64,000 bases of DNA from Acidobacteriota bacterium (GTDB lineage: Bacteria; Acidobacteriota; Vicinamibacteria; Vicinamibacterales; UBA2999): assembly GCA_947482665.1 (NCBI GenBank), contig CANKJK010000010.1:62001-126000 (forward strand), given 5' to 3'. The notes beneath the pieces are model-generated. The model saw only the letters and a list, made by a program, of their open reading frames with translations, ran no database searches and was not told the origin of the DNA. Shown here piece after piece: positions 1-64,000 of the stretch (positions within the stretch are counted from its first letter, which is position 1; each line of letters starts with the position of its first letter). The position numbers and the translations under genes are program-made.

Positions 1-30
1 TAGCGAACGGTATTCAGAGAGGGTGTGGTC

Positions 31-969
31 ATGAGATACGTCGCGGTTGTCGTTGGGTTGTTGCTGGTCGGAACGGTCATCGGGCGCGGCCAGGAGCCGG
101 CGCCGAAGTCGGTCCACCTCAATCCCGTGGTCGAGAAGTGGGCGCAGGGCAACGCCGTGCTCGGCATCAGCACCGAGGACTTTTCCCTGGCCAACGCCCA
201 GGGCATCGCCCGGTCCGGTGCCGACTTCGTGCGGATGGAAATGGAGCATTCGCCGCTCAGCTTCGAGACGGTCCGCCTGTTCCTCATCGGGATGAACGAC
301 AAGGCCGCCTATCTGCGGAAGGGCAACGCGCAGCTGCCCATCGCGCCGTTCCTGCGGATTCCCGCCTACGGACGCGAGTCGCCGGACTGGATCGTGAAAC
401 AGGCGCTGGACCTTGGGATGCTCGGGATCAAGTTCCCCACGATCAATACCAAGGAAGAGGCCACACGCGCGGTGCGCAGCATGCGGTACCCCGCCAAGCC
501 CGGTTCGCCGATCCGGGAACCGCTGGGCATGCGCGGTGCGGGCGCGGGCAACGCCCAGTGGTTCCTGGGTGTGTCGGGCGCGGAGTATGAGAAGCGGGCC
601 GATGTGTGGCCGCTCAACCCGGACGGCGATCTGATCTCGATCATCATGATTGAGTCGGCCGAGGGCCTGAAGAACGTGGACGAGATTGCCTCGGTGCCAG
701 GTGTGAGCATGCTGTTCGTGGGTTCGGCGGGTGACCTGCCGAAGTCGCTCGGCGTCTCGCCGGATTCGCCGGAGATCGAGCAGGCGATGCAGCGGGTGCT
801 CCAGTCCTGCAAGGCACACAAGGTCGTCTGCGGCGGACTCGCCAGCGCGAGCGACGTCGAGAAGCGGCTCAAGGAAGGGTGGCGGTATCTCGACCTCGGG
901 CGTGCCGGCGCGGGCCTCACGCCGGCCGCCGACGCAGCCCTCAAGGCGGGCCGGGCCGCGACGCGATAG
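31..969 (+). CDS. Exported HpcH/HpaI-family aldolase-like protein
   Basis: A 312-residue protein of the HpcH/HpaI (class II 2-keto-3-deoxy acid aldolase) family. Seen: the phosphate-loop-like stretch 'SMRYP...LGMRG', the metal-ligand region 'IMIESAEGLKN' and the C-terminal 'LFVGSAGDLPKSLG' block, all in the usual order. Residues 1-21 form a hydrophobic signal peptide ending near 'GRGQ', which is unusual because characterised HpaI enzymes are cytoplasmic. I chose ATG 31 over GTG 25 because AGAGAGGG lies about 7 bases before it. Family knowledge predicts reversible aldol cleavage of a 2-keto-3-deoxy acid. The substrate is unknown, and export makes a standard aromatic-catabolism role doubtful. 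Confidence 0.8.
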   Translation: MRYVAVVVGLLLVGTVIGRGQEPAPKSVHLNPVVEKWAQGNAVLGISTEDFSLANAQGIARSGADFVRMEMEHSPLSFETVRLFLIGMNDKAAYLRKGNAQLPIAPFLRIPAYGRESPDWIVKQALDLGMLGIKFPTINTKEEATRAVRSMRYPAKPGSPIREPLGMRGAGAGNAQWFLGVSGAEYEKRADVWPLNPDGDLISIIMIESAEGLKNVDEIASVPGVSMLFVGSAGDLPKSLGVSPDSPEIEQAMQRVLQSCKAHKVVCGGLASASDVEKRLKEGWRYLDLGRAGAGLTPAADAALKAGRAATR

Positions 970-1023
970 GCCCAATTGACGCCCCTCGGGGGTGGCCGGC
1001 TCCAGAGCCGAGCACCCTCGGGG

Positions 1024-1029
1024 GATAAT
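1024..1029 (+). promoter_or_regulatory. -10-like box, probable leaderless promoter
   Basis: GATAAT lies 9 bases before the ATG at 1039, and there is no Shine-Dalgarno sequence in the interval. Transcription would begin at or within a few bases of the start codon. No convincing -35 box is visible. Confidence 0.5.
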
Positions 1030-1038
1030 GCGGTCTTC

Positions 1039-1812
1039 ATGGAATACGACCGCTTTGCCGAGATCTACGGCGTGTGGACCGACACCGCCGTCAGCGCGCA
1101 GGCGAATCTCGGCTTTTATCGCGACGCCTATACATCAGCGTCTGGCGTCGTGGCCGAGCTTGGCATCGGCGATGGCCGGATTGCCATCGAGGCGGCCCGC
1201 CTGGGCAGGAACATCGTGGGCGTCGACCTGTCGCCCGTCATGTTGGAGCGGTGCCGTGAACGGGCCAGGGAGGCCGGCGTGCTGGAGCGGCTGACGCTCC
1301 TGCAGGGAGATTTTCGCGGGTTCACGCTGCCCGAGCCGGCGGCCCTGATCTCGCTGCCGTACCACAGCCTCGGGCACCTCACCACGCTCGACGCGAAGCG
1401 GGAGGCCGTGCGCCACGTGTTCTCCCAGCTCGCCCCTGGCGGCCGTTTCATCTTCGACGACTTCCAGATGACCCCGACCAGGCTGGAGAGCTTCCGGCAG
1501 GTGCAGCTGCGTGCCTCGTTCCCCGCGCCGGACGGCACCGAGCGGCTGCTGTGGGTCACCTCGCTGGTCGACGCTGGAGCGCAGACGATGCGTGTGGTTA
1601 CCTGGGAAGACGCATTGGACGGGAACGGCGTGCTGCAAGAGCGGCGCTACCGGCCTCTCAGTCTCAGCTGGCTGACGCCGGTCCAGGCGCAGGCGCTCCT
1701 GGAGGACGCCGGGTTCACCATTGAAGCCTGTTATGGCGACTTCTCCCGTGCTCCGTTCGGAGAGGACGCGCCGGAGCAGGTATGGGTGGCTCGCAAGGGG
1801 ACGATCTCGTGA
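1039..1812 (+). CDS. Class I SAM-dependent methyltransferase
   Basis: A 257-residue methyltransferase with a Rossmann-type SAM-binding domain. Motif I is 'VAELGIGDGRIAIEAARLG', followed by the acidic 'VGVDLSPVMLERCRERA' strand/helix and 'LLQGDFRGF' as motif II/III. The C-terminal half forms the mixed sheet usual for small-molecule methyltransferases of the methyltransf_25/UbiE type. An in-frame upstream extension to 976 is less likely because the SAM fold begins soon after ATG 1039. Its stop codon overlaps the GTG start of folB as GTGA, so the two are probably translationally coupled. The methyl acceptor is unknown; a pterin- or folate-linked role is only a guess from the neighbours. Confidence 0.85.
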   Translation: MEYDRFAEIYGVWTDTAVSAQANLGFYRDAYTSASGVVAELGIGDGRIAIEAARLGRNIVGVDLSPVMLERCRERAREAGVLERLTLLQGDFRGFTLPEPAALISLPYHSLGHLTTLDAKREAVRHVFSQLAPGGRFIFDDFQMTPTRLESFRQVQLRASFPAPDGTERLLWVTSLVDAGAQTMRVVTWEDALDGNGVLQERRYRPLSLSWLTPVQAQALLEDAGFTIEACYGDFSRAPFGEDAPEQVWVARKGTIS

Positions 1813-2168
1813 CGGGCACGACCGGCGTGCGCGATCTCCGGGTGGACTGCATTGTCGGGATCTATCCGCACGAGCGGGTCCAGACGCAGCCGGTCCTGCT
1901 CGATATCGAGATCGACTATGACTTCGAGCCGGCGTCCCGCTCGGACGCGATTGATGACGTCGTGGACTACGACATGGTTGTCTCGTCATTGACGGAGCTG
2001 ATTCAGGCGCGGAAGTTCCAGCTGATCGAGGCCATGGCGGAAGCTGCGGCCGCGCTCCTGCTCGCGCGTGTGCCGGCAGCCTCGCGCGTGCGGCTGGAAA
2101 TCCGGAAGCCGGCGGCCGTGCCGCGGGCGCAGCATTCGTTTGTGCGTGTGGAGCGCACCCGCTCGTGA
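1809..2168 (+). CDS. folB: Dihydroneopterin aldolase
   Basis: A 119-residue dihydroneopterin aldolase, which cleaves 7,8-dihydroneopterin to 6-hydroxymethyl-dihydropterin and glycolaldehyde in folate synthesis. Seen: the N-terminal 'CIVGIYPHERVQTQPVLLDIEI' block typical of FolB, 'VDYDMVVSSLTELI' and the conserved 'QLIEAMAEAAAALLL' helix containing the substrate-binding Glu. The C-terminal 'VRLEIRKPAAVPRA' contains the Lys-Pro segment of the family. The GTG start at 1809 overlaps the preceding stop by GTGA, and its own stop overlaps the next GTG in the same way. The enzyme is cytoplasmic and normally forms an octamer. Confidence 0.92.
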   Translation: MTGTTGVRDLRVDCIVGIYPHERVQTQPVLLDIEIDYDFEPASRSDAIDDVVDYDMVVSSLTELIQARKFQLIEAMAEAAAALLLARVPAASRVRLEIRKPAAVPRAQHSFVRVERTRS

Positions 2169-2929
2169 CCAGGCCGGCCGGCATGGGCGTGGCCCCATTG
2201 GCCGCCGCGGGCCGCCGCCCGGTTGCCGTGGTGACCGGTGGCGCGAGGCGACTCGGCCGGCATCTGTGCCTGTCACTCGGGGCTCGCGGCTACGACGTCG
2301 TGTGTCTCTATCGCGCGTCGGGGGAAGATGCTCTGGCGCTGGTCAGCGAACTGTCCGCGGGTGGCGCCGGTGCCCGGGCGCTCCAGGTGGACGTGAGCAG
2401 TCGCGCGTCCGTCGCCGCCGTGTTCGCCGACATCGGTCGGCACGAAGGTCGCGTGGACCTGCTGGTGAACAACGTCGGCAACTACAACCCGCAGGACGTG
2501 ACCGCGCTTGATCCGGACGTCTGGGATGCGACGATCGGCGCGAATCTGTCCGGTGCCTATTACTGCTGCTACCACGCCCTCTCCCTCATGCCGGATGGCG
2601 GGCAGATCGTCAGCATCGGCATGGCGGGCCTCGAAGGCATCCGCGCCAACCGACGGGGCGCCGACTACTACGTGAGCAAGACCGGCCTGCTCGTGCTGAC
2701 CCGCGCGCTGGCCGCCGGCTACGCCGACCGCCAGATTCGCGTGAACATGATTTCCCCTGGTCAACTGGAGAACTCCATCGACCTCCCGTCACCGGATCAA
2801 ATGGGCGACACGGTACCCCTGGCACGGGCCGGTACCCTTGAGGATGTGGCGCAGGCGCTCCACTACCTGCTCGACGCGAGCTACGTCACCGGCGCAAATA
2901 TCGACGTGGCAGGGGGCTACCGCCTCTAG
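2165..2929 (+). CDS. SDR oxidoreductase, likely pteridine (dihydromonapterin/dihydrofolate) reductase
   Basis: A 254-residue short-chain dehydrogenase. The cofactor loop is 'VVTGGARRLGRHL', with an Arg-Arg pair at the position where NADPH-specific pteridine reductases (FolM, PTR1) have basic residues. Also seen are 'LLVNNVGNY', the active-site 'YYVSK' (YxxxK) and the C-terminal 'DVAGGYRL'. It overlaps folB by GTGA. Coupling to folB and the FolM-like nucleotide loop suggest reduction of dihydropterins or dihydrofolate, which would matter if the organism lacks folA. A FabG-like ketoreductase is the main alternative. Confidence 0.75.
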   Translation: MTRPAGMGVAPLAAAGRRPVAVVTGGARRLGRHLCLSLGARGYDVVCLYRASGEDALALVSELSAGGAGARALQVDVSSRASVAAVFADIGRHEGRVDLLVNNVGNYNPQDVTALDPDVWDATIGANLSGAYYCCYHALSLMPDGGQIVSIGMAGLEGIRANRRGADYYVSKTGLLVLTRALAAGYADRQIRVNMISPGQLENSIDLPSPDQMGDTVPLARAGTLEDVAQALHYLLDASYVTGANIDVAGGYRL

Positions 2930-2947
2930 TGCCCCTGTTCTGCTGAC

Positions 2948-4126
2948 ATGCCGGAGGCCTCGAGCGTCATTCCCCTCTGGGATCGGACAGCCGAGTGGCG
3001 TCGTCGGCTGGAGATGATCCAGCAGGCGCGCGTCTTCCTCTATCTCTCCACGTTCTACATCGAGTGGGATGCGTACGCCCGCGAGCTCCTCGATGCCCTG
3101 GATGCCGCCGTGCGGCGCGGGGTCGCAGTGTCCCTGCTTGTCGATGGGTTTGGCCAGCAACTGGGCGGCGTGCTCATGACCGCGACGGACCGGCAGGCGT
3201 TGATGGCGCGGCTCGACGGTCTCCGCTCCGCCGGCGCCACGGTGACGTTCTATCGCCCGGGCCGCACGGTCCAGCGGTGGCTGGGCGGCGGTCAGCACGT
3301 GAAGATTCAGGCGGCCGACACGGGCGAGGCCATCTTCGGCAGCAGCAACATCACCAAGACGTCCTTCGAAGGCTGGAACGAGTTCTCCGTTGCGGTCCGC
3401 GGCCCGATCGTCCGCGCGCTCCTCGAGAGCTGGCCCGCTCTGGGTGGAACCGTGGCTCCCGCTCACCTGAACCTGCTGGACCGCGTGACGACCGCGGATG
3501 GTGCTTCGGCCGGTCAGCCACCGCCAGGCACGGCGTGCGCGCTGGACTACTGGTGCTGCAATCCGAACCTGCACCAGGGACCGCTCGGTCCGCTCGGCTG
3601 GCGTGGCTCGAATGAGGTAACCGATCGCATGGTCGAGATGCTCGATGCCGCCCGGTCGTCCGTCCAGATCACCGCCTTCTACTTCAAGCCGGTGCCCGCG
3701 TTGATGGCGGCCGTGGTCCGGGCCGCCAGACGCGGTGTGGCCGTGGAGGTGTTCCACTCCCACCGAGAGGCGCTGCCGGCCACCGATCTGGCCTGGATAG
3801 CTGCGGCCGTGAATTACCCAGCCCTGCTCGACGCCGGCGTCACCATCCACGAGAACCGGCGTGGCGAGCACTCCAAGATCGTCATCGTGGACGACGACTG
3901 GGCGGCCTTTGGCAGCTACAACTTCGAGGACGCCGCGCACGACCGGTTGGCCGAAGCGATGCTGGCCACACGGGACGTGGGGGTCGTTGAAGCTATCCGG
4001 GGGATTGTCCTGTCCCTCCGAGGGGACGCGGATACGGTCCAGGTCTCGCCAGATTGGGCTCGGCGGCTCCCGGTGCGTCTGCGTGGGAAGATGGCGGTCA
4101 TGGGCCGGTTCAAACGGTGGATGTAA
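2948..4126 (+). CDS. Phospholipase D-like / cardiolipin synthase family protein
   Basis: A 392-residue protein with two HKD motifs: 'HVKIQAAD...GSSN' near residue 118 and 'HSKIVIVDD...GSYN' near residue 306, both matching HxK(x4)D. It has the general plan of bacterial cardiolipin synthases or PLD-family phosphatidyltransferases, but no N-terminal transmembrane pair. It therefore resembles the shorter ClsB-like or soluble PLD type. It lies 18 bases after the pteridine reductase and shares its last base with the next start codon (TAATG). Likely reaction: phosphatidyl transfer or phosphodiester hydrolysis at the membrane face. The specific substrate cannot be read from the sequence. Confidence 0.82.
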   Translation: MPEASSVIPLWDRTAEWRRRLEMIQQARVFLYLSTFYIEWDAYARELLDALDAAVRRGVAVSLLVDGFGQQLGGVLMTATDRQALMARLDGLRSAGATVTFYRPGRTVQRWLGGGQHVKIQAADTGEAIFGSSNITKTSFEGWNEFSVAVRGPIVRALLESWPALGGTVAPAHLNLLDRVTTADGASAGQPPPGTACALDYWCCNPNLHQGPLGPLGWRGSNEVTDRMVEMLDAARSSVQITAFYFKPVPALMAAVVRAARRGVAVEVFHSHREALPATDLAWIAAAVNYPALLDAGVTIHENRRGEHSKIVIVDDDWAAFGSYNFEDAAHDRLAEAMLATRDVGVVEAIRGIVLSLRGDADTVQVSPDWARRLPVRLRGKMAVMGRFKRWM

Positions 4127-4692
4127 TGCGCTTCAAGGAGATCGAGCACAAGTTCGTGGTGGCCGAGGCCTTCGATCTCGACGCCTTCCGCGCGGTGGTC
4201 ACCCGTCTGTCCCCGGGTGTGCGGCGGACCTTTGCGCTGCGTGTACTGGACCGGTACTTCCTGACGGCCCATGGCCGGGAGCAGCGCTATGTCATCCGGC
4301 ACCGCTACGACGAGGAACTGCACCACCTCACGGTGAAGGCGCTGGAGTCGGACCCCGAAGTGCGTGACGAGATCAATCTGGATCTCGGCCAGCACGCCGG
4401 GGATCAGGCAGCCACCGTGGATGCCTTCGTCGCGCGGCTTGGCGCGGTGTGGCAGGGCGATGTCGTCAAGGACATCGAGGTGTGGGAATTCGCCGACTGC
4501 GAGGTCGTGCACTATCGGGCCAGCGGCGGCGGCCGCGTGGTGCACTGCGTGGAATTCGAGGCGAAGCACGTCGCCAGCGTGGAGGAAGCGGTGGCGATTC
4601 TGGCCCGCTATGAGCGGGCCACTGGTTTCGGTGACGCGACCCGGACGATGGCGTCGCTCGTCGACCTGCTGTTTCCAGGCGCACTGGCCTGA
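4126..4692 (+). CDS. CYTH-domain-like protein
   Basis: A 188-residue protein beginning 'MRFKEIEHKFVV'. This contains the ExExK signature of CYTH (adenylate cyclase IV / thiamine triphosphatase / triphosphate tunnel) enzymes. Further blocks of charged residues fit the eight-stranded tunnel: 'RYVIRHRYD', 'HHLTVKALE', 'HCVEFEAKHV'. The ATG at 4126 overlaps the preceding stop by one base. Family members hydrolyse triphosphates (inorganic triphosphate, thiamine triphosphate) or, rarely, cyclise ATP; which applies here is not visible. It is the last gene of the plus-strand cluster that starts at 1039. Confidence 0.65.
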   Translation: MRFKEIEHKFVVAEAFDLDAFRAVVTRLSPGVRRTFALRVLDRYFLTAHGREQRYVIRHRYDEELHHLTVKALESDPEVRDEINLDLGQHAGDQAATVDAFVARLGAVWQGDVVKDIEVWEFADCEVVHYRASGGGRVVHCVEFEAKHVASVEEAVAILARYERATGFGDATRTMASLVDLLFPGALA

Positions 4693-4710
4693 GGCGGAGC
4701 CCGTCCGCGG

Positions 4711-5496
4711 CTACCAGGCCAGCATGCCGCCGTCGACGGGCAGCACCTGGCCGGTGATGTAGCGTGAGGCCTCGGAGGCCAGGAAGACCACCACGTTGCC
4801 GATTTCGCCAGCCCGGCCGATCCGCCCCATCGGCGTGAGCCGTGCGATCTGTGCGCGGTTCTTCTCGACAACCTTCTGGGACATGCGCGTATTGAAGAAG
4901 CCAGGTGCGATAGCGTTGACCCGGATGCCGTGCCGCGCCCACTTGACGGCCAGATCGTGGGTCAGCGCGATGACGGCACCCTTGCTCGCGGAGTAGCCCA
5001 CGGCATCCAGCACGTCAGGCGAGGTGCCGACCATGCCTGCGACAGAGGCGATGTTGATGATGGCACCGCCGTCGTGCTGCCGCTGCATCTCGCGCATGGC
5101 GGCTTGCGCCGTGAGGAATGTCCCGGTGGCGTTGGTCGCCATCACCTCATTCCACTTCTCGATGGGCAGTTCCTCGGCGGGGGACGCCCAGGAGATCCCC
5201 GCGTTATTCACGAGGATATCCAGCGCGCCCAGGTTGTCCGCGGCGTCGCGCACCGCCCGGGCCGCCTGCGCCTCGTCCGAGACATCACACTTGAAGGTCC
5301 GGCAGAGGTGGCCACGGCGCCGCAGTTCTTCCGCCGCCGAGGAGAGCCAGGAGAGGCGTCGGCCCGTGATGGCGACCGATGCACCGGCCTCGGCGAGGGC
5401 AATCGCGGCCTCAAGGCCCAGGCCGCGTGAGCCGCCGGTGACCAGGGCCGTCTTGTTCGTCAGATCAAACAGTGCAGGGATGTCGGGCGTGATCAC
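4711..5496 (-). CDS. SDR-family oxidoreductase (gluconate 5-dehydrogenase-like)
   Basis: A 261-residue classical short-chain dehydrogenase. It has 'ALVTGGSRGLGLEAA' as the nucleotide loop, 'ILVNNAGISWASP', the catalytic 'YSASKG' (YxxxK), and the C-terminal 'YITGQVLPVDGGMLAW'. The overall pattern resembles gluconate 5-dehydrogenase/FabG-type enzymes. GTG 5496 is preferred over the upstream ATG at 5568, because that one would overlap the divergent gene at 5552 and because TATGAT sits 9 bases before the GTG. It converges on the CYTH gene with an 18-base gap. Substrate unknown. Confidence 0.85.
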   Translation of the reverse strand: MITPDIPALFDLTNKTALVTGGSRGLGLEAAIALAEAGASVAITGRRLSWLSSAAEELRRRGHLCRTFKCDVSDEAQAARAVRDAADNLGALDILVNNAGISWASPAEELPIEKWNEVMATNATGTFLTAQAAMREMQRQHDGGAIINIASVAGMVGTSPDVLDAVGYSASKGAVIALTHDLAVKWARHGIRVNAIAPGFFNTRMSQKVVEKNRAQIARLTPMGRIGRAGEIGNVVVFLASEASRYITGQVLPVDGGMLAW

Positions 5497-5505
5497 AGCT
5501 GCCGT

Positions 5506-5511
5506 ATCATA
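5506..5511 (-). promoter_or_regulatory. -10-like box, probable leaderless promoter
   Basis: On the minus strand TATGAT is followed by 9 bases and then the GTG start at 5496, without a Shine-Dalgarno site. It lies in the 55-base divergent gap between the SDR and VOC genes. Confidence 0.5.
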
Positions 5512-5551
5512 GCGGGCCGTAGCGGGAAGACGAAGCGACGGGGACACCGAT

Positions 5552-6025
5552 ATGACCGACTCAATCAATCAACTGCTCCACCGCTATGAGGATGGCACGC
5601 TCGATCGTCGTGGCTTCCTTCAGGCCGTCACCGCCGTCGCCGTGACAGCCGGCGCCACACCCGCAGCGGCCGCCGCGCCGGTGGAGGCCCGCGCGTTCCA
5701 CCACGTCGAGGTGAAGTCGCTGGACTTCAAGAAGACCGGCGAGTTCTATCAATCGCTGCTTGGCGCGAAGGTGGAGTTCCGGAAGGACCGCGCGGTCGTG
5801 GCACTGCCCGATGGCACCCATCTCAGCGTGGGCAGCGCGCCGACGCAGGCATCGATCGATCACTACGCGTTCAGCGTGCCAGGGTTTGATGCCAGGAATC
5901 CGGCCTCCGTCGTGGAGAAACTGGCTGGGCTCGGCGTGACATCCAGTGTGCGCGGCGCCTCGATCTTTGTCGTGGATCCGGACGGTCGGCAGTTCCAGGT
6001 CGTCGCGCCGGACTTCCAGCCGTAG
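5552..6025 (+). CDS. Tat-exported VOC-superfamily (glyoxalase-like) protein
   Basis: A 157-residue protein. The N-terminus 'DRRGFLQAVTAVAVTAGATPAAAAA' is a twin-arginine signal (RRxFL followed by a hydrophobic stretch and Ala-rich cleavage region). Residues from about 50 form one vicinal-oxygen-chelate unit: 'FHHVEVKSLDFKKTGEFYQSLLGAKVEF', with the His after the first strand, and ending 'IFVVDPDGRQFQVVAP', where a Glu is usual but Gln is seen. Tat export suggests it folds, possibly with a metal, before secretion. No reaction can be assigned. It has its own divergent promoter region. Confidence 0.8.
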   Translation: MTDSINQLLHRYEDGTLDRRGFLQAVTAVAVTAGATPAAAAAPVEARAFHHVEVKSLDFKKTGEFYQSLLGAKVEFRKDRAVVALPDGTHLSVGSAPTQASIDHYAFSVPGFDARNPASVVEKLAGLGVTSSVRGASIFVVDPDGRQFQVVAPDFQP

Positions 6026-6032
6026 ATCGGCG

Positions 6033-7112
6033 TCAACGCTCCAGCGTGAGGAGCTCCGTCGAGGGATTCTCTCCTGAGACGTGTATCGCGAGCACGGCGC
6101 CGGCGGGCAGGTCCACCGGCTGCGTCAGCCAGTAGCGCCGGCCCCATCCCGCGGTGGCCGAGCGCAGGTCGAGCAGGGGCACCTTGTCGCCAGAGGGCAG
6201 AGTCGCCTCCACGTGGACGGCCGCGAGCGGCTCGGTGAGGACGGGACGGACGGCGAGGATCCGCGTCGCCACCTTCAGCGTCAGCGAGTCGTCGAACGCC
6301 AGTGTCGTCAGGGCCGAACCGGACGCGGGCGCGGCGTAGAGTCCAATGCGCGTCCGGTCAGTTCTCGCGACCTGGGTGTCCTGCCAGTTCTTTTTGTACC
6401 GCACGGCAACCTGGAGCGTGGCGCCGGCCGGTACCTTGAAGGCCGCGCCTGAAGGCGCAGGCATCATCACGTCACCGGGAAGCCACGCCGCGAGGACGGG
6501 GCCACCCGCGACGGCGACCGTCACGGCCCGCACCATCGACCGTTCGGACGGGAGCAGGTCCACGCCACGCACCCACAGGTCTTTCTGAAGGCCGGTCGGG
6601 AGCGTAAAGGCCTTGATCTCCTCAGTGGCCCCGGCCGCCACGGTCACCTCGGGCAGGTCAAACACGCGGTCCGGCGGGCCGGCGCTCCACACCAACGGCG
6701 GTGCAGATGAGACAGGCGCCTTCGACGCGTCACCTTCGGGCGTGCCGCCAATCGCCCAGGTCACCAGCACGTCGAGGTCGCGCGCGGGCAAGGCGTGACC
6801 ACCCAGGACGGCCGGACCAGTCGGATCGGCGAACCACGGCGGCATGGCGGCGGTGGTCAGTTGCTCGCGGATGGCCTCGGCCCAGGGCGCGGCCTCCTTG
6901 TAGGAGAGCAGTGACATGGGTGCGGGGCCTCCAGGAAAGTGGCAGGCGCCGCAGCGGTCGCGCACGATGGGGAAGACGTGCTCCGCGTAGGTGTACTTCG
7001 ACGTCACCGACTTGTGCGCGTCCACGGATGGCCAGGTGAGCGCGATCACGCACACAACCGCGGCCGCCACCATGGCCCGACGCACGTCCGGCTGTGGGTC
7101 AGGGCGCGGCAT
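6033..7112 (-). CDS. Exported mono-haem cytochrome c-type protein with PHM/ascorbate-monooxygenase-like C-terminus
   Basis: A 359-residue protein with a signal peptide ('MVAAAVVCVIALTWPSVDA'), then a haem-binding site 'CGACH' at residues 54-58. That is followed by 'PMSLLSYKEAAPWAEAIREQLTTAAMPPWFADP' and 'LDVLVTWAIGGTPEGD', a pattern common in Acidobacteria and Planctomycetes cytochromes fused to copper type II ascorbate-dependent monooxygenase-like domains. The remaining ~220 residues are beta-rich, but I do not see a complete set of copper-binding His/Met motifs. It starts inside the end of the upstream hypothetical gene (14-base overlap), so the pair is probably one transcript. Likely periplasmic; function unknown. 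Confidence 0.75.
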   Translation of the reverse strand: MPRPDPQPDVRRAMVAAAVVCVIALTWPSVDAHKSVTSKYTYAEHVFPIVRDRCGACHFPGGPAPMSLLSYKEAAPWAEAIREQLTTAAMPPWFADPTGPAVLGGHALPARDLDVLVTWAIGGTPEGDASKAPVSSAPPLVWSAGPPDRVFDLPEVTVAAGATEEIKAFTLPTGLQKDLWVRGVDLLPSERSMVRAVTVAVAGGPVLAAWLPGDVMMPAPSGAAFKVPAGATLQVAVRYKKNWQDTQVARTDRTRIGLYAAPASGSALTTLAFDDSLTLKVATRILAVRPVLTEPLAAVHVEATLPSGDKVPLLDLRSATAGWGRRYWLTQPVDLPAGAVLAIHVSGENPSTELLTLER

Positions 7113-7812
7113 AGGCTGCAGTGAGCACCCCGATGGCGACGGAGAACTCTTCAAAGGCGCGGGTGACACTGAGTTGGTCGCTGACGTCGCCGAAGGCGTC
7201 GATGCGCCAGGCCGCCATCACCACACGCCTGACCGCATCGCTGACGCGGGCGCGGGAAGAAACCGGCAGTTCGTCGCGGTGCTCTTCCAGCTTCAGGGCG
7301 ATGTCCTTGGCGAGCAGTGCCGGCAGGTAGATGCCGCCGAGCTGTCCGCGTCCGAGGAGGTCCGAGACCTCCTGGTGCCGCGAGCGGAGCAGGGCCACCA
7401 GTTCCGGGGTCGAGGCTGGCAGCCGTTCTGCGGCGGCTTGAAAGTCGGAGGGGTCAGGTGGCGGTACGGCAGTCTGGCCTGCACCGAGCAGCTGCGGCAA
7501 CGGAGCGGTCGGCTTCCGGGTGGCCGGTGCGGCCTTCCGCGAGCGTCCGGCGGGAGACAGCGAGACCTGTTCGAAGGTGTTGTCGAAGCGTTCCGCGGGG
7601 CGTGTGGCCTCGAAGGCGACTGTCAGCACGATCCGGGCAGACATTGGCTGCCGGCCGAGGCGCGCCACGAGTGACCGTCCGTCGGATGCGGGTGTCAGCC
7701 GCGTCACCGCCGGATCCGGCGTTGTGCCAGTGGCGAGGCCGGTCAGCGTCTGGCCAGCGAGCCCGAGGCTCGAGGCCAGAACCATGATGACCGCGGCCAG
7801 CACGGAGCGCAT
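7099..7812 (-). CDS. Exported hypothetical protein
   Basis: A 237-residue protein with a clear signal peptide ('MRSVLAAVIMVLASSLGLAG'). It then has a low-complexity Pro/Ala/Thr middle (about residues 88-125) and a mostly helical C-terminus (about 130-237). No cysteine haem motif or known domain is recognised. It overlaps and precedes the cytochrome gene 6033-7112, implying joint function at the cell envelope. A TAGGAT box lies 6 bases before its ATG. Confidence 0.7.
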   Translation of the reverse strand: MRSVLAAVIMVLASSLGLAGQTLTGLATGTTPDPAVTRLTPASDGRSLVARLGRQPMSARIVLTVAFEATRPAERFDNTFEQVSLSPAGRSRKAAPATRKPTAPLPQLLGAGQTAVPPPDPSDFQAAAERLPASTPELVALLRSRHQEVSDLLGRGQLGGIYLPALLAKDIALKLEEHRDELPVSSRARVSDAVRRVVMAAWRIDAFGDVSDQLSVTRAFEEFSVAIGVLTAAYAAP

Positions 7813-7818
7813 GTCTGC

Positions 7819-7824
7819 ATCCTA
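7819..7824 (-). promoter_or_regulatory. -10-like box, probable leaderless promoter
   Basis: TAGGAT on the minus strand, then 6 bases, then ATG 7812. No Shine-Dalgarno sequence lies between. Confidence 0.45.
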
Positions 7825-8069
7825 CCCGCGGCACGCCGGGATTGCAGCCGGGCCGCCTCGCCGGTTCGGGCCAGAGGGCGTCCGCTCAAGGGCGACGACT
7901 CTCCGAGCCTTCTGGTAGCGTTGGCCGTCGGTTCGTGGTGAGACCGCAGGAGGCAGCCGGTGGTGCAGAGGTCGCGGATGATGCGGGTGATGCGGATGGT
8001 GGCTGGCAGCGAGGCACGAGACGAGGCGCGCCGCCCGTGTGGGTGCCCCGAGACGGAGTAGCGTGAGCC

Positions 8070-8564
8070 ATGCTGTTGCGTCTGTTCGAGGCCGTGCAGG
8101 CGATGCCCGCGAGCCTCGCCATCCGGGAATCGCGCTACCTCTATCCCGTCATCGAGAGCGTGCACGTGCTCAGCCTGTGCCTCTTCCTCGGCCTGGTCAC
8201 GATGATGGACTTGCGGCTCGTGAGTGCGACGATGCGGTCTGCGCCCGTGACCGAGGTGCAGCAGCGTCTCTTTCCGTGGCAGATGCTGGGCCTGGCCGTG
8301 ATGGCCGTGAGCGGCGTCCTGCTGGTCTTCACCGAACCGCTCCGGTTCTACGGCAACATCTTCTTCTGGATGAAGATGACACTGCTGGTCCTGGCCGGCC
8401 TGAACATGGTGGTCTTCCACACCGGCGTCTATCAGCGCGTGGCCGACTGGGACGCGCATCCGGTGCCGCCGACGTCAGCGCGGATCGCGGGTGGGTTGTC
8501 CTTGGTCTTGTTTGCAGGCGTGGTCATCTGCGGTCGCCTGATCGCCTACAACTGGTACAAGTAA
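8070..8564 (+). CDS. DUF6644-type integral membrane protein
   Basis: A 164-residue protein with four predicted membrane helices, around residues 30-46, 71-89, 97-114 and 137-157. The opening 'LYPVIESVHVLSLCLFLGLVTMMDLRL' and the 'FFWMKMTLLVL' segment are typical of the DUF6644 family, often found beside cytochrome or redox genes. It is followed after 6 bases by a second copy of the same family (8571-9047). Conserved His in the first helix could bind haem, but this is inference. The 257-base region before it (7813-8069) shows no gene. Confidence 0.75.
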   Translation: MLLRLFEAVQAMPASLAIRESRYLYPVIESVHVLSLCLFLGLVTMMDLRLVSATMRSAPVTEVQQRLFPWQMLGLAVMAVSGVLLVFTEPLRFYGNIFFWMKMTLLVLAGLNMVVFHTGVYQRVADWDAHPVPPTSARIAGGLSLVLFAGVVICGRLIAYNWYK

Positions 8565-8570
8565 GCCGCC

Positions 8571-9047
8571 ATGGAACTGTTGCCTGTCATCGAATGGCTC
8601 GAGCATACGGGGGCCGGCACGGCCATCCGTGATTCCACATGGCTGTTTCCCTGTATCGAGGCCGGCCATCTGCTGGCCCTGGCACTGATGGGCGGGTCGG
8701 TACTGCTCGTCGATCTCCGCATGCTGGGCCTCGGGGTGACGCGGCTGCCCGTCGCGCAGGTGTGCCGTGATGCCCGGCCGTGGTTGATCGGGAGCTTCGT
8801 CGTCCTCGTCGTCACCGGGGTACTGCTCTTCTTGTCCGAGGCGACCAAGTGCTATCTCAACCCGGCGTTCTGGATCAAGATGGCCTTCCTGATTGCGGGT
8901 ACGGTCTTCACGTTTGCTGTCCGCCAGCGCGTCGCCCTGGCGGGCGGGGCCGAGGTCGATCCAGCCATGGCCAGGCGAGTGGCGGTCATCTCTGTGGTCC
9001 TGTGGAGCGGCGTCGGCATCGCTGGCCGTGCGATCGCCTTCTACTGA
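8571..9047 (+). CDS. DUF6644-type integral membrane protein (tandem paralogue)
   Basis: A 158-residue membrane protein that is a divergent tandem copy of the preceding gene. It has the same plan: 'LFPCIEAGHLLALALMGGSVLLVDLRMLGLG', then 'PWLIGSFVVLVVTGVLLFLSEA', 'FWIKMAFLIAG' and a last helix 'VAVISVVLWSGVGIAGRAIAFY'. The pair probably forms a heterodimer in the inner membrane. The next gene, a cytochrome c-type protein, begins 19 bases downstream, so the three are likely one operon and may form an electron-transfer unit. Confidence 0.75.
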   Translation: MELLPVIEWLEHTGAGTAIRDSTWLFPCIEAGHLLALALMGGSVLLVDLRMLGLGVTRLPVAQVCRDARPWLIGSFVVLVVTGVLLFLSEATKCYLNPAFWIKMAFLIAGTVFTFAVRQRVALAGGAEVDPAMARRVAVISVVLWSGVGIAGRAIAFY

Positions 9048-9066
9048 GCGGATGGAGGGGGCGAGC

Positions 9067-9741
9067 ATGCTGAAGAGGTACCCGGTCATGAGATCGTGGC
9101 CAACTGGCAGGACGTTGCCCTGTACGTTCCAGCACCAGATCGGGATCGCGGCTCTGCTGCTGGTCTGCGCCTCCAGCGCAGTCGCGGGGCAGAGAAGTGC
9201 TGCGCGGGCCAGTACGCCATCCGGGCAGGCGAGGCCGACGCCGCGGACGGCGACGTTTCCACGGTCCACAGCCGCCACGGTCAATCAGCTGATGCGGGGG
9301 CTGTTCTTCCCGGCCTCCAACGTCGTCTTTGCCGCGCAGCTCGACGACCCGGCATCGATTCCTCGCGATGTGCGAAGTTCCGTGTCGACCGACCTGTTGA
9401 AGAGCGTGTTTGGCGGGTGGGAGGCGGTGGAGAACAGCGCCCTCGCGATCGCCGAGGGGGTGCCGCTGTTGCTCATCGAGGGACGCGCGTGCTCGAACGG
9501 CCGCCCCTCGCCAGCTGGGGAGGCGGAGTGGCAGCGGTATGCCGAGGCGACGCGCACCGCGGCGCTCCTCTCGGCAAAGGCCGCCCATGCCCAGGATCAG
9601 GATTTGATTGTGGACGCGACGGGGCAGCTCTCCGAGTCGTGCAGCGCCTGTCATCGGGCGTATCGCAGCGAAGGCGGTCTGCCCCCAGACCCGATGCGGC
9701 GCTGCGCCCCGCGCTCGTCCGGCCAGGGTCGCCCGCGCTAG
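9067..9741 (+). CDS. Exported mono-haem cytochrome c-type protein
   Basis: A 224-residue protein with a signal segment ('IGIAALLLVCASSAVAG'). It has an Ala/Thr/Pro linker, a helical domain and a single C-terminal haem site 'CSACHRAYR', like cytochrome c-556/c' proteins where CxxCH lies near the C-terminus. ATG 9067 is chosen because GGAGGGG begins about 7 bases upstream; an in-frame ATG at 9052 has no such site. Likely periplasmic electron carrier for the DUF6644 pair in the same operon. Its end overlaps the convergent TonB receptor gene by 4 bases. Confidence 0.75.
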   Translation: MLKRYPVMRSWPTGRTLPCTFQHQIGIAALLLVCASSAVAGQRSAARASTPSGQARPTPRTATFPRSTAATVNQLMRGLFFPASNVVFAAQLDDPASIPRDVRSSVSTDLLKSVFGGWEAVENSALAIAEGVPLLLIEGRACSNGRPSPAGEAEWQRYAEATRTAALLSAKAAHAQDQDLIVDATGQLSESCSACHRAYRSEGGLPPDPMRRCAPRSSGQGRPR

Positions 9742-12098
9742 AACGAGATCTGGAGCGAGGCCCGGGCCGAGCGCGGTATGGCGGCGTGAAAGTGGATGTC
9801 CGCGACCGGTGCCGGCTCATCCTTCAGCTGCGATTCGAAGAAGTAATCGATGTCCGATGCCCGCTGGTTGAGCAGGTTGAATCCGCTGACGAAGAGGCGC
9901 AGCCGCTCGGAGAACTTGTAGCCGGCCTCTCCATTGACCAGCGTGGTGGCTCGTGACCGGATGCTGTTGTCCTCACGCAGGGGGCGCGGGCCGAAGTGGC
10001 GCAGGCGCAGGCTGCCGAAGCCGCCAGCGGCGCGGCCGGCCGGTGGCATGATGGCGAGCCCGGCCGAGAGGACGCGGTTCAGCGCACCGGGGATCGACGA
10101 GGCATCGGTGGAGACGCCGATGTACCGGGCGCGCGAAAACGAGAGGTCGCCATCCAGCGTGATCCAGGCATTGGGGTAGACATAGCTGGTGAACTCCACC
10201 CCGGTGCGCCGGCTGGCAGGACCGGCTTCGGTGCTGCCCGAGTCCCCCACATAGACCAATTCCGAGTCGAAGCCGAGATACCAGAGCGTGGCGGTGAGTT
10301 GCGCCCGCTTCAACGCCACGGTTCGTATGCCGGCTTCGGCGCCTCGGGCCTGGGCAAACGCAGGTGCCGGCGTGGCGGCTTCGCCGGTGAACGGGTCGGC
10401 CCGCAGCATGATGCCGAGGGCGGAATTGGAGTGATAGCCCGTTCCGGCGTTGGCGTACAGCTCCGTCCCCTTCCACGGGCCGAAGGCCGCCGACACCTTG
10501 GGGTTGACGATGGCGGAGGCTGCCGTGCCCGAGTTCAGCGGGTTGTTGCTGTCGACGGCCCAGCGATAGACGTTGCCACGCACGCCCACCGTGGTGCGCA
10601 CGGTCCGGCTCCACTCGACTTCCGTCTCGCCAAAGATGCCAACGTTGGTCTGATTCGCCTCGTCCGCGCGAATCGTCTCGCGCCGCACCGTGGCGGTCGT
10701 CAGGTACAGACCGAGTGGCCCCCCGACGGCGTCGTGGCGGAGGTCGACACCGACGAGGCTCTCGGTCGGACGGCCCCAGACGCGCTGCTGATGCCGCTGG
10801 GTGAGCTTGCCGCCAGCCGTCCATCGCTGCTCGAATTGCTCGAACTGGTCCCCATGCTCCCGGTCGCGCATGAAGTAGGTGAAGTTGTGAAACAGCTGGA
10901 CCCCGTAGTGCTGCACGTAGGCGGTGGCGCGGGTCGAGTCGTTGGTCGACGAGTGCTGCCAGTCGGCCACGCCGGCATAGCGGAAGGTCTCGCCGCCGTC
11001 GGTTTCCTCGATGAAGCCGAAACGGCTGATGAGCCCGGCATCCACGGCGCGTTGCGGGATCTGGTCGGTGGAGTGCCAATGATTCGAGTAGCCCAGGAAC
11101 GTCACGGACAGGCCCGTGCGGGCATCGCCCTGGCTATAGCGCAGCAGCGTATTGAACTTGTCCTTGTTGTTCGGGCTGACCCAGGGTCCGTTGTCGCGCT
11201 CCCACTCGAAGGCGCCGAGCAGGTGGCCCCGGCCCACTGCCGGTGAGGCCGCGGCGAGCACGCGGCCGTATCCGAAGGAGCCACCCGTGGTGCTCAGCAT
11301 CGGGCGGTCGAGGATATTGAAGTAGTTGATATTGGCCGAGCCCGCTGACGAGAAGTCGCCATTCTCCGCGTAGTACGGCCCCTTGCGGAACTGTACGCCA
11401 CTGACCAGTTCGGGAATGAGGAAGTTCGCATCCGCGTAGCCCTGAGCATGGGCGTGCGTCGGCATGTTGACTGGAATGCCGGCAATGGTCTGCCCGAAGT
11501 CGAAGCCATGATCCAGGTTGAAGCCGCGCAGGTAGTACTGGTTGGCTTTGCCCTCACCGCTGTGCTGACTGATGACGAGGCCCGGCACGGTTTCAAGAAT
11601 CTCCGCCGCGCGGTTCGCCGGCCGCACGGCAAGTTGGGCCGCCGTGATCGCGCCCTCGCTGCCCGCCGTGGCGACGCCGACCAGGTTCTCGGCCGGCCGG
11701 TCGATCTCCGCGAGATTCCGGAACGTGCGCGGCGCGGTGATCACGATGTCGGCGCTCGCCGCGACCAGCAGGACGGCGTCCGCCGTGACCCCTGGCGCCT
11801 TGACCATCAGCGACCGCCTGACGGTGCCGAAGTTAATCAGGCGGAAGGACACCTCCGCCTGGCCGTCCGGGACATCACTGAACTGATAGTGCCCATTGGC
11901 ATCGGACACCTCCTCGCGCGGGGCGCCCCCGCCGCGCGAGTCGAGCGTCACACTCACGCCAGGGAGCACGGCGCCTGTCTGGTCCAGGACGCGCCCGGAG
12001 ACCGTCAGACCCCGCGTCTGGGCGATGAGCGGGCGCTGGGCCAACCCGGGCAGCAGGCAGGACAGCACCAACCACGCAAGAAGGGAACGAGCGGACAT
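9738..12098 (-). CDS. TonB-dependent receptor with carboxypeptidase-regulatory N-terminal domain
   Basis: A 786-residue outer-membrane receptor. Signal peptide about 1-26; carboxypeptidase-regulatory-like domain about 30-110 ('LTVSGRVLDQTGAVLPGVSVTLDS...GHYQFSDVPDG'). A plug domain about 125-260 includes 'YYLRGFNLDHGFDFGQTIAGIPVNMPTHAHAQGY'. The remaining ~500 residues form the beta-barrel, ending in Phe ('SLQISF'), as required for BAM-dependent insertion. It takes up an unknown ligand with TonB energy. ATG 12098 starts the signal peptide; TTAAAT lies 9 bases upstream with no Shine-Dalgarno site. It lies 11 bases beyond the end of the MGMT operon on the same strand. Confidence 0.88.
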   Translation of the reverse strand: MSARSLLAWLVLSCLLPGLAQRPLIAQTRGLTVSGRVLDQTGAVLPGVSVTLDSRGGGAPREEVSDANGHYQFSDVPDGQAEVSFRLINFGTVRRSLMVKAPGVTADAVLLVAASADIVITAPRTFRNLAEIDRPAENLVGVATAGSEGAITAAQLAVRPANRAAEILETVPGLVISQHSGEGKANQYYLRGFNLDHGFDFGQTIAGIPVNMPTHAHAQGYADANFLIPELVSGVQFRKGPYYAENGDFSSAGSANINYFNILDRPMLSTTGGSFGYGRVLAAASPAVGRGHLLGAFEWERDNGPWVSPNNKDKFNTLLRYSQGDARTGLSVTFLGYSNHWHSTDQIPQRAVDAGLISRFGFIEETDGGETFRYAGVADWQHSSTNDSTRATAYVQHYGVQLFHNFTYFMRDREHGDQFEQFEQRWTAGGKLTQRHQQRVWGRPTESLVGVDLRHDAVGGPLGLYLTTATVRRETIRADEANQTNVGIFGETEVEWSRTVRTTVGVRGNVYRWAVDSNNPLNSGTAASAIVNPKVSAAFGPWKGTELYANAGTGYHSNSALGIMLRADPFTGEAATPAPAFAQARGAEAGIRTVALKRAQLTATLWYLGFDSELVYVGDSGSTEAGPASRRTGVEFTSYVYPNAWITLDGDLSFSRARYIGVSTDASSIPGALNRVLSAGLAIMPPAGRAAGGFGSLRLRHFGPRPLREDNSIRSRATTLVNGEAGYKFSERLRLFVSGFNLLNQRASDIDYFFESQLKDEPAPVADIHFHAAIPRSARASLQISF

Positions 12099-12109
12099 CG
12101 TGCGCTGAT

Positions 12110-12463
12110 TTAACACGCCGTGGCGGCTCTCGCGCCAGCGGCCCGTGGACGGCCGCGCCAGCGTACGCTCTCGAACCTGCGGACGCGCGTCAGGGTGACT
12201 TCGAGGCCTTCGGCCCGGAGCCGATCCCGTTTGAGTTGGAGGAAGCGGCCGAAGCCGCCCAGTGCGCCTCCGGCGGCGATGACCCGGTGGCAGGGAACTC
12301 CGGGGTCCCGGCACTCGCGCATCACGGTGCCGACCGCGCGGCACGCGAGTGGCGATCCGGCCAGCGCGGCGATGTCGCCGTAGGTGGCGACGCGCCCGGC
12401 TGGAATGCGCCGAACCGCGGACAGCACCTGCGAGGTGAACGTGCTGGCGCGGGCGGTGCTCAC
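12110..12463 (-). CDS. MGMT-family (Ogt/alkyltransferase-like) DNA-binding domain protein
   Basis: A 117-residue stand-alone C-terminal domain of O6-alkylguanine-DNA alkyltransferase. Seen: 'FTSQVLSAVRRIPAGRVATYGDIAALAG', the helix-turn-helix 'CRAVGTVMRECRDPG' and the active-site 'PCHRVI' with Cys58 retained, then 'GFGRFLQLKRDRLRAEG'. The N-terminal RNase-like domain of full Ogt is absent, and alkyltransferase-like proteins usually have Trp in place of this Cys. It may still accept alkyl groups or act as a damage sensor. GTG 12463 overlaps the upstream stop as GTGA, so it is the last gene of the subtilase operon. Confidence 0.82.
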   Translation of the reverse strand: MSTARASTFTSQVLSAVRRIPAGRVATYGDIAALAGSPLACRAVGTVMRECRDPGVPCHRVIAAGGALGGFGRFLQLKRDRLRAEGLEVTLTRVRRFESVRWRGRPRAAGARAATAC

Positions 12464-13119
12464 CAGCGCCCGGCCAGCAGCCTCACACGGACGCTGATGC
12501 CCCCGAGGTTCGTGTCCTTCAGGGACGAAGCGATGCCGCTGCCGGCGAGTCCGTTGGTCACCTGGCTCCACTCCACTTCTCCGCCCACGCCGAAGATCCG
12601 CCAGAGCCGCAGGTCGGCGCCACCGAGCAGGTGATAGCCTCCGGTGGCCCGTTCCGCCACTTCGTCGGCGCTTGAAAACGCCGCGCGCTCGGAGGCCCGA
12701 TACCACCCGAACCCTCCACCGATATACGGCGTGGCCCGCGCGCCCCGCCTGGCGCCACGCAGCCCTCCGGTGATCTGTATCGGGATGACGGTCAGCGTGT
12801 CGGCCACGCCGAGCCGATAGGTCTGTCCGCCGAAGAGGAACGCGCGCTCTCCGGTCATCCGCACGCGGCTCACGCGCACGTCGGCAAAGAGCCCGAGCGG
12901 GAGCGTGACCGCGACTCCTCCACCGACCCGCGTGCCGCTGTTCTTCCTGAAGACGGCCTGGAAACTGTCCAGCGCGTGGAACATCTCGGTGCCGGCATCG
13001 GCAAAACCACGGATGGCGACGCCGCCAGGCTCTGCGACCGGAGGAGCGGCGGGGCGCGATTGTGCCGACGCCGTGACCGCTGAGAGAAGCGCAGTGATGA
13101 GCAGGAGTGCGCGGGTCAC
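12460..13119 (-). CDS. Exported outer-membrane beta-barrel-like protein
   Basis: A 219-residue protein with a signal peptide ('MTRALLLITALLSAVTASAQ'). It then has alternating hydrophobic strands ('GGGVAVTLPLGLFADVRVSRVRM', 'TPYIGGGFGWYRASE', 'LLGGADLRLWRIFGVGGEVEWSQ') and a C-terminal 'ISVRVRLLAGRW', the pattern of an 8-stranded OmpW/OmpA-like barrel. It overlaps the subtilase stop by ATGA and the MGMT start by GTGA. Role unknown. Confidence 0.72.
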   Translation of the reverse strand: MTRALLLITALLSAVTASAQSRPAAPPVAEPGGVAIRGFADAGTEMFHALDSFQAVFRKNSGTRVGGGVAVTLPLGLFADVRVSRVRMTGERAFLFGGQTYRLGVADTLTVIPIQITGGLRGARRGARATPYIGGGFGWYRASERAAFSSADEVAERATGGYHLLGGADLRLWRIFGVGGEVEWSQVTNGLAGSGIASSLKDTNLGGISVRVRLLAGRW

Positions 13120-14621
13120 TTGATGAGCCCCATGCCGCGCAGGGCCGCCCGGGGATTGATGAGGCCGTAGCCGTATTCGTTGTCACGGCCCGGCGTGCCC
13201 AGGTCGGTGGCCGTGGCCTCCATCAGCGCCTCGATGACCGCGGGATTGGTGATGCCCTGCTGCATCAGCAGCGCCGCGAAGCCGGCCACGTGCGGTGCGG
13301 CCATGGAACTGCCCTGGTAGTAGTCGTAGACGAACACATCGAAGCGCGGGGGGCCGAAGCGGGACAGGAAGAAGCGGTCCACGACATCCTGGTCGTAGGT
13401 CTGCTGCAGGATGCCGGCTGTCGTGCCGCCGCGCCGCATGTCTCCGCCGGGCGCGACCAGTTCCACATAGCTCCCGGTGTTGGAGTAGAACGCCCGCTGA
13501 TTGGTCCGCCCTGTCCCGCCGACGGCCACCATGCCTGGGACGTCCCGAGCAAAGTCCGCGAAGCGGTTCGGGAGGTTGCCGGACTCGAACTCATTACCCG
13601 CCGCCACGACGACAAAGACGCCGTGCGCGACCGCGTATTCAATGGCGGCGCGGACGGCCGGCGCGGGTCCACCTTCGCGCCCCACGCTCAGATTGAGGAC
13701 ATGGGCGCCATTGTCGGCGGCGTAACGGATGGCGCGCGCGACGAGGTCGTCGGTGGCCACATTCGGGCTGTTGAAGACGGCATCCCAGTCCCCATCCAGC
13801 ACCTTGATGGGCATCAACCGGACGTTGAAGGCCATCCCCGCGACCCCGGACGCGTTGTTGGTGACCTGTCCAATCGTGCCGGCGATATGCGTGCCGTGCC
13901 CTTCCATGTCGAAGGGGGCGTCCGTATTCCAGATGAAGTCGCGTGGCGCCACGAAGCGCTCCGCCCCTCCCAGTTCGGGCGCTGCGGCGAAGGGGACCTC
14001 CACCGGGCCCAGAGCGGGGAAGGGAAAGAGCGCTCGCCCGGTGAAACGGACAGTCGCGTTGCGGAACGCCATCCCGGTGTCGAGCACGGCGACGACGATC
14101 TTCGACGACGCGCCCCGATTGATATCCCAGGTGCGCTCCATGTCCAGGGCGGGGAAGTTCCACTGTCGCGAGTAGAGCGGGTCATTCGGGACGAACATTT
14201 TGTGGACGCGGTAGCGCGGCTGGGCATATGCCACGTCAGACCGCGCAGCCATGGTCGCCGCCGCCGACTCGGGATCTTCACCGGGAGGGAGCGCGACGAT
14301 CTCGAAGTCCGCCCAGGCCGGCTGGGCGGTGCTCGTGCCGTGGATGAGGGACAGGCTGCGCGTACGTGTGTCGGGCGTGGCCTCATCACGGAATCGGACA
14401 ATGAGGCTGCCGTTGAGTCTGGAGTCGTCTGGCGCGTCCGGTCTGCTGACGGCGCGCGCCCCTCCGGGAGGGCGTGGCGCGTCCCACTCGCGAAGACCAC
14501 GGTCAATCGCTGGAAGGCCGGAGGCGGGCAGGAACGCAGGCGCGCCAGGCTCCTGACCGGAGAGCAGAGCGGCGGCACTGACGAGCACGGCCGCGGCCGT
14601 CAGTGCATGGCGTCGGTTCAT
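13116..14621 (-). CDS. Subtilisin-like (S8) serine protease, exported
   Basis: A 501-residue S8 peptidase. Signal peptide about 1-22; N-terminal propeptide-like region about 70-140 ('SLIVRFRDEA...AYAQPRYRVHKM') like fervidolysin/inhibitor I9-type segments. The catalytic Asp is at 181 ('VAVLDTGM'), the His at 242 ('GHGTHIAGTIGQ'), the oxyanion Asn at 343 ('AAGNEF') and the Ser at 439 ('GSSMAAPHVAG'). All catalytic residues are intact. Probably secreted or periplasmic and self-processing. It heads a three-gene operon with stop/start overlaps to a small barrel protein and an MGMT-domain protein. A GATACT box lies 8 bases before the ATG. Confidence 0.92.
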   Translation of the reverse strand: MNRRHALTAAAVLVSAAALLSGQEPGAPAFLPASGLPAIDRGLREWDAPRPPGGARAVSRPDAPDDSRLNGSLIVRFRDEATPDTRTRSLSLIHGTSTAQPAWADFEIVALPPGEDPESAAATMAARSDVAYAQPRYRVHKMFVPNDPLYSRQWNFPALDMERTWDINRGASSKIVVAVLDTGMAFRNATVRFTGRALFPFPALGPVEVPFAAAPELGGAERFVAPRDFIWNTDAPFDMEGHGTHIAGTIGQVTNNASGVAGMAFNVRLMPIKVLDGDWDAVFNSPNVATDDLVARAIRYAADNGAHVLNLSVGREGGPAPAVRAAIEYAVAHGVFVVVAAGNEFESGNLPNRFADFARDVPGMVAVGGTGRTNQRAFYSNTGSYVELVAPGGDMRRGGTTAGILQQTYDQDVVDRFFLSRFGPPRFDVFVYDYYQGSSMAAPHVAGFAALLMQQGITNPAVIEALMEATATDLGTPGRDNEYGYGLINPRAALRGMGLIK

Positions 14622-14629
14622 GGCTGCCC

Positions 14630-14635
14630 AGTATC
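14630..14635 (-). promoter_or_regulatory. -10-like box, probable leaderless promoter
   Basis: GATACT on the minus strand precedes the subtilase ATG (14621) by 8 bases; no Shine-Dalgarno site is present. Confidence 0.4.
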
Positions 14636-14706
14636 CCAGATGCGTGCCAGCGCGTCGCCCTGTCCAGGGCGAGGGTCCGTCAGGTCCATCTCCGGTAGAA
14701 GGGCGC

Positions 14707-16059
14707 TTAGAGGACGGTCAGGGGGTCTATCTCGACGCTGTCCGGGTCGATGGCCTCGACCACCGCGCGCGGATGCTCTCCGCGAACGTCGCGTTCCCAG
14801 GTGTTGACCAGCAGCGGCGTCTCAAGGCGTTCACCTCGGGCGTCGATGAGGATCTTTACCTGGGGCCTGAACGGATCCTCGGGGTGCTCCGCGCTGACCA
14901 CGCCGACTTCGTTGGTGTTGAGCGAGACGAACGTGCCAACGGGAAAGAGCCCGACCAGGGTCACAAACCGGCGGAGCAGGATCTGATTGAAGGCGGGGTC
15001 GCCCTGTTTGCCCATGATGGTCTTGATCCGGGCGCTGGCGAGGCCTTCCCGATAGGGCCGGTTGCTGCGGAGCGCGTCGAAGACATCCGCGATGCTGACG
15101 ATCATCGTGCACAGGTTGAGGTCGCGGTGGCCGATGTTCTCCGGGTATCCGGACAGGTCCTGCTTCAGGTGGTGCTCGAAGGCCACGATCGGGGCCAGTG
15201 CCGGCATCTCGGGTGTGCGGCGAAGAATGTGCGCGCCATCGACCACGTGCCGCTTCATCACCATGAACTCGTCGCGTTCGAGCGCGCCGGGCTTGTTCAG
15301 GATCTCGAGGGGCGTCTGCACCTTGCCGATGTCGTGCATGAGCGCGGCGAAGCCAAACTCGCGCAGCAGCGGGCCGTCGATGCCGAGTGCCCGCGCCTGG
15401 GCCATTGAGAGCGCCGCCACGTTCACCATGTGCGTGAACGTGTAGTTGTCGTACTTCTTCAGCGCCGTCAGGGCCATGAGCGACGTACGGTCCTGATTGA
15501 CGATGTTGGCGAGGCTGTCGATGATGTCGCGGGCCATCCCCGGGTCCGGGGCGTCACCGGCCTGCGCCTGCTGCCAGAGCGTTTCTGCGGACGAGACCGC
15601 GCTGCCATAGATCCGGCGGGCGGCTTCGATGCCGGCGCTGCCCTCCTCGGCATCAGGCGGTGTCAGACGGCCAACCGTGATGCGTCGGACGCCGAGCCGC
15701 GCAAGCCGTTCATCCACGCCGGTCGCCGCGCCGCGCCTGTTGAGTTCGGCGACCAGCGCCTGCACGTCGTCTGGCGTGACACCGCGGTGCACGGTGACCT
15801 TCTCGACATCGCGATCCCGCAAGGAGCGGACGAAGCCGATGAGGGAGGCCGAACCCTTCCCGAGCCGCCGGTCGTCCACGACGAGGTCGTCGCCGAGGCA
15901 TCCGATGACGAGCGTGGTCTGGTGTTCCAGCCAGGCCTGGCAACTGGTGGCAAAGGCGGTCACGGCATTGCGCCGGAGGGGATGGGAGGGCGCGTAGAGG
16001 TCTGCCGACCGGACGGCGGCCGCGAGCTGGCGTACGAGATCGAGCGGCGTGCCGGTCAT
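14707..16059 (-). CDS. HD-GYP domain signalling protein
   Basis: A 450-residue protein. Residues 1-130 form an N-terminal domain with 'LYAPSHPLRRNA', shared in outline with the upstream HEAT protein. The HD-GYP domain covers about 200-380: His210, 'MHDIGK' (His242-Asp243, Lys246), His271 and 'EHHLKQDLSGYP' (His296-His297, GYP 304-306). The usual HHExxDGxGYP is altered (Leu for Glu, Leu for Gly), so c-di-GMP phosphodiesterase activity is plausible but not assured. No receiver or membrane segment is present. It overlaps the HEAT gene by ATGA, indicating coupled translation. Confidence 0.85.
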   Translation of the reverse strand: MTGTPLDLVRQLAAAVRSADLYAPSHPLRRNAVTAFATSCQAWLEHQTTLVIGCLGDDLVVDDRRLGKGSASLIGFVRSLRDRDVEKVTVHRGVTPDDVQALVAELNRRGAATGVDERLARLGVRRITVGRLTPPDAEEGSAGIEAARRIYGSAVSSAETLWQQAQAGDAPDPGMARDIIDSLANIVNQDRTSLMALTALKKYDNYTFTHMVNVAALSMAQARALGIDGPLLREFGFAALMHDIGKVQTPLEILNKPGALERDEFMVMKRHVVDGAHILRRTPEMPALAPIVAFEHHLKQDLSGYPENIGHRDLNLCTMIVSIADVFDALRSNRPYREGLASARIKTIMGKQGDPAFNQILLRRFVTLVGLFPVGTFVSLNTNEVGVVSAEHPEDPFRPQVKILIDARGERLETPLLVNTWERDVRGEHPRAVVEAIDPDSVEIDPLTVL

Positions 16060-18251
16060 GTCCGGGACTCCACGAGCTTCCGCACCAGGCGATCCGTGCG
16101 CGCGGCGTGCGCCAGCTGGGCCTCGGCATCGGGCGTCCCAATCGCCCGCAGGGCCTGGATCGCGCCGGTCTTCATGGCACGCTGCCGGCTGCGGGCGAAG
16201 CGCTTTCGGCGCAGCAGCGTGGTCACGAGGGCCGGCACGGCCCGCTCATCTTTCAGGCGCCCGAGGGCCCGGATCAGGCCGAGTGCGACAAGGTGCGCAT
16301 CCCCGAAGGGATCCGCGGCGTCCAGCATCCGGCAGAGCAGGGGCACGGCTCGCCGATCGCCCGCGCTGACGACAGCGTCCAGCATGGACGAACGGCTGTC
16401 GTCCGAGGCCTGCTCAAGAGCGTGCTGCAGCGCGTGTCCGGCGACCGGGTCGTCAATGCCCGAGAGCGCCGCGATGGCTGCGCGGGTGACCCGCGTGTCG
16501 CCGCGCCGCATCAGCGCCTGGAGCGGCGCGATGGCGGTCGGATGGTGGGTCCGTCCGAGGAGCGTGGCCGTGCTCCACTGCGTCCGCCAGTGAGGGGCAT
16601 CGGCGAGCGTGGCCAGAGGAGCCACCGCGGCGTCACCGAATCCGCGCACGATGGCTGCGGCTCGCGTCCAGGCCACGCCGTCCGGCTCAGTGGCCAGAGG
16701 CGCGGTGAGTGCGGCGACAGAGCGGGGGCCGAGCAGGCGGCAGCACTGGGCGAAGTGTTCGGCGGCGGAGGCCTCCAGGTCGCCGAGGACGGAGGCGGCG
16801 GAGGCCAGAGCGGCTGACTGAGCCAGGTCCGTCAGCGCCGCCCGGCAGGCCGCCTGCGTGACCGCGCCAGGGGTGTTGGCCGACGCGGAGAGCACTCCCG
16901 CCACCTGGCAGGCATCGTCGAATGCGCCGCACATCAGGACGTCTTCGCCGAGCGCCGCGAGGTCGCGGGCGATCTCGATTGCCCGCTCGCCGGAGTCCTC
17001 GATGCTCAACAGGTCCGTCAGCATCTGGACCGACAGGCGTCGCACGTGGTCCTGGTCGATGGACGCCATCCACCCGGGCAACTGCTCCGGCAGGCCGCGT
17101 TCGGCCATCTCGCGCGCGCGGAGGTCGGCGCCGGCGAGCGTGGTCTGGTAGGACTCGGACACATACGGCCGCTCGTCGTAGTCGAGGAGCAGCGCTTCCA
17201 TCGAGGCCCATGCCACGCCGAACTGGCCTCCCCGGCCGAAGTCCGTGTCGGAGAGGAACGAGCGCGTCATCGTCAGGACCCGTTGCCGACGCTCGACATC
17301 GGGCGCAATCGTACCGAAGATCTGCGCCAGACGGGCCGTGGCTCGACCGTCGCGTGAGAGAGCGCCGGCCAGGAGCTGCGCGACCTGTTGGTCGTCAAAT
17401 GCGGCCGCCAGTCTGGAGACGATCGGCTCGGCGTGTTCCACGTCGTCGAGCTGCATCATCTGAAGGACGACGTGGGGATTCAGGGACGACGCGGCGGCGG
17501 CCACGTTCCTGAGGACGGCCGGCACGCGGTCTGGCTCCACGACCTGCACAAGCGAGGTCAGGTGCCGGAAGACGGCGAGCACGGTTGCCGCCTGTGTCGT
17601 GATGAGCGGGGAACCGTCGGCCGCGCACTTCGGCGCCGCCACGTCCACGGCCAGCATGCCGATCTGTTCGGCCGTGCCGGCGATCTCGAGCAGGCGTTGC
17701 TGCTGGGCGTCATCGAACAGGCCGTCACCGGTCGCCATCGTCGAGACGATCGAGTGCCAGATGTCGTCCCGGTGGCCGCTGCCCTGGGAGACGTCACCGT
17801 CCCGCAGGAGCTGGGCGAAGTTGATGGCCTCGATGACGACCGACGCGTGGCCAGAGGCGGCCCACCAGGCGGCCGGGCCTCCATCCGCGCGCACGTCCTC
17901 GGCCGGGCGGCTCAGCAGCGTGAGCAGCTGATGGAGGGCCGGCGGCGGCGTGCGGTCGAGAAAGGCGATCTGCTGGATGTCGCGCGCATGCAGGAGGCGC
18001 GCCGCGTCGACGACCGGCTGTTCCTCTGGCAAGGTAACGCCCGCCACGGCCAGCACCCGTGGGGTGACGGTGAACGCGATCGCTGAGGCTGGTGTGGCTG
18101 GGAGCGCCGCGGACAGGCGGGCGACCGCGGCCCCACAGGCCGGATGTTCGGGGGGATAGAGGCTCCAGCCGCGTACGGCGGCCACCAGCGCTCGGCTCAG
18201 CGCGACCGATTGCCGGACGAGCTCGGGAGCAAGTACCGGGGCCTGGGACAA
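16056..18251 (-). CDS. HEAT-repeat protein
   Basis: A 731-residue, mostly alpha-helical protein. The N-terminus ('VRGWSLYPPEHPACGAAVARL', then 'RDIQQIAFLDRTPPPALHQLLTLLSRP') resembles the first 130 residues of the following HD-GYP protein. The C-terminal ~250 residues contain HEAT/PBS-lyase-like repeats such as 'ATLLGRTHHPTAIAPLQALMRRGDTRVTRAAIAALSGI' and 'PFGDAHLVALGLIRALGRLKDERAVPALVTTLL'. No signal peptide; likely a cytoplasmic scaffold. The only plausible start is TTG 18251, 7 bases after a perfect TATAAT. It is co-transcribed with the HD-GYP gene and is probably its partner. Confidence 0.78.
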   Translation of the reverse strand: MSQAPVLAPELVRQSVALSRALVAAVRGWSLYPPEHPACGAAVARLSAALPATPASAIAFTVTPRVLAVAGVTLPEEQPVVDAARLLHARDIQQIAFLDRTPPPALHQLLTLLSRPAEDVRADGGPAAWWAASGHASVVIEAINFAQLLRDGDVSQGSGHRDDIWHSIVSTMATGDGLFDDAQQQRLLEIAGTAEQIGMLAVDVAAPKCAADGSPLITTQAATVLAVFRHLTSLVQVVEPDRVPAVLRNVAAAASSLNPHVVLQMMQLDDVEHAEPIVSRLAAAFDDQQVAQLLAGALSRDGRATARLAQIFGTIAPDVERRQRVLTMTRSFLSDTDFGRGGQFGVAWASMEALLLDYDERPYVSESYQTTLAGADLRAREMAERGLPEQLPGWMASIDQDHVRRLSVQMLTDLLSIEDSGERAIEIARDLAALGEDVLMCGAFDDACQVAGVLSASANTPGAVTQAACRAALTDLAQSAALASAASVLGDLEASAAEHFAQCCRLLGPRSVAALTAPLATEPDGVAWTRAAAIVRGFGDAAVAPLATLADAPHWRTQWSTATLLGRTHHPTAIAPLQALMRRGDTRVTRAAIAALSGIDDPVAGHALQHALEQASDDSRSSMLDAVVSAGDRRAVPLLCRMLDAADPFGDAHLVALGLIRALGRLKDERAVPALVTTLLRRKRFARSRQRAMKTGAIQALRAIGTPDAEAQLAHAARTDRLVRKLVESRT

Positions 18252-18258
18252 CGGAGTG

Positions 18259-18266
18259 ATTATACT
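18259..18266. promoter_or_regulatory. Overlapping divergent -10 boxes
   Basis: On the minus strand TATAAT (18264-18259) lies 7 bases before the TTG start of the HEAT gene. On the plus strand TATACT (18261-18266) serves the nucleoside operon, followed by an AAGGA Shine-Dalgarno sequence and ATG 18290. The two hexamers share four base pairs, so RNA polymerase can occupy only one direction at a time. Confidence 0.6.
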
Positions 18267-18289
18267 GGCCGCTCCTAAGGAACCGACCC

Positions 18290-19594
18290 ATGCGCGCAGT
18301 CGACACGATCATCCGGAAACGCGACGGGCACAGCCTCACCCAGGCCGAGATCGACGCGTTTGTCTCTGGGTTGGCCAATGGCACGTGGCAGGACTATCAG
18401 GCCTCGGCGCTGCTCATGGCCATTGTGCTCAACGGCATGTCTCCCGAGGAGACCGCGCATCTGACGGACGCGATGCTCAGGTCCGGTGAGCGAATGGACC
18501 TTTCCGACGTCCCTGGCGTGAAGGTCGGCAAGCACAGCACGGGCGGCGTGGGCGACAAGGTCTCGATCGCGCTGGCGCCGGTGGTCGCCGCGTGTGGCGT
18601 GGTGGTGCCGAAGATGTCGGGCCGCGGGCTCGGGCACACAGGCGGCACGCTCGACAAGCTGGAATCCATTCCGGGCTTCCGGATCGGCCTGTCGATCGAG
18701 GAATTCAAGGAGGTGCTTCGCGATGTGGGCACCTGCATGATCGGGCAGTCGGCCACGCTCGCTCCCGCCGACAAGAAGCTCTATGCGCTGCGGGACGTGA
18801 CGGGCACCGTGGACAGCCTGCCGCTCATCGCCTCATCCATCATGAGCAAGAAGCTTGCGGAGGGCACCAGCGCGCTGGTGCTCGACGTGAAGTGCGGCGA
18901 CGGGGCCTTCATGCGGGACGTGACCCAGGCTCGGGCGCTCGCGGCGGCGATGGTGGCCATCGGTGCCAGGGCCGGCGTGCGGACGGAAGGTGTCATCACC
19001 GACATGGACGCACCGCTCGGCGTGGCCGTCGGCAATGCGCTCGAGATCGTGGAGTGCGTGGACGTCCTGAAGGGCGGCGGGCCCGCCGATGTCCGTCACG
19101 TCACACGGCGGCTCGCGGCGCGGATGCTCGTGCTGGCCGGCCTGGGCCACGACGAGGCCACCGCGGTGACCGCGGTTGACCGGGCCATTGACTCGGGCGA
19201 GGCGTTGGACCGCTTCCAGCGGATGGTGGCGGCGCAGGGGGGAGACCCCCGTATCTGCGACGATGTCTCGCGGCTGCCCTCCGCGCCCGGTGTCGAGCTG
19301 CTGCGGGCGGATCGTCAGGGCTACGTGACGCGCATGGCCGCGAAGGCTATCGGCCGTGCGAGCTGTGCGCTCGGCGCCGGGCGGAATGCTGTGGGCGATC
19401 CGGTGGATCACGGCGTTGGTCTGCTGCTGCGCGCCAAGCCGGGCGACCTGGTGGCGAAGGGCGACGTCGTGCTGGAGCTGCGTCACCGGGACGCCCGTGG
19501 TCTTGAGGACGCGCTGATCTTGTGCCGGGAAGCCGTCGCCATCGGCGATGAAGCACCGGCACCACGACCGAAGATTCTTGAGGAGGTACGGTGA
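18290..19594 (+). CDS. Pyrimidine-nucleoside / thymidine phosphorylase
   Basis: A 434-residue homodimeric phosphorylase of the DeoA/Pdp family, which converts thymidine (and perhaps uridine) plus phosphate to base and (deoxy)ribose-1-phosphate. Seen: the N-terminal 'IIRKRDGHSLTQAEIDAFV', the phosphate-site signature 'KHSTGGVGDKVS', 'SGRGLGHTGGTLDKLESIPGF', and 'DVKCGDGAFM'. Length matches the family. It has its own promoter (TATACT 18261-18266) and an AAGGA site 9 bases before ATG. It is the first gene of a four-gene salvage operon and overlaps the transporter start as GTGA. Confidence 0.93.
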   Translation: MRAVDTIIRKRDGHSLTQAEIDAFVSGLANGTWQDYQASALLMAIVLNGMSPEETAHLTDAMLRSGERMDLSDVPGVKVGKHSTGGVGDKVSIALAPVVAACGVVVPKMSGRGLGHTGGTLDKLESIPGFRIGLSIEEFKEVLRDVGTCMIGQSATLAPADKKLYALRDVTGTVDSLPLIASSIMSKKLAEGTSALVLDVKCGDGAFMRDVTQARALAAAMVAIGARAGVRTEGVITDMDAPLGVAVGNALEIVECVDVLKGGGPADVRHVTRRLAARMLVLAGLGHDEATAVTAVDRAIDSGEALDRFQRMVAAQGGDPRICDDVSRLPSAPGVELLRADRQGYVTRMAAKAIGRASCALGAGRNAVGDPVDHGVGLLLRAKPGDLVAKGDVVLELRHRDARGLEDALILCREAVAIGDEAPAPRPKILEEVR

Positions 19595-20967
19595 CAGCAC
19601 ACACTGGAGAGCCCGGCGCAGCCGGAACGGTACGGACGGGCTGGCAGCCGTGGACCCGTCGTGACACGCTCGTGGCGGGCGTACTCGTCGTGGCCGCGCT
19701 GGCGGCCGTCTTCCTCGCGTCCAACGGGCTTCCGCGCCTGCAGCCATTGGCGGGCCTCGCCCTGATCCTGGGCCTCGCCTACGCGTGCTCCTCGGCGCGT
19801 CACGCCATCGACTACCGGACGGTGGCGTGGGGGCTCGGGCTGCAGTTCCTCTTCGCGGTCCTCGTCCTCAAGACCGAGGCGGGACAGCGGACGTTCCAGA
19901 CGCTCGGCTCCGTCATCAACAAGGTGCTCGACTTTGCCTTTGTCGGGTCGTCCTTTGTCTTTGGCCCGCTCGGCAGCAAAGAGGTGTGGCCGAGAATCAT
20001 GACGACGGTCCTCGGACCCGAGGGCGCGCAGTACGGCGTCATCTTCGCCTTTCAGGTGCTCCCTACCATCATCTTCATCGCGGCCCTGTTCGCGATGCTC
20101 TACTACTTCGGTGTCATGCAGATCGTGGTGCGGGTGTTTGCCGTGGCCATGCGCTGGGTGATGAAGGCGAGCGGCGCCGAGACGCTGAATGTCGCCGCCA
20201 GCATCTTCATGGGACAGACGGAAGCGCCGCTGACGATTCGGCCATTCCTGCCCAAGATGACCGAGTCGGAGCTGATGACGGTCATGACCTCCGGCATGGC
20301 GCACATCTCGGGTGGCATCATGGCCGCCTACATCCTGTTCGGCATCGAGGCCAAGCACCTGCTGACGGCGGTCATCATGACCGCCCCGGGCACGCTGATG
20401 ATGGCCAAGCTCTTCGTGCCGGAGACGGGCGTGCCGGAAACGATGGGCAGCGTGAAGCTGGACGTCGAACGAACCGACGTCAATGTCATTGACGCGATCG
20501 GGCGTGGCACGGGTGAAGGGTTGCAGTTGGCGTTGAACGTGGGCGCGATGCTGATTTCCTTCCTCGCCCTGATTGCGCTCGTCAACGCCGTGCTGGGCCT
20601 GGCGGGTTTGAGCATGCAGCAGGTGCTGGGGTGGGCGTTTGCGCCTGTGGCCTGGGGGCTCGGCGTGCCCTGGCATGACGCGACGACGGTGGGGAACCTG
20701 CTCGGGACCCGCATGGTGCTGAATGAGTTCGTGGCCTATTCCCAGCTGGGTCCGCTCAAGAGCGCACTGGATCCAAAGTCCTTCACGATCGCGACCTTCG
20801 CGCTGTGTGGATTCGCGAACTTCAGCTCCATCGGCATTCAGATCGGCGGCATTGGCGCACTGGTGCCCGAGCGGCGTCACGACCTGGCGCGCCTGGGTCT
20901 GCGCGCGATGCTGGCCGGCACGTTCGCCAACTTCATCACCGCGACGATCGCGGGCATCCTGCTGTGA
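19591..20967 (+). CDS. Concentrative nucleoside transporter (NupC/CNT family)
   Basis: A 458-residue inner-membrane transporter with about 10 hydrophobic segments. CNT signatures are seen: 'ASIFMGQTEAPLTIRPFLPKM', 'SGMAHISGGIMAAYI', 'GTRMVLNEFVAY' and 'ALCGFANFSSIGIQIGGIG'. It imports nucleosides with H+ or Na+. The GTG start has an excellent GAGGAGG site just upstream and overlaps the phosphorylase stop. Its own end overlaps the purine phosphorylase GTG. Its place between the pyrimidine and purine phosphorylases fits supply of both enzymes. Confidence 0.92.
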   Translation: MTAHTGEPGAAGTVRTGWQPWTRRDTLVAGVLVVAALAAVFLASNGLPRLQPLAGLALILGLAYACSSARHAIDYRTVAWGLGLQFLFAVLVLKTEAGQRTFQTLGSVINKVLDFAFVGSSFVFGPLGSKEVWPRIMTTVLGPEGAQYGVIFAFQVLPTIIFIAALFAMLYYFGVMQIVVRVFAVAMRWVMKASGAETLNVAASIFMGQTEAPLTIRPFLPKMTESELMTVMTSGMAHISGGIMAAYILFGIEAKHLLTAVIMTAPGTLMMAKLFVPETGVPETMGSVKLDVERTDVNVIDAIGRGTGEGLQLALNVGAMLISFLALIALVNAVLGLAGLSMQQVLGWAFAPVAWGLGVPWHDATTVGNLLGTRMVLNEFVAYSQLGPLKSALDPKSFTIATFALCGFANFSSIGIQIGGIGALVPERRHDLARLGLRAMLAGTFANFITATIAGILL

Positions 20968-21791
20968 GCGCCGTCGATCTCTGTGGCCGCATCGACGCCG
21001 CGGCCTCGGCCGTGCTGGCGCGGTGTGGCACGCCGCCGTCGACGGCGATCGTGCTGGGATCGGGGCTGGGTGACTTCGCCGATTCGTTGGGGGACGCCGT
21101 GACGATCCCCTACGGCGATATCCCGCACTGGCCGGTGTCACGCGTGATTGGCCACGCGGGGAAGCTTGTCGTGGCGACGATCCACGGCCGCCGTGTGGCC
21201 GTGCTCTCAGGACGCGCGCACTTCTACGAGGGCCACGACATGGCGACTGTCGTCTTCGCCACGCGCGTGATGGCCCGCGCCGGTGTCCGGGAACTCATCC
21301 TCACGAATGCGGCCGGCGGCATCAACACCGGTTTCGCCAGTGGCGCGCTGATGGTGATGGACGACCATCTGAACCTGATGGGCACCAATCCGCTCGTGGG
21401 CGCGAATGACGAGCGGTTGGGCCCGCGGTTTCCCGACATGAGCGAGGTCTACTCGGCCCGGCTCCGGCGGATCGCCGACGCGGCGGCCACGTCGAGGGGC
21501 GTGGCCGTCACGCACGGTATCTATGCCGGCCTGCATGGCCCCAGCTACGAGACGCCTGCCGAGATCCGCTACCTGCGCGCGATCGGCGCGGACGCGGTCG
21601 GCATGTCGACCGTGCCGGAGGCAATTGCGGCCCGGCACATGGGCGTCGAGGTGTTGGGCATCTCGTGCATCACGAACATGGCCGCGGGTGTCCTGCCGCA
21701 GGCGCTCGTGCACAGCGAGGTGCTGGAGACCGCGCAGCGCGTGAAGGGCGCCTTCATGGCGCTGCTGGAGGGGATCGTTGAGCGCCTCTGA
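20964..21791 (+). CDS. Purine-nucleoside phosphorylase
   Basis: A 275-residue trimeric-type purine nucleoside phosphorylase. Seen: phosphate-binding 'VLGSGLGDFAD', 'GHAGKL', 'LSGRAHFYEGHDM', 'LTNAAGGIN', 'YAGLHGPSYETPAEI' and 'VLGISCITNMAAG'. It splits inosine/guanosine with phosphate. The GTG start overlaps the transporter stop as GTGA, and the longer in-frame extension upstream lies wholly inside the transporter gene, so it is rejected. The next gene starts within its last 14 bases. Confidence 0.93.
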   Translation: MSAVDLCGRIDAAASAVLARCGTPPSTAIVLGSGLGDFADSLGDAVTIPYGDIPHWPVSRVIGHAGKLVVATIHGRRVAVLSGRAHFYEGHDMATVVFATRVMARAGVRELILTNAAGGINTGFASGALMVMDDHLNLMGTNPLVGANDERLGPRFPDMSEVYSARLRRIADAAATSRGVAVTHGIYAGLHGPSYETPAEIRYLRAIGADAVGMSTVPEAIAARHMGVEVLGISCITNMAAGVLPQALVHSEVLETAQRVKGAFMALLEGIVERL

Positions 21792-22179
21792 TGCCACGGC
21801 GCTCGTGGCGGCCGCGCGCGCCGTGCGGCTCAATGCCGCGGCCCGCTATTCCGGGTTCAAAGTGGGCGCGGCCCTTGAGGCCGAAGATGGCACCATCATC
21901 ACGGGCTGCAATGTGGAGAATGCGACCTACGGGCTGACCGTGTGCGCGGAGCGCGTGGCCGTGTTCAAGGCGATCTCCGAGGGGCATCGGCGGTTCCGGC
22001 GCGTGGTGGTCGTGGCCGATGCCGCGACACCAACCCCACCCTGTGGAGCGTGCCGGCAGATTCTCTGGGAGTTCGGCGGGAACCTTGAAGTGATCCTCGC
22101 CAATACGACCGAGGAGACTGGCCGCTACCAACTCGCCGATCTCTTTCCTCTGCCGTTTGACGGCGGCAGCCTGGAGTAG
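21778..22179 (+). CDS. cdd: Cytidine deaminase
   Basis: A 133-residue homotetrameric-type cytidine deaminase. Zinc and catalytic motif 'TVCAERVAVFKAI' (C-A-E) and 'PPCGACRQILWEF' (CxxC) are complete; 'YSGFKVGAALEA' and 'GCNVENATYGLT' bind substrate. The start is TTG 21778, supported by GGAGGGG about 6 bases upstream and by overlap with the phosphorylase. It produces uridine/deoxyuridine for the pyrimidine phosphorylase at the head of the operon, so the operon covers uptake and breakdown of both nucleoside classes. Confidence 0.93.
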   Translation: MSASDATALVAAARAVRLNAAARYSGFKVGAALEAEDGTIITGCNVENATYGLTVCAERVAVFKAISEGHRRFRRVVVVADAATPTPPCGACRQILWEFGGNLEVILANTTEETGRYQLADLFPLPFDGGSLE

Positions 22180-22182
22180 CAG

Positions 22183-22287
22183 CTACTTCTTCGAGGGAGC
22201 GGCCGTAGGATTCTGGTCGGCACCTGAGTCCTCCGTGTACTTCAGATACGGCGTCAGTCGCGTTGCCGCTGGGGAGGCATTACACGC
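22183..22287 (-). pseudogene. Possible 3' remnant of a coding region
   Basis: On the minus strand an open stretch of 34 codons ends at TAG 22183-22185 and reads '...ATRLTPYLKYTEDSGADQNP...PSKK'. It has GC-rich third positions like the surrounding genes. A TGA (22288-22290) closes it upstream and there is no start codon, so it is not a gene as it stands. The rest of the 240-base gap (to 22419) shows no clear gene or riboswitch. Confidence 0.2.
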
Positions 22288-22419
22288 TCATCGTATCGAG
22301 AGGTGTGCGCATCCTGGGCATGAACGCAAGCGGAGCACGCGTCTTCCCTGCGCAGGGTGACATCAGGGGAGACTGTGTCGGCGCTGAGAGGGTATTGTAG
22401 ACGACGGGATTGATAACGA

Positions 22420-23475
22420 ATGCTGCCGACTATTGCGTGGGACGACGACCAGATTGTGATGATTGACCAGCGCAAGCTGCCTGCCCGGGAGGTGTGGGTG
22501 CGCTGTGCCACGGCCACGCAGGTGGCCAAGGCGATTACCACCATGGTGATCCGGGGCGCCCCGGCCATCGGCGTGGCCGCCGCAATGGGTATCGCGCTTG
22601 AGGCTCGCCGCAGCCGGGCGGCCGGGACGAAGCAGTTCACGACCGAGTTTCAGAAGACCTGCGATCTGCTGGCGGCCACGCGGCCGACCGCGGTGAATCT
22701 CTTCTGGGGCATCGAGCGGATGAAACAGACCTTTGCCGAGGCGGCCGCCGCTGGCGCCTCCGTCGATGAGCTCAAGACGCGCCTTCGTTCGGCGGCGGAT
22801 CGGATTCACGATGACGATGTGGCGAGCTGCCGGGCCATCGGGCGCTTCGGGGCGACTCTGGTTCCGGACACCGCCTGCATCCTGACGCACTGCAACGCCG
22901 GTGCCCTGGCGACGGCCGGCTACGGTACGGCGCTCGGCGTGATCCGCGGGGCCGTGGAGGCGGGGAAGCGCGTCTCGGTGCTGGCCGATGAGACGCGGCC
23001 GTTTCTGCAGGGCGCCAGGCTGACCGCCTGGGAACTGGTCCGCGATGGCATCGACACGACGGTCATTACGGACAACATGGCCGGGGCGTTGATGCGGACC
23101 AGCACGATTGATCTCGTCGTCGTTGGCGCGGACCGCATCGCCGCCAATGGTGACGCGGCCAACAAGATCGGCACCTATTCGGTGGCCGTGCTGGCCAAGG
23201 AGCACGGCATTCCGTTCTATGTGGCAGCCCCGATGTCGACCATCGACCTGGCGACGGCTGACGGCAGCGGCATCCCGATCGAGGAGCGCCCCGAGCGAGA
23301 GGTGACGCACGTAGGCACATCGCGGCTCACACCGGTGGGCGCGAAGATCCGGAACCCGGCGTTTGATGTGACGCCGCACCGCTTCATCAGCGCCATCATC
23401 ACGGAGCGGGGCATTGCCCGGGCGCCCTTTGATGCGTCCCTGCGGGCGTTGGCCGGGCAGGCCAGCCGGGCCTGA
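22420..23475 (+). CDS. mtnA: S-methyl-5-thioribose-1-phosphate isomerase
   Basis: A 351-residue aldose-ketose isomerase of the methionine salvage pathway, converting methylthioribose-1-phosphate to methylthioribulose-1-phosphate. Seen: '[16 protein letters not shown]', '[19 protein letters not shown]' with the catalytic Cys, 'NMAGALM' and '[20 protein letters not shown]' with the catalytic Asp. Length is normal. A TATTGT box at 22393-22398 is a possible promoter. No other mtn genes are nearby. Together with the upstream phosphorylases it may link adenosine/methylthioadenosine breakdown to salvage. Confidence 0.93.
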
Positions 23476-23495
23476 GGCGCGGAGGCGAGTCGGCC

Positions 23496-24572
23496 GTGCC
23501 CTTCACGATGCTCGGCGTTGAGACGTCGTGTGATGAGACCAGCGCCGCACTGGTCTCGGAGACCGGTGACCCGTCGCACCCATGGCGGATCCACGCGAAC
23601 GTGGTCGCCTCCCAGGTGGCGCTGCACCGCGAGTGGGGCGGCGTGGTGCCGGAGCTCGCGTCCCGGCAGCACCTGCGAGACATCTGCCGTGTGGTCGAGG
23701 CGGCGTTCACCGAGGCCGGACTGACGCTGGATGATGTCGGTGGCGTGGCCGTCACCGAGGGGCCGGGTCTGGTCGGGTCACTCCTCGTGGGCGTCTCCTT
23801 TGCGAAGTCGCTGGCGTTTGCGCGCGGCCTGCCGCTGGTCGGCGTGCATCATCTGGCCGGGCACATCGAGTCCATTGTCCTGGAGCACGGCGAGATGCTG
23901 TTGCCAGCCGTGGTGCTGGTGGTCTCGGGAGGACACACCAGCCTCTACCGCGTCGACAGTCCTGGTTCCTACGTGCGTCTGGGCCGGACGCGGGATGATG
24001 CGGCTGGCGAAGCCTTCGACAAGGTCGCCAAGCTCATCGGCCTCGGCTACCCGGGCGGCCCTGCGATAGACCGGCTGGCCCGGCAGGGGCACGAGCGCGC
24101 CATCCGGTTTCCCAAGCTGCGTCTGACCCACGCGGATCGGAATGCCCCTGATCTACCAGGGACGCTCGACTTCAGCTTCAGCGGTTTGAAGACCGCCGTC
24201 CTCAGGCACGTGACGGCGCGCGTGGTGGCGTTGGGGCTGGAAGGGCCGGGCGCGTTGCCCGAGGGCGAGTGTGCCGACATCGCCGCCAGCTTTCAGTGGG
24301 CCGTCGTGGACACTCTGGTGGATCGCCTGATGCAGGCGGCGGCAGCGGAAGGTGCGGCGAGTCTCGGCATTGCCGGCGGGGTATCGGCGAACAGCCGTCT
24401 CCGGAGCCTGGCGACCGAACGGGCGGGTGCGGCCGGGTTGCCGCTGTCGATCCCGAGTCTTGCGCTGTCGACGGACAACGCGGCGATGATTGCCGCGGCG
24501 GGTCTGCGCCGGCTGCGGGCCGGGCACGTGTCTGGCTGGGACTTGAACGCGCACGCCACACTGGCCCTGTAG
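23496..24572 (+). CDS. tsaD: tRNA N6-adenosine threonylcarbamoyltransferase
   Basis: A 358-residue TsaD (formerly Gcp/YgjD), which transfers threonylcarbamoyl to A37 of ANN-decoding tRNAs with TsaB and TsaE. Seen: 'MLGVETSCDETSAALVS', iron-site 'HHLAGHIES', 'LVVSGGHTSLY', 'RDDAAGEAFDKVAKLIGLGYPGGP' and 'LGIAGGVSANSRLR', plus the final 'STDNAAMIAAAG'. The GTG start is preceded by GGAGG at 23481. The other tsa genes are not in the window. It lies 20 bases after mtnA and may be co-transcribed. Confidence 0.95.
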   Translation: MPFTMLGVETSCDETSAALVSETGDPSHPWRIHANVVASQVALHREWGGVVPELASRQHLRDICRVVEAAFTEAGLTLDDVGGVAVTEGPGLVGSLLVGVSFAKSLAFARGLPLVGVHHLAGHIESIVLEHGEMLLPAVVLVVSGGHTSLYRVDSPGSYVRLGRTRDDAAGEAFDKVAKLIGLGYPGGPAIDRLARQGHERAIRFPKLRLTHADRNAPDLPGTLDFSFSGLKTAVLRHVTARVVALGLEGPGALPEGECADIAASFQWAVVDTLVDRLMQAAAAEGAASLGIAGGVSANSRLRSLATERAGAAGLPLSIPSLALSTDNAAMIAAAGLRRLRAGHVSGWDLNAHATLAL

Positions 24573-24594
24573 GTATCTGAGGGAGGCGCCGTCC

Positions 24595-25008
24595 GTGAAG
24601 ACCCATACCGACTATCTGCTGTTCGAGACGGAGGCCCGGCAGGAGTTCGTACGCATCACCGACGACGTGAGCCGTATCGTGGCCGCGAGCGGCGTCACCG
24701 ATGGCATGGTGCTGGTCTCGGCCATGCACATCACCTCTGGCGTCTACGTGAATGACTGGGAAGATGGTCTGATTCACGATTTTCAGACGTGGCTGGAGAA
24801 ACTGGCGCCCGCGGGTCTGCCCTACCGGCATCACCAGACGGGCGAAGACAACGCCGATGCCCATCTCAAGCGGACCGTGATGGGACACCAGGTGATGTTG
24901 CCGATCACGCGGAGCCGGCTCGATCTCGGCCCGTGGGAACAGGTCTTCTATGCGGAGTTCGACGGGCAGCGACCGAAGCGCGTCGTCGTCAAGGTGATGG
25001 GGATCTAG
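24595..25008 (+). CDS. YjbQ/UPF0047 family protein (secondary thiamine-phosphate synthase-like)
   Basis: A 137-residue protein of the YjbQ family. Seen: 'VSAMHITSGVYVNDWEDGLIHDFQTWLEKLAP', 'HHQTGEDNADAHLKRTVMGHQVMLPI' with the conserved His/Glu/Asp cluster, and 'WEQVFYAEFDGQRPKRVVVKVMG'. Some members show weak thiamine phosphate synthase activity, but the physiological role is unsettled. The GTG start follows a GGGAGG site. Its stop shares a base with the GTG of the NUDIX gene. Confidence 0.88.
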   Translation: MKTHTDYLLFETEARQEFVRITDDVSRIVAASGVTDGMVLVSAMHITSGVYVNDWEDGLIHDFQTWLEKLAPAGLPYRHHQTGEDNADAHLKRTVMGHQVMLPITRSRLDLGPWEQVFYAEFDGQRPKRVVVKVMGI

Positions 25009-25466
25009 TGGCGGGTCGGCGCGAGTATCCGGACCGGCCCTACGTGGGTGTCGGCGGCGTCATCGTTGATGACGGTCGTGTCGTGCTCATCAAGCGTCGC
25101 TTTGAGCCGCTCGCCGGAGAGTGGAGCCTGCCAGGCGGCAATCTGGACGTGGGCGAGACCCTCGAGGCGGCTGTCGCGCGAGAGATGGAAGAAGAGACAG
25201 GGCTCCGCGTCGAGGTGGGCCCCGTCATCGAGGTGTTCGACCGCATCATGCGCGACGATGCCGGGCGCGTGCGGTTTCACTTTGTGCTGGTGGACTATCT
25301 CTGCTGGCCCGTGGGGGGGATCCTGCGAGCCGCGTCTGATGTATCGGAGGCTGAGCTTGTCGATCCACTGGAACTCGGTCCCTACGGACTGACTACCAAG
25401 GCGACAAGCGTGATCGAGCGTGGGATGGCGATGTGGCAGGTCAGGCCGGATCGTCGCCGTCGCTGA
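25008..25466 (+). CDS. NUDIX hydrolase
   Basis: A 152-residue NUDIX protein with a complete box 'GGNLDVGETLEAAVAREMEEETGL' (Gx5Ex7REUxEExGU), preceded by 'VGGVIVDDGRVVLIKRRFEPLAGEWSLP'. It resembles ADP-ribose pyrophosphatase or MutT-like enzymes; the substrate is not resolvable. GTG 25008 overlaps the yjbQ stop, and longer in-frame extensions lie inside yjbQ. Its 3' end overlaps the convergent PilZ gene by 26 bases. Confidence 0.88.
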   Translation: MAGRREYPDRPYVGVGGVIVDDGRVVLIKRRFEPLAGEWSLPGGNLDVGETLEAAVAREMEEETGLRVEVGPVIEVFDRIMRDDAGRVRFHFVLVDYLCWPVGGILRAASDVSEAELVDPLELGPYGLTTKATSVIERGMAMWQVRPDRRRR

Positions 25467-25782
25467 GGCGGAGCAGCACGGCGCGGATTTCGTCCTGCGC
25501 GTGCGCCGACGGGTTGATGAACTCGAGGCCCGACTCGTAGGTCAGGGTATCCGCGGCGAGATCCACGACGCGGCTGTGCACGACACGGCCCGATACCACC
25601 AGGGGGCTCCCATCCACGTTGAGTCGGAGCTCGTGCAGCGACTCGAGGCGCAAGGGCCGGTCCGTTTCAACGAGCACACCGCCGGCACTAATCTGCGTGA
25701 CGACAAGCGGCAGGGCGATTGTGATGTCGCCGGTCAGACTGCCCTCCACGGGCAACCGGGTCGACTTGCGATGTTCATGCAT
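25441..25782 (-). CDS. PilZ-domain protein
   Basis: A 113-residue single-domain protein resembling PilZ, the c-di-GMP receptor fold. The N-terminal 'EHRKSTRLPVEG' supplies an RxxxR-like basic motif (only partly canonical), and 'TQISAGGVLVETDRPL' matches the (D/N)xSxxG block with Gln for the first residue. No membrane segment. It probably acts in the same signalling layer as the HD-GYP protein at 14707. The ATG has no strong Shine-Dalgarno sequence. Confidence 0.75.
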   Translation of the reverse strand: MHEHRKSTRLPVEGSLTGDITIALPLVVTQISAGGVLVETDRPLRLESLHELRLNVDGSPLVVSGRVVHSRVVDLAADTLTYESGLEFINPSAHAQDEIRAVLLRLSDGDDPA

Positions 25783-25838
25783 CGGGTGTCTGCAAATGAT
25801 GCCGGAATCGCGGCGAGGTGTCGATTTGTCGCCGGTTC

Positions 25839-26213
25839 CTAGTTCAGGCGAAGGGGGAGGGCCGCTTCCGCCCAGCCGTCCGGGGGCGTGGCCAGGTCCT
25901 CGATCTCGGCTTCCGTTTCTTCGTCCTCGTCCGCCGCAATCGTGACGACAGGAATATGCCGGGTGGCCGGGTCCAGCTTCAGCATCGTCAGGACCTCAAG
26001 ATCCGCCGCCTCGCGCATTTCCGTGCGCAGAATGACGAGATCGGGCTGGATGCTTCGGATCTGTTCATAGGCGCGTCCGTCCGGCGGGACAAACACCATG
26101 TCGTAGTGACCGCCCGACAGGACGGTGTCCAGCAGGCGAAGCACGCTGGGGTCGCCGTTGACCAGCACGACCCGGTGCGCCGGCGCGGGGGTGGCGAGAG
26201 GTCTCAGTGGCAT
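25839..26213 (-). CDS. Degenerate response-regulator receiver domain protein
   Basis: A 124-residue CheY-like fold ('RVVLVNGDPSVLRLLDTVLS', 'IQPDLVILRTEM', 'RHIPVVTIAAD'). It lacks phosphorylation chemistry: the acidic pocket reads Asn-Gly-Asp, and Arg63 replaces the phospho-acceptor Asp. The usual switch Thr ('VVTIAAD') is present, but the conserved Lys is not evident; the C-terminal part is rich in Asp/Glu. ATG 26213 is preferred because GGAG lies 6 bases upstream, whereas an in-frame ATG at 26228 has none. Likely a phosphorylation-independent protein-interaction module, next to a PilZ gene. Confidence 0.7.
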   Translation of the reverse strand: MPLRPLATPAPAHRVVLVNGDPSVLRLLDTVLSGGHYDMVFVPPDGRAYEQIRSIQPDLVILRTEMREAADLEVLTMLKLDPATRHIPVVTIAADEDEETEAEIEDLATPPDGWAEAALPLRLN

Positions 26214-26276
26214 CAGCGTCTCCTGCATCAGGTCTTACAGGAATCGTGCCACCAAATCGGGGCAGGGTTTCGCGGG

Positions 26277-27008
26277 CTACCGCAGGGCTTTGATCTGATT
26301 CTTCAAGCCTGGGTTGACCCGGAATCCTGCCTTCTCCGCGGCCTTGACCGCCGCTTCGGCCTCAGTCTTCCGGTTGCTCATCGCATACAGCGCGGCGAGA
26401 TTGTTGTGCGCCTCGCCGAGCTTTCGGTCGGCGTCGACAGCGGCCTTCCACTGGAGCTCCGCCGCGGTCAGGTCTCCACCCCTGAAGTACGCACTGCCCA
26501 ACGCCAGCAGGACGAAGGCGGGCGGCCGAAATGGACCCGCGTAGTCCAGCTTTTCCTGCTCAAGACTTCTCAATCGCTGTTCCAGTACCGAGCGTTTGAG
26601 CGGACTCAGTTCCTTGACGTCCGCGATTTCCTGCCTGATCTCGCGGATTTGTTCGTCACGCTGACGGTTCACGTCGAACTGGTGTGTGGTCGAGAGGTCA
26701 TGGAGAGTCGCCATCGCGCCGATGCAGCCCCGGTAGGCGACCCCCGCGCTGGCGAACCGTTTGAGATTCATATGCGCCTGGCCCAGCCCGTAGTGGGCCA
26801 TCACCAGGAGCCGATCTTTCTGAATGGCATTCCCGAAAGAATCCGCGGCCTTCTCGAACTGTTCCGCGGACATGAATTCCTGGCCGGCTCGGTAGAACGC
26901 CAGGGCCTGCTGGCGGCTCACCTCATCGGCGAGTTGGCCGGCCGCGGCCGTCCACGCCGATCCCAGGAACAGGAGCACGAGCCACGCACGCGTGAATCGA
27001 CGAACCAT
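26277..27008 (-). CDS. Exported TPR-repeat protein
   Basis: A 243-residue protein with a signal peptide ('FTRAWLVLLFLGSAWTAAAGQ'), then TPR units 'ALAFYRAGQEFMSAEQFEKAADSFGNAIQKD' and 'LLVMAHYGLGQAHMNLKRFASAGVAYRGCI'. A charged coiled-coil-like stretch about 110-150 follows ('RQRDEQIREIRQEIADVKEL'), then two more TPRs ('FVLLALGSAYFRGGDLTAAELQWKAAVDAD', 'GEAHNNLAALYAMSNRKTEAEAAVKAAEKAG'). Periplasmic protein-protein interaction is likely. ATG 27008 has GAGGAGG upstream. It follows the TonB receptor on the same strand but is separated by a strong terminator-like hairpin. Confidence 0.8.
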   Translation of the reverse strand: MVRRFTRAWLVLLFLGSAWTAAAGQLADEVSRQQALAFYRAGQEFMSAEQFEKAADSFGNAIQKDRLLVMAHYGLGQAHMNLKRFASAGVAYRGCIGAMATLHDLSTTHQFDVNRQRDEQIREIRQEIADVKELSPLKRSVLEQRLRSLEQEKLDYAGPFRPPAFVLLALGSAYFRGGDLTAAELQWKAAVDADRKLGEAHNNLAALYAMSNRKTEAEAAVKAAEKAGFRVNPGLKNQIKALR

Positions 27009-27026
27009 GTCGGCCTCCTCAAACGG

Positions 27027-27060
27027 AAAAGGGGGAGGCCAGCGAACTGGCCTCCCCCTT
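27027..27060 (-). terminator. Intrinsic terminator hairpin
   Basis: A perfect 14-bp stem (27029-27042 with 27047-27060) has a 4-base loop. Read on the minus strand the stem is followed by a short T run (CCTTTTCC). It lies 19 bases after the stop of the TonB receptor gene and just before the TPR gene, so it ends or attenuates receptor transcription. Confidence 0.8.
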
Positions 27061-27078
27061 GATGACGACGCGTTCGAA

Positions 27079-30051
27079 CTAGAACTCGAACCGGGCGCCG
27101 AGACGCAGTGCGAACGGCGCCTGGAACTGCGCGGGGTTGCCACCGAGCAGTGTGTTGACGGGTTTGCCAAGGTCCGGATCGGGCGTGCCCGAGCCGAGCT
27201 GGGTGTTCTGGCTGTAGATACGGACGCGGCGCGTGTTGAAGAGGTTGAACGCGTCAGCCACGAAGGTCAGCTTCCGGCTCGACGCCATCTTCACCGAGTA
27301 CGAGGCCTGCAGGTCGACCTGATTCTCGAAGGGTGTGCGCTTCTTTATGCCATCGATGGTCTTGATACCGGAGCCGCGCGGAGCCTCCGGGATTTCACCG
27401 TTGGACGCGTAGTTCGGGTTCGCGGCCATCGGCGTCAGCGGCTTGCCGCTGCTCAGGTTCAGATTGACGCCCACATTGAACGCCGGCGTGACGAGATAGC
27501 TGCCGCTCACCTTGACCTGATTCGGCCGGTCGAGCGGGAGGATACCGTTCTTGTCGCCCAGGTACTGGATGTTGCCACCGTAACCGAGCTGGTTGACGCC
27601 GATCGACTTGTAGGTCGGGTCGCCCGTCGGGAAGTCATACAGAGAGGAGATGCCCGGGTCCGACTGACCGTTGTCGTCGCGGTAGAAGCCCTCGAAGTTT
27701 CCGCGGAGGCGCGAGTACCGATACGACGCCATCGTCGACCAATTGTCGCCGCGGCGACGAAGGACGACTTCGAGCGCGTTGTACTTGTGCACCGGGTCGT
27801 CGAACTTCACCGAGGCGAACCGCGGATCGATCCTCACGACGTCCGCGTTGATGGGCGTCTTGCTCGAGGGATTCGTCAGGATGTAGTCGACGGTGGCGCA
27901 GGGGACCGACGTCGGACCGAGGTCGTAGGCTGCCATCGGGCAGTTGGCGACGTCCTCGAGTATGCGGGGCATATTGCGGAAGATGTACCGCACGCTCAGG
28001 GTCGTCCGCGTCATGATTTCCCGCTCGACGCCGGCCACGATTTCGTTCGTGTAGGTCAGCTTCGTGTTCGGGTCGATGGTGTCCGCGCCGACGCCGGCCA
28101 GCACGAAGTGGTTGGTGGTCACCGCGCCGGCGGGCGTGATGGTCGCCACGCCCTGGGGGACGGCCTGCGTCAGATTGGCATCGAAGTAATCGCCGCGGCT
28201 GAAGCCGTCGTCGGCCGAGAGCGCGCGCGCCGCCAGGTCCATCGGGATGCGGGCGAAGAACACGCCGTAGTTGCCGTAGATCTTCATCTTGCCGTCGCCG
28301 TTCACGTCGTAGGCGAGTCCAAGGCGCGGGGCCCAGTTGTTCTTGAGTGCCCAGTCCTTGATGATCGTGCCGCTCATCTTTTCCTGCTCGTAGCGGACGC
28401 CGGCGTTGATCGTCGCCCGGCCCAGACGCCATTCGTCCTGGCCGAAGACGTTGAGGTACTTCTGTGGAATCTGCCGCGAGACGTTGAAGTTCGCGCGGGT
28501 CACACGGTAGATCTTCCCGAAGTTGACGTCCGAGAGGACCGTGATCGACGCGCCGGTTGCCGTCTGGCGGCCGTCCGGAGCCTTGAAGGTCGGGCCGGTG
28601 CGCTGATTCAACTGCGAGTACGTCACATCGTCGTATTGGATGCCGTATTTGATCGCGTGGCCACCGGCCAGGTGCGTCGACTTGGCGGACCACTGATTGC
28701 TCAGGCTGATGTTGCCGGCTTCATAGGAACCGATGCCGCCCGAGATCTTCGTCGGCGTCACCGTCTGATCCGTGACGCGCCATGTGTTGACCTTCGGGAG
28801 TTCACTGATCGTGTTGCGCGACCGGGCGAAGCCTCCTTCAAGGAGCCACCGGTTGCTCTCGGCACCGCTGTACTTCACCGCCTGCTGGTGGCCGCCGTAG
28901 TCCAACGTACTGAAGGACGACTGGTCAGTGGCCAGGAGCGACGACGTGCGCTGCGGGCCTTCCGGGCCGTGTGAGGGATCGCCGAAGAACGAGGCATTGA
29001 TGCTCTGTGAGCTCGTGATCTGCCAGGTGGCCTTGGCCGCGTAGGACACGGTGCGGCGCACGCGGTCGACGTTGCCAAGGCTCGCCAGCGGGAACGTCGG
29101 TGGCGCAGCCAGCGTGCGCGTGGAGTACGACGGGTCGATGGCGCCGAACCAGAAGAGCTTGTTCTTCACGAGCGCGCCGCCGGCCTCGATACCACCGTCG
29201 CTCACCGACGTCTGCTGCGTGTTCACCGAGCCGTTCGTGGCCTGATACTGCTTCCAGGTGCCTTCAAGCTGCGAGGGCTGCGTGTAGCCGAACGCGGAAC
29301 CGCGGAACTGGTTGCTGCCGCTCTTGGTGACGACGTTGACCACACCTCCCGTTGCCTGGCCATATTCAGCTTCGTAGCCGCCAGTCTTGACCTGAACTTC
29401 CTGGATGAAGTCGTACGGGGTGGCGTTGCCCAGCGAGCCGTGGGTGATCGAGTAGGACCCCAGGCCACCGTAGCCCGTGTTCGTCACGTTCGCGCCGTCG
29501 ATCACGTACTGGTTTTCAAGGCCGGAGCCGCCGGAGATCGAGGGGTTGTTGACGCCCAACGTGCCCGAGCTGCTGACGCCAGGCGTCAGGTACAGCGTTG
29601 AGGCGAACGTGCGGCCGACAGGAATCTGCCGGAGCTCTTCTGAGCTCACGACCGATCCAATGGTCGTGCTCCGCGTGTCAATAGTGGAGGCCACCCCGGT
29701 GACTTCGACCATCTCGGACAGGTTCCCGACCGCCATCTGCAGGTCCACGCTTGCGGTCGCGCCGAGACGAACGGCGACATCCTTTGTCTCAGCAGATTTG
29801 AAACCCTGCAACTCGACCTTGACGCCGTAGGTGCCGGGCGTCAGGAAGGAGACGACATAGCGTCCTTCACCATCCGTGACGACGGACTTCACGCCCTGCG
29901 GCCCCGTCACCGAGACGGTCGCGCCTGGCACGCCGAGCCCTTGCGAATCCGCAATTCTGCCCGCGATCTTTCCGGTCGTTTCCTGCGCCGATGCCACGCC
30001 GGCCACTAAGACAATCAGCGCGAAGAAAAAGGCACTTATACGTGCACGCAT
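27079..30051 (-). CDS. Large Oar-like TonB-dependent receptor with carboxypeptidase-regulatory domain
   Basis: A 990-residue outer-membrane protein. Signal peptide about 1-23 ('ISAFFFALIVLVAGVASAQ'); carboxypeptidase-regulatory domain about 25-105 ('GKIAGRIADSQGLGVPGATVSVTGPQG'). The plug domain, about 115-240, has 'NQYVIDGANVTNTGYGGLG' and 'FIQEVQVKTGGYEAEYGQATGGVVNVVTKSG'. A barrel of ~700 residues ends 'LRLGARFEF' with terminal Phe. This type, related to Myxococcus Oar, is greatly expanded in Acidobacteria and linked to import of oligomers or export. ATG 30051 has AAGGAG upstream. It has a long AT-rich upstream region with a dyad. Confidence 0.9.
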   Translation of the reverse strand: MRARISAFFFALIVLVAGVASAQETTGKIAGRIADSQGLGVPGATVSVTGPQGVKSVVTDGEGRYVVSFLTPGTYGVKVELQGFKSAETKDVAVRLGATASVDLQMAVGNLSEMVEVTGVASTIDTRSTTIGSVVSSEELRQIPVGRTFASTLYLTPGVSSSGTLGVNNPSISGGSGLENQYVIDGANVTNTGYGGLGSYSITHGSLGNATPYDFIQEVQVKTGGYEAEYGQATGGVVNVVTKSGSNQFRGSAFGYTQPSQLEGTWKQYQATNGSVNTQQTSVSDGGIEAGGALVKNKLFWFGAIDPSYSTRTLAAPPTFPLASLGNVDRVRRTVSYAAKATWQITSSQSINASFFGDPSHGPEGPQRTSSLLATDQSSFSTLDYGGHQQAVKYSGAESNRWLLEGGFARSRNTISELPKVNTWRVTDQTVTPTKISGGIGSYEAGNISLSNQWSAKSTHLAGGHAIKYGIQYDDVTYSQLNQRTGPTFKAPDGRQTATGASITVLSDVNFGKIYRVTRANFNVSRQIPQKYLNVFGQDEWRLGRATINAGVRYEQEKMSGTIIKDWALKNNWAPRLGLAYDVNGDGKMKIYGNYGVFFARIPMDLAARALSADDGFSRGDYFDANLTQAVPQGVATITPAGAVTTNHFVLAGVGADTIDPNTKLTYTNEIVAGVEREIMTRTTLSVRYIFRNMPRILEDVANCPMAAYDLGPTSVPCATVDYILTNPSSKTPINADVVRIDPRFASVKFDDPVHKYNALEVVLRRRGDNWSTMASYRYSRLRGNFEGFYRDDNGQSDPGISSLYDFPTGDPTYKSIGVNQLGYGGNIQYLGDKNGILPLDRPNQVKVSGSYLVTPAFNVGVNLNLSSGKPLTPMAANPNYASNGEIPEAPRGSGIKTIDGIKKRTPFENQVDLQASYSVKMASSRKLTFVADAFNLFNTRRVRIYSQNTQLGSGTPDPDLGKPVNTLLGGNPAQFQAPFALRLGARFEF

Positions 30052-30303
30052 AAAGGCTCCTTGGAAGAGTTGACCAATGGTTATGCCCATCTATGGAAAA
30101 CATGTACCACAAGTAAACCCATGGTAACTAGTGGGTTTTGAGTCATATCAAGTCGTAGTCGTGGCCATCGAGCGTATAAATCTGGATATTTGAACTTTTA
30201 AGACCAAGACATTGGATGTTAGGTGCTGGTCGTGACAATTCTGCGCGGGTCTGCACACGGGACCGTCGGCTTGCCCCAACTCAGCCCAGCCTGGCGGGCG
30301 ATG
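30052..30303 (-). promoter_or_regulatory. AT-rich regulatory region upstream of the TonB receptor
   Basis: This divergent interval is clearly AT-richer than its surroundings. It contains an inverted repeat AAACCCA (30115-30121) / TGGGTTT (30132-30138) with a 10-base spacer, 64-87 bases before the receptor ATG. This is a candidate operator. No coding potential is seen, and I could not fix a -35/-10 pair for the receptor. Confidence 0.4.
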
Positions 30304-30309
30304 TACAAT
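30304..30309 (+). promoter_or_regulatory. -10-like box, probable leaderless promoter of folE
   Basis: TACAAT is followed by 8 bases and then the GTG at 30318, with no Shine-Dalgarno site. The predicted transcript begins at about the start codon. Confidence 0.5.
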
Positions 30310-30317
30310 CGGCACCA

Positions 30318-30914
30318 GTGCAGGATCTCATCAGGCAACTACTGGTTGAGCTAGGGGAAGATCCCGAAAGGGAAGGGCTAGCCAGGACACCTCACCGCGT
30401 GGAGAAGGCCCTCCGGTTTCTCACCAGCGGCTACCAGGCCGACATCCAGGCCGTTCTGAACAACGCACTCTTCACGGTTGACTACAGCGAAATGGTCATC
30501 GTGAGAGACATCGATTTCTACAGTCTCTGCGAGCATCATCTGTTGCCGTTCTTCGGGAAGTGCCACGTGGCCTACATTCCGAAGAAGCAGGTGATCGGCC
30601 TGAGCAAGATTCCCCGCCTCGTGGATGTGTTTGCCAGGCGCCTCCAGATTCAGGAGCGGATGACGAACCAGATTGCCGAGACCATCCGCGAGACGATCGA
30701 TCCATTGGGCGTGGCGGTCGTGGTAGAGGGCACCCACCTGTGCATGTCCATGCGTGGGGTCGAGAAGCAGAACTCGTTTGCGGTGACCAGCGCGATGCTC
30801 GGCGCCTTCCGTGATCAGCAGGGCACGCGCATGGAGTTTCTCGAGCTCATCAAGCGCCGCGATGCCTTTCCGGTACACGTTCCAGGTCAGGGTGTCGTCT
30901 GCGTCAATGAGTAG
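30318..30914 (+). CDS. folE: GTP cyclohydrolase I
   Basis: A 198-residue FolE, which makes 7,8-dihydroneopterin triphosphate from GTP, the first step of folate synthesis. Seen: '[25 protein letters not shown]', zinc ligands in '[20 protein letters not shown]' and '[17 protein letters not shown]', and '[24 protein letters not shown]'. I choose GTG 30318, where family similarity begins, over the upstream ATG 30216. The downstream exported gene starts 8 bases before its stop. folB lies 28 kb away at 1809, so the folate genes are scattered. Confidence 0.94.
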
Positions 30915-31608
30915 ACGGCTGGGCGCGCTCGTCGTCGTGGTGAGTCTGCTTTGGACGACCACGGCCGCAGCCCAGCAACGCCGCCCGGTCCGCCGCGCGC
31001 CCGCCAAGCCCCTGCCGCCGGTGACTGAGCCCGCCGCCTTTCAGTGTCCGTCGCCTCTGGGCGCCGGGGCGACCTCCAAACGGGAGTTCTGCGATGTCGT
31101 GTCCGGGCGTGACCCCGCCGACGGCATTGTGCTCACGCTGCCGCCGCACAGTGGAGACGTGACGCTGTCGTTCATGCTCCACAACCGCCACACCTACTCG
31201 GAAGAACTGATCAAGAGCGGGAAGGGCTACCGGAAATACACGGCTACGGTGGGCGTGCTGACCGCCGACAACACCCTGCTGGCCAGGGCCGTGGTGCAGA
31301 ACGAGTTTCGTGCCGCATCGGATCTGGTCGAGCGGATTACGGGCGGCGCTGGTCCTGGCGGCCTCAAGGCGGTGGCTCCCACCGGAGCTGAACCCGTCAC
31401 AGTGATGATTCCGGCCGAAGAGAACTCGGTGAGCATCCTTGGCGAGAAGCTGCTCGTCATTCGGCCAGAGGGTACGGATAGCTTCACCACCCCAGGGCGC
31501 CCTGTCGCACTGGTGAGCAACGTGCAGCTCACCTATGTGCCCAAGCCGGCGCCCGCGGCCACTCCGGCGGCGAAGCCCGCTGCCCGCAGTCCCCGTTCCA
31601 AGAAGTAG
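30907..31608 (+). CDS. Exported hypothetical protein
   Basis: A 233-residue protein with a signal peptide ('[20 protein letters not shown]'). A beta-rich domain of about 150 residues follows ('[55 protein letters not shown]'), and a Pro/Ala/Lys-rich tail ends in 'SPRSKK'. ATG 30907 overlaps the folE stop by 8 bases. No family recognised; the tail could contact the cell wall or membrane surface. Confidence 0.65.
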
Positions 31609-31612
31609 CGCC

Positions 31613-32548
31613 GTGCGCGTCCTCGTCTATGGCGCGGGTGCGGTCGGGTGTTTCTGGGGAGGCCTGCTCGCCAGACACGGTCACCACGTGCATTTCGTCG
31701 CGCGGGGCGCTCAACGTGAGGCGTTGTCCGCGGGCGGAGTCCGGATAGCGTCCGAGGTGCTGGGCGAGGTGACGGTTCGTCCAGTCACGGTCTCCGACAG
31801 CGCAGCAGGCCATGGACCCGCGGATCTCATCCTGGTCTGCGTCAAGGCACACCAGACAGTGGCCATGCTGGACGATCTGGGCCATGCCGTGGGTGAGGCC
31901 ACGGTGCTCATTCCGCTGCAGAACGGGATCGAGACGGACGATGTGCTCCGGGCTCGATGGGGCGATGCCCGGGTCTTGAGCGCCGTTGTCTATGTCGGGG
32001 CATCACTCCAGGAGCCAGGCATCGTCCGGCATGTGGCCCGCGGGCTTCTGATGGTGGGGAATCCGTACGGCGTCCCTGAGGCGCGCGTTCGCGAGGTGCT
32101 CGAGGCGCTCGGTGCACCCGGTCTGCAGGTGCGCGAGGTGCGAGAGATACACCGTGAGCGCTGGTACAAGCTCATGTGGAATGCCAGTTTCAATGCCGTC
32201 TCGGCACTGACGTTCCAGACAACGACGCCCCTGCTGGCCGAGCCCAACGCCAGACGCGTGATCGACCTGTCCATGCGCGAGACCGCCGCCGTGGCGCGGA
32301 TGCTGGGCGTGGAACTGACCGATGAGGATGTCGACCGATCGCTCGCGGAGACCGACAGGCTCCCGCCCATCCGCACATCCATGCTGGAAGACCGCGAACG
32401 CGGCCGGCCGATGGAGGTGGAGGCGCTGGTGGGCGCCGTCGTCCGTCGAGGAGAGGCCTGCGGCGTGCCGACGCCCGTCCTGCGCACCCTGTATGGGTTG
32501 CTGGTCGGGATGCGACCAGGGCCCCCAGGATCTCCCGTCAGTTCTTGA
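31613..32548 (+). CDS. panE: 2-dehydropantoate 2-reductase (ketopantoate reductase) family
   Basis: A 311-residue NADPH-dependent reductase converting ketopantoate to pantoate for coenzyme A. Seen: Rossmann loop 'VLVYGAGAVGCFWGG', 'ADLILVCVKAHQT', 'IPLQNGIETDD', the catalytic Lys region 'ERWYKLMWNASFNAVSALT', and C-terminal 'HPCWK-like' segment 'PPIRTSMLEDRERGRPMEVEALVGAVV'. GTG 31613 is 4 bases after the preceding stop. Paralogues with other 2-keto acids are possible. Its end overlaps the convergent cytochrome gene by 11 bases. Confidence 0.87.
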   Translation: MRVLVYGAGAVGCFWGGLLARHGHHVHFVARGAQREALSAGGVRIASEVLGEVTVRPVTVSDSAAGHGPADLILVCVKAHQTVAMLDDLGHAVGEATVLIPLQNGIETDDVLRARWGDARVLSAVVYVGASLQEPGIVRHVARGLLMVGNPYGVPEARVREVLEALGAPGLQVREVREIHRERWYKLMWNASFNAVSALTFQTTTPLLAEPNARRVIDLSMRETAAVARMLGVELTDEDVDRSLAETDRLPPIRTSMLEDRERGRPMEVEALVGAVVRRGEACGVPTPVLRTLYGLLVGMRPGPPGSPVSS

Positions 32549-32966
32549 TCAGGAAGCCGTCGGGACCCTGTTCCCGCCGGAGGTCGTGGCAGACCTTGCA
32601 GCGCGAGGACAGCTCCTGTACGGACGACTTGATGCCTTCCGGGCTCTCCAGGTTCGCTGCCACGCCCATGTCACTCGCGAGCTTGATCATCTCCTCCGCC
32701 AGGGCGATGTCCTTGAAGTAGTGGCCCTCCTGGTTGCGATCAAGCCAGTAGCGCTCGACCACGGCGAACGCATCGCGCACGATTGGGACGTACTGCTTGG
32801 TGCGGGCGAAGTTGAATTCCGCGTCAGGCTTCGACATCTCCTGCACGAACGCCGCCGCCTCCTTCATGGCCTTGACGAAGTCATCCGGCGGCTTGTCGGC
32901 GGCTTGGAGCGTCATCCCGAACAGGGCGACCGCGGCCGCACAGCACACGCGTGATCGATGTGTCAT
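32538..32966 (-). CDS. Small exported mono-haem cytochrome c
   Basis: A 142-residue protein with a signal peptide ('VCCAAAVALFGMTLQAAD'), a helical body and a C-terminal haem site 'CKVCHDLRRE'. This matches the cytochrome c-556/c' layout. A GGAG site precedes the ATG. It lies 10 bases after the UreH-like transporter in the same operon. Periplasmic electron carrier; partner unknown. Confidence 0.82.
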   Translation of the reverse strand: MTHRSRVCCAAAVALFGMTLQAADKPPDDFVKAMKEAAAFVQEMSKPDAEFNFARTKQYVPIVRDAFAVVERYWLDRNQEGHYFKDIALAEEMIKLASDMGVAANLESPEGIKSSVQELSSRCKVCHDLRREQGPDGFLIKN

Positions 32967-32976
32967 GTCTCTGCTC

Positions 32977-33657
32977 CTAGGCCAGCGTGGCGCGAAAGCC
33001 GCTCACGAGCCAGTATCCACCGATGATGATGGCGGTCGCCGCGCCCGCAAGGACGAGCGCACGATGAGCCATGGCACCCCGCGCAGACGAGCGTGTGGCG
33101 ACGGCGCCCACGAGTGTGGCGAAGGCCGTCATCGCGACGACGCTGGCGATCCCGAAGACCGCCACATACGTCAGGGCATCCGTACGGGTGGGCAGTGCGA
33201 GTGCGGGGAGCACGCCCAGGAAATGCGATGTCCCGGCGATGCCGTGCAGGATGCCCATGGCGAACGCCGCGTGGGCGTGTCCGAGCCGCAGCAGGCCCAT
33301 GGGGCCGCGACCGACCCGCATATGTGTGTGGGTCACCTGGCCGTGTGAATGGGGCTCTGGCCGGATGGCCAGACCGCGCCTGAGGGCCCAGAGACCGACC
33401 CCGACGAGTGCCGCCCCGACCGCCCGCTCTCCCCAAAGGGAGATCGCGGGGACAGGGGGCAGGAGGTCGCGAAGGAACACAGCCAGCACGGCAATGAGCA
33501 CGACGCCGGAGGCATGGCCGAGGCCCCAGGTCCAGCCGGCCCACCAGCTGCGTTCACGCTCAGCGAGTGCCAGGGGCGCCACGGCCGCCATGTGATCCGG
33601 GCCGGACAACACGTGGACCGTGCCTGCCACCGCCGCGGTCAGCATGGTCAACATCAC
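32977..33657 (-). CDS. UreH/NicO-like membrane transporter
   Basis: A 226-residue integral membrane protein with about six helices. The first helix carries '[22 protein letters not shown]', the signature of UreH-like proteins related to nickel/cobalt transporters (His...Asp-His). A His-rich cytoplasmic segment '[19 protein letters not shown]' separates two halves, and '[27 protein letters not shown]' repeats the motif in inverted topology. Metal (Ni/Co) movement is the family expectation. No urease or hydrogenase gene is nearby, so the cargo is uncertain. The GTG start overlaps the SDR stop as GTGA. Confidence 0.78.
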
Positions 33658-34421
33658 CGGGGTGCCATGCGAATCGCGCCGTCCAACCGGATCACCTCGC
33701 CGTTGAGCATCTCGTTCTCGAAGATGTGCCGGACCAGCGCGGCGTATTCAGGAGGGCGGCCGAGACGGGATGGAAACGGGACCTGTTGACCCAGCGAGGC
33801 TCGCGCCGCTTCGGGAAGCGCGGCGAGCAGGGGCGTATCGAATGTGCCCGGGGCAATCGTCATGACGCGGATGCCGACACGCGCGAACTCGCGTGCCAGC
33901 GGCAGCGTCATGCCGACGATGCCGCCCTTCGAGGCGGAATAGGCCACCTGGCCGACCTGGCCATCGAACGCCGCCACGGAGGCCGTCGTGACGATCACGC
34001 CCCGCTCACCGGATTCAAGAGGTGGACGCGCCGACATGGCCGTCGCGGCCAGGCGGATCGCATTGAAGGTGCCGACCAGGTTGATTTCGATGGATCGGCG
34101 GAAGTGGTCCAGCGGCTGTGGGCCCTCCTTGCCGACGGCCCGTTCCGCGACCGCGATACCGGCCGTGCAGACCAGTCCGTCCACGCCACCAAAGGCGTCG
34201 AGTGCCGCATCGACGGCCCGCTGCATGTCGACCTCGGAGGTCACGTCCGTCCGGATGAACCGCGCCGAGGGTCCGAGCCTCGTTGCGCGGGTCTCGCCCG
34301 TCGCCTCGTTCAGATCCGCGATGAGGACGCGTCCCCCCGCGGCTACGACCATGTCGGCCGTCGCCCCGCCAAGGCCAGACGCGCCGCCGGTGATGATGAC
34401 CGTACGACCCTGCAACTGCAC
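33654..34421 (-). CDS. SDR / 3-hydroxyacyl-CoA dehydrogenase type II-like
   Basis: A 255-residue short-chain dehydrogenase resembling HSD17B10-type 3-hydroxyacyl-CoA dehydrogenases. Seen: '[22 protein letters not shown]', 'VLIADLNEA', '[41 protein letters not shown]', catalytic 'YSASKGG' and '[21 protein letters not shown]', with C-terminal '[16 protein letters not shown]'. GTG 34421 is chosen because the fold begins here and TACAAT lies 7 bases upstream; a TTG further upstream falls in the T run of a terminator. Likely beta-oxidation of branched acyl-CoA. Confidence 0.85.
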
Positions 34422-34428
34422 GAGCGGA

Positions 34429-34434
34429 ATTGTA
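34429..34434 (-). promoter_or_regulatory. -10-like box, probable leaderless promoter
   Basis: TACAAT on the minus strand is followed by 7 bases and GTG 34421; no Shine-Dalgarno sequence. It sits directly after the terminator of the upstream radical SAM gene. Confidence 0.5.
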
Positions 34435-34440
34435 CCCGTG

Positions 34441-34480
34441 AAAGACAAAGGGCCGGTGAGTCTGGGTGACCCACCGGCCC
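34441..34480 (-). terminator. Intrinsic terminator of the radical SAM gene
   Basis: A perfect 9-bp GC-rich stem (34450-34458 with 34472-34480) has a 13-base loop. On the minus strand it is followed by TTTGTCTTT. It lies 29 bases after the stop codon at 34509. Confidence 0.8.
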
Positions 34481-34508
34481 GGATGGTTGTGCGAACGGTC
34501 CGAGGTAA

Positions 34509-36611
34509 CTAGACCGTCTTGTTGTGCAGCACCGGCTGGACCGGATCCGCCTTCGGCTTCGGGCGGCCCTGGAGCCCCGCGATCTGAAGCGTCGGCTGCT
34601 CCTTGAGGACTTCCTGACGATAGAGGCGCTCCATCTCCTGGTGATGGCGGAGCTCTTCCGGCGTCATGTTCGCAGTCTTGCGTGCCGCGAGCTTTTCCTC
34701 GCGGGCGTTCTTGGCGATACCGAGCTCATCCAGGTCGGTCTGCGCGCCGGCCGCGACGGCCTCGGCGTTCAGCACCAGCGAATGGCTGGCATCCGCCATC
34801 TGGACGCTCTTGTTGCCCGCCCAGATCTCATGCCGGCCATGCTCTTCGTACCACTTGGTGAGCGTCGCCGTCATGTGCATCTTCTCGATGATGTTCCGCC
34901 AGCCGATGCCCGTGTTGTAGGCGCAGAAGGAAATCTCGCCCTCCTGCGTGGCATACGGAATGATGCACATCTCGGTGCGGCGGAAGTCGTAGTTGAAGAG
35001 GTCCTGGAACCACATGCCCGCGATGAACAGGAAGTTCCAGCGGTCCGCCCGGCGCTTCTCGATATCGCTCATCGTGCGGTCGCCGCCCACCTTGCCGTAG
35101 TCCCTGCCCGTGGCTCCGAACGTCTTGTCGAACTTCTTGAGGAGGTCCATCAGCCGGAAATGCGTTGGCGCCTTGAACGGGTCGTAGTTGCGGAGCAGGG
35201 CCAGTGCCATGCCCGTGACGGACAGGAACTTGCCGCGCGCGGCATCGTTGACCTGAGCCACGTCCTTGGCCAGCTGCTCGGCCTTCAGGAAGGCGGTCAC
35301 GGGAACGGCTTCCTTGGTTTCCTTGTCGATCATCAAGGCCATGCCGACGCCGCAGTTCGGGTGGCATCCGCAGGTCAGGTTGCCCCACGGCGTATCGGGT
35401 CCGTGAACGACGTCCGCCCAGTCGGTGAAGGTGCCCATGAACGAGATCGGGAACCAGTCGCGGGTCGGCTCGCCCAGACCAACCTGGCTCTTCACATCAT
35501 GGGCGAGGTGCGACAGCGTATAGCGCTGCGCGGCACGGCGCTCCGGAGTAATTTCCTCGTCGCGGCCGGTGAAGGAGACCGGCTGGAACGAGAGGAAGTT
35601 GATCCGCTTCGGATTGTCGAGCGCGAACTCGATGACCCGGCCGACCTGCTCGTTGTTGACGCCATTCACGATCGTGATGACGGGGACGATGTCGACGCCG
35701 GCCGCGTGCAGGTTCTCGATCGCGCGCAGCTTCACGTCGAAGAGATTGCCGACGCGCCGGTGCGAGTTGGCGGCGTTGCCGATACCGTCAAACTGCAGAT
35801 AGGCGTAGCGCAGACCGGCCTCGGCCGCCTGCTTCGCGAACTCCACGCTCTTGGCGAACTCGATACCGTTGGTCGCCGCCTGCACCGAGCTGTAGCCCAC
35901 CTTGCGCGCGTACCGGACGGCGTCCAGGAAGTAGGGCGACATGGTCGGCTCGCCGCCGGAGAACTGGACGGACATCTGCCGCTTCGGCTTGATCGTGATG
36001 GCGTTGTCGAGGACCTGCTTGATGTCCTCCCACGTCAGTTCGTGGACGAAACCCACCTGGTTGGCGTCCATGAAACAGGGGTCGCACATCATGTTGCAGC
36101 GGTTGGTGAGGTCCACGGTGAGGACCGACCCCCGGCCGTGCAGAATCGTGGAGCTGCCATGGTTGTGCAGCTTGGCATCGTTGTGCGCGCGGATGTCCCG
36201 GCCCGGGAACACGTCCTCCAGGTGCTTGAAGAAGGCGGTGTCCATGGCCATCACGTCCTCGAAGTGGCCGTGCAGCGGACAGTCCTTCACCATCAGGATC
36301 TTGCCGTCGCGCTCGAGAATGGTGGCCTTGATTTCTCCGACCTTCTCGTTGAGGAGCACCGAGACGTCCTGCTTGCCGTCGAGGATCGCCTGGCGGGCTT
36401 CCCGGACACAGGTCGGGCACAGTGAATCCGTCTCACGCGGCCAGCCGAGCGGCGGCTTCGTCTTCTGGTGAGACTTCAACAGCGGCTTATCCGACCAGGC
36501 TGGCGTGAACGACGGGTTCTGGGCGATCTTGTTGGCGGTGGCGAAGGCGTGCCACACCCCGTTGGCCAGAACGGCCATGCCCTTTTCCACGTACTTCATC
36601 GGCGCATGCAT
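34509..36611 (-). CDS. Radical SAM enzyme of the tetraether/membrane-spanning lipid synthase-like (Tes, MJ0619-type) group
   Basis: A 700-residue radical SAM protein. N-terminal metal/cluster motif 'SLCPTC' (Cys65, Cys68) with 'ILERDGKILMVKDCPLHGHF' (Cys111, His114); canonical CX3CX2C at Cys172/176/179 ('LTNRCNMMCDPC'); 'QFSGGEPTMSPYF' SAM-binding; and further cysteines in 'NLTCGCHPNCGVGMA'. The SLCPxC...KxCPxHG prelude is characteristic of the Tes/MJ0619-like family that couples lipid tails in archaea, whose bacterial relatives make membrane-spanning diabolic acids. Acidobacteria make iso-diabolic acid, so this role is attractive but inferred. ATG 36611 has AAGGAG 9 bases upstream; the C-terminal ~150 residues are charged and helical. 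Confidence 0.7.
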   Translation of the reverse strand: MHAPMKYVEKGMAVLANGVWHAFATANKIAQNPSFTPAWSDKPLLKSHQKTKPPLGWPRETDSLCPTCVREARQAILDGKQDVSVLLNEKVGEIKATILERDGKILMVKDCPLHGHFEDVMAMDTAFFKHLEDVFPGRDIRAHNDAKLHNHGSSTILHGRGSVLTVDLTNRCNMMCDPCFMDANQVGFVHELTWEDIKQVLDNAITIKPKRQMSVQFSGGEPTMSPYFLDAVRYARKVGYSSVQAATNGIEFAKSVEFAKQAAEAGLRYAYLQFDGIGNAANSHRRVGNLFDVKLRAIENLHAAGVDIVPVITIVNGVNNEQVGRVIEFALDNPKRINFLSFQPVSFTGRDEEITPERRAAQRYTLSHLAHDVKSQVGLGEPTRDWFPISFMGTFTDWADVVHGPDTPWGNLTCGCHPNCGVGMALMIDKETKEAVPVTAFLKAEQLAKDVAQVNDAARGKFLSVTGMALALLRNYDPFKAPTHFRLMDLLKKFDKTFGATGRDYGKVGGDRTMSDIEKRRADRWNFLFIAGMWFQDLFNYDFRRTEMCIIPYATQEGEISFCAYNTGIGWRNIIEKMHMTATLTKWYEEHGRHEIWAGNKSVQMADASHSLVLNAEAVAAGAQTDLDELGIAKNAREEKLAARKTANMTPEELRHHQEMERLYRQEVLKEQPTLQIAGLQGRPKPKADPVQPVLHNKTV

Positions 36612-36661
36612 CTTTGACAACTCCTTGAGCCCGTGGCGTTTGAGGGCCATCGGGACGCCAC

Positions 36662-36703
36662 ATTCTAGCCAGCCGGCTTGGGAATTGGGCGGATTTCCGC
36701 CCA
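36662..36703 (-). promoter_or_regulatory. Promoter and dyad operator upstream of the radical SAM gene
   Basis: On the minus strand TAGAAT (36667-36662) fits a -10 box, giving a leader of about 45 bases to ATG 36611. A perfect dyad TGGGCGGATTTCCGCCCA (36686-36703) covers the -35 position and is a candidate operator. A second imperfect repeat (CCGCCCATTT / AAATGGCGG) overlaps it to about 36719. The rest of the 36612-36870 gap holds no gene. Confidence 0.5.
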
Positions 36704-36870
36704 TTTGGCGAAATGGCGGGGTCAGTGGGCATAACTGCCGGTGGAATGGCAGCGTGCATTGCAGGGCAACTCGTCTGATAATTGTCGCGCCCTGTATTGG
36801 AACGAGCGGGTCGGGTTGCCCGTCTTAACTAAGTCAACTGCGTCCGTCCTGCTCCAAAGGAGAGAACGAA

Positions 36871-37263
36871 ATGAAGCGTGTGTCCATGTTCTTGGCGGCT
36901 TTGGCCGTCGCCCTGCTCCCGACGATTGCCCGTGCCGATGTGGCGTCCGCTGATGCCGCCGCCTATATGGGCGCCTGGGGCCTGACCTTCGAGGGCCCGA
37001 TGGGGCCGATCGATTTCACCGTGACGTTCAGCGACGCCGGCGGCAAGCTCGCCGCCAAGGTCGAGGGCTCTGCCTTCGGCGCCGGCCCGATCAAGAGCAT
37101 CACCAAGGGCGCCGACGGCGTGACCCTGGCGTTCGAGATTGACGCGGCCGGGATGGTGATCCCTGCCAAGCTGACGGTCGCCCCGGACGGCGCCAAGGCC
37201 AAGGGCAACCTGGACATCATGGACGGGATGTTCTCGGCTCCGGGTTCCGGCGCCAAAAAGTAG
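36871..37263 (+). CDS. Exported hypothetical protein
   Basis: A 130-residue protein with a signal peptide ('MFLAALAVALLPTIARAD'). A beta-rich domain follows: 'YMGAWGLTFEGPMGPIDFTVTFSDAGGKLAAKVEG' and 'GVTLAFEIDAAGMVIPAKLTVAPDGAKAKGNLDI'. It resembles lipocalin/DUF-type small beta-barrel domains seen in exported bacterial proteins, but I cannot name a family. The Shine-Dalgarno site AAAGGAGAG precedes the ATG. Confidence 0.72.
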   Translation: MKRVSMFLAALAVALLPTIARADVASADAAAYMGAWGLTFEGPMGPIDFTVTFSDAGGKLAAKVEGSAFGAGPIKSITKGADGVTLAFEIDAAGMVIPAKLTVAPDGAKAKGNLDIMDGMFSAPGSGAKK

Positions 37264-37296
37264 AAATCCGGCTCCACGCCGGCGCCCGCATTCTGA

Positions 37297-37302
37297 TAGA
37301 AC
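37297..37302 (+). promoter_or_regulatory. -10-like box, probable leaderless promoter
   Basis: TAGAAC is followed by 7 bases and ATG 37310, without a Shine-Dalgarno site. Confidence 0.35.
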
Positions 37303-37309
37303 GATACGG

Positions 37310-38290
37310 ATGATTCGTGACGTTCTGATTGTGGGCGCCGGTCCTTCCGGCCTCGCCACCGCCATCGCCGCCAAGCAGGCGGGTCTCGACTACGTCCTGG
37401 TCGAGAAGGGCGCTCTCGTCAATTCCATTTTTCACTTCCCGACGCACATGGTGTTCTTCACCACACCAGAGCTGCTTGAGATCGGGAAGCTACCGCTCAC
37501 CACACCGTTCGAGAAGCCCACCAGGCTTGAGGCGCTGCGCTATTACCGGCGCGTCGTGGATACCTACGACCTCTCGATCTCGTTTGACGAAACAGTCGTC
37601 AGCATCGAGCGCGAGGACGACGGCGTCTTCGTCATCGAAACCACGACGCCGCGGGGCGACACGCGCCTGCGCCAGGCGCGGGCCGTGGTGCTGGCCATCG
37701 GCTACTACGACCGGCCGAACCTGCTCGGAGTGCCCGGAGAGGACCTGCCGCACGTCTCCCATTACTACACCGATGCACATCCGTACTATCGCAAGCGCGT
37801 CGTGATCGTCGGCGGCAAGAATTCGGCGGCGGAGGCTGCGCTGGAACTGTACCGGGCGGGCGCGATGCCGACGCTGGTGCACCGGCACGCCACACTTGGT
37901 GATTCCATCAAGTACTGGGTGAGGCCCGATATCGAGAACCGCATCAAGGAAGGGTCCGTGGGCGCGCGCTTCGAGAGCCACGTGGTGGCGATCACGCCGT
38001 CGGTGGTGACGCTCGATGGCCCGGGAGGCCGCGAGGACCTGCCGGCCGAGGCGGTCTTCCTGCTGACGGGTTACTGCCCGGATGTGGAATTGATGCGACG
38101 TGCCGGCGTCCATTGTCATGCCGAGACGCTTGCGCCAGAAATAAACCCGGACACGTTCGAGACGAACGTGCCGAACCTGTTCATCGTGGGTGGGGCCATG
38201 GCCGGTCGCGCCACCGGTTCGATCTTCATCGAGAACGGCCGGTTTCACGGCGAGAAGGCCGTGGCCGAACTGGCCGAACGTTTCCGGTGA
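37310..38290 (+). CDS. ypdA: YpdA-family bacillithiol disulfide reductase-like flavoprotein
   Basis: A 326-residue FAD/NADPH flavoprotein of the YpdA (Bdr) family. FAD-binding 'DVLIVGAGPSGLATAIAAKQAGL', 'GALVNSIFHFPTHMVFFTTPELLEIG', NADPH-binding 'RVVIVGGKNSAAEAALELYRAG' and C-terminal 'NLFIVGGAMAGRATGSIFIENGRFHG' all match. It lacks the CxxC of thioredoxin reductases, as expected for this group, which uses another Cys. It would keep bacillithiol reduced, although no bsh genes are in the window. Convergent with the LON-domain gene, separated by tandem hairpins. Confidence 0.88.
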   Translation: MIRDVLIVGAGPSGLATAIAAKQAGLDYVLVEKGALVNSIFHFPTHMVFFTTPELLEIGKLPLTTPFEKPTRLEALRYYRRVVDTYDLSISFDETVVSIEREDDGVFVIETTTPRGDTRLRQARAVVLAIGYYDRPNLLGVPGEDLPHVSHYYTDAHPYYRKRVVIVGGKNSAAEAALELYRAGAMPTLVHRHATLGDSIKYWVRPDIENRIKEGSVGARFESHVVAITPSVVTLDGPGGREDLPAEAVFLLTGYCPDVELMRRAGVHCHAETLAPEINPDTFETNVPNLFIVGGAMAGRATGSIFIENGRFHGEKAVAELAERFR

Positions 38291-38293
38291 GCC

Positions 38294-38351
38294 CTGTCAC
38301 GCCGTGGCGTGACAGCCGACGTCACGGGAGGCGCAAAGAGCCGGCCTCCCG
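38294..38351. terminator. Tandem hairpins between convergent genes
   Basis: Two perfect inverted repeats lie in the 70-base gap between ypdA and the LON-domain gene. The first is a 10-bp stem with a 2-base centre (38294-38315). The second is an 8-bp stem (38325-38332 with 38344-38351) with an 11-base loop. Neither has a T run; they probably terminate or stabilise both transcripts. Confidence 0.55.
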
Positions 38352-38360
38352 GCCTGCGGT

Positions 38361-38993
38361 TCAGTGGGTTGAACGTCCCGTCCAGCCCGCGCCGGTCGCC
38401 ATCCCGTTCATCTGAATCAGATCAATCAAGGACCGGCAGCGCTCCAGCACGCCCTCCCGTTCGAGCAGGGCCTGTCGCTCGATGGGGGCCAGTTGCATGT
38501 ACTGGGACAGGCCGTTCACGAGGTCGTCGTCGGGAATCGCGGGGGGGAACCGCGGTTCTCCTCCCGCGCGTTCGAGCGCAGCGGCCAGCACCGCCTCCAG
38601 CCGCAGGCGTTGCCGGCGGAGTTCGTCCCGGACGACATCATCGAGTGACTCAGCGAGGTGCTGGACCCTGCCGATGCGGTAGGGCTTTCCCTCGTCTTCC
38701 TCCGTCACCTTGAACTTCTCGAGACCGCGCAGGACGATATTGAAGCACCCGTCCTCCAGGCGCTCCGTGTGGGTGATGACGCCGGCACACCCGATGTCAT
38801 AGACGGCGGGCCGGCCCTCGTACTCCATCTCGTACCCCGGCTTCAGCAGGACCAGGCCGATCAGGCGGTCTCCCTCCAGCGCATCCACCACCATCGAGCG
38901 GTAGCGAGGCTCAAAGATGTGCAGGGGCAGGAACACGTTCGGGAACAGCACCGTGTTCGGCAGCGGGAAGAGCGGGATCGTGGGTGGCAGCAT
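38361..38993 (-). CDS. LON protease N-terminal (substrate-binding) domain protein
   Basis: A 210-residue stand-alone LON substrate-binding domain without ATPase or protease parts. Seen: 'IPLFPLPNTVLFPNVFLPLHIFEPRYRSMVVDALEGDRLIGLVLL', 'YDIGCAGVITHTERLEDGCFNIVLRGLEKFKV', then a helical C-terminus. Such proteins are common but poorly understood, possibly protein-quality adaptors. It is the last gene of the MoxR-VWA operon (9-base gap). Confidence 0.88.
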   Translation of the reverse strand: MLPPTIPLFPLPNTVLFPNVFLPLHIFEPRYRSMVVDALEGDRLIGLVLLKPGYEMEYEGRPAVYDIGCAGVITHTERLEDGCFNIVLRGLEKFKVTEEDEGKPYRIGRVQHLAESLDDVVRDELRRQRLRLEAVLAAALERAGGEPRFPPAIPDDDLVNGLSQYMQLAPIERQALLEREGVLERCRSLIDLIQMNGMATGAGWTGRSTH

Positions 38994-39002
38994 GAACCCG
39001 GC

Positions 39003-40280
39003 TCAGTGGACCAGGCGCGTCTTCTTGTCCATGTAGTCCATCAGGACGTACTGGCCAAGCGTGTACGGCGTGGTGAAGTAGGCCTTGCCACGGCAGACCG
39101 CGGCCACGCGGCGCACGAAGGCCACCAGATCCGGATCGCGGGCCAGCATGAACGTATTGATCATGATGCCGGCCTTGGCGCAGTTGGTCACTTCGGCGAA
39201 GGTCTCGGAGATGACATGCGGATCCAGGCCGAAGGCGTTCTTGTAGATGCGCCCATCGGGCTGGGTCAGCGCCGATGGTTTCCCGTCGGTGATCATGATG
39301 ATCTGCCGCATGTCCTTGCGCTGCCGCTCCAGAATGCGCCGTGAGAGCCGGAGTCCTTCCCGTGTGTTCGTGTAGTACGGCCCCACGCGGACGCGGCCGA
39401 GCTGCTTCAGGGGAATCTCCTCCGCCGAGTGGTGGAAGAGCACCACATGGAGCGTGTCGCCGGGATACTGCGTCCGGATCATGTGGGACAGCGCCATGGC
39501 CACCTGTTTGGCCGGCGTGAAGCGATCCTCGCCATAAAGAATCATGCTGTGGCTGCAGTCCAGCATGATGACGGTCGCGCACGAACTCTGGTATTCGCTC
39601 TGCGCCACCATGAGATCGGGATAGTCCACGTCGATCCCGCCACGACTCCCGACGGCCCCTGGGCCCAGCCGGTGCACGGCCCTGAGGATCGTTCCGCTCG
39701 GGTCGATGTTGAGCGTGTCTCCGAACTCATAGGGCTTGGAGGCCGCGGCGGCTTCGATGCCCGTCGAGAGGTCGCGCGTGTCGTGCCGGCCCGCGCTTGA
39801 TCGCCCCATTGATCCCAGCAGATCCCGCAAGGCCCGGTATCCGAGGAAGTCGAGGCTCTTATCCGTGACTTCGAATCGTGTCTGCGCAGGTGGTCCACTC
39901 TCAGCCTGGCCAGACTCAGCCCGGCGACGCGCCTCTCCCTCCAGGTCCGGCGCGCTGGTGATGAAGCCGTCCTCCATCATCCGATCGATCAATCGCTGAA
40001 TCAGGTCTTCAAGCTTCTGCCGCACGGCGTCGTGATCGGCGTCGGCCGGGTCGCCCAGCATCTGCTGGATGGCGGCATCAGAGAGCACCCCGCCACTGAA
40101 GAGCGCATCGAGAATGGCGTCGTGCAACGCCTGCATCGTGCGGTCGTCGCCTCCGTCGGAGGGGTCCCACGGATTGTTGAATCCGCTCGAGAGAAACAGC
40201 TCCGACAGCTTCGAGACGAGATCGTCGAAATCGATCTCGTCGAAGGGGTCGGCCGTGTATTTCGTGTAGCGGAACTTCAT
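39003..40280 (-). CDS. VWA-domain protein (MoxR partner)
   Basis: A 425-residue protein without a signal peptide. The N-terminal half is acidic and helical; the C-terminal von Willebrand factor A domain carries the MIDAS motif 'DCSHSM' (Asp241, Ser243, Ser245), with '[27 protein letters not shown]' and '[14 protein letters not shown]' for the downstream Thr/Asp ligands. MoxR AAA ATPases and VWA proteins work in pairs as metal-dependent chaperones for enzyme maturation. The MoxR gene lies 17 bases upstream. The target is unknown. Confidence 0.87.
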
Positions 40281-40297
40281 GGCGAGTGGGCGCCGGC

Positions 40298-41815
40298 CTA
40301 GTTGTAGTACCGCTTCCGGCCGCCGCCCTGCGGCGGTTCGTCGTCGGGATCATCCGCCGGGGCCGGTCGCGAGGGCCGACGCGCTGGCGACTCGCCCGCG
40401 TGATAGCCGCGGTCTTCGCTCCGGCTGATCTTCTTGAGGGCATAGAGGCCCTCCAGAATGAAGTCGATACCCGCCGCCACGACCGGTTCAGGCGCGTGCG
40501 CGGGAATGCCGACCTGCTGCGTGAGTTCCACCAGGCCCTGCACCTGCTGGGCCGCGGCCACGATGTCTGTCGCGCCGGTCGTGTCGGTGAACTGGAGGCT
40601 GCCGCCGAGGTCGAACCACTCGATGACACGGTGCGTATCGAGGTGCGAGAGGTACCCATCGGCCACGGTGGCCACGGCCGCGCGGACCAGTTCCCGCGCG
40701 ATCACTTCCGCGCCTTTGAGCTCACCTTCGTACTCGAGTTCGAACTTGCCGGTCATGGCGGGGAGGGCCGCATAGACATCCGTCACGCGCGCCGCCGCCA
40801 CGGACTCGCCGCACGCCAGCGCGCGCCGCTCCGCATTGGAGGTCACATTCTCCAGCGCGGAAATCGGCAGCCGCTGGCTCACGCCCGACCGGCGGTCAAC
40901 GCGGCGGTCCTGCCGCGCCTGGAACGCAATCTCCTCCACGACTTCGGCGACGAAGGTCGGGAGTTCCACGGGCGGGGCCCCACCCTCGCGCAGGATCCAC
41001 GCCTCCTGCGCGGTGATGCTCATCGCGGCCTGTCGGCCCGGGGGGTAGTGGGTTCTGATTTCGGATCCGATGCGGTCCTTGAGCGGCGTGATGATCTTGC
41101 CGCGAGCCGTGTAGTCCTCGGGATTCGCCGTGAACGCCATCAGGACGTCGAGGGGCAGTCGAATGGGATACCCCTTAATCTGGACGTCGCCCTCCTGCAG
41201 GATGTTGAAGAGGCCTACCTGGATCTTGCCGGCCAGGTCGGGCAGTTCGTTGATGGCGAAGATGCCACGGTTGGCGCGGGGCAGCAGCCCATAGTGCATC
41301 GTCAAGTCGCTCGACAACTGGAGGCCCGAGCGCGCGGCCTTGATCGGATCGATATCGCCCACCATGTCGGCGATGGTGACGTCCGGCGTCGCCAGCTTCT
41401 CGACGTAGCGGGCGTCGCGCCCGAGCCACGCCACCGGCGTCGCGTCGCCCTCATTGGCGATGCGTGTCCGGCAGGCGCTGCACAGAGGGGCGAGCGGGTC
41501 GTCGTTGATTTCGCAGCCCGGCATGACCGGCACCCACTCGTCGAGGAGGGTCGCCAACGCGCGCAGCAGCCGTGTTTTGGCCTGGCCCCTGAGACCCAGC
41601 AGGATGAAGTGGTGTTGCGAGAGCAGCGCGTTGACCACCTGGGGGATGACGGTGTCGTTGTACCCCACGATCCCCGGGAAGAGGGTCTCGCCGGACTTCA
41701 ACCGCGCGATCAGGTTGTCGCGCACCTCCTGTTGTACGCTGCGATGCGGAACGGCGCCGGATGCCACGGCGATCTTGAGAGCGCCAAGCGTCAACAAAGG
41801 CTGGAGGGTGGCCAT
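40298..41815 (-). CDS. MoxR/magnesium-chelatase-like AAA ATPase
   Basis: A 505-residue AAA protein. Walker A is altered: 'LLGLRGQAKTRLL' at about 74-83 has Ala for the third Gly of GxxGxGKT. Walker B-like 'GIFAINELPDLAGKIQ', 'GYPIRLPLDVLMAFTANPEDYTARGKIITPLKDRIG' (sensor 1/arginine finger region) and an HxK-like C-terminus follow. It resembles BchI/ChlI-type proteins, coupled to the VWA gene directly downstream. ATG 41815 is chosen because TAAGAT lies 7 bases upstream; an extended frame reaches into the divergent GDPD gene. Confidence 0.85.
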   Translation of the reverse strand: MATLQPLLTLGALKIAVASGAVPHRSVQQEVRDNLIARLKSGETLFPGIVGYNDTVIPQVVNALLSQHHFILLGLRGQAKTRLLRALATLLDEWVPVMPGCEINDDPLAPLCSACRTRIANEGDATPVAWLGRDARYVEKLATPDVTIADMVGDIDPIKAARSGLQLSSDLTMHYGLLPRANRGIFAINELPDLAGKIQVGLFNILQEGDVQIKGYPIRLPLDVLMAFTANPEDYTARGKIITPLKDRIGSEIRTHYPPGRQAAMSITAQEAWILREGGAPPVELPTFVAEVVEEIAFQARQDRRVDRRSGVSQRLPISALENVTSNAERRALACGESVAAARVTDVYAALPAMTGKFELEYEGELKGAEVIARELVRAAVATVADGYLSHLDTHRVIEWFDLGGSLQFTDTTGATDIVAAAQQVQGLVELTQQVGIPAHAPEPVVAAGIDFILEGLYALKKISRSEDRGYHAGESPARRPSRPAPADDPDDEPPQGGGRKRYYN

Positions 41816-41822
41816 GCGGCTG

Positions 41823-41828
41823 ATCTTA
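41823..41828 (-). promoter_or_regulatory. -10-like box, probable leaderless promoter
   Basis: TAAGAT on the minus strand, 7 bases before ATG 41815, no Shine-Dalgarno site. Confidence 0.4.
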
Positions 41829-41872
41829 CCAGCCAGCCGAAACGCAGGACCGGCAGACATCATCGAGTATTC

Positions 41873-42667
41873 GTGGGCTTCTTCGACCATTCAGGACCTC
41901 TCGTCTTCGCCCATCGCGGGGGCCGCGCGCTGGCGCCGGAGAACACCCTTCTGGCGCTGGATGCGGGACTGCGGGCGGGTGCCGACGGACTCGAGTGCGA
42001 TGTCCGTCTGTCCCGGGACGGTGTGCCGGTCGTGATCCATGACGCCATGGTCGACCGCACGACGAATGCCACCGGGCCGGTGCATGCGTACACGGCGGCG
42101 GAGCTGGCGCGGATGGATGCGGCCTGGCAATTCGAGCAGGAGGGGGGCTTCCCCTGGCGTGGGCAGGGCGTGGGTGTGCCCACCCTGTCCGAGGTGCTCG
42201 CGCGATATCGCGACTGTCGCCTGATCATCGAAATGAAGGATGACGTCCCGGAACTGGGTCAGGCGGTCGCCGCGCTGCTGAGGCGGGAGTCGTCGCGCGA
42301 GCGGTTCTGCGCAGCCGGGTTCGGCGCACGCCCAGTCCGCGCGCTGCGCCGTGAACTGCCCGATGTGGCCACCAGCGCGCACATGGCCGAGGTGCGCGCC
42401 GCGCTGTATGGCTCGTGGGCGGGATGGCCGGTTCAGGGGCGCGGGTACGGGGGCTACCAGATTCCGGAAGTGCGCGGCGTCCTGCGTGTGGTCTCCAGGC
42501 GCTTCGTCCGGTTGGCCCACCGCGCGGGGCACAAAGTACAGGTCTGGACGGTCAATGCGGAGGAGGACATGCAGCGCCTGCTCGGCTGGGGGGTGGATGC
42601 CCTCATCACGGATCGGCCCGACCTTGCCAGCCGCACCGTGCGCCGGGATGGGCCTGCTCCCGGGTGA
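41873..42667 (+). CDS. Glycerophosphodiester phosphodiesterase family protein
   Basis: A 264-residue GDPD-domain protein. Seen: 'LVFAHRGGRALAPENTLLALDAGLRAGADGLECDVRLSRDGVPVVIHD' with the catalytic His pair and Glu/Asp metal ligands, then 'LIIEMKDD' and 'KVQVWTVNAEEDMQRLLGWGVDALITDRPD'. It splits glycerophosphodiesters to glycerol-3-phosphate and alcohol; no signal peptide, so cytoplasmic. GTG 41873 is chosen because the fold begins there. The much longer upstream frame is antisense to the MoxR gene and not coding. Confidence 0.9.
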   Translation: MGFFDHSGPLVFAHRGGRALAPENTLLALDAGLRAGADGLECDVRLSRDGVPVVIHDAMVDRTTNATGPVHAYTAAELARMDAAWQFEQEGGFPWRGQGVGVPTLSEVLARYRDCRLIIEMKDDVPELGQAVAALLRRESSRERFCAAGFGARPVRALRRELPDVATSAHMAEVRAALYGSWAGWPVQGRGYGGYQIPEVRGVLRVVSRRFVRLAHRAGHKVQVWTVNAEEDMQRLLGWGVDALITDRPDLASRTVRRDGPAPG

Positions 42668-42769
42668 GCATGCGCCACAGATTCGTCGCGCCGTAGTCAT
42701 TGCACCGCCGGATGGCCTCCAGTAGCATCAGCGCGGTTCCTGGACGTCCGGTCATTGCAGGAGGTAGAG

Positions 42770-43204
42770 ATGAAACGTATTGCTGTCTGTGCGGCGGTGT
42801 TGGTGATGACGTGGGCGGGCGCCGTGAGCCAGGCTCAGGGGCTGAAGTCGGTTGAGGACTTCAGCAAGTGCATGAAGGCGATCGGCGGCGCCGTTGGCGG
42901 TGCCAGCAAGGCCATGCAGTCGGGTTCGATGGCCGACGCCAAGGCCGAGGTCACCAAAGCGAAGCAGTACATGGGCGCCGTGCAGGCGTTCTTCAAGGAA
43001 AAGGGGAAGGCTGATCCGGCAGGCCTCGCGGGCGATGCCATCGCGAAGCTCGGCGCGCTCGAAACCGCGCTCGGCGGGACCGATGCGGCCGCGGCCGGCG
43101 CGGCGTTCAAGGAGGCCGGTGCGGCCTGCGGCGCATGCCACAACAAGTACCGCGATCAGGACCCGACGACGAAGGCCTTCAGCTTCAAGCCCGGCGTGCT
43201 CTAG
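42770..43204 (+). CDS. Small exported cytochrome c (c-556-like)
   Basis: A 144-residue protein with a signal peptide ('IAVCAAVLVMTWAGAVSQAQ'), four probable helices and a C-terminal haem site 'CGACHNKYRDQD'. This fits the cytochrome c'/c-556 four-helix bundle. GGAGG lies 5 bases before ATG 42770, deciding the start; TAGCAT at 42723-42728 is a candidate -10. Its end overlaps the convergent UDG gene by 20 bases. Confidence 0.85.
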   Translation: MKRIAVCAAVLVMTWAGAVSQAQGLKSVEDFSKCMKAIGGAVGGASKAMQSGSMADAKAEVTKAKQYMGAVQAFFKEKGKADPAGLAGDAIAKLGALETALGGTDAAAAGAAFKEAGAACGACHNKYRDQDPTTKAFSFKPGVL

Positions 43205-44000
43205 TCCGGGGTCGTCCAGTCGACGACGCCGGTGCCCGTCTGGTAGCGGGGCGTGCCCGTGACGCTCCGCTGCTCTCTCCCTCCTGAATCAGCTGCTTCG
43301 CCAGTTCGAAGACCTCCTCCATCATCGGCGCCGTCAGGCGGCCCGTGTTCGTGTTCTGCCGGCTGGGGTGGAAGCATCCGATGAGAAGCGGCTCTCCCGG
43401 TCCCAGATCACACACGACGCCGTGTCCGAACGCCGGCCGCGGCCGCACGATGACACCGTGCGCCGCCGCCAGGCGCAGCCACGCGGAGAAGCCGATGCCA
43501 CCAAGCGCGACGACCACGCGCACCCGGGGGAGTTGCGCCACCTCCGCCGCCAGGTGAGGGAGGCAGCGCCGGATCTCCTCCGGCGTCGGCGTGTTGTCCG
43601 GCGGGGCACAGCGGACGGCGGCGGCAATGTAGGCGTCAGTCAGGTGGAGGCCGTCGTCGCGGTGGTGCGACGTCGGCTGATTCGCGAATCCGGTTCGATG
43701 GAGCGCGGACATCAGGAAGTCGCCCGAGCCGCCGATGCCGTCGCCCGTGAAGACACGGCCGGTCCGGTTGGCGCCATGGGCGGCCGGCGCCAGCCCTACG
43801 ATGAGCAGGCGGGCCCGTGGATCTCCGAAGCCCGGCACGGGCTTCGCCCAGTAGACGTCGTCGCGGTAGGCCCGCTTCTTCTCCCGTCCGATGCGTTCGC
43901 CGTAGCTCCGCAATCTCGGACAGGCCGTGCACTGCACGATGACGCCATGAACGTGCGTCAGGCCTGCCGGCACCGCCGTGATTCGCAATCTTGTGCCCAT
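43185..44000 (-). CDS. Uracil-DNA glycosylase, family 5 (UDGb)
   Basis: A 271-residue glycosylase. Motif A 'LLIVGLAPAAHGANRTGRVFTGDGIGGSGDFLM' is the UDGb type (GLAPAxHGANRTGR); iron-sulphur Cys are in 'CTACPRLRSYGERIG' and 'AVRCAPPDNTPTPEEIRRCLPHL'; motif B is 'CFHPSRQNTNTGRL'. Removes uracil, and often hypoxanthine or xanthine, from DNA. The C-terminal ~35 residues are Arg/Ala-rich and may bind DNA. ATG 44000 is selected since the fold starts there; TATCTT lies 12 bases upstream. Confidence 0.9.
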   Translation of the reverse strand: MGTRLRITAVPAGLTHVHGVIVQCTACPRLRSYGERIGREKKRAYRDDVYWAKPVPGFGDPRARLLIVGLAPAAHGANRTGRVFTGDGIGGSGDFLMSALHRTGFANQPTSHHRDDGLHLTDAYIAAAVRCAPPDNTPTPEEIRRCLPHLAAEVAQLPRVRVVVALGGIGFSAWLRLAAAHGVIVRPRPAFGHGVVCDLGPGEPLLIGCFHPSRQNTNTGRLTAPMMEEVFELAKQLIQEGESSGASRARPATRRAPASSTGRPRTRARRA

Positions 44001-44066
44001 GGTCCGGCAGCTAAGATAGCGGAAGAATCCAGCCGGCTCGAGGCCCCAGGGGAGAGATGATCGCGT

Positions 44067-46745
44067 ATGCGTAATCCGGTTCCGACTGATCCCGCTGAGA
44101 TTGAAGCCCTCGAGACCCGCGAGTGGCTCGATTCCCTCGATTACGTGCTGCAGCACGGCGGGCCGGTCCGCGTCGGCAGGCTGCTGCATGAGTTGGCGGT
44201 GCATGCGCAGGAGGCTGGGGTTCGTTTGCCCTTCACGGCGGCTACGCCGTACCTCAACACGATCCCCGCCGACCAGCAGCCCCCGCTGCCAGGCAGCCGC
44301 GAGATTGAACGCCGGATTAAAAGCCTTGTTCGCTGGAATGCGTTGGCGATGGTGGTGCGGGCCAATCGGACGGAAGACGGGATCGGCGGCCACATTTCCA
44401 CGTTCGCATCGTCAGCGACCCTCTACGAGGTCGGGTTCAATCACTTCTTCCACGGGAAGGGTGACCACAACGATCAGGACCTGGTGTTCTTCCAGGGACA
44501 CGGTGCGCCCGGGATCTACGCACGTGCGTTTCTCGAAGGACGCCTCACGGTGCAGCAGCTCGAGAACTTCCGGCGTGAACTGAAGCCGGGCGGCGGACTC
44601 TCGTCCTATCCGCATCCCTGGCTCATGCCCGACTTCTGGGAGTTCCCGACGGTCTCGATGGGACTCGGTCCCCTCACCGCGATCTATCAGGCGCGGTTCA
44701 TGCGCTATCTCGAGGACCGTGGCTTGAAGGCGCCGGGGAAGGCCAAGGTCTGGGCCTTTCTGGGTGACGGCGAGACCGACGAGCCTGAGGCCCTCGGCGC
44801 CATTACGCTGGCCTCTCGCGAACGGCTCGACAACCTGATCTTCGTGATCAACTGCAACCTGCAGCGGCTGGATGGTCCGGTGCGCGGCAACGGCCAGATC
44901 ATCCCGGAGCTGGAAGCCGCCTTCCGCGGCGCAGGCTGGAACGTCATCAAGGTCATCTGGGGCTCGGAGTGGGATCCGCTGCTCGCCAAGGATCACGACG
45001 GGCTGCTGGTCACGCGCATGGGCGAAGTGGTGGACGGCGAATACCAGAAGTACGCCGTATCGTCAGGCGCCTACATCCGCGAGCACTTCTGGGGCAAGGA
45101 TCCCCGGTTACTGGAGATGGTGAGTCATCTCTCGGATGATCAGCTCAAGAAGCTGTCGCTCGGGGGCCACGACCCGGTGAAGGTGTTCGCGGCCTACGAC
45201 GCAGCCGTGCGGCACACGGGCCAGCCGACCGTGATCCTGGCCCGCACGATCAAGGGCTACGGCATCGGCGAGGCTGGTGAGGGCAAGAACATCACCCACC
45301 AGCAGAAGAAGTTGAACGAAGTCGAGCTCCGCGCGTTCCGGTCCCGGTTCGGCGTGCCCATCTCCGACGACGACATCGCCAACGCGCCCTTCTACCTGCC
45401 GTCTCCCGACAGTCCCGAGGCCCGCTACATTCAGGAGCGGCGTGCCGAGCTTGGCGGGTTCGTGCCCAGCCGCACGGTGACGGCGCCACCCCTGGTGCTC
45501 GAGACGCTGCCCGAGGTCTTCACCGAGTTCCACGACGGCACGCCCGACCGCAAGGCCTCGACGACGATGGCGTTTGTCCGGATGCTGGCGAAGCTGCTCA
45601 AGGATCCGGAGATCGGCAAGCTGGTCGTCCCGATCGTGCCGGATGAGGCGCGGACCTTCGGCATGGAGCCTCTCTTTCGTCAGGTCGGCATCTATTCGCA
45701 CGTCGGCCAACTCTACGAGCCGGTCGACAGCGACACGCTCCTCTATTACAAGGAGGCGCGCGACGGACAGATCCTGGAAGAGGGCATCAACGAGGCCGGC
45801 TCGCTGTCGTCGTTCGTGTCGGCAGGGACGGCCTACGCCACGCACGGCGTGAATACGATTCCCTTCTTCATCTTCTATTCGATGTTCGGGATGCAGCGCG
45901 TCGGAGACCTGGTGTGGCTCGCGGCGGACTCGCGGACCCGCGGGTTCCTGCTCGGCGGCACGTCGGGCCGGACGACGCTGGCTGGAGAGGGGCTGCAGCA
46001 CCAGGACGGCCACAGCCACTTGCTGGCGAGCGCCGTGCCGAACCTGATTGCCTACGATCCGGCCTTTGCCTATGAGATTGCCGTCATCGTCGAGGACGGC
46101 ATCCGGCGGATGTACAAGGAGCAGGAGAGCGTCTTCTACTACATCACTGTGATGAACGAGCAGTACGAGCAGCCGGCCATGCCGCCGGGAGTGCGCGAGG
46201 ACATCCTCCGTGGGCTCTACCGCTTCCGTCCGGCGTCGGGCCCGGCCGCGCACCGGGCGCAACTGGTCGGCAGCGGCGCCATTCTGCTCGAAGTGCTCAA
46301 GGCGCAGGCGATACTCGCGTCCGACTACGGTGTGTCGGCGGATGTGTGGAGCGCGACCAGCTATACCGAACTGGCCCGTAACGCCACCGATGTGGCGCGT
46401 TGGAACCGGTTGCATCCAGGTGAGACGCCGCGCCTCTCTCACATCGAACACTGCCTGGCTGCGACGGACGGCGTCATCGTGGCCGCCTCCGACTACGTGA
46501 AGGCGTTGCCGGACACGCTGGGCCGCTGGCTGGACCGGTCGGTGACGACGCTGGGTACCGATGGCTTCGGGCGCAGTGATGGGCGTGCGGGGCTGCGGGA
46601 CTTCTTCGAGGTGGATGCCCGGCATGTGGTGATCGCGACGCTGGCTGCTCTGGCCCGTGCCGGTGAGCTCGATGTCGTTGTGGTGACAAAGGCCATGCAG
46701 GGCTTTGGCATCGAGTCCGACCGTCCCAATCCGGCGGTGTCATGA
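44067..46745 (+). CDS. aceE: Pyruvate dehydrogenase E1 component, homodimeric type
   Basis: An 892-residue E1, close to the 887 of E. coli AceE. The TPP motif 'FLGDGETDEPEALGAITLASRERLDNLIFVINCN' is complete; also 'RANRTEDGIGGHISTFASSATLYEVGFNHFF' at the N-terminus, 'TIKGYGIGEAGEGKNITHQQKKL' and 'EGLQHQDGHSHLLASAVPN'. It decarboxylates pyruvate and acetylates the E2 lipoyl group. AGGGGAGAG precedes ATG. It overlaps aceF by ATGA, so the two proteins are translationally coupled. E3 (lpd) is not adjacent. Confidence 0.95.
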   Translation: MRNPVPTDPAEIEALETREWLDSLDYVLQHGGPVRVGRLLHELAVHAQEAGVRLPFTAATPYLNTIPADQQPPLPGSREIERRIKSLVRWNALAMVVRANRTEDGIGGHISTFASSATLYEVGFNHFFHGKGDHNDQDLVFFQGHGAPGIYARAFLEGRLTVQQLENFRRELKPGGGLSSYPHPWLMPDFWEFPTVSMGLGPLTAIYQARFMRYLEDRGLKAPGKAKVWAFLGDGETDEPEALGAITLASRERLDNLIFVINCNLQRLDGPVRGNGQIIPELEAAFRGAGWNVIKVIWGSEWDPLLAKDHDGLLVTRMGEVVDGEYQKYAVSSGAYIREHFWGKDPRLLEMVSHLSDDQLKKLSLGGHDPVKVFAAYDAAVRHTGQPTVILARTIKGYGIGEAGEGKNITHQQKKLNEVELRAFRSRFGVPISDDDIANAPFYLPSPDSPEARYIQERRAELGGFVPSRTVTAPPLVLETLPEVFTEFHDGTPDRKASTTMAFVRMLAKLLKDPEIGKLVVPIVPDEARTFGMEPLFRQVGIYSHVGQLYEPVDSDTLLYYKEARDGQILEEGINEAGSLSSFVSAGTAYATHGVNTIPFFIFYSMFGMQRVGDLVWLAADSRTRGFLLGGTSGRTTLAGEGLQHQDGHSHLLASAVPNLIAYDPAFAYEIAVIVEDGIRRMYKEQESVFYYITVMNEQYEQPAMPPGVREDILRGLYRFRPASGPAAHRAQLVGSGAILLEVLKAQAILASDYGVSADVWSATSYTELARNATDVARWNRLHPGETPRLSHIEHCLAATDGVIVAASDYVKALPDTLGRWLDRSVTTLGTDGFGRSDGRAGLRDFFEVDARHVVIATLAALARAGELDVVVVTKAMQGFGIESDRPNPAVS

Positions 46746-48031
46746 CCGTGTTCCTGCTTCCTGCACTGGGCGAGAACGTCGCGGCCGGGGTCGTCGCGCG
46801 GGTGCTCGTGCGGGTGGGCGAGACCCTCGCGAAGGATCAGGGCGTCGTCGAACTGGAGACGGACAAGGCGACGGTCGAAGTGCCGTCCACCGTCGCCGGC
46901 GTGGTGCGGTCCATTGCCATCAAGCCGGGGGACCGTGTCCAGGCCGGGGCCCTGGTGCTCGAGGTCGACGGTGACGCCGGTGTGGCGGTGACGGCGCCTG
47001 CCGCGCCGGCGGTTCCTGCCGCCCGCTCACACGCTGCGCCGGCGGCTGTGGCCCCTCTGCCCGAGCCCGTCGCCGACGTGCCATCGCCCCTGCGGGTCTC
47101 AGTACCTGCGCAGGGGAGAGGCCCGATCGCGCCGGCCTCGCCACGGGTGCGCCGTCTGGCTCGGGAGATTGGTGTTGATGTCCTGGCCGTCGATGGCAAC
47201 GGTCCGGAAGGCCGCATCACCCAGCATGACGTTAAGTCGCACGCCGCTCGGGCGTTCTCGGCATTAGTGGCGTCGGCGGGATCTCACGCGCCATCGGCCT
47301 CGCGGGACCTGCCGGATCTTTCACGATGGGGTGCCGTCGAGCGACAGCCGATGTCGAGTGTGCGTCGGGCGACGGCCGTCCACCTGGCGCAAGCCTGGGC
47401 AACGGTGCCACAGGTGACGCAGGCCGACAAGGCTGACATCACGGAGCTTGAGGCGGTTCGCAAGCGGCTCGCGCCCGATGTGGAGGCGCAGGGTGGCAAG
47501 CTGACGATGACGGCGATTCTGGTGAAAGTGCTCGCGGCTGCGGTGCGGCAGTTTCCCCAGTTCAACGCCTGTGTGGATATGGCCGCCGAGCAGGTCGTGT
47601 TCCGGCAGTACGTCAACGTCGGCGTCGCGGTCGAGACGGACCGCGGCCTCCTGGTACCGGTGGTGAAGGATGCGGATCGCAAGGGGCTCGGTGCGATCGC
47701 CGTTGAGGTTCAGGCGCTGGCGGTGAAGGCGCGCGACCGGAAGCTGAGTCTGGACGAGATGAGTGGCGGCGGCATCAGTATCTCGAACCTGGGTGGCATC
47801 GGCGGGACGCACTTCACGCCCATCGTGAACTGGCCCGAGGTGGCGATTCTCGGCGTGTCGCGCGGCGCGATGGAGCCCGTCTATCGGAACGGGGCGTTCG
47901 AGCCCCGCTTGATGCTGCCGCTCTCGCTGTCCTACGACCACCGCCTCATCGACGGGGCGGACGGCATTCGCTTTCTGCGCTGGATCTCTGAGACGCTCGA
48001 AGCACCGCACCGGTTGGCCTTGATTTCGTAG
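46742..48031 (+). CDS. aceF: Dihydrolipoamide acetyltransferase (E2) of pyruvate dehydrogenase
   Basis: A 429-residue E2 with only one lipoyl domain (about 1-78, Lys in 'ELETDKATVEVPS'; E. coli has three). An Ala/Pro linker, a peripheral subunit-binding domain ('ASPRVRRLAREIGVDVLAVDGNGPEGRITQHDV') and the catalytic domain ending 'LSLSYDHRLIDGADGIRFLRWI' with His and Asp follow. Transfers acetyl to CoA. Follows aceE with a 4-base overlap. Its lipoyl group would be made by LipA, encoded convergently just downstream. Confidence 0.95.
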   Translation: MTVFLLPALGENVAAGVVARVLVRVGETLAKDQGVVELETDKATVEVPSTVAGVVRSIAIKPGDRVQAGALVLEVDGDAGVAVTAPAAPAVPAARSHAAPAAVAPLPEPVADVPSPLRVSVPAQGRGPIAPASPRVRRLAREIGVDVLAVDGNGPEGRITQHDVKSHAARAFSALVASAGSHAPSASRDLPDLSRWGAVERQPMSSVRRATAVHLAQAWATVPQVTQADKADITELEAVRKRLAPDVEAQGGKLTMTAILVKVLAAAVRQFPQFNACVDMAAEQVVFRQYVNVGVAVETDRGLLVPVVKDADRKGLGAIAVEVQALAVKARDRKLSLDEMSGGGISISNLGGIGGTHFTPIVNWPEVAILGVSRGAMEPVYRNGAFEPRLMLPLSLSYDHRLIDGADGIRFLRWISETLEAPHRLALIS

Positions 48032-48061
48032 CCGGTGGCCTGTGGACGGGGCAGTGCGATG

Positions 48062-48159
48062 CCCCGGGGCGAGGGGCCGTTCCAGCACGACTGAAGTGAA
48101 CGAGCCAAGTGCGTGTTACAGGCGCCCGCGGAGCGCAGGAACGGCCCCTCGTTCCGGGG
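48062..48159. repeat. Long inverted repeat between convergent aceF and lipA
   Basis: Two 22-bp arms (48062-48083 and 48138-48159) are inverted copies with two mismatches, including 14 perfect bases. The loop is 54 bases. There is no T run. It could act as a shared terminator or be one copy of a dispersed palindromic element. Confidence 0.7.
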
Positions 48160-48177
48160 TGTCGAGCTGCCGGACAA

Positions 48178-49080
48178 CTACCGGCTGACGGCGGCTTCGT
48201 GCGCGTCGGCCTGTTCGTGCGCGTGGTAGGAGCTGCGCACCAGCGGACCTGACTCCACATGCGTGAAGCCCAGCGCCATCGCCTGCGCCTTGAGCTCCGC
48301 GAATTCATCCGGGTGGTAGTAGCGGATCATCGGCGTGTGCGCCGCACTCGGCCGCAGATACTGACCGATCGTCAGGATCTGGACGCCGACCTTCCGGAGG
48401 TCGCCAAATACCTGCAGGATCTCGTCCCGCTCCTCGCCGAGGCCAACCATGATGCCCGTCTTCGTGGCGATGTGCGGCGCATAGGTGCGTGAGCGGTCGA
48501 GCAGTTCGAGTGAGCGAGGATAGCGGCCGCCCGAGCGCGCCATGCGATAGAGTCGCGGCACGGTCTCGATGTTGTGGTTGAGCACATCAGGGCCGGCGTC
48601 AAGCACGGTCTTGAGCGGTGCTTCCTTGCCCTGGAAATCCGGAATCAGCACTTCGATGCGGCACTCGGGACGCTGCGCACGCGTCCGCTGGATCGTGTCC
48701 GCGAAGATGGCGGCGCCGCCGTCGGGGAGGTCGTCGCGATCGACGGATGTGATGACCGCGTGCTTGAGCGCCATCGAGACGATCGCGTGGGCGACGCGTC
48801 TCGGCTCGTCCAGGTCAGTCACCACGGGCTTGCCGTGCGCCACCGCGCAGTACGTGCAGGCGCGCGTACAGATGTCCCCCAGAATCATGAACGTCGCTGT
48901 GCCGTGATGCCAGCACTCGCCGATGTTCGGGCAGTGGGCGTCCTCGCACACGGTGTTGAGCTTCAGGTCCGCCATGATCGACTTCAGGCGGATGAAGTTC
49001 TCCGAACCCGGGGCGCGGACCTTCAGCCAGGCCGGCTTGGCCTCCCGCGGCCGAACGAAGTTCAGGGGCGCTTCGTGCAT
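48178..49080 (-). CDS. lipA: Lipoyl synthase
   Basis: A 300-residue radical SAM enzyme adding two sulphurs to octanoyl groups. Auxiliary cluster Cys in 'VCEDAHCPNIGECWHHGTATFMILGDICTRACTYC', the latter providing CX3CX2C; 'VVTDLDEPRRVAHAIVSM', 'SVDRDDLPDGGA', 'VLNHNIETVPRLYRMAR', 'TKTGIMVGLGEERDEI' and 'YYHPDEFAELKAQAMALGF...SGPLVRSSYHA' all match. TACACT lies 7 bases before ATG. Its product supports the E2 encoded by aceF. lipB is not seen nearby. Confidence 0.96.
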   Translation of the reverse strand: MHEAPLNFVRPREAKPAWLKVRAPGSENFIRLKSIMADLKLNTVCEDAHCPNIGECWHHGTATFMILGDICTRACTYCAVAHGKPVVTDLDEPRRVAHAIVSMALKHAVITSVDRDDLPDGGAAIFADTIQRTRAQRPECRIEVLIPDFQGKEAPLKTVLDAGPDVLNHNIETVPRLYRMARSGGRYPRSLELLDRSRTYAPHIATKTGIMVGLGEERDEILQVFGDLRKVGVQILTIGQYLRPSAAHTPMIRYYHPDEFAELKAQAMALGFTHVESGPLVRSSYHAHEQADAHEAAVSR

Positions 49081-49087
49081 TGGCTCT

Positions 49088-49093
49088 AGTGTA
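49088..49093 (-). promoter_or_regulatory. -10-like box, probable leaderless promoter of lipA
   Basis: TACACT on the minus strand precedes ATG 49080 by 7 bases. It shares the 50-base divergent gap with the promoter at 49117-49122. Confidence 0.45.
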
Positions 49094-49116
49094 CCTGACG
49101 CCCTGTGGGGCTCGGC

Positions 49117-49122
49117 TATGAT
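49117..49122 (+). promoter_or_regulatory. -10-like box, probable leaderless promoter
   Basis: TATGAT is followed by 8 bases and ATG 49131; no Shine-Dalgarno sequence. Confidence 0.5.
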
Positions 49123-49130
49123 CGGCCCCC

Positions 49131-49829
49131 ATGCAGAAGCTCTCGATCACCTGGCTCGGGCACGGCACATTCCGCTTCACGACCCCCGGCGGCAAGCGGG
49201 TGCTGGTGGATCCCTGGCTCCAGGGGAATCCGGCCTGCCCGGACGTACTCAAGAAGCCCGGTGCGCTGGACCTCATCCTGGTCACGCATGGGCACTCCGA
49301 CCACATCGATGACCTGGTGGCGACGGCGCGGGAAACCGGGGCGCCGGTGGTCGGCATCTTCGAGTTGTGCACCTGGCTTGGGTCCAAGGGCATCAGCAAT
49401 ACGGTACCCATGAACAAGGGCGGCGGCGTCGATGTCGCGGGACTGCGCGTCACGATGGTGGACGCGAAGCATAGCGCCGGCTACCTGGATAACGGCGTCA
49501 TGGTGTACATGGGTGAACCCGCAGGGTTCGTGGTCCGGCTCGAGGACGGGCTCACTCTCTACATCGCCGGTGACACCGCGCTCTTCGGCGACATGCGGCT
49601 GATCGGCGAGATCTACAAGCCCGACATCGCATTCCTGCCGATTGGCGACCGATTCACGATGGGACCGGACACGGCGGCCTACGCGTGCGGCCTGCTCGGG
49701 GTGAAACAGGTGGTGCCGCTCCACTGGGGCACGTTTCCGTTGCTGACCGGGACGCCCGACGCGTTCCAGGCCTTGTTGCCGTCGGGTGTTGAGCTGCTGG
49801 GGCTTCGTCCCGGCGAGAGCACCGAGTAG
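49131..49829 (+). CDS. UPF0173-type metal-dependent hydrolase (metallo-beta-lactamase fold)
   Basis: A 232-residue metallo-beta-lactamase-fold protein. Metal ligands are seen in 'LGHGTFRF', 'LVTHGHSDHIDDL' (HxHxDH), 'VDAKHSAGY', 'LYIAGDTALFGDM' and 'VPLHWGTFPLL'. This is the pattern of YtkL/UPF0173 hydrolases. No signal peptide; cytoplasmic. Physiological substrate unknown. Divergent from lipA and convergent with the cupredoxin operon. Confidence 0.9.
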   Translation: MQKLSITWLGHGTFRFTTPGGKRVLVDPWLQGNPACPDVLKKPGALDLILVTHGHSDHIDDLVATARETGAPVVGIFELCTWLGSKGISNTVPMNKGGGVDVAGLRVTMVDAKHSAGYLDNGVMVYMGEPAGFVVRLEDGLTLYIAGDTALFGDMRLIGEIYKPDIAFLPIGDRFTMGPDTAAYACGLLGVKQVVPLHWGTFPLLTGTPDAFQALLPSGVELLGLRPGESTE

Positions 49830-49870
49830 GGACGACGGGCCTGGCCGAGCCGGGTCCGCCTTCTCTCGGA

Positions 49871-50380
49871 CTACCGCACGATGATCGTGCCCTGCAGGTT
49901 CCGATTGGTCGGTTGATCGTGGTCGTGGAAGCCGCAGGTCCGGGACACGGTGTAGTTCCCGGTCTGCCGCGTCTGCCCTGCGGTGAGGAAGCCCGCCTGG
50001 TTCGTCGCCGTGCAGTCGGTGTGCTCCGGGTGAGGGTCAGAGGACATGTCGTGTGGCCGGCTGTCGGTGTTGACGAAAGTGACGCGGCCCCCGACGGCAA
50101 TCGTCACGGACTGAGGCGAGACGCCGGCACTCGTGATCGTGATCGTGGCCGTGCTGCCCGGCGACGGTGCCGGTGACGGTGACGGCGTAGGTGTCGGACT
50201 CGGGCTCGGCGCCGGACTCGGAGAGGGTGAGGGGCTCGGCGCAGGGCTGGGAGTGGGCGAGGGGCTCGGGCTCGGCGTCGGACTGGTCGGCGTGCTGCTG
50301 CTCCCGGCGCCGCAGGCGAAGGTCGCCACGAGCCCGGCCACGGCCGCTGCGCCGAGGATCGACCGAGTCAGTCGGGTCAT
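49871..50380 (-). CDS. Cupredoxin-like lipoprotein with Pro/Ser spacer
   Basis: A 169-residue protein with a lipoprotein-type signal ('GAAAVAGLVATFACGAG', lipid Cys about 23). A 46-residue Pro/Ser/Thr/Ala repeat (30-75) and a plastocyanin-like domain ('SVTIAVGGRVTFVNTDSRPHDMSSDPHPEHTDC...SRTCGFHDHDQ...LQGTIIVR') follow. The His of 'RPHDM' plus Cys and His of 'CGFHDH' give a type I copper site, though a Met ligand is not obvious. Membrane-tethered electron carrier. Third gene of the operon driven by the sigma-54 promoter at 51780-51795. Confidence 0.82.
   Translation of the reverse strand: MTRLTRSILGAAAVAGLVATFACGAGSSSTPTSPTPSPSPSPTPSPAPSPSPSPSPAPSPSPTPTPSPSPAPSPGSTATITITSAGVSPQSVTIAVGGRVTFVNTDSRPHDMSSDPHPEHTDCTATNQAGFLTAGQTRQTGNYTVSRTCGFHDHDQPTNRNLQGTIIVR
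50156..50293 (-). repeat. Low-complexity repeat coding Pro/Ser-rich linker
   Basis: A run of degenerate six-base units encodes alternating Pro-Ser, Pro-Thr and Pro-Ala residues in the cupredoxin lipoprotein. It is a flexible extended spacer between the membrane anchor and the copper domain, and its length is likely to vary between strains. Confidence 0.85.
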
Positions 50381-50399
50381 GACGGAGTCCCTTTCCGGA

Positions 50400-51245
50400 C
50401 TAGAACTTCCGCGACAGGTTGAAGCCGATATACCAGTCCTTGCTGCCGGTGCCGCCGCGCGCAACCTGACTGGGCATCGTGCCGAAGCCGTTCGAGAAGT
50501 TCAACTGGAACACGTGCCCGCCCGCCCGCTTCTCGATGCCGAAGGCGCCCTGGTGCGTCCCAGGATGGTAGCCGCTCAGGCGGGGATTGACCTCCGCCAC
50601 CAGATAGACGGTCTTGCGCACGCGGAGCCGCCCACCGATGCCCAGCATCGTCGTGCTGTTCTGGTTCACGAGCGCGCTCGGCAGGGCGTTGGTGTTGTTG
50701 ATCCAGGATGGCTGCACATAGAGGGCCCCGTGGGTCCCGAACGTGCGCGACAGGACCGCACCCACCGACGGCGAGTAGCTGTCCCGGAAATTGTTCGTGC
50801 CGTCCACGGCGACCAGCGCATCGACGGTGAATGGCTTGCCTTTGTCCTGCCTGAGCAGCTGGTACTGCCCGAAGAATTCGATCGTGCGGTTCGAGGTCCG
50901 GTTGAACCCGATCTGCGCGCCGTGCATGGGGGCGTACCGGTACTCCAGACCGATTTGGGCGCCGCTGTCGAAGCCGAAGAGATCTTCGACGAGGCTCCCG
51001 AAGCTGCCCGCGCTGAGCGAACGCCCGAAGCGGTGTGTCAGCCGGAACGCGCTCTTGTGGGCCGCCAGGCGCAGCGTCGTCGGCATCGTGATGATGGCGT
51101 AGTCCGGCTGCGCGAGCGAGGGACGCCGGTCCGGATCGGGCACCGGCGACGCCGGGGCCGAGGCTGGGGCCGCCTGCTGCTGGGCGCCGGCCAGGCCAGC
51201 GAGTGTCAGCAGTCCGGCGAGGGCGAGGGTCAGTGAGGTCTTCAT
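50400..51245 (-). CDS. DUF5777-type outer-membrane beta-barrel protein
   Basis: A 281-residue protein with a signal peptide ('SLTLALAGLLTLAGLAGAQ') and a barrel-like body. Typical DUF5777 blocks include 'TTLRLAAHKSAFRLTHRFGRSL', 'DSGAQIGLEYRYAPMHGAQIGFNRTSNRTIEFFGQYQLL' and terminal 'DWYIGFNLSRKF' with aromatic end. In many Bacteroidetes and Acidobacteria, DUF5777 genes sit beside cytochrome or YceI genes. Function unknown; outer membrane likely. GGAGA precedes ATG. Second gene of the sigma-54 operon. Confidence 0.8.
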   Translation of the reverse strand: MKTSLTLALAGLLTLAGLAGAQQQAAPASAPASPVPDPDRRPSLAQPDYAIITMPTTLRLAAHKSAFRLTHRFGRSLSAGSFGSLVEDLFGFDSGAQIGLEYRYAPMHGAQIGFNRTSNRTIEFFGQYQLLRQDKGKPFTVDALVAVDGTNNFRDSYSPSVGAVLSRTFGTHGALYVQPSWINNTNALPSALVNQNSTTMLGIGGRLRVRKTVYLVAEVNPRLSGYHPGTHQGAFGIEKRAGGHVFQLNFSNGFGTMPSQVARGGTGSKDWYIGFNLSRKF

Positions 51246-51287
51246 TGCACGTTCTCCGGGAAGGGCGGTCGCGGGGGCGCGTCCCGC

Positions 51288-51767
51288 CTAGTTGTTCTGT
51301 GCACCGAGCTCGATCCAACGACGGATCACCGAGATCTGCCCGTCTGTCAGATAGGGGCCACCGAATGGCATGCGCGCGCCCACGATGCCGCCGCGACCCT
51401 CCAGCTTCTGAATCAGATAGCTGCCGTTGGGGTCGCCGGGAATCACGCGGGTCGCGCCCCGCTTGAAGACCGCGGCCGCGCCCACCAGGCTTGTGTAGGG
51501 GTTCGACTGGAGGCTCAGGCCTCCGTTGAAGCGGGCGAGGGCATCGGAGTGGCACGACACGCAGCCGGGTCGGCCGCTGGAGTCGGGAGCCGCGAAGATG
51601 TCGCGCTGAATGCTGGCAAAGGAGACCGTGAGGTTTGGGGTCGGACCGGTCACGCGGCTGAGCGCTTCGTCGCACGCCGCGCCGGTCAGGGCAACGGTCG
51701 CAACCACGACGAGTGCAGCGAACCGGTGTGGTCGGCCTGTGAATGTTCGGAGACGATGGATAGGCAT
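51288..51767 (-). CDS. Cytochrome c-type lipoprotein
   Basis: A 159-residue protein with a lipoprotein signal ('FAALVVVATVALTGAACDEAL', Cys in GAAC). A haem site 'GCVSCHSDALARFNGGLSLQSNPY' of planctomycete-type cytochrome C domains follows, then 'PGDPNGSYLIQKLEGRGGIVGARMPFGGPYLTDGQISVIRRWIELGAQ' with a Met that could be the axial ligand. First gene of the operon. ATG 51767 lies 2 bases after the predicted sigma-54 start point, so it too would be leaderless; no Shine-Dalgarno site is seen. Confidence 0.82.
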   Translation of the reverse strand: MPIHRLRTFTGRPHRFAALVVVATVALTGAACDEALSRVTGPTPNLTVSFASIQRDIFAAPDSSGRPGCVSCHSDALARFNGGLSLQSNPYTSLVGAAAVFKRGATRVIPGDPNGSYLIQKLEGRGGIVGARMPFGGPYLTDGQISVIRRWIELGAQNN

Positions 51768-51779
51768 CGTCCGTTCTCT

Positions 51780-51795
51780 AGCAAGGCCGGTGCCC
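51780..51795 (-). promoter_or_regulatory. Sigma-54 (-24/-12) promoter
   Basis: On the minus strand the site reads GGGCACCGGCCTTGCT, matching the consensus TGGCACGRNNNTTGCW at 11 of 13 defined positions. The diagnostic GGCAC-N5-TTGC core is intact. Start point about 51769. The NtrC-type activator gene lies immediately upstream. Confidence 0.8.
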
Positions 51796-51867
51796 GCCGT
51801 GACCGGGTCGTTGGGATGCGCCACGCCGGGGCAGGGGCCATTGCCGGCTGGTCAGGCACCATGGGGG

Positions 51868-51882
51868 TTACGACTCTCGTAA
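51868..51882. promoter_or_regulatory. Candidate enhancer (activator-binding) dyad
   Basis: TTACGACTCTCGTAA is a perfect 6-3-6 dyad centred about 106 bases upstream of the predicted sigma-54 start point. That is the usual distance for an NtrC-family binding site. Confidence 0.5.
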
Positions 51883-51905
51883 TCGTGGCCTATTCGTGAA
51901 AGTGC

Positions 51906-53276
51906 TCAGTCGAACCGGTACTTGGCCAGGTAGTAGCTCAGCGCCCGCTGGCTGATGCCCATCAGATCGGCCGCGTCCTTCTTGATACCGCCGGCCTGTT
52001 CGAGCGCCTTGCGAATCGTTTCCTTCTCCACCCATTCGATGTTCTGGTGCAGGCCGAGGGAGGGGAGACCGGATTGCCCCTGCCCCTGGACTCCGAGGAA
52101 CGAGACCGCGGAGACGGTCAGTTCCGGGCCCTGGGAGAGCACGATCGCGCGTTCGATGGTGTTTTCAAGTTCGCGGACGTTGCCCGGCCAGGCATAGTGC
52201 TGCAGCGCGACCGCGGCGTCTGGATGCACGCCCGTGACGGTCCGCCCGGTCCGATGGCGGTGCTTGTCGACGAAGTGCTCGATGAGCGCCGGGATGTCAT
52301 CGCGCCGGTCGCGCAGTGGCGGAATCTCGATGGGAATCACGTTGAGGCGGTAGTAGAGATCCTCCTGGAAGGTGCCGTCGCCGACCATCTTGCGCAGGTC
52401 GCGGTTCGTGGCGGCGATCACGCGGACGTCGACGCGCTGGCTCCGCTCGGCACCGAGGGGCTCGAACTCCCGCTCCTGCAGGACGCGCAGCAACTTCGCC
52501 TGGAGCGTGAGTGTCAACGTGCCGATCTCATCGAGGAAGATCGTCCCGCCGTCCGCCAGGGCGAACTTGCCCCGCTTGTTGGCCATCGCACCGGTGAACG
52601 CGCCCCGGACATGTCCGAAGAGCTCCGATTCCAGGAGCGTGTCGGGAATGGCCGCGCAGTTCACCTTGATGAGGGGCATCTCGCGCTGCGCGCTCCGGTG
52701 ATGGATGGCCCGAGCGACCATCTCTTTGCCCGTGCCCGTTTCCCCGGTGATGAGCACGGTGCTCTTGGTGTCGGCGACGCGTTCCGCCCGGCGGATGACT
52801 TCCTGCATCCCCCGGCTGCGTCCGACGATGCCGTAGTGGTTGAAGTCCTCGTTGCGTTCCGTGATCAGGTACTGCCGCTCGGAACGCAGCCGATGGTGCT
52901 CCATCGCGTGGCGGACCAGCGCGAGCAGTTCATCCACCTCGAATGGCTTCTGGAGGTATTCGAGGGCGCCCAGCTTCATCGCCTCGATGGCGCTCTCCAC
53001 GGTGGCGTGCGCGGTCATCAGCAGGACCTCGGGGCGCTCCGCTGGCGGGAGCGCCCGCACGATGTCCCTGACAAGCTCGATCCCGGTGAGGCCGGGCATC
53101 AGGTTGTCGGCCACGAGGACGTCAAAGGGCCGGAGCCCCAACTGTCGCTGCGCGTCCCGGCCGTCGACCGCCTCCACGACGTCGTGCCCGTCCGTGCTCA
53201 AGGCCCGGCCGAGGCGCTTGCGGATCTTCTCTTCGTCGTCGACGAGGAGGACTGAGCCGTGGGGGACGGCACTCAT
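51906..53276 (-). CDS. NtrC-family sigma-54-dependent response regulator
   Basis: A 456-residue three-domain regulator. Receiver about 8-125 with Asp57 ('VLVADNLMPG') and acidic pair in 'LLVDDEE'. AAA+ domain about 145-385 with 'TGETGTGKEMVARAIHHRS' (Walker A), 'GAFTGA' (sigma-54 contact loop) and 'GGTIFLDEIGTL' (Walker B). C-terminal Fis-type helix-turn-helix 'KKDAADLMGISQRALSYYLAKY'. The ATG overlaps the sensor kinase stop by ATGA. Its nearest target is the sigma-54 promoter just beyond its own stop codon. Confidence 0.95.
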   Translation of the reverse strand: MSAVPHGSVLLVDDEEKIRKRLGRALSTDGHDVVEAVDGRDAQRQLGLRPFDVLVADNLMPGLTGIELVRDIVRALPPAERPEVLLMTAHATVESAIEAMKLGALEYLQKPFEVDELLALVRHAMEHHRLRSERQYLITERNEDFNHYGIVGRSRGMQEVIRRAERVADTKSTVLITGETGTGKEMVARAIHHRSAQREMPLIKVNCAAIPDTLLESELFGHVRGAFTGAMANKRGKFALADGGTIFLDEIGTLTLTLQAKLLRVLQEREFEPLGAERSQRVDVRVIAATNRDLRKMVGDGTFQEDLYYRLNVIPIEIPPLRDRRDDIPALIEHFVDKHRHRTGRTVTGVHPDAAVALQHYAWPGNVRELENTIERAIVLSQGPELTVSAVSFLGVQGQGQSGLPSLGLHQNIEWVEKETIRKALEQAGGIKKDAADLMGISQRALSYYLAKYRFD

Positions 53277-55018
53277 GCGCGGACCCCGATCGGCTGGCAG
53301 GGAAGGTCGATATCGAGGCGCGTGCCCGCACCGGGAGTACTGCTCACCGCGATGCGCCCGCCCATGCCTTCGACGATGTTGCGGGCAATGGGCAGGCCGA
53401 GGCCCGTGCCCGTCCGGCGTGTCGTGAAGTAGGGCTCGAAGATCGTAGACATATGTTCGGGTGCGATACCGACGCCGCGATCCACGACAGTAATCCGGAC
53501 GCGTTCGGGGCTGAGTACGGTCGTCTCAAGGCGGATGGCCTCGGGATTGGCCGTGCCGGCCCCGTCTCCGGGCCTGGCTTCCACGGCATGACGGGCATTG
53601 ATCAGGACGTTGACGAGGGCGGTGCGGAGTCGTTCCGCATCTGTGGAAATCCTGGGCATGACCGGATCCAATGCGAGGACGATGCCAGGTCCAGGATCCC
53701 CGGTCATGGCGGCCGCAGCAGACGCCCGGCAGACGTCGTTCACCTGCGTCTCGGAGTACTCAAAACGCAGCGGGCGTGCAAAGTCCAGCACCTCCGTCAC
53801 GATGCGATTGAGCCGCGCGGTCTCCTCGTCGATGTCGGTGACGGCCTCGGCGATATCGTCGGGCGTGGCGCGTGCCTGCCGCAGGCTGCTGAGTGCCGCT
53901 CGGATAATCATCAGCGGGTTGCGCACTTCATGGGCCACCACCGTCGAGAGACGGCCGAGCGAGGCCAGCCTGTCGCGCTGGGCCGCCTGGGCCTGAAATG
54001 TCGCCACGGATTCGGTCAGCGTGTTGAAGGTCGTGGCGACCAGTCGCGCGTCCTCATCATCCCAGCCGTGTCCGCCGAGCGTGATCTTCTGGGTCAGATC
54101 GCCGGTCGCGGCGATCTCGCGCATCCGCGAGGTAATGGCCGCAAGCGGCCGGGCGACAGTCCGGGCGACGCCGTAGCTCACCAGCGTGGCCACGAGCAGG
54201 GTCACGATGAGGACGCCCACGAGGGCGGTCTGGATGGCGTTCAGATTGCGCAGGCGTTCGGTGCGCGACCGGAGCACCAGCGTGAAGGGACCGTCGGCGG
54301 CACCCAGGGCCAGGCGCGGACCCATGGGCCGGCGGTCGACGACATAGGTGTCCCGATCGATGGTGATGACGCTGCCTGGCGTGGCGCCGCCCAGCGCAGG
54401 GCCAGCGGCCGGAAGCGTCGAGGCGAGCACCTGCGCACCCCAGGCAAACGCGATGTGGCTGCCGGTGAGGTCCCGGAACTGGCCGGCGAGCTTGTTGTCC
54501 AGAAAGAAGCCCAGCGTGAGATGCCCGAGCTGCTCGGCCGGGCCGATGATGATGGGAACGCTGACGAACTGGAGCAGGCCGCGTGCGTGAGGCGCGAATC
54601 GCGAACTCGTGTCGGCCCCGTTGGCCAGCGAGACGGCGGCGGCAAGGGATGAGTCGTCCGCGCCGGCCGAGCCGAGCACCAGACCGCCAGTGCTGGTGAC
54701 CACGAGGACGTCCGCGTTGGTCTGCACGCGGTAGTCGTCCGCCAGGGGCTGGACGGTGGGGGGGTCGGCCGTGGCCACCGCGGCCTTCAGCTTGGGCAGG
54801 TCAGCGACGAGCGTGGCCAGCCGCGTGAAGGTGTCGGTCAGGGTGGCCCGCCGTTCGTCCACCAGTCCCGCGGCCTCGGTGAGGCCGCGTCGCACCTCGG
54901 TCTCGACTTCGGCCGAGATGCGCGCGTTGACCACATACAGCACGATGCCGAGGGCGGTCGTGGCCACCAGTGTGCAGGCGAGGAAGATGCGGTTCGAGAG
55001 CGAAGCCAGCAGGGGCAT
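53273..55018 (-). CDS. Membrane sensor histidine kinase
   Basis: A 581-residue kinase. First helix about 11-29, a periplasmic sensing region about 30-255, second helix about 265-285 ('ALVGVLIVTLLVATLVSYGV'), then HAMP ('ARTVARPLAAITSRMREIAATGDL'). The H-box is 'VVAHEVRNPLMIIRAALSSL', the N-box 'NVLINARHAV', with G-boxes 'DRGVGIAPEHMSTIFEPYFTTRRTGTGLGLPIARNIVEGMGG'. All catalytic motifs are intact. Co-transcribed with a copper protein and outer-membrane protein upstream and the NtrC-type regulator downstream. The signal is unknown; copper or redox state is suggested by context. Confidence 0.95.
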   Translation of the reverse strand: MPLLASLSNRIFLACTLVATTALGIVLYVVNARISAEVETEVRRGLTEAAGLVDERRATLTDTFTRLATLVADLPKLKAAVATADPPTVQPLADDYRVQTNADVLVVTSTGGLVLGSAGADDSSLAAAVSLANGADTSSRFAPHARGLLQFVSVPIIIGPAEQLGHLTLGFFLDNKLAGQFRDLTGSHIAFAWGAQVLASTLPAAGPALGGATPGSVITIDRDTYVVDRRPMGPRLALGAADGPFTLVLRSRTERLRNLNAIQTALVGVLIVTLLVATLVSYGVARTVARPLAAITSRMREIAATGDLTQKITLGGHGWDDEDARLVATTFNTLTESVATFQAQAAQRDRLASLGRLSTVVAHEVRNPLMIIRAALSSLRQARATPDDIAEAVTDIDEETARLNRIVTEVLDFARPLRFEYSETQVNDVCRASAAAAMTGDPGPGIVLALDPVMPRISTDAERLRTALVNVLINARHAVEARPGDGAGTANPEAIRLETTVLSPERVRITVVDRGVGIAPEHMSTIFEPYFTTRRTGTGLGLPIARNIVEGMGGRIAVSSTPGAGTRLDIDLPCQPIGVRA

Positions 55019-55030
55019 GTGCGTCGCGCG

Positions 55031-55720
55031 TCAGTTGATCGTGAAGTCGAGGTCGGCGTTGCCGCTCTCGGGGATCGTGATGCTGCGCGTGTCCCGGGTG
55101 TCACCCTCGTACCACGCCGAGACGCTGTAGGTGCCGGCCGGAATGCCGTCGATGCGATACCGGCCGTCTGCATCGGTCACGGCGAAATACGGATGGCTGA
55201 ACACGACGATGAAGGCGCTCATGTGGGAATGGATGTCGCAGAACACCCGCACGACGCCGGGCCGGTCGAACCGGACGCTCTTGCTCCGCCCTTGCGGGTA
55301 GCGCCCGAGATCGAAGCGCTGGGTCTTCGAGAGGGAGAACACGTTATGGAAGGTGGCGTCGCTGTTGGGGAAGTCCACGGTCGTGCCCGTCATGATCGCC
55401 AGCACGTGCGGCACGAAGGTCTCTCGCCGCTGGTCCAGCTTCACGCGGGGGAGTTCGCGATCCTCGAAGGCGCCTCGTGGTGCGGATTCCAGGAAGACCA
55501 CGGCGCGCCGGCGGTCCGTGGCTTCCCGCGGCAGAGGGGCGCTCAGTTCCGAGGTGCCCGGGCGCCGCTCCGGTACCGGGGCGACGCGCCGGATATCGAC
55601 GCGTCCGCGCAGCGCTCCTGCTGGCTTCGCGGCCGGCTGTTGGGCCATGGCGACGCCGAAGCCGGCGGCGGCCATGACGCTCCAGCTGATCGCGATCAGA
55701 GAGCGGACGTGGCGCGCCAT
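55031..55720 (-). CDS. Exported plastocyanin-like blue-copper protein with carboxypeptidase-regulatory tail
   Basis: A 229-residue protein with a signal peptide ('ISWSVMAAAGFGVAMAQQ'). The cupredoxin domain has type I copper ligands His ('SDATFHNVFSLS'), Cys ('VRVFCDIHSHMSAFIVV'), His and Met of the same block. A C-terminal carboxypeptidase-regulatory-like fold follows ('YFAVTDADGRYRIDGIPAGTYSVSAWYEG'). Probably a periplasmic electron carrier or copper sensor partner. The ATG overlaps the preceding stop by one base (TGATG), and it ends 12 bases before the kinase. Confidence 0.87.
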   Translation of the reverse strand: MARHVRSLIAISWSVMAAAGFGVAMAQQPAAKPAGALRGRVDIRRVAPVPERRPGTSELSAPLPREATDRRRAVVFLESAPRGAFEDRELPRVKLDQRRETFVPHVLAIMTGTTVDFPNSDATFHNVFSLSKTQRFDLGRYPQGRSKSVRFDRPGVVRVFCDIHSHMSAFIVVFSHPYFAVTDADGRYRIDGIPAGTYSVSAWYEGDTRDTRSITIPESGNADLDFTIN

Positions 55721-56946
55721 CAGAACCAGAACAGCAGCTGCGCTGCCGGGAGAACGTTGCGCCTCACGCGGCCACCGTCGCGGCGGTTGACCTGGAGGCT
55801 CGTGCGGGCCACCAGATTCCTGAGCAGCGCATAGCCGGCCCCGAGTTCCACGCGTGTGACGGGCGCCTCCCAGGACGTGCGGCCCAGACTCGTGGGCACC
55901 GTGTTGAAGAGCAGCCGCTCGGCCCGTCCCGCCACATAGAAGCCGGGGACGAGGTTGCGGCGGACTTCGAGGGCTGCCACGACGGCGCGCAGGGGGTCGA
56001 TCAGTGCGGGCTGGTTGATCACCGGCATGCGCCATTCGCTGACGACCAGGTCCGCCCGTGTGACCCAGGGGCCCGCGGCGGCTTCCATATCGAGTCCGCC
56101 GACTCGCTGGCCGCCCCGCTGGGGACGGCTGCCCAGGCCGCTGAGCCGGTCGGGGAGGAATGTGCCACTGGCGTAGGACGCGCCGAGCAGCAGCCCGGGG
56201 GCCACGGTGAGCGTTGCCCGTGTCGTCACGGTGACGCCCCCGTTCCCATCGTGGAGTTGTGGGTTTGAGGGACTGCCCGCCGTGACGGCGGCGGAGACGT
56301 TGACGGCGCCCCTCCCACCGCTCACCTGGATGCCCGTGTCGCGGCTGAACACCGTGACCAGCGGCACGCCTCGATCCAGCGTGGCCGCGCCGGCGGAGAA
56401 GGCCGAGAGCCATCCACGACCGCGCATCCGGACGAGGTCATCACCGGAGACTGGGACGGCGTCCGTCCGCAGGGAGATGAGGTACTGGTAGGCCATCGGG
56501 TATCCGATGAGCGGATTGTCTCGGCTGTAGGTCCGGCGCGTATATGCCCCGAAGGTCGGAGGGATGCGTCCCATCTGAATACTGAGCCGGCGATCCGGCC
56601 AGGGCTGCACGCGGGCGAAGAAGGAGAACAGATGCAGGTGGGAGAGCTCGCCGGTACGGACCTCGCCAAGGAGAGCGAGCCGGCGGTTCACCTTCACTTC
56701 GGCCCCGAGGCCCACCCGCAATTCCCGCAGGGTGCTGTGCTCGTAGTCGCTGTAGTTGAAGAACCCGAGGTCTTCGGGTGCGCCCGATGCCGCCAGGTCG
56801 CCGCTGACGACGACCCGCCCATGGCCGAACGACAGCGGCAGGGCCGGCAGGCCCTGCGACCAGGCCGTGGCAGGCAGGCACTGCGTCAGGAGGCAGAGTC
56901 CCAGGACCCGCCCCGCCCCGCACCATCCCGGACCTCCTATCCGCAT
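55720..56946 (-). CDS. Exported porin-like outer-membrane barrel protein
   Basis: A 408-residue protein with a signal peptide ('VLGLCLLTQCLPATAWSQ') and repeated amphipathic strands: 'LRELRVGLGAEVKVNRRLALLGEVRT', 'LHLFSFFARVQPWPDRRLSIQMGRIPPTFGAYTRRTY', 'GFYVAGRAERLLFNT', 'TRVELGAGYALLRNLVARTSLQVNRRD'. It ends 'PAAQLLFWF'; the terminal Phe fits an outer-membrane barrel. First gene of the four-gene sensor operon. TATAAT lies 6 bases before ATG 56946, and the upstream frame to 57003 is rejected because it overlaps the promoter. Confidence 0.78.
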   Translation of the reverse strand: MRIGGPGWCGAGRVLGLCLLTQCLPATAWSQGLPALPLSFGHGRVVVSGDLAASGAPEDLGFFNYSDYEHSTLRELRVGLGAEVKVNRRLALLGEVRTGELSHLHLFSFFARVQPWPDRRLSIQMGRIPPTFGAYTRRTYSRDNPLIGYPMAYQYLISLRTDAVPVSGDDLVRMRGRGWLSAFSAGAATLDRGVPLVTVFSRDTGIQVSGGRGAVNVSAAVTAGSPSNPQLHDGNGGVTVTTRATLTVAPGLLLGASYASGTFLPDRLSGLGSRPQRGGQRVGGLDMEAAAGPWVTRADLVVSEWRMPVINQPALIDPLRAVVAALEVRRNLVPGFYVAGRAERLLFNTVPTSLGRTSWEAPVTRVELGAGYALLRNLVARTSLQVNRRDGGRVRRNVLPAAQLLFWF

Positions 56947-56952
56947 GGGCGG

Positions 56953-56958
56953 ATTATA
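56953..56958 (-). promoter_or_regulatory. Perfect -10 box, leaderless promoter of the sensor operon
   Basis: TATAAT on the minus strand is followed by 6 bases and ATG 56946. There is no Shine-Dalgarno sequence. It is the clearest leaderless case in the window. Confidence 0.6.
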
Positions 56959-57007
56959 GGGGCGGGACCGGGTGTGCCGGGATGCTGTACAGTCGACGCA
57001 CACAGGT

Positions 57008-57538
57008 ATGGGGCTGATCGATCACCGGTTTCCGGACAACTTCATTACGACCAACATCGACCGCGTGTTGACCTGGGCGCGCTATTCGGCGCTCTGGCCG
57101 ATGGGCTTCGGCCTAGCGTGCTGTGCGATTGAGATGATGGCGGCGTCGGCCTCCCGGTACGATATTTCCCGGTTCGGCGCTGAAGTCTTCCGGGCGTCAC
57201 CGCGCCAGGCGGATCTGCTGATCGTGGCCGGCACGGTCACCAAGAAGATGGCCCCGGTCCTTCGGCGGCTCTACGACCAGATGCCTGAGCCCAAGTGGGT
57301 GATCTCGATGGGCAGCTGCTCGAATGCCGGCGGCCCCTTCCCGACCTACAGCGTGCTGCAGGGTGTCGACAAGATTGTGCCGGTCGACGTCTACGTCTCG
57401 GGCTGCCCGCCGCGGCCGGAAGCGCTGCTCTACGGCCTGATGCGGCTTCAGGACCGCATCCGCCGGGAGGGCACCGTCCTTCGGCACGAACGCGTCATTC
57501 ACGTCGGCGACACCGAGCCGACGCTGATCAACGGATAA
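57008..57538 (+). CDS. nuoB: NADH-quinone oxidoreductase subunit B
   Basis: A 176-residue NuoB with all four ligands of cluster N2: Cys38 and Cys39 ('[10 protein letters not shown]'), Cys104 ('[10 protein letters not shown]') and Cys133 ('[10 protein letters not shown]'). Cytoplasmic arm subunit of complex I, next to the quinone site. It is followed after 3 bases by nuoI; no other nuo gene is present on either side, which is unusual. TACAGT at 56988-56993 is a possible -10 box. Confidence 0.93.
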
Positions 57539-57541
57539 CCC

Positions 57542-58003
57542 ATGGGCCGCTGGCTCCGGAAGTGGCTGCTCGTCGACCTGCTCAAAGGGCTGTGGGTGAC
57601 GCTCAAGTACACCCCGCAGCCGGCGTTTACCTTCCAGTACCCGCAGGAGCGGCGCGCGGTGTCGCCCAGGTTTCGGGGTGTGCTGCGTCTGCAGGTCGAG
57701 CCGGCGACCGGCGCGCAGACCTGCATCGTGTGCGACCAGTGTGCCAAGGTCTGCCCTGACGACCTCATCGCTCTGGGCGGCCATCGGGAGGCCGGGCTCA
57801 AGATCAAGGTCCTGGACTACTTTGACTTCAATCTCTCGCGGTGCAGCTTCTGCGGCTTGTGCGCCGAAGTGTGTCCGACGCGGCCGATCAAGGCGCTCAT
57901 CATGAGCGAAGACTACGAACTGGGATCCTATAGCCGCGAGACACAGATCATCCGGGTCGATCAGATGTACGATGGCCCGCCCATTGAGGTCTACACCCGA
58001 TAG
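57542..58003 (+). CDS. nuoI: NADH-quinone oxidoreductase subunit I
   Basis: A 153-residue ferredoxin-like subunit with two 4Fe-4S motifs, 'CIVCDQCAKVCP' and 'CSFCGLCAEVCP', and the NuoI N-terminus 'LLKGLWVTLKYTPQPAFTFQYP...SPRFRG'. It carries electrons to NuoB. It sits 3 bases after nuoB and 18 before an unrelated protease gene. Only these two subunits occur here, so the rest of complex I must be elsewhere, or the pair serves another complex. Confidence 0.92.
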   Translation: MGRWLRKWLLVDLLKGLWVTLKYTPQPAFTFQYPQERRAVSPRFRGVLRLQVEPATGAQTCIVCDQCAKVCPDDLIALGGHREAGLKIKVLDYFDFNLSRCSFCGLCAEVCPTRPIKALIMSEDYELGSYSRETQIIRVDQMYDGPPIEVYTR

Positions 58004-58021
58004 GGCCTGTCCGGAGGGGTC

Positions 58022-59533
58022 ATGCGCCACGCTCGTGCCATCGCCGTCGCCGTTGCCGTCTCTGCCGCAGCTGCCTCATTCGTGGTCCGTGCCGCTGATC
58101 CGCTCAGCTCGGTCGACGCGGAGCTGCAGTTTCAACTCGGGACGATCCTCTCTGGAGACAGCCGCTATTTCGAGGCCATGACGGCGTTCGACCGCGCGGC
58201 CACCTCACCCGATCGCAGCCTCGCCGTCCGTGCGCGGAAGTGGAAGGTCCGGACTGGCCTCATCGTGGCCGAGTGGGCGATGGCGCGGGGGGAAACAGAA
58301 CGCCTCGCGCGCGAGTTCCCGGACGACCCCGAAGTCGCGACGCTGCGCGCCGATGCGCTTTGGGGTAGCGGCCAGTTCGACGAAGCCGACGCGCTCTATC
58401 GTGAGGCCCTCAAGCGGACCCCGGGGTCCTCGCGGGCCCGGCTCGGTGTGGCTCGCTCCCTTGCGACGCGGAACCAACTCGATGCCGCGCTGACCGAGGC
58501 GCTGGCCGCCTCTGCCGCCGCGCCCCGTGATGGGGAAATCCACTTCCAGGTGGGCGACATCTACGAGCGGATGAACCGGTATGACGAGGCCGCCAACGCC
58601 TACACCAACTTCGTGAACCTCCTGCCGAACAAGGACCGGAGCGAGCGGGCGGCGTGGTCGCGGACCGAAGTGGTGTTTCTCAAGGCCTTTGCCGGCAAGA
58701 CGCCGATCCAGGTCCAGGGCGACCCGGCGCAGGTCCACACGCTTCCGTTCAAGCTCGTGAACGAGAAGGTTGTCGTGCGGGCCAGGATCAACGGCGAGCG
58801 CGCGCGCGACCTGGTGCTCGATACGGGCGCCGAGGAGACGGTCATTTCGGAGGACACGGCGCGGCATCTGGGCGTGCGGCCCATTACCTACACGCTCAGC
58901 GCCGGCGTCGGGGATGTCGGGCTGCGCGGGTTGCAACTCGGACGCCTGGACACGATTGAAATCGGCACGCTGACGGTCAAGAACGTCCCCGTGCTCATCA
59001 AGAGTCCCGGGCTCGGTGCGCGGATTCCGAAGAAGGAAACGGACAGTTTCTCCCCGCTGGCGCTGGGTCTGTCGGTGTCGATTGATTATCGGAACAGCGT
59101 GATGTTGATTGCGAGGGAGATCCCGAAAGGGCCTTCGGACTTCGCGCTGCCCATGCGACTGCAGCGGCTCGCGCTGGTCCGCGGCCTCCTCAACAAGTCA
59201 CACCCCGCGTATTTCGTCGTAGACACAGGCGGTCAGGTGATTTCGATCAGCACCGCGGTGGCCGAGGGGCTCGACATGAAGCCCGCGCGGAGGATTCCCC
59301 TGAAGGTCTTTGGCATGTCCGGGTGGGACAAGGAGGCGTTCCTGCTGCCGGGCGTGGACCTCTCCTTCGACACGCTCAGCTATACGAATATGCCGCTGGT
59401 CGTGCTGAACCTGCGGACCCCAAGCGCGCTGCTGGGGTTTGAGATCGGCGGCATTGTCGGGCACAAATTCCTGGCGCCCTACCGGGTCACGATGGATCTG
59501 CCGCGCAGTGAACTGCGCCTGGCCAAGAACTGA
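58022..59533 (+). CDS. Exported TPR protein with two retropepsin-like aspartic protease domains
   Basis: A 503-residue protein with a signal peptide ('AIAVAVAVSAAAASFVVRAAD'). TPR-like helices cover about 35-215, including 'ALWGSGQFDEADALYREALKRTPGSSRARLGVARSLA' and 'GEIHFQVGDIYERMNRYDEAANAYTNFVNLLP'. Two aspartyl-protease units follow: Asp267 in 'LVLDTGAEETVIS' and Asp401 in 'FVVDTGGQVISIS'. Together the two DTG motifs could form one pepsin-like active site within a single chain. Periplasmic proteolysis is plausible; substrate unknown. Confidence 0.85.
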   Translation: MRHARAIAVAVAVSAAAASFVVRAADPLSSVDAELQFQLGTILSGDSRYFEAMTAFDRAATSPDRSLAVRARKWKVRTGLIVAEWAMARGETERLAREFPDDPEVATLRADALWGSGQFDEADALYREALKRTPGSSRARLGVARSLATRNQLDAALTEALAASAAAPRDGEIHFQVGDIYERMNRYDEAANAYTNFVNLLPNKDRSERAAWSRTEVVFLKAFAGKTPIQVQGDPAQVHTLPFKLVNEKVVVRARINGERARDLVLDTGAEETVISEDTARHLGVRPITYTLSAGVGDVGLRGLQLGRLDTIEIGTLTVKNVPVLIKSPGLGARIPKKETDSFSPLALGLSVSIDYRNSVMLIAREIPKGPSDFALPMRLQRLALVRGLLNKSHPAYFVVDTGGQVISISTAVAEGLDMKPARRIPLKVFGMSGWDKEAFLLPGVDLSFDTLSYTNMPLVVLNLRTPSALLGFEIGGIVGHKFLAPYRVTMDLPRSELRLAKN

Positions 59534-59575
59534 CGCCGACGGCTCCGTGTGGAGTCGCCGGCCAGTCACACCGAT

Positions 59576-62500
59576 CTAGAAGTCGTACCCAATCCACATC
59601 CGAAAGCGCGGCTTCCGGAATGCGGCGCTCCCACCCTGCGTCGCGAACGCGACATCCTCCCAGTCCCGGTTCAGTAGCGTCCGCCACGCCCAGTCGAAGT
59701 GCACCGGGAACCCGAGGAGAAAGGTCTCGAGGCCCACGCCGTAGGATGCCCGCCCGTCCACGAGTCTCAGCCCTGAGATTGTGCGTGGCGTGCCATTGAT
59801 GGGCGCCAGCGTGACCGGGTCGTAGGTGACCGGCGTCTGGACCTCGGTCTTGCGGCTGAGGAAGGTGAAGTTCTGTCCCGCGAAACTGGCGCCGCCGGCG
59901 TCAGCAAAGAAGACACCGCGGATGCCGCCCATCACGCCGATGGGCGTGAGCATGGCTTCGATGAACGGGAATCGGAGTTCGGCGTTCAGGAAGAACACGC
60001 GCTGACCGATGAACTGGAGGTAGTCGTAGCCCCGCATCTCGGAGTTGCCGCCGAAATAGATGTAGTCGGGGTTACGGCCCCAGCTCCGGAAGCCGCGGGC
60101 CCGAAGCGCCAGTACGCCGTTCGACGCCAGGCGCTGATAGAGCCGGGCATCCCCGTCCACGGTCTGGCGTGTCACGGAGTTGCTCCCGATGTTGGGCGCG
60201 TACTGATAGCTGGCGCGAACCGTGTTTCCGGCCAGCGGGCCGTATTCGCGGAAGACCGTCGTCTCCTGGACGAAGCTCACACCCAGCGGGGCACTGAAGC
60301 CGTTATTGAAGAGCGGCTGCGCACAGTTGCAGAGCTCCTGCTGGTAGTCGACCGAGAACTGTTGGAGACCCGGGTCGTTGTATTCCTCGCGGTAGTGCAC
60401 CAGACCACCGAAGACCTCCACGCGCCGGTATTTGTTCAACGGGTAGATGCCAAAGGCCGTGCCGCCCTGGATCGTGCGCGTGGCGGTGGCGAGATCGCGT
60501 GAGATGAGCCCCGAGAACGACGGGTCGTAGAAGACGCCGTCCAGGTTGCCGTAGAAGAACTGCTTCTGGGAGTAGCCCTGGAAGGAGTACTGAAACCGCC
60601 GCTCCAGGTTGGTATAGCTGGCGCCGATGGTGCGGTACTGCTGGATGGAGGCGGCCGAGAAGGCGAACTGCTTGTCGCCCAGGACGTCACTGAAGACCAC
60701 CTGGGTGCCGCCGAAGACATCGCCACCGCTGGTGACGCCCACGCTGATGGGAGGGCGGCCGTCCAGAAACATCTTCTCGAACGTGCCCTTCTTCCGCTTG
60801 TTGGTCGGGACCAGCGTATGGCTGACGGGGCTCTGGAAGTCGATGACCGGTCCCGGCGATCCGAAGTCGGCTGACGCGGCCTTCGCGACAGGCTCCTTCT
60901 TGTCGAGGGTATGCAGCTCGTACTCGCCCTTGTAGTAGGTGATGAAGGCCAGCTGCTTCGTCTTGCCGCGGTTCAGCACGATGGGGCCCACATTGCCGGC
61001 CACCGCGTCGGTCTGCTGCAGCAGTTCGCCGTTCTTCAGGTTGAGCGTCCAGATGTTGTAGGTGACGCCATTGCGCGCATCCTCGGGCGAAATGACCTTG
61101 TTCGGGTCCATGGCCGTTGACGGAAACACGATGGTGGCGTCGTCGATGAATCGGGCCTGTCCGTCGTCATGCGTCCCGAACGTGAGCTGGGTCTTCTTGC
61201 CGCTGGCGACATCCAGCCGGAACAGCTTCTCGCTGCCGCTGATGCGCGCGATGTAGATCAGGGCCTTCCCGTCCGGCGTCCACGAGGGACCGGAGTCCGC
61301 GAAGGTGTCCTTGGTGACGTTGGCCACCGCGCCGCTCTCCACGTTGACCGTGAAGATGTCTCCGGTGGCGTTCTGCAGTCCGGCGAAGGCGACCTGCGTG
61401 CCGTCCGGTGAGAAGCTGGGCGATTCCGGTTCATCGATGGTCTTCATCTCGATGCGCCGCTCGATCGACCCGGTGAGGACGTTCTGGATGATCAGGGTCC
61501 GGTGCTTCTCGCGCCGGACGAAATAGGCCAGGCGGTCACCGTTGGCCGACCACGACATCCAGGCCACGGTGTTGTAGCGCATGCCCGGCTGGATGAGGAA
61601 CTCGAAGCCTTTGTCCTTGTCGAACCCACTGGTGAGGTTGCGGACGATTGAGCCGTCCTTGCTCGAGACCAGGACGATGTCGAGTTCCTGGTCCTTCCGG
61701 TTGACCGTGACCTGTGCCATCAGGTCGCCCGAGGGTGAGGGTTCGGCCGAGAGGACTTCGCGGAACTTTGTCTTCTCCGGGTTGGGCGCCAGGTTGCGGC
61801 CGTAATCCGCCGGGCGTTCCCTGTCACGGAAGGCCTTGAACCGATCCTTCAGATACTTGTCGAACTGCTGGTCGAATTCCTCGGCGGTCAGCTTGAAGGC
61901 ATCCTGGTAGGCATCCTCGCCGCCACCGATGACCGACTTGCGGAGCGCGAACATGAACTGGCGGACGCCCTCCTTGCCCCAGCGCGCCTCCATGAACTCA
62001 AAGCAGGCGTGCCCGAGGTTGTAGATGAGGCGCGGGTTGCCGAAGTTCCCGTAGCCGTCGAGCTTGCTCATCTTCGGGATGATGTCGGCCACGGCCGCGT
62101 CCCGGACCGTCATGAGATCGATCGGCCGCCAGATGCCGGCCAGGTAGTCGGAGTTGCCTTCGTGAACCCAGAGCGGCACGCTCTGCCGGATCAGACCCAC
62201 CGGGATGATGTCGTTCTGGAAGACGTGCCCGAGTTCGTGCACGACCAGCCGATAGAGCAGGTCCGGTGGTTCATCGATCGGCAGCAGCATCCGGCTCCGC
62301 GCGGAGTCGACAAACGCGCCGACGCCTTCCTGCGCGCCTCCCGGGATGACGTTCTGTTCCTGGAACTCGGAACTGGTCTTGAACAGGATGAGCGTGATCT
62401 TGCCGGAGATGTCGTGCTTCAGCAGCGTGGAGATGTGCTGGTAGGCGCTCTCGGCATAGCCGGCCACCCGCTCCAGGTGTTCCTCCATCTCCGGATAGAA

Positions 62501-62674
62501 GTAGATCTCGAAGTGATCGGTCGTGTAGGTGTGCCACCGGAAGTTGTCGTACCTGATCTGGTTCTTGCCGAAGTACGGAACAAACGGCGTCTGTGCGAGG
62601 GCGGACGCCGGTAACAGGCCGGTCAGCAGGGCGGCGGTCGCTGCGGCGAACACCCCGCGTGTGAAGCGGTTCAT
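59576..62674 (-). CDS. Exported metallopeptidase - beta-propeller - outer-membrane barrel fusion
   Basis: A 1032-residue protein. Signal peptide about 1-28; gluzincin-like peptidase domain about 40-270 with 'VVHELGH' (HExxH 146-150) and 'WVHEGNSDYL' (Glu172). A PD40/TolB-like propeller covers about 300-600 ('SPSFSPDGTQVAFAGLQ', 'GPSWTPDGKALIYIAR'). A C-terminal barrel about 650-1032 resembles Omp85/bacterial surface antigen proteins ('LALRARGFRSWGRNPDYIYFGGNSEMRGYDYLQFIGQRVFFLNAELRFPF'), ending in Phe. All catalytic residues are present. ATG 62674 has AAGGAG upstream. Probably an outer-membrane-anchored peptidase facing the periplasm. Confidence 0.85.
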   Translation of the reverse strand: MNRFTRGVFAAATAALLTGLLPASALAQTPFVPYFGKNQIRYDNFRWHTYTTDHFEIYFYPEMEEHLERVAGYAESAYQHISTLLKHDISGKITLILFKTSSEFQEQNVIPGGAQEGVGAFVDSARSRMLLPIDEPPDLLYRLVVHELGHVFQNDIIPVGLIRQSVPLWVHEGNSDYLAGIWRPIDLMTVRDAAVADIIPKMSKLDGYGNFGNPRLIYNLGHACFEFMEARWGKEGVRQFMFALRKSVIGGGEDAYQDAFKLTAEEFDQQFDKYLKDRFKAFRDRERPADYGRNLAPNPEKTKFREVLSAEPSPSGDLMAQVTVNRKDQELDIVLVSSKDGSIVRNLTSGFDKDKGFEFLIQPGMRYNTVAWMSWSANGDRLAYFVRREKHRTLIIQNVLTGSIERRIEMKTIDEPESPSFSPDGTQVAFAGLQNATGDIFTVNVESGAVANVTKDTFADSGPSWTPDGKALIYIARISGSEKLFRLDVASGKKTQLTFGTHDDGQARFIDDATIVFPSTAMDPNKVISPEDARNGVTYNIWTLNLKNGELLQQTDAVAGNVGPIVLNRGKTKQLAFITYYKGEYELHTLDKKEPVAKAASADFGSPGPVIDFQSPVSHTLVPTNKRKKGTFEKMFLDGRPPISVGVTSGGDVFGGTQVVFSDVLGDKQFAFSAASIQQYRTIGASYTNLERRFQYSFQGYSQKQFFYGNLDGVFYDPSFSGLISRDLATATRTIQGGTAFGIYPLNKYRRVEVFGGLVHYREEYNDPGLQQFSVDYQQELCNCAQPLFNNGFSAPLGVSFVQETTVFREYGPLAGNTVRASYQYAPNIGSNSVTRQTVDGDARLYQRLASNGVLALRARGFRSWGRNPDYIYFGGNSEMRGYDYLQFIGQRVFFLNAELRFPFIEAMLTPIGVMGGIRGVFFADAGGASFAGQNFTFLSRKTEVQTPVTYDPVTLAPINGTPRTISGLRLVDGRASYGVGLETFLLGFPVHFDWAWRTLLNRDWEDVAFATQGGSAAFRKPRFRMWIGYDF

Positions 62675-62696
62675 GATGGCTCCTTCGAGAGCGGCC

Positions 62697-62731
62697 AGTG
62701 TACTCGGCCCGAGCCCTCCAATCGAGGGCTC
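62697..62731 (-). promoter_or_regulatory. Promoter and dyad upstream of the peptidase-barrel gene
   Basis: On the minus strand TACACT (62702-62697) fits a -10 box with a 22-base leader carrying AAGGAG. A perfect 7-bp inverted repeat (GAGCCCT 62711-62717 / AGGGCTC 62725-62731) covers the -35 area and may be an operator. Confidence 0.4.
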
Positions 62732-62867
62732 TTGGCCGCGGCGGGAGCAAGTCGTATGCCGCGGGTGTCGTGTCACGGGCGTGCGGGCACGTGGCTACGG
62801 GGCCGCCCCCGTCACGGCGAGTGTCGCGTGCCGACGGCGCCTGGTGGCGCAGAGGGGACACTCGGGC

Positions 62868-62873
62868 GATAAT
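62868..62873 (+). promoter_or_regulatory. -10-like box, probable leaderless promoter
   Basis: GATAAT is followed by 7 bases and ATG 62881; no Shine-Dalgarno sequence. Confidence 0.5.
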
Positions 62874-62880
62874 TTGACCC

Positions 62881-63465
62881 ATGTCCCAGACTTCCGATCG
62901 GTGGATCTCGATGGGGGCGGCTGCCGCCGCCCTGGTGCTGCTCATCTGCGATGTGGCCTGCCAGAAGCATCCGGCGGAGGAGGCGGCGGTGAAGCCACCG
63001 GCCGAGGCGTGTGACACCGCCGTCAAGGACGACCCGTCGCCCTCGGCCATCGGCAAGCCGGCAGACCTGTCCCTCAGCCTCAAGGACATGGACGGCAAGG
63101 ACGTCGCCCTCGGGCAGTTCAAAGGCAAGATCGTGCTCGTGAACTTCTGGGCGACCTGGTGTGCCCCCTGCAAGGCCGAGATACCGGACTTCGTGGCGCT
63201 TCAGCAGCAGTATGCGAAGGACATCCAGGTGCTGGGCATCTCGGTGGATGACACCCCGGAGGACGTGAAGCCCTACGCGGAGCAGCTCAAGATGAACTAC
63301 CCGGTGCTCATCGGCTTGAACCGGAAGGACGTCGAGACCGCCTACGGACCGTTCCTCGGTATTCCCCAAACGTTCATCCTGGCGCGCGATGGCACGATCT
63401 GCCGGAAACACGCCGGGATCGCCTCCAGATCCCGATTCGAGGCGGAAATCAAGGCGCTGCTCTGA
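62881..63465 (+). CDS. TlpA/ResA-type thioredoxin-like protein, membrane-anchored
   Basis: A 194-residue protein with an N-terminal hydrophobic anchor ('MGAAAAALVLLICDVACQ', possibly a lipoprotein with Cys27). A Pro/Ala linker and an AhpC-TSA/Redoxin domain follow, with active site 'NFWATWCAPCKAEIPDF' (Trp93-Cys94-Ala-Pro-Cys97) and cis-Pro in 'GIPQTFIL'. Periplasmic thiol-disulfide reductase, commonly needed for cytochrome c maturation; the many CxxCH proteins in this window would be clients. Divergent from the peptidase-barrel gene. Confidence 0.9.
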   Translation: MSQTSDRWISMGAAAAALVLLICDVACQKHPAEEAAVKPPAEACDTAVKDDPSPSAIGKPADLSLSLKDMDGKDVALGQFKGKIVLVNFWATWCAPCKAEIPDFVALQQQYAKDIQVLGISVDDTPEDVKPYAEQLKMNYPVLIGLNRKDVETAYGPFLGIPQTFILARDGTICRKHAGIASRSRFEAEIKALL

Positions 63466-63499
63466 TCGTCTCCGGGCCGGAGCCGCCCGGCGATCGGAG

Positions 63500-63505
63500 T
63501 ATGAT
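63500..63505 (+). promoter_or_regulatory. -10-like box, probable leaderless promoter
   Basis: TATGAT is followed by 6 bases and ATG 63512; no Shine-Dalgarno sequence. Confidence 0.5.
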
Positions 63506-63511
63506 CCGAAC

Positions 63512-63736
63512 ATGTTGAAGGGGTTTACGCACGCGCGGCTGGCCTGTGGCTGCAGGCTCGCGTTCCGCGAGGGCGTCGAGGGGAGTCCCGTCGCGGTCGT
63601 CGTCGACGAAAAGGCACCCGGGTGCGCGCTGACCCTGCACGTCCGCGATCTCCCAATCTACGACTACCGGGAGGCGCTCCGCCCGCCGACACGCTTCCTG
63701 GCTGTCGAAGAAGGCTTCGGGGAAGAAGAGAACTAG
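63512..63736 (+). CDS. Small hypothetical protein
   Basis: A 74-residue protein: 'MLKGFTHARLACGCRLAFREG', then 'SPVAVVVDEKAPGCALTLHVRDLPIYDYRE' and an acidic tail. Three cysteines (two as CGC) could bind a metal. The TATGAT box 6 bases upstream and its codon bias support it as a gene; an in-frame extension upstream lies inside the thioredoxin gene. No family recognised. Confidence 0.65.
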   Translation: MLKGFTHARLACGCRLAFREGVEGSPVAVVVDEKAPGCALTLHVRDLPIYDYREALRPPTRFLAVEEGFGEEEN

Positions 63737-63745
63737 CCCCGTCGC

Positions 63746-64000
63746 TCAGCTGCGCAAGGCTGCCGTAATCGGCAGGCGAGACGCACGAAATGCCGGCAGG
63801 AGTCCTCCTGCCACGCCCATCACCAGGGCCAGTCCCATCCCCAGCACCAACGAGTCGTTCGTTACCCGGAACGCGAACGACACCTCCGCGAAGTTCGCGC
63901 CGCCAGCGGCGGACGAAATTCCGTTAAAGGGGAGCGCCAGGAGACACCCGGCCAGACCGCCAACCAGCGCCAGGCAGGTGGACTCCAGGACGAACGAGGT
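63746..64000 (-). CDS. FtsX/MacB-type ABC transporter permease, 3' end
   Basis: The last 84 codons of a minus-strand gene that runs off the window. The translation reads 'LESTCLALVGGLAGCLLALP...', then 'FRVTNDSLVLGMGLALVMGVAGGLLPAFRASRLPITAALRS'. It has two membrane helices and the terminal 'PAxRASRxPIxxALR' typical of FtsX-like permeases (MacB/LolC/Sal-type). The partner ATPase should lie beyond 64000. Confidence 0.85.
   Translation of the reverse strand, partial: TSFVLESTCLALVGGLAGCLLALPFNGISSAAGGANFAEVSFAFRVTNDSLVLGMGLALVMGVAGGLLPAFRASRLPITAALRS

Follow-up and report, generated by a model that had tools for sequence, protein, structure and literature searches.

The stretch analysed here, 64,000 nucleotides of an Acidobacteriota genome and referred to below as the window, contains an open frame of 731 codons on the minus strand at positions 34509–36704. 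Full-length matches in the window's order are mostly 76–93% identical over about 650–700 residues, with a few at 63–67%, and chance was therefore excluded as the source of this frame. The ATG at 36611 was taken as the likely start because a ribosome-binding-site-like AAGGAG (36621–36626, minus strand) lies 9 nt upstream of it and because several orthologues have an MHxPxKY-like beginning. The coding sequence predicted in this way (34509–36611, minus strand) gives a Tes-like radical SAM protein of exactly 700 amino acids, as had been claimed in a preliminary description of this DNA. The frame in that description was correct, whereas its end at 36703 matches the longer frame of 731 amino acids and not the likely start, and the minus strand was left unstated.

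A stem-loop of 13 pairs with a loop of 5 and a T-rich tail was found just past the stop codon by a stem scan (34450–34480, minus strand). Its position after the stop and its 13-bp stem argue for the terminator that had been assigned to the gene, although the number of such sites in the region, two against 2.2 expected in shuffled sequences, is weak as statistics. The promoter of its own that had also been assigned to the gene was not recovered, as a simple consensus scan gave no sigma-70-like site between 34300 and 37000. No RNA element in the window matched Rfam at the gathering threshold. Because the downstream SDR gene (33654–34448) lies beyond the stem-loop and the possible small gene upstream (36871–37263) is divergent, it is plausible that the Tes-like gene is monocistronic. 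The gene neighbourhood was compared in 12 loci of the window's order and 20 loci of other acidobacterial groups, all picked for carrying the gene, and the recurring neighbours were present in at most 4 of the 12 and in none of the 20. Among 49 named loci that were 11.5 kb or longer, the commonest neighbour family occurred in 16. When seven recurrent neighbours were scanned with Pfam, four had no match and the other three were a lytic transglycosylase-like protein, a QueG-like protein that occurred in 6 of the 49 loci, and a DUF882 peptidase. An operon or partner genes were thus not supported, the neighbours not being conserved and no lipid gene being present among the seven scanned.

The protein matched the Pfam families Radical_SAM (PF04055, E = 1.9e-19) and HMPTM N-terminal zinc ribbon (PF23545, 50.3 bits against a cut-off of 27). 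The best NCBIfam model was Tes (NF045702; E = 3.4e-92, 309.6 bits), which was covered nearly whole by residues 61–580, and it was followed by TrsS (NF045646; E = 5e-61, 206.6 bits, 103 bits below Tes), by the intein-bearing Tes model and then by far weaker NirJ/AhbC/MoaA-type models. Because 309.6 bits lies under the 450 bits required of a Tes equivalog, the protein is classed by its sequence as Tes-like and not as a Tes equivalog; the TrsS cut-off of 490 bits was likewise not reached. Three types of acidobacterial sequence were distinguished, namely the A-type, which includes the window's protein, the B-type and the C-type. With the Tes model, the A-type protein L040 scored 323.4 bits and the B-type paralogue L062 scored 318 bits, and four C-type proteins of the phylum scored 510–594 bits, above the cut-off. 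Tes was ahead of TrsS by 103–115 bits for P0001, L040 and L062, whereas TrsS was ahead by 11–55 bits for the relatives P0002, P0003 and L068, none of which reaches the TrsS cut-off. The best match in a sequence search of the PDB was the archaeal Tes/GDGT-MAS structure 7TOL (E = 6e-65; next match 7e-6), which was also the sole match at E ≤ 1e-8 when a profile of 40 A-type sequences was used (E = 9.4e-69). The identity to the archaeal enzyme MJ0619 was 32% over 466 columns. An AlphaFold model built on a 40-row alignment of A-type orthologues was weak (pLDDT 57, pTM 0.61) and served only for fold ranking; with this model, Foldseek placed 7TOM and 7TOL first (E = 1.5e-21 and 9.1e-21; next 8.4e-6), and VIA gave Tes a Z of 19.1 (rmsd 4.5, 420 residues aligned) with MoaA next (Z 13.7, 238 aligned). 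A Tes-like fold is thus by far the best candidate among those ranked with the model. The earlier assignment to a radical SAM family related to Tes is supported by the NCBIfam, PDB sequence and fold searches alike, Tes being the best match in each.

Lloyd et al (2022; PMC9433317) describe four metallocofactors in MJ0619, namely a rubredoxin-like Fe (C9, C12, C33, H36), the radical SAM cluster and two further [4Fe-4S] clusters, one N-terminal (C73, C77, C80 and a histidine) and one C-terminal with the labile Met439. Of these two, it is the C-terminal cluster that lies close to the substrate. The equivalents of these sites were counted among 148 matches from 149 loci, of which 124 A-type sequences (the window's gene included) and 4 B-type sequences were retained and 20 that were C-type, distant or partial were excluded. 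A later check covered 40 more A/B-type rows of 50–68% identity, chosen from the lower-identity matches of the Acidobacteriota genome search. The motifs quoted in the preliminary description were all found, SLCPTC and KDCPLHGHF corresponding to C65, C68, C111 and H114, CNMMCDPC to C172, C176 and C179, and CGCHPNCG to C414, C416 and C420. The rubredoxin-like/HMPTM zinc-ribbon metal site, C65-x2-C68 ... C111-x2-H114, was located through PF23545 at 36270–36419 (this and the following sites on the minus strand), and the radical SAM motif C172-x3-C176-x2-C179 through PF04055 at 36075–36098. All residues of the former and all cysteines of the latter are kept in 124/124 A-type, 4/4 B-type and 40/40 further rows. 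The same holds for M533, C549, Y553 and C563 of the C-terminal cluster segment (34923–35015), in which M533 corresponds to Met439 and Y553 to Tyr459 of MJ0619. The segment CGCHPNC (residues 414–420, 35352–35372) contains C420, which aligns with C338 of MJ0619, and two extra conserved cysteines, C414 and C416. Because C420, C549 and C563 are conserved, we infer that they are the ligands of the C-terminal [4Fe-4S] cluster. C414, C416 and H417 are invariant in the 128 A/B rows, and in the further rows C414 and H417 are present in all 40 and C416 in 39, with a single change to serine. As C414 and C416 also occur in 4 and 7 of 13 C-type sequences, respectively, they are not unique to the A/B types.

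The N-terminal cluster site is different. Where Tes has C73-x3-C77-x2-C80, the alignment places HNHGSS (residues 149–154, 36150–36167), and the four ligand columns of this cluster in the window's protein are occupied by a gap, H151, S154 and L157. Cysteine is absent from the C73, C77 and C80 columns in 25/25 A-type and 4/4 B-type rows, and from the C77 and C80 columns in 40/40 further rows. H149 and H151 are present in 124/124 A-type, 4/4 B-type and 40/40 further rows, and S154 in 37 of these 40. Thus, none of the 168 A/B-type sequences examined from Acidobacteriota has the ligands of the N-terminal [4Fe-4S] cluster, an HxHG motif sitting in their place, and 13/13 C-type Tes of the same phylum retain them. 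The three cluster sites expected earlier are accordingly reduced by the N-terminal one, and the lack of auxiliary cluster cysteines, which had been named as a ground for giving up the assignment, applies to the N-terminal cluster and not to the C-terminal one. Loss of this motif occurs elsewhere in the superfamily, since a TrsS-like protein of Salinirubellus is also without it. Among other residues of MJ0619 (in its numbering), the equivalents of F106, Q268, S271, R275, Met439 and Tyr459 are kept in 25/25 A-type and 4/4 B-type rows, N108 is replaced by D in all of these rows, and at R210, which contacts SAM, the aligned residue is R in only 10/25 A-type rows and G in 4/4 B-type rows, unless R210 is aligned to the neighbouring invariant R285. 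The less conserved C-terminal extension (residues 591–700, 34512–34841, minus strand) is charged, with K, R, E or D at 30 of 110 positions, and the tail of A-type orthologues is 70–145 residues long (median 108.5). This extension accounts in part for the length excess that had been attributed to it, and the rest comes from an N-terminal extension and a longer C68–C111 spacing.

By its sequence, the protein has a radical SAM site, a rubredoxin-like metal site and the residues of the C-terminal cluster, its fold is probably Tes-like, and in these features as well as in domain order it resembles archaeal Tes (GDGT-MAS; MJ0619, 7TOL/7TOM, NF045702). It differs from MJ0619 in being without the N-terminal [4Fe-4S] ligands (C73, C77, C80, H83), in its conserved C414/C416 and H149/H151, and in the N- and C-terminal extensions that bring it to 700 amino acids; its substrates would be expected to be iso-branched bacterial lipids. 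The C-type bacterial Tes of Acidobacteriota (such as L049, L053, L058 and L060) belong to the same superfamily, with 35% identity between the window's protein and L049, but unlike it the C-type proteins retain all N-cluster ligands in the 13 sequences aligned, and the four that were scanned pass the Tes cut-off. The tree groups A and B in a single clade (100/100), which emerges among acidobacterial C-type sequences on a long branch of 3.48 changes per column, and another 100/100 branch separates off three distant TrsS-like rows. The tree carries long-branch warnings and was relied on only for the monophyly of A and B.

The gene type is widespread in the phylum. Among 297 Acidobacteriota genomes, the source genome included, 166 had a match at E ≤ 1e-40, of which 143 were at the A or B level and 23 at the C level only. 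This division rests on the best E-value and not on reading each sequence, and 40 lower-identity matches fetched as a check were all without the N-cluster ligands. For genomes of the window's order that are at least 90% complete, 88 of 106 had a match at E ≤ 1e-40 and 18 had none. Matches at E ≤ 0.001 were obtained in 39 of 40 relatives, a count that includes MoaA-level matches, and an 80% identical copy is present in one single-contig genome of the order. In the source genome, which is 97.5% complete, no full-length Tes relative other than the window's gene was found. In a scan of a larger collection, the best 80 of at least 590 matching stretches (at least 584 relatives) had 78 acidobacterial titles and two from Rhodanobacteraceae, and the named isolates among the matches listed were Granulicella aggregans, G. 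rosea, G. paludicola, Edaphobacter modestus, E. lichenicola, Acidipila rosea and Acidicapsa dinghuensis. Only 10 of 72,556 plasmid records matched at E ≤ 1e-10, with 22–29% identity and none spanning 80% of the protein; a plasmid or mobile origin was not favoured, and the two plasmid matches that were translated scored best with TrsS.

The distribution of the gene was then compared with published lipid data. In seven named Terriglobia isolates searched whole, the A-type protein was the best Tes match in all seven, and in five of them, E. modestus DSM 18101 included, it was the only full-length Tes relative, with nothing else above 65 bits. A second Tes-like match was present in the other two (256 bits in Acidicapsa dinghuensis; 178 bits and partial in E. 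lichenicola). The published share of iso-diabolic acid among fatty acids is 30.4% in E. modestus DSM 18101 and 11.8% in E. lichenicola DSM 104462, the latter strain differing from the two sequenced ones matched here, and the same account gives iso-diabolic acid as present and glycerol ethers as not detected in its Edaphobacter strains (PMC11354219). Values of 27–49% are given for Occallatibacter and its relatives (PMC12935467), and iso-diabolic acid is reported from subdivisions 1, 3, 4 and 6 (PMC13274423). For Solibacter usitatus, with two Tes homologues, iso-diabolic acid is described as undetectable, but brGDGTs, which depend on that same bond in their chains, as being made (PMC10087280). 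The A-type thus occurs in a producer of iso-diabolic acid, E. modestus DSM 18101, and the link to acidobacterial iso-diabolic acid drawn in the preliminary description is supported by gene distribution together with the published lipids (PMC11354219, PMC13274423). The match of genotype and phenotype in exactly the same strain is that of this one strain, and the comparison covers producers only. The family PF09989, which we take to be the hallmark of PlsA/Ger ether formation, had no match in the source genome in a search whose positive controls included Thermotoga maritima, and the product in the source organism is for this reason predicted to be, probably, ester-bound iso-diabolic acid.

These results together make it likely that the gene encodes an acidobacterial membrane-spanning-lipid synthase of the Tes superfamily, the enzyme used by many Acidobacteria to form iso-diabolic acid from two iso-C15 tails. 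In the expected reaction, two iso-C15 acyl (or alkyl) tails of bacterial phospholipids would be linked through their terminal carbons to give the C30 iso-diabolic acid chain. By analogy with MJ0619 (Lloyd et al, 2022), a 5′-deoxyadenosyl radical would remove a hydrogen from one iso-methyl terminus, the resulting alkyl radical would be retained at a sulfur atom belonging to the C-terminal cluster, and a second SAM would give a second radical, so that two sp3 carbons join. The N-terminal [4Fe-4S] cluster would then be dispensable in the A/B lineage. No activity test of any A-type or acidobacterial enzyme was found in the literature searched. Several observations were noted against coupling, namely the score below the Tes cut-off, the absent N-cluster ligands, the change of N108 to D and the variable R210 column, and also the lack of iso-diabolic acid reported for Solibacter usitatus, the second Tes-like matches in 2/7 isolates and the 18 of 106 order genomes without a match. 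Furthermore, no lipid genes were seen clustering with the gene.

As the A and B types sit on a long branch, their function could have shifted, and the enzyme might use the same radical chemistry for a changed reaction on lipid tails, such as a sideways bridge between two chains, the reaction of Gms, or the modification of a ready-made iso-diabolic chain. The lost cluster site, the conserved C414/C416 and H149/H151 and the score below the equivalog cut-off fit with such a change, but in E. modestus no other full-length Tes relative was found that could do the coupling and iso-diabolic acid is nevertheless a major fatty acid in it (PMC11354219), and the equivalents of Met439 and Tyr459, which lie near the reaction in MJ0619, are kept, although neither proved essential there (PMC9433317); we regard this explanation as unlikely. 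A synthase specific for brGDGTs, condensing ether-linked iso-C15 diethers to tetraethers and not acting on ester lipids, would agree with the pathway proposed for Solibacter usitatus with its Tes homologues (PMC10087280), and is made quite improbable by the missing PF09989 match in the source genome and by the Edaphobacter strains that hold iso-diabolic acid with glycerol ethers undetected (PMC11354219). Least probable of all is membership of a neighbouring radical SAM family, TrsS or the HMPTM-like pterin methylases, with a small molecule or peptide as substrate, which the HMPTM name of PF23545 and the second rank of TrsS would suggest, but against which stand the lead of Tes for P0001, L040 and L062 (with P0002, P0003 and L068 favouring TrsS), the separate branch of the TrsS-like rows, and the statement of Lloyd et al that earlier findings could not be corroborated and that methanopterin is unlikely to fit (PMC9433317).

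The coupling of iso-C15 tails by a Tes-type enzyme remains the preferred reading, and it can be extended, as a tentative idea that we hold with less than even confidence, to the origin of the lineage. The A/B clade may represent a two-cluster Tes that arose within Acidobacteriota for life with oxygen, in which the N-terminal [4Fe-4S] cluster, exposed at the surface, was given up and its site turned into HxHG, and the conserved C414/C416 pair beside the C-terminal cluster helps to re-tune or protect it; this Tes would then be an oxygen-tolerant iso-diabolic acid synthase behind acidobacterial membrane-spanning lipids and the precursors of brGDGTs. The study of Sahonero-Canavesi et al in 2022 is said to be the founding one of the bacterial membrane-spanning lipid synthase Mss. 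By description, the protein studied here is like Mss in the proposed reaction, by which fatty acid tails are joined to give (iso-)diabolic acid (PMC13274423, PMC11868695), and in its Tes-like architecture (PMC13274423). The carriers differ, in that those of the A-type with lipid data are aerobic soil bacteria, and Mss is described mostly from anaerobes (PMC13274423, PMC11868695). The homology limits given for Mss are E ≤ 1e-30 and identity above 30%, and Mss and Ger are treated there in Bacillota (PMC13274423).

A role of this kind is already known as a proposal for bacterial Tes homologues, of which 456 were reported by Zeng et al (2022) together with a suggested part in brGDGTs, the identities given being 32% (to archaeal Tes) for Edaphobacter aggregans, 42% for Koribacter and 40% for Solibacter (PMC8941075). 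E. aggregans is described there as a producer of iso-diabolic acid and brGDGTs with one Tes homologue, which is very probably an orthologue of the window's gene and for which the role was proposed from homology (PMC8941075). Activity of this kind is called unconfirmed for bacterial Tes homologues in another account (PMC11868695). What is added here is the recognition of the A/B lineage, of the loss of the N-terminal cluster site in it and of how widely it occurs across the phylum, together with its standing as the sole full-length Tes-type candidate found in E. modestus, an iso-diabolic acid producer. Acidobacteria are the best-known producers of brGDGTs and iso-diabolic acid, and these lipids are the basis of palaeotemperature and pH proxies that are in wide use. 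A widespread and recognisable gene type could serve as a marker for possible makers of these lipids in soils, and the A/B lineage, with the C-terminal residues kept and the N-terminal site lost, offers a natural experiment on the clusters that Tes chemistry needs.

The Tes-like gene, which is A-type and lacks ligands for the N-terminal [4Fe-4S] cluster (N-cluster), contains a 633-aa antisense frame at 34524-36425 on the plus strand of the window. The longest antisense frame varied from 314 to 690 codons across the eight relatives checked, and therefore GC-rich codon use has probably given rise to this frame as a by-product. Near the Tes-like gene, the segment 44067-49080 holds the genes for pyruvate dehydrogenase E1 and E2 together with a lipoyl-synthase-like gene, which encodes another radical SAM protein.

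Among the surveyed genomes, the A-type match at G033:C63:3589-5676 was well conserved except for one internal stop codon, and a few more matches (G098, G047 and G114) were interrupted likewise in an otherwise well conserved A-type sequence. These single stops may represent pseudogenes, assembly errors or artefacts of frame extension. The A-type genes in two records titled Rhodanobacteraceae (L079 and L088) were 89-90% identical to one from Terriglobia, and these records are probably mislabelled or mixed bins.

A radical SAM gene similar to the neighbouring TrsS family was found on plasmids of Mycolicibacterium vanbaalenii and Salinirubellus (L165 and L166), immediately followed in both by a methyltransferase gene. 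The Salinirubellus plasmid protein also lacks the N-terminal CxxxCxxC motif.

The B-type, a second paralogue likewise without the N-cluster site, was found in L062, L063, L064, L048 and L187-L198 with an identity of 50-53%, and several genomes carry both B-type and A-type (families f34 and f40). The C-type Tes at L049:1501-2952 on the minus strand retains intact N-cluster ligands and already has the CxCHxxC arrangement of the A-type (FCSCHTNCG). It adjoins the A- and B-types in the tree, where its placement is weak (92/24), and could possibly be an intermediate.
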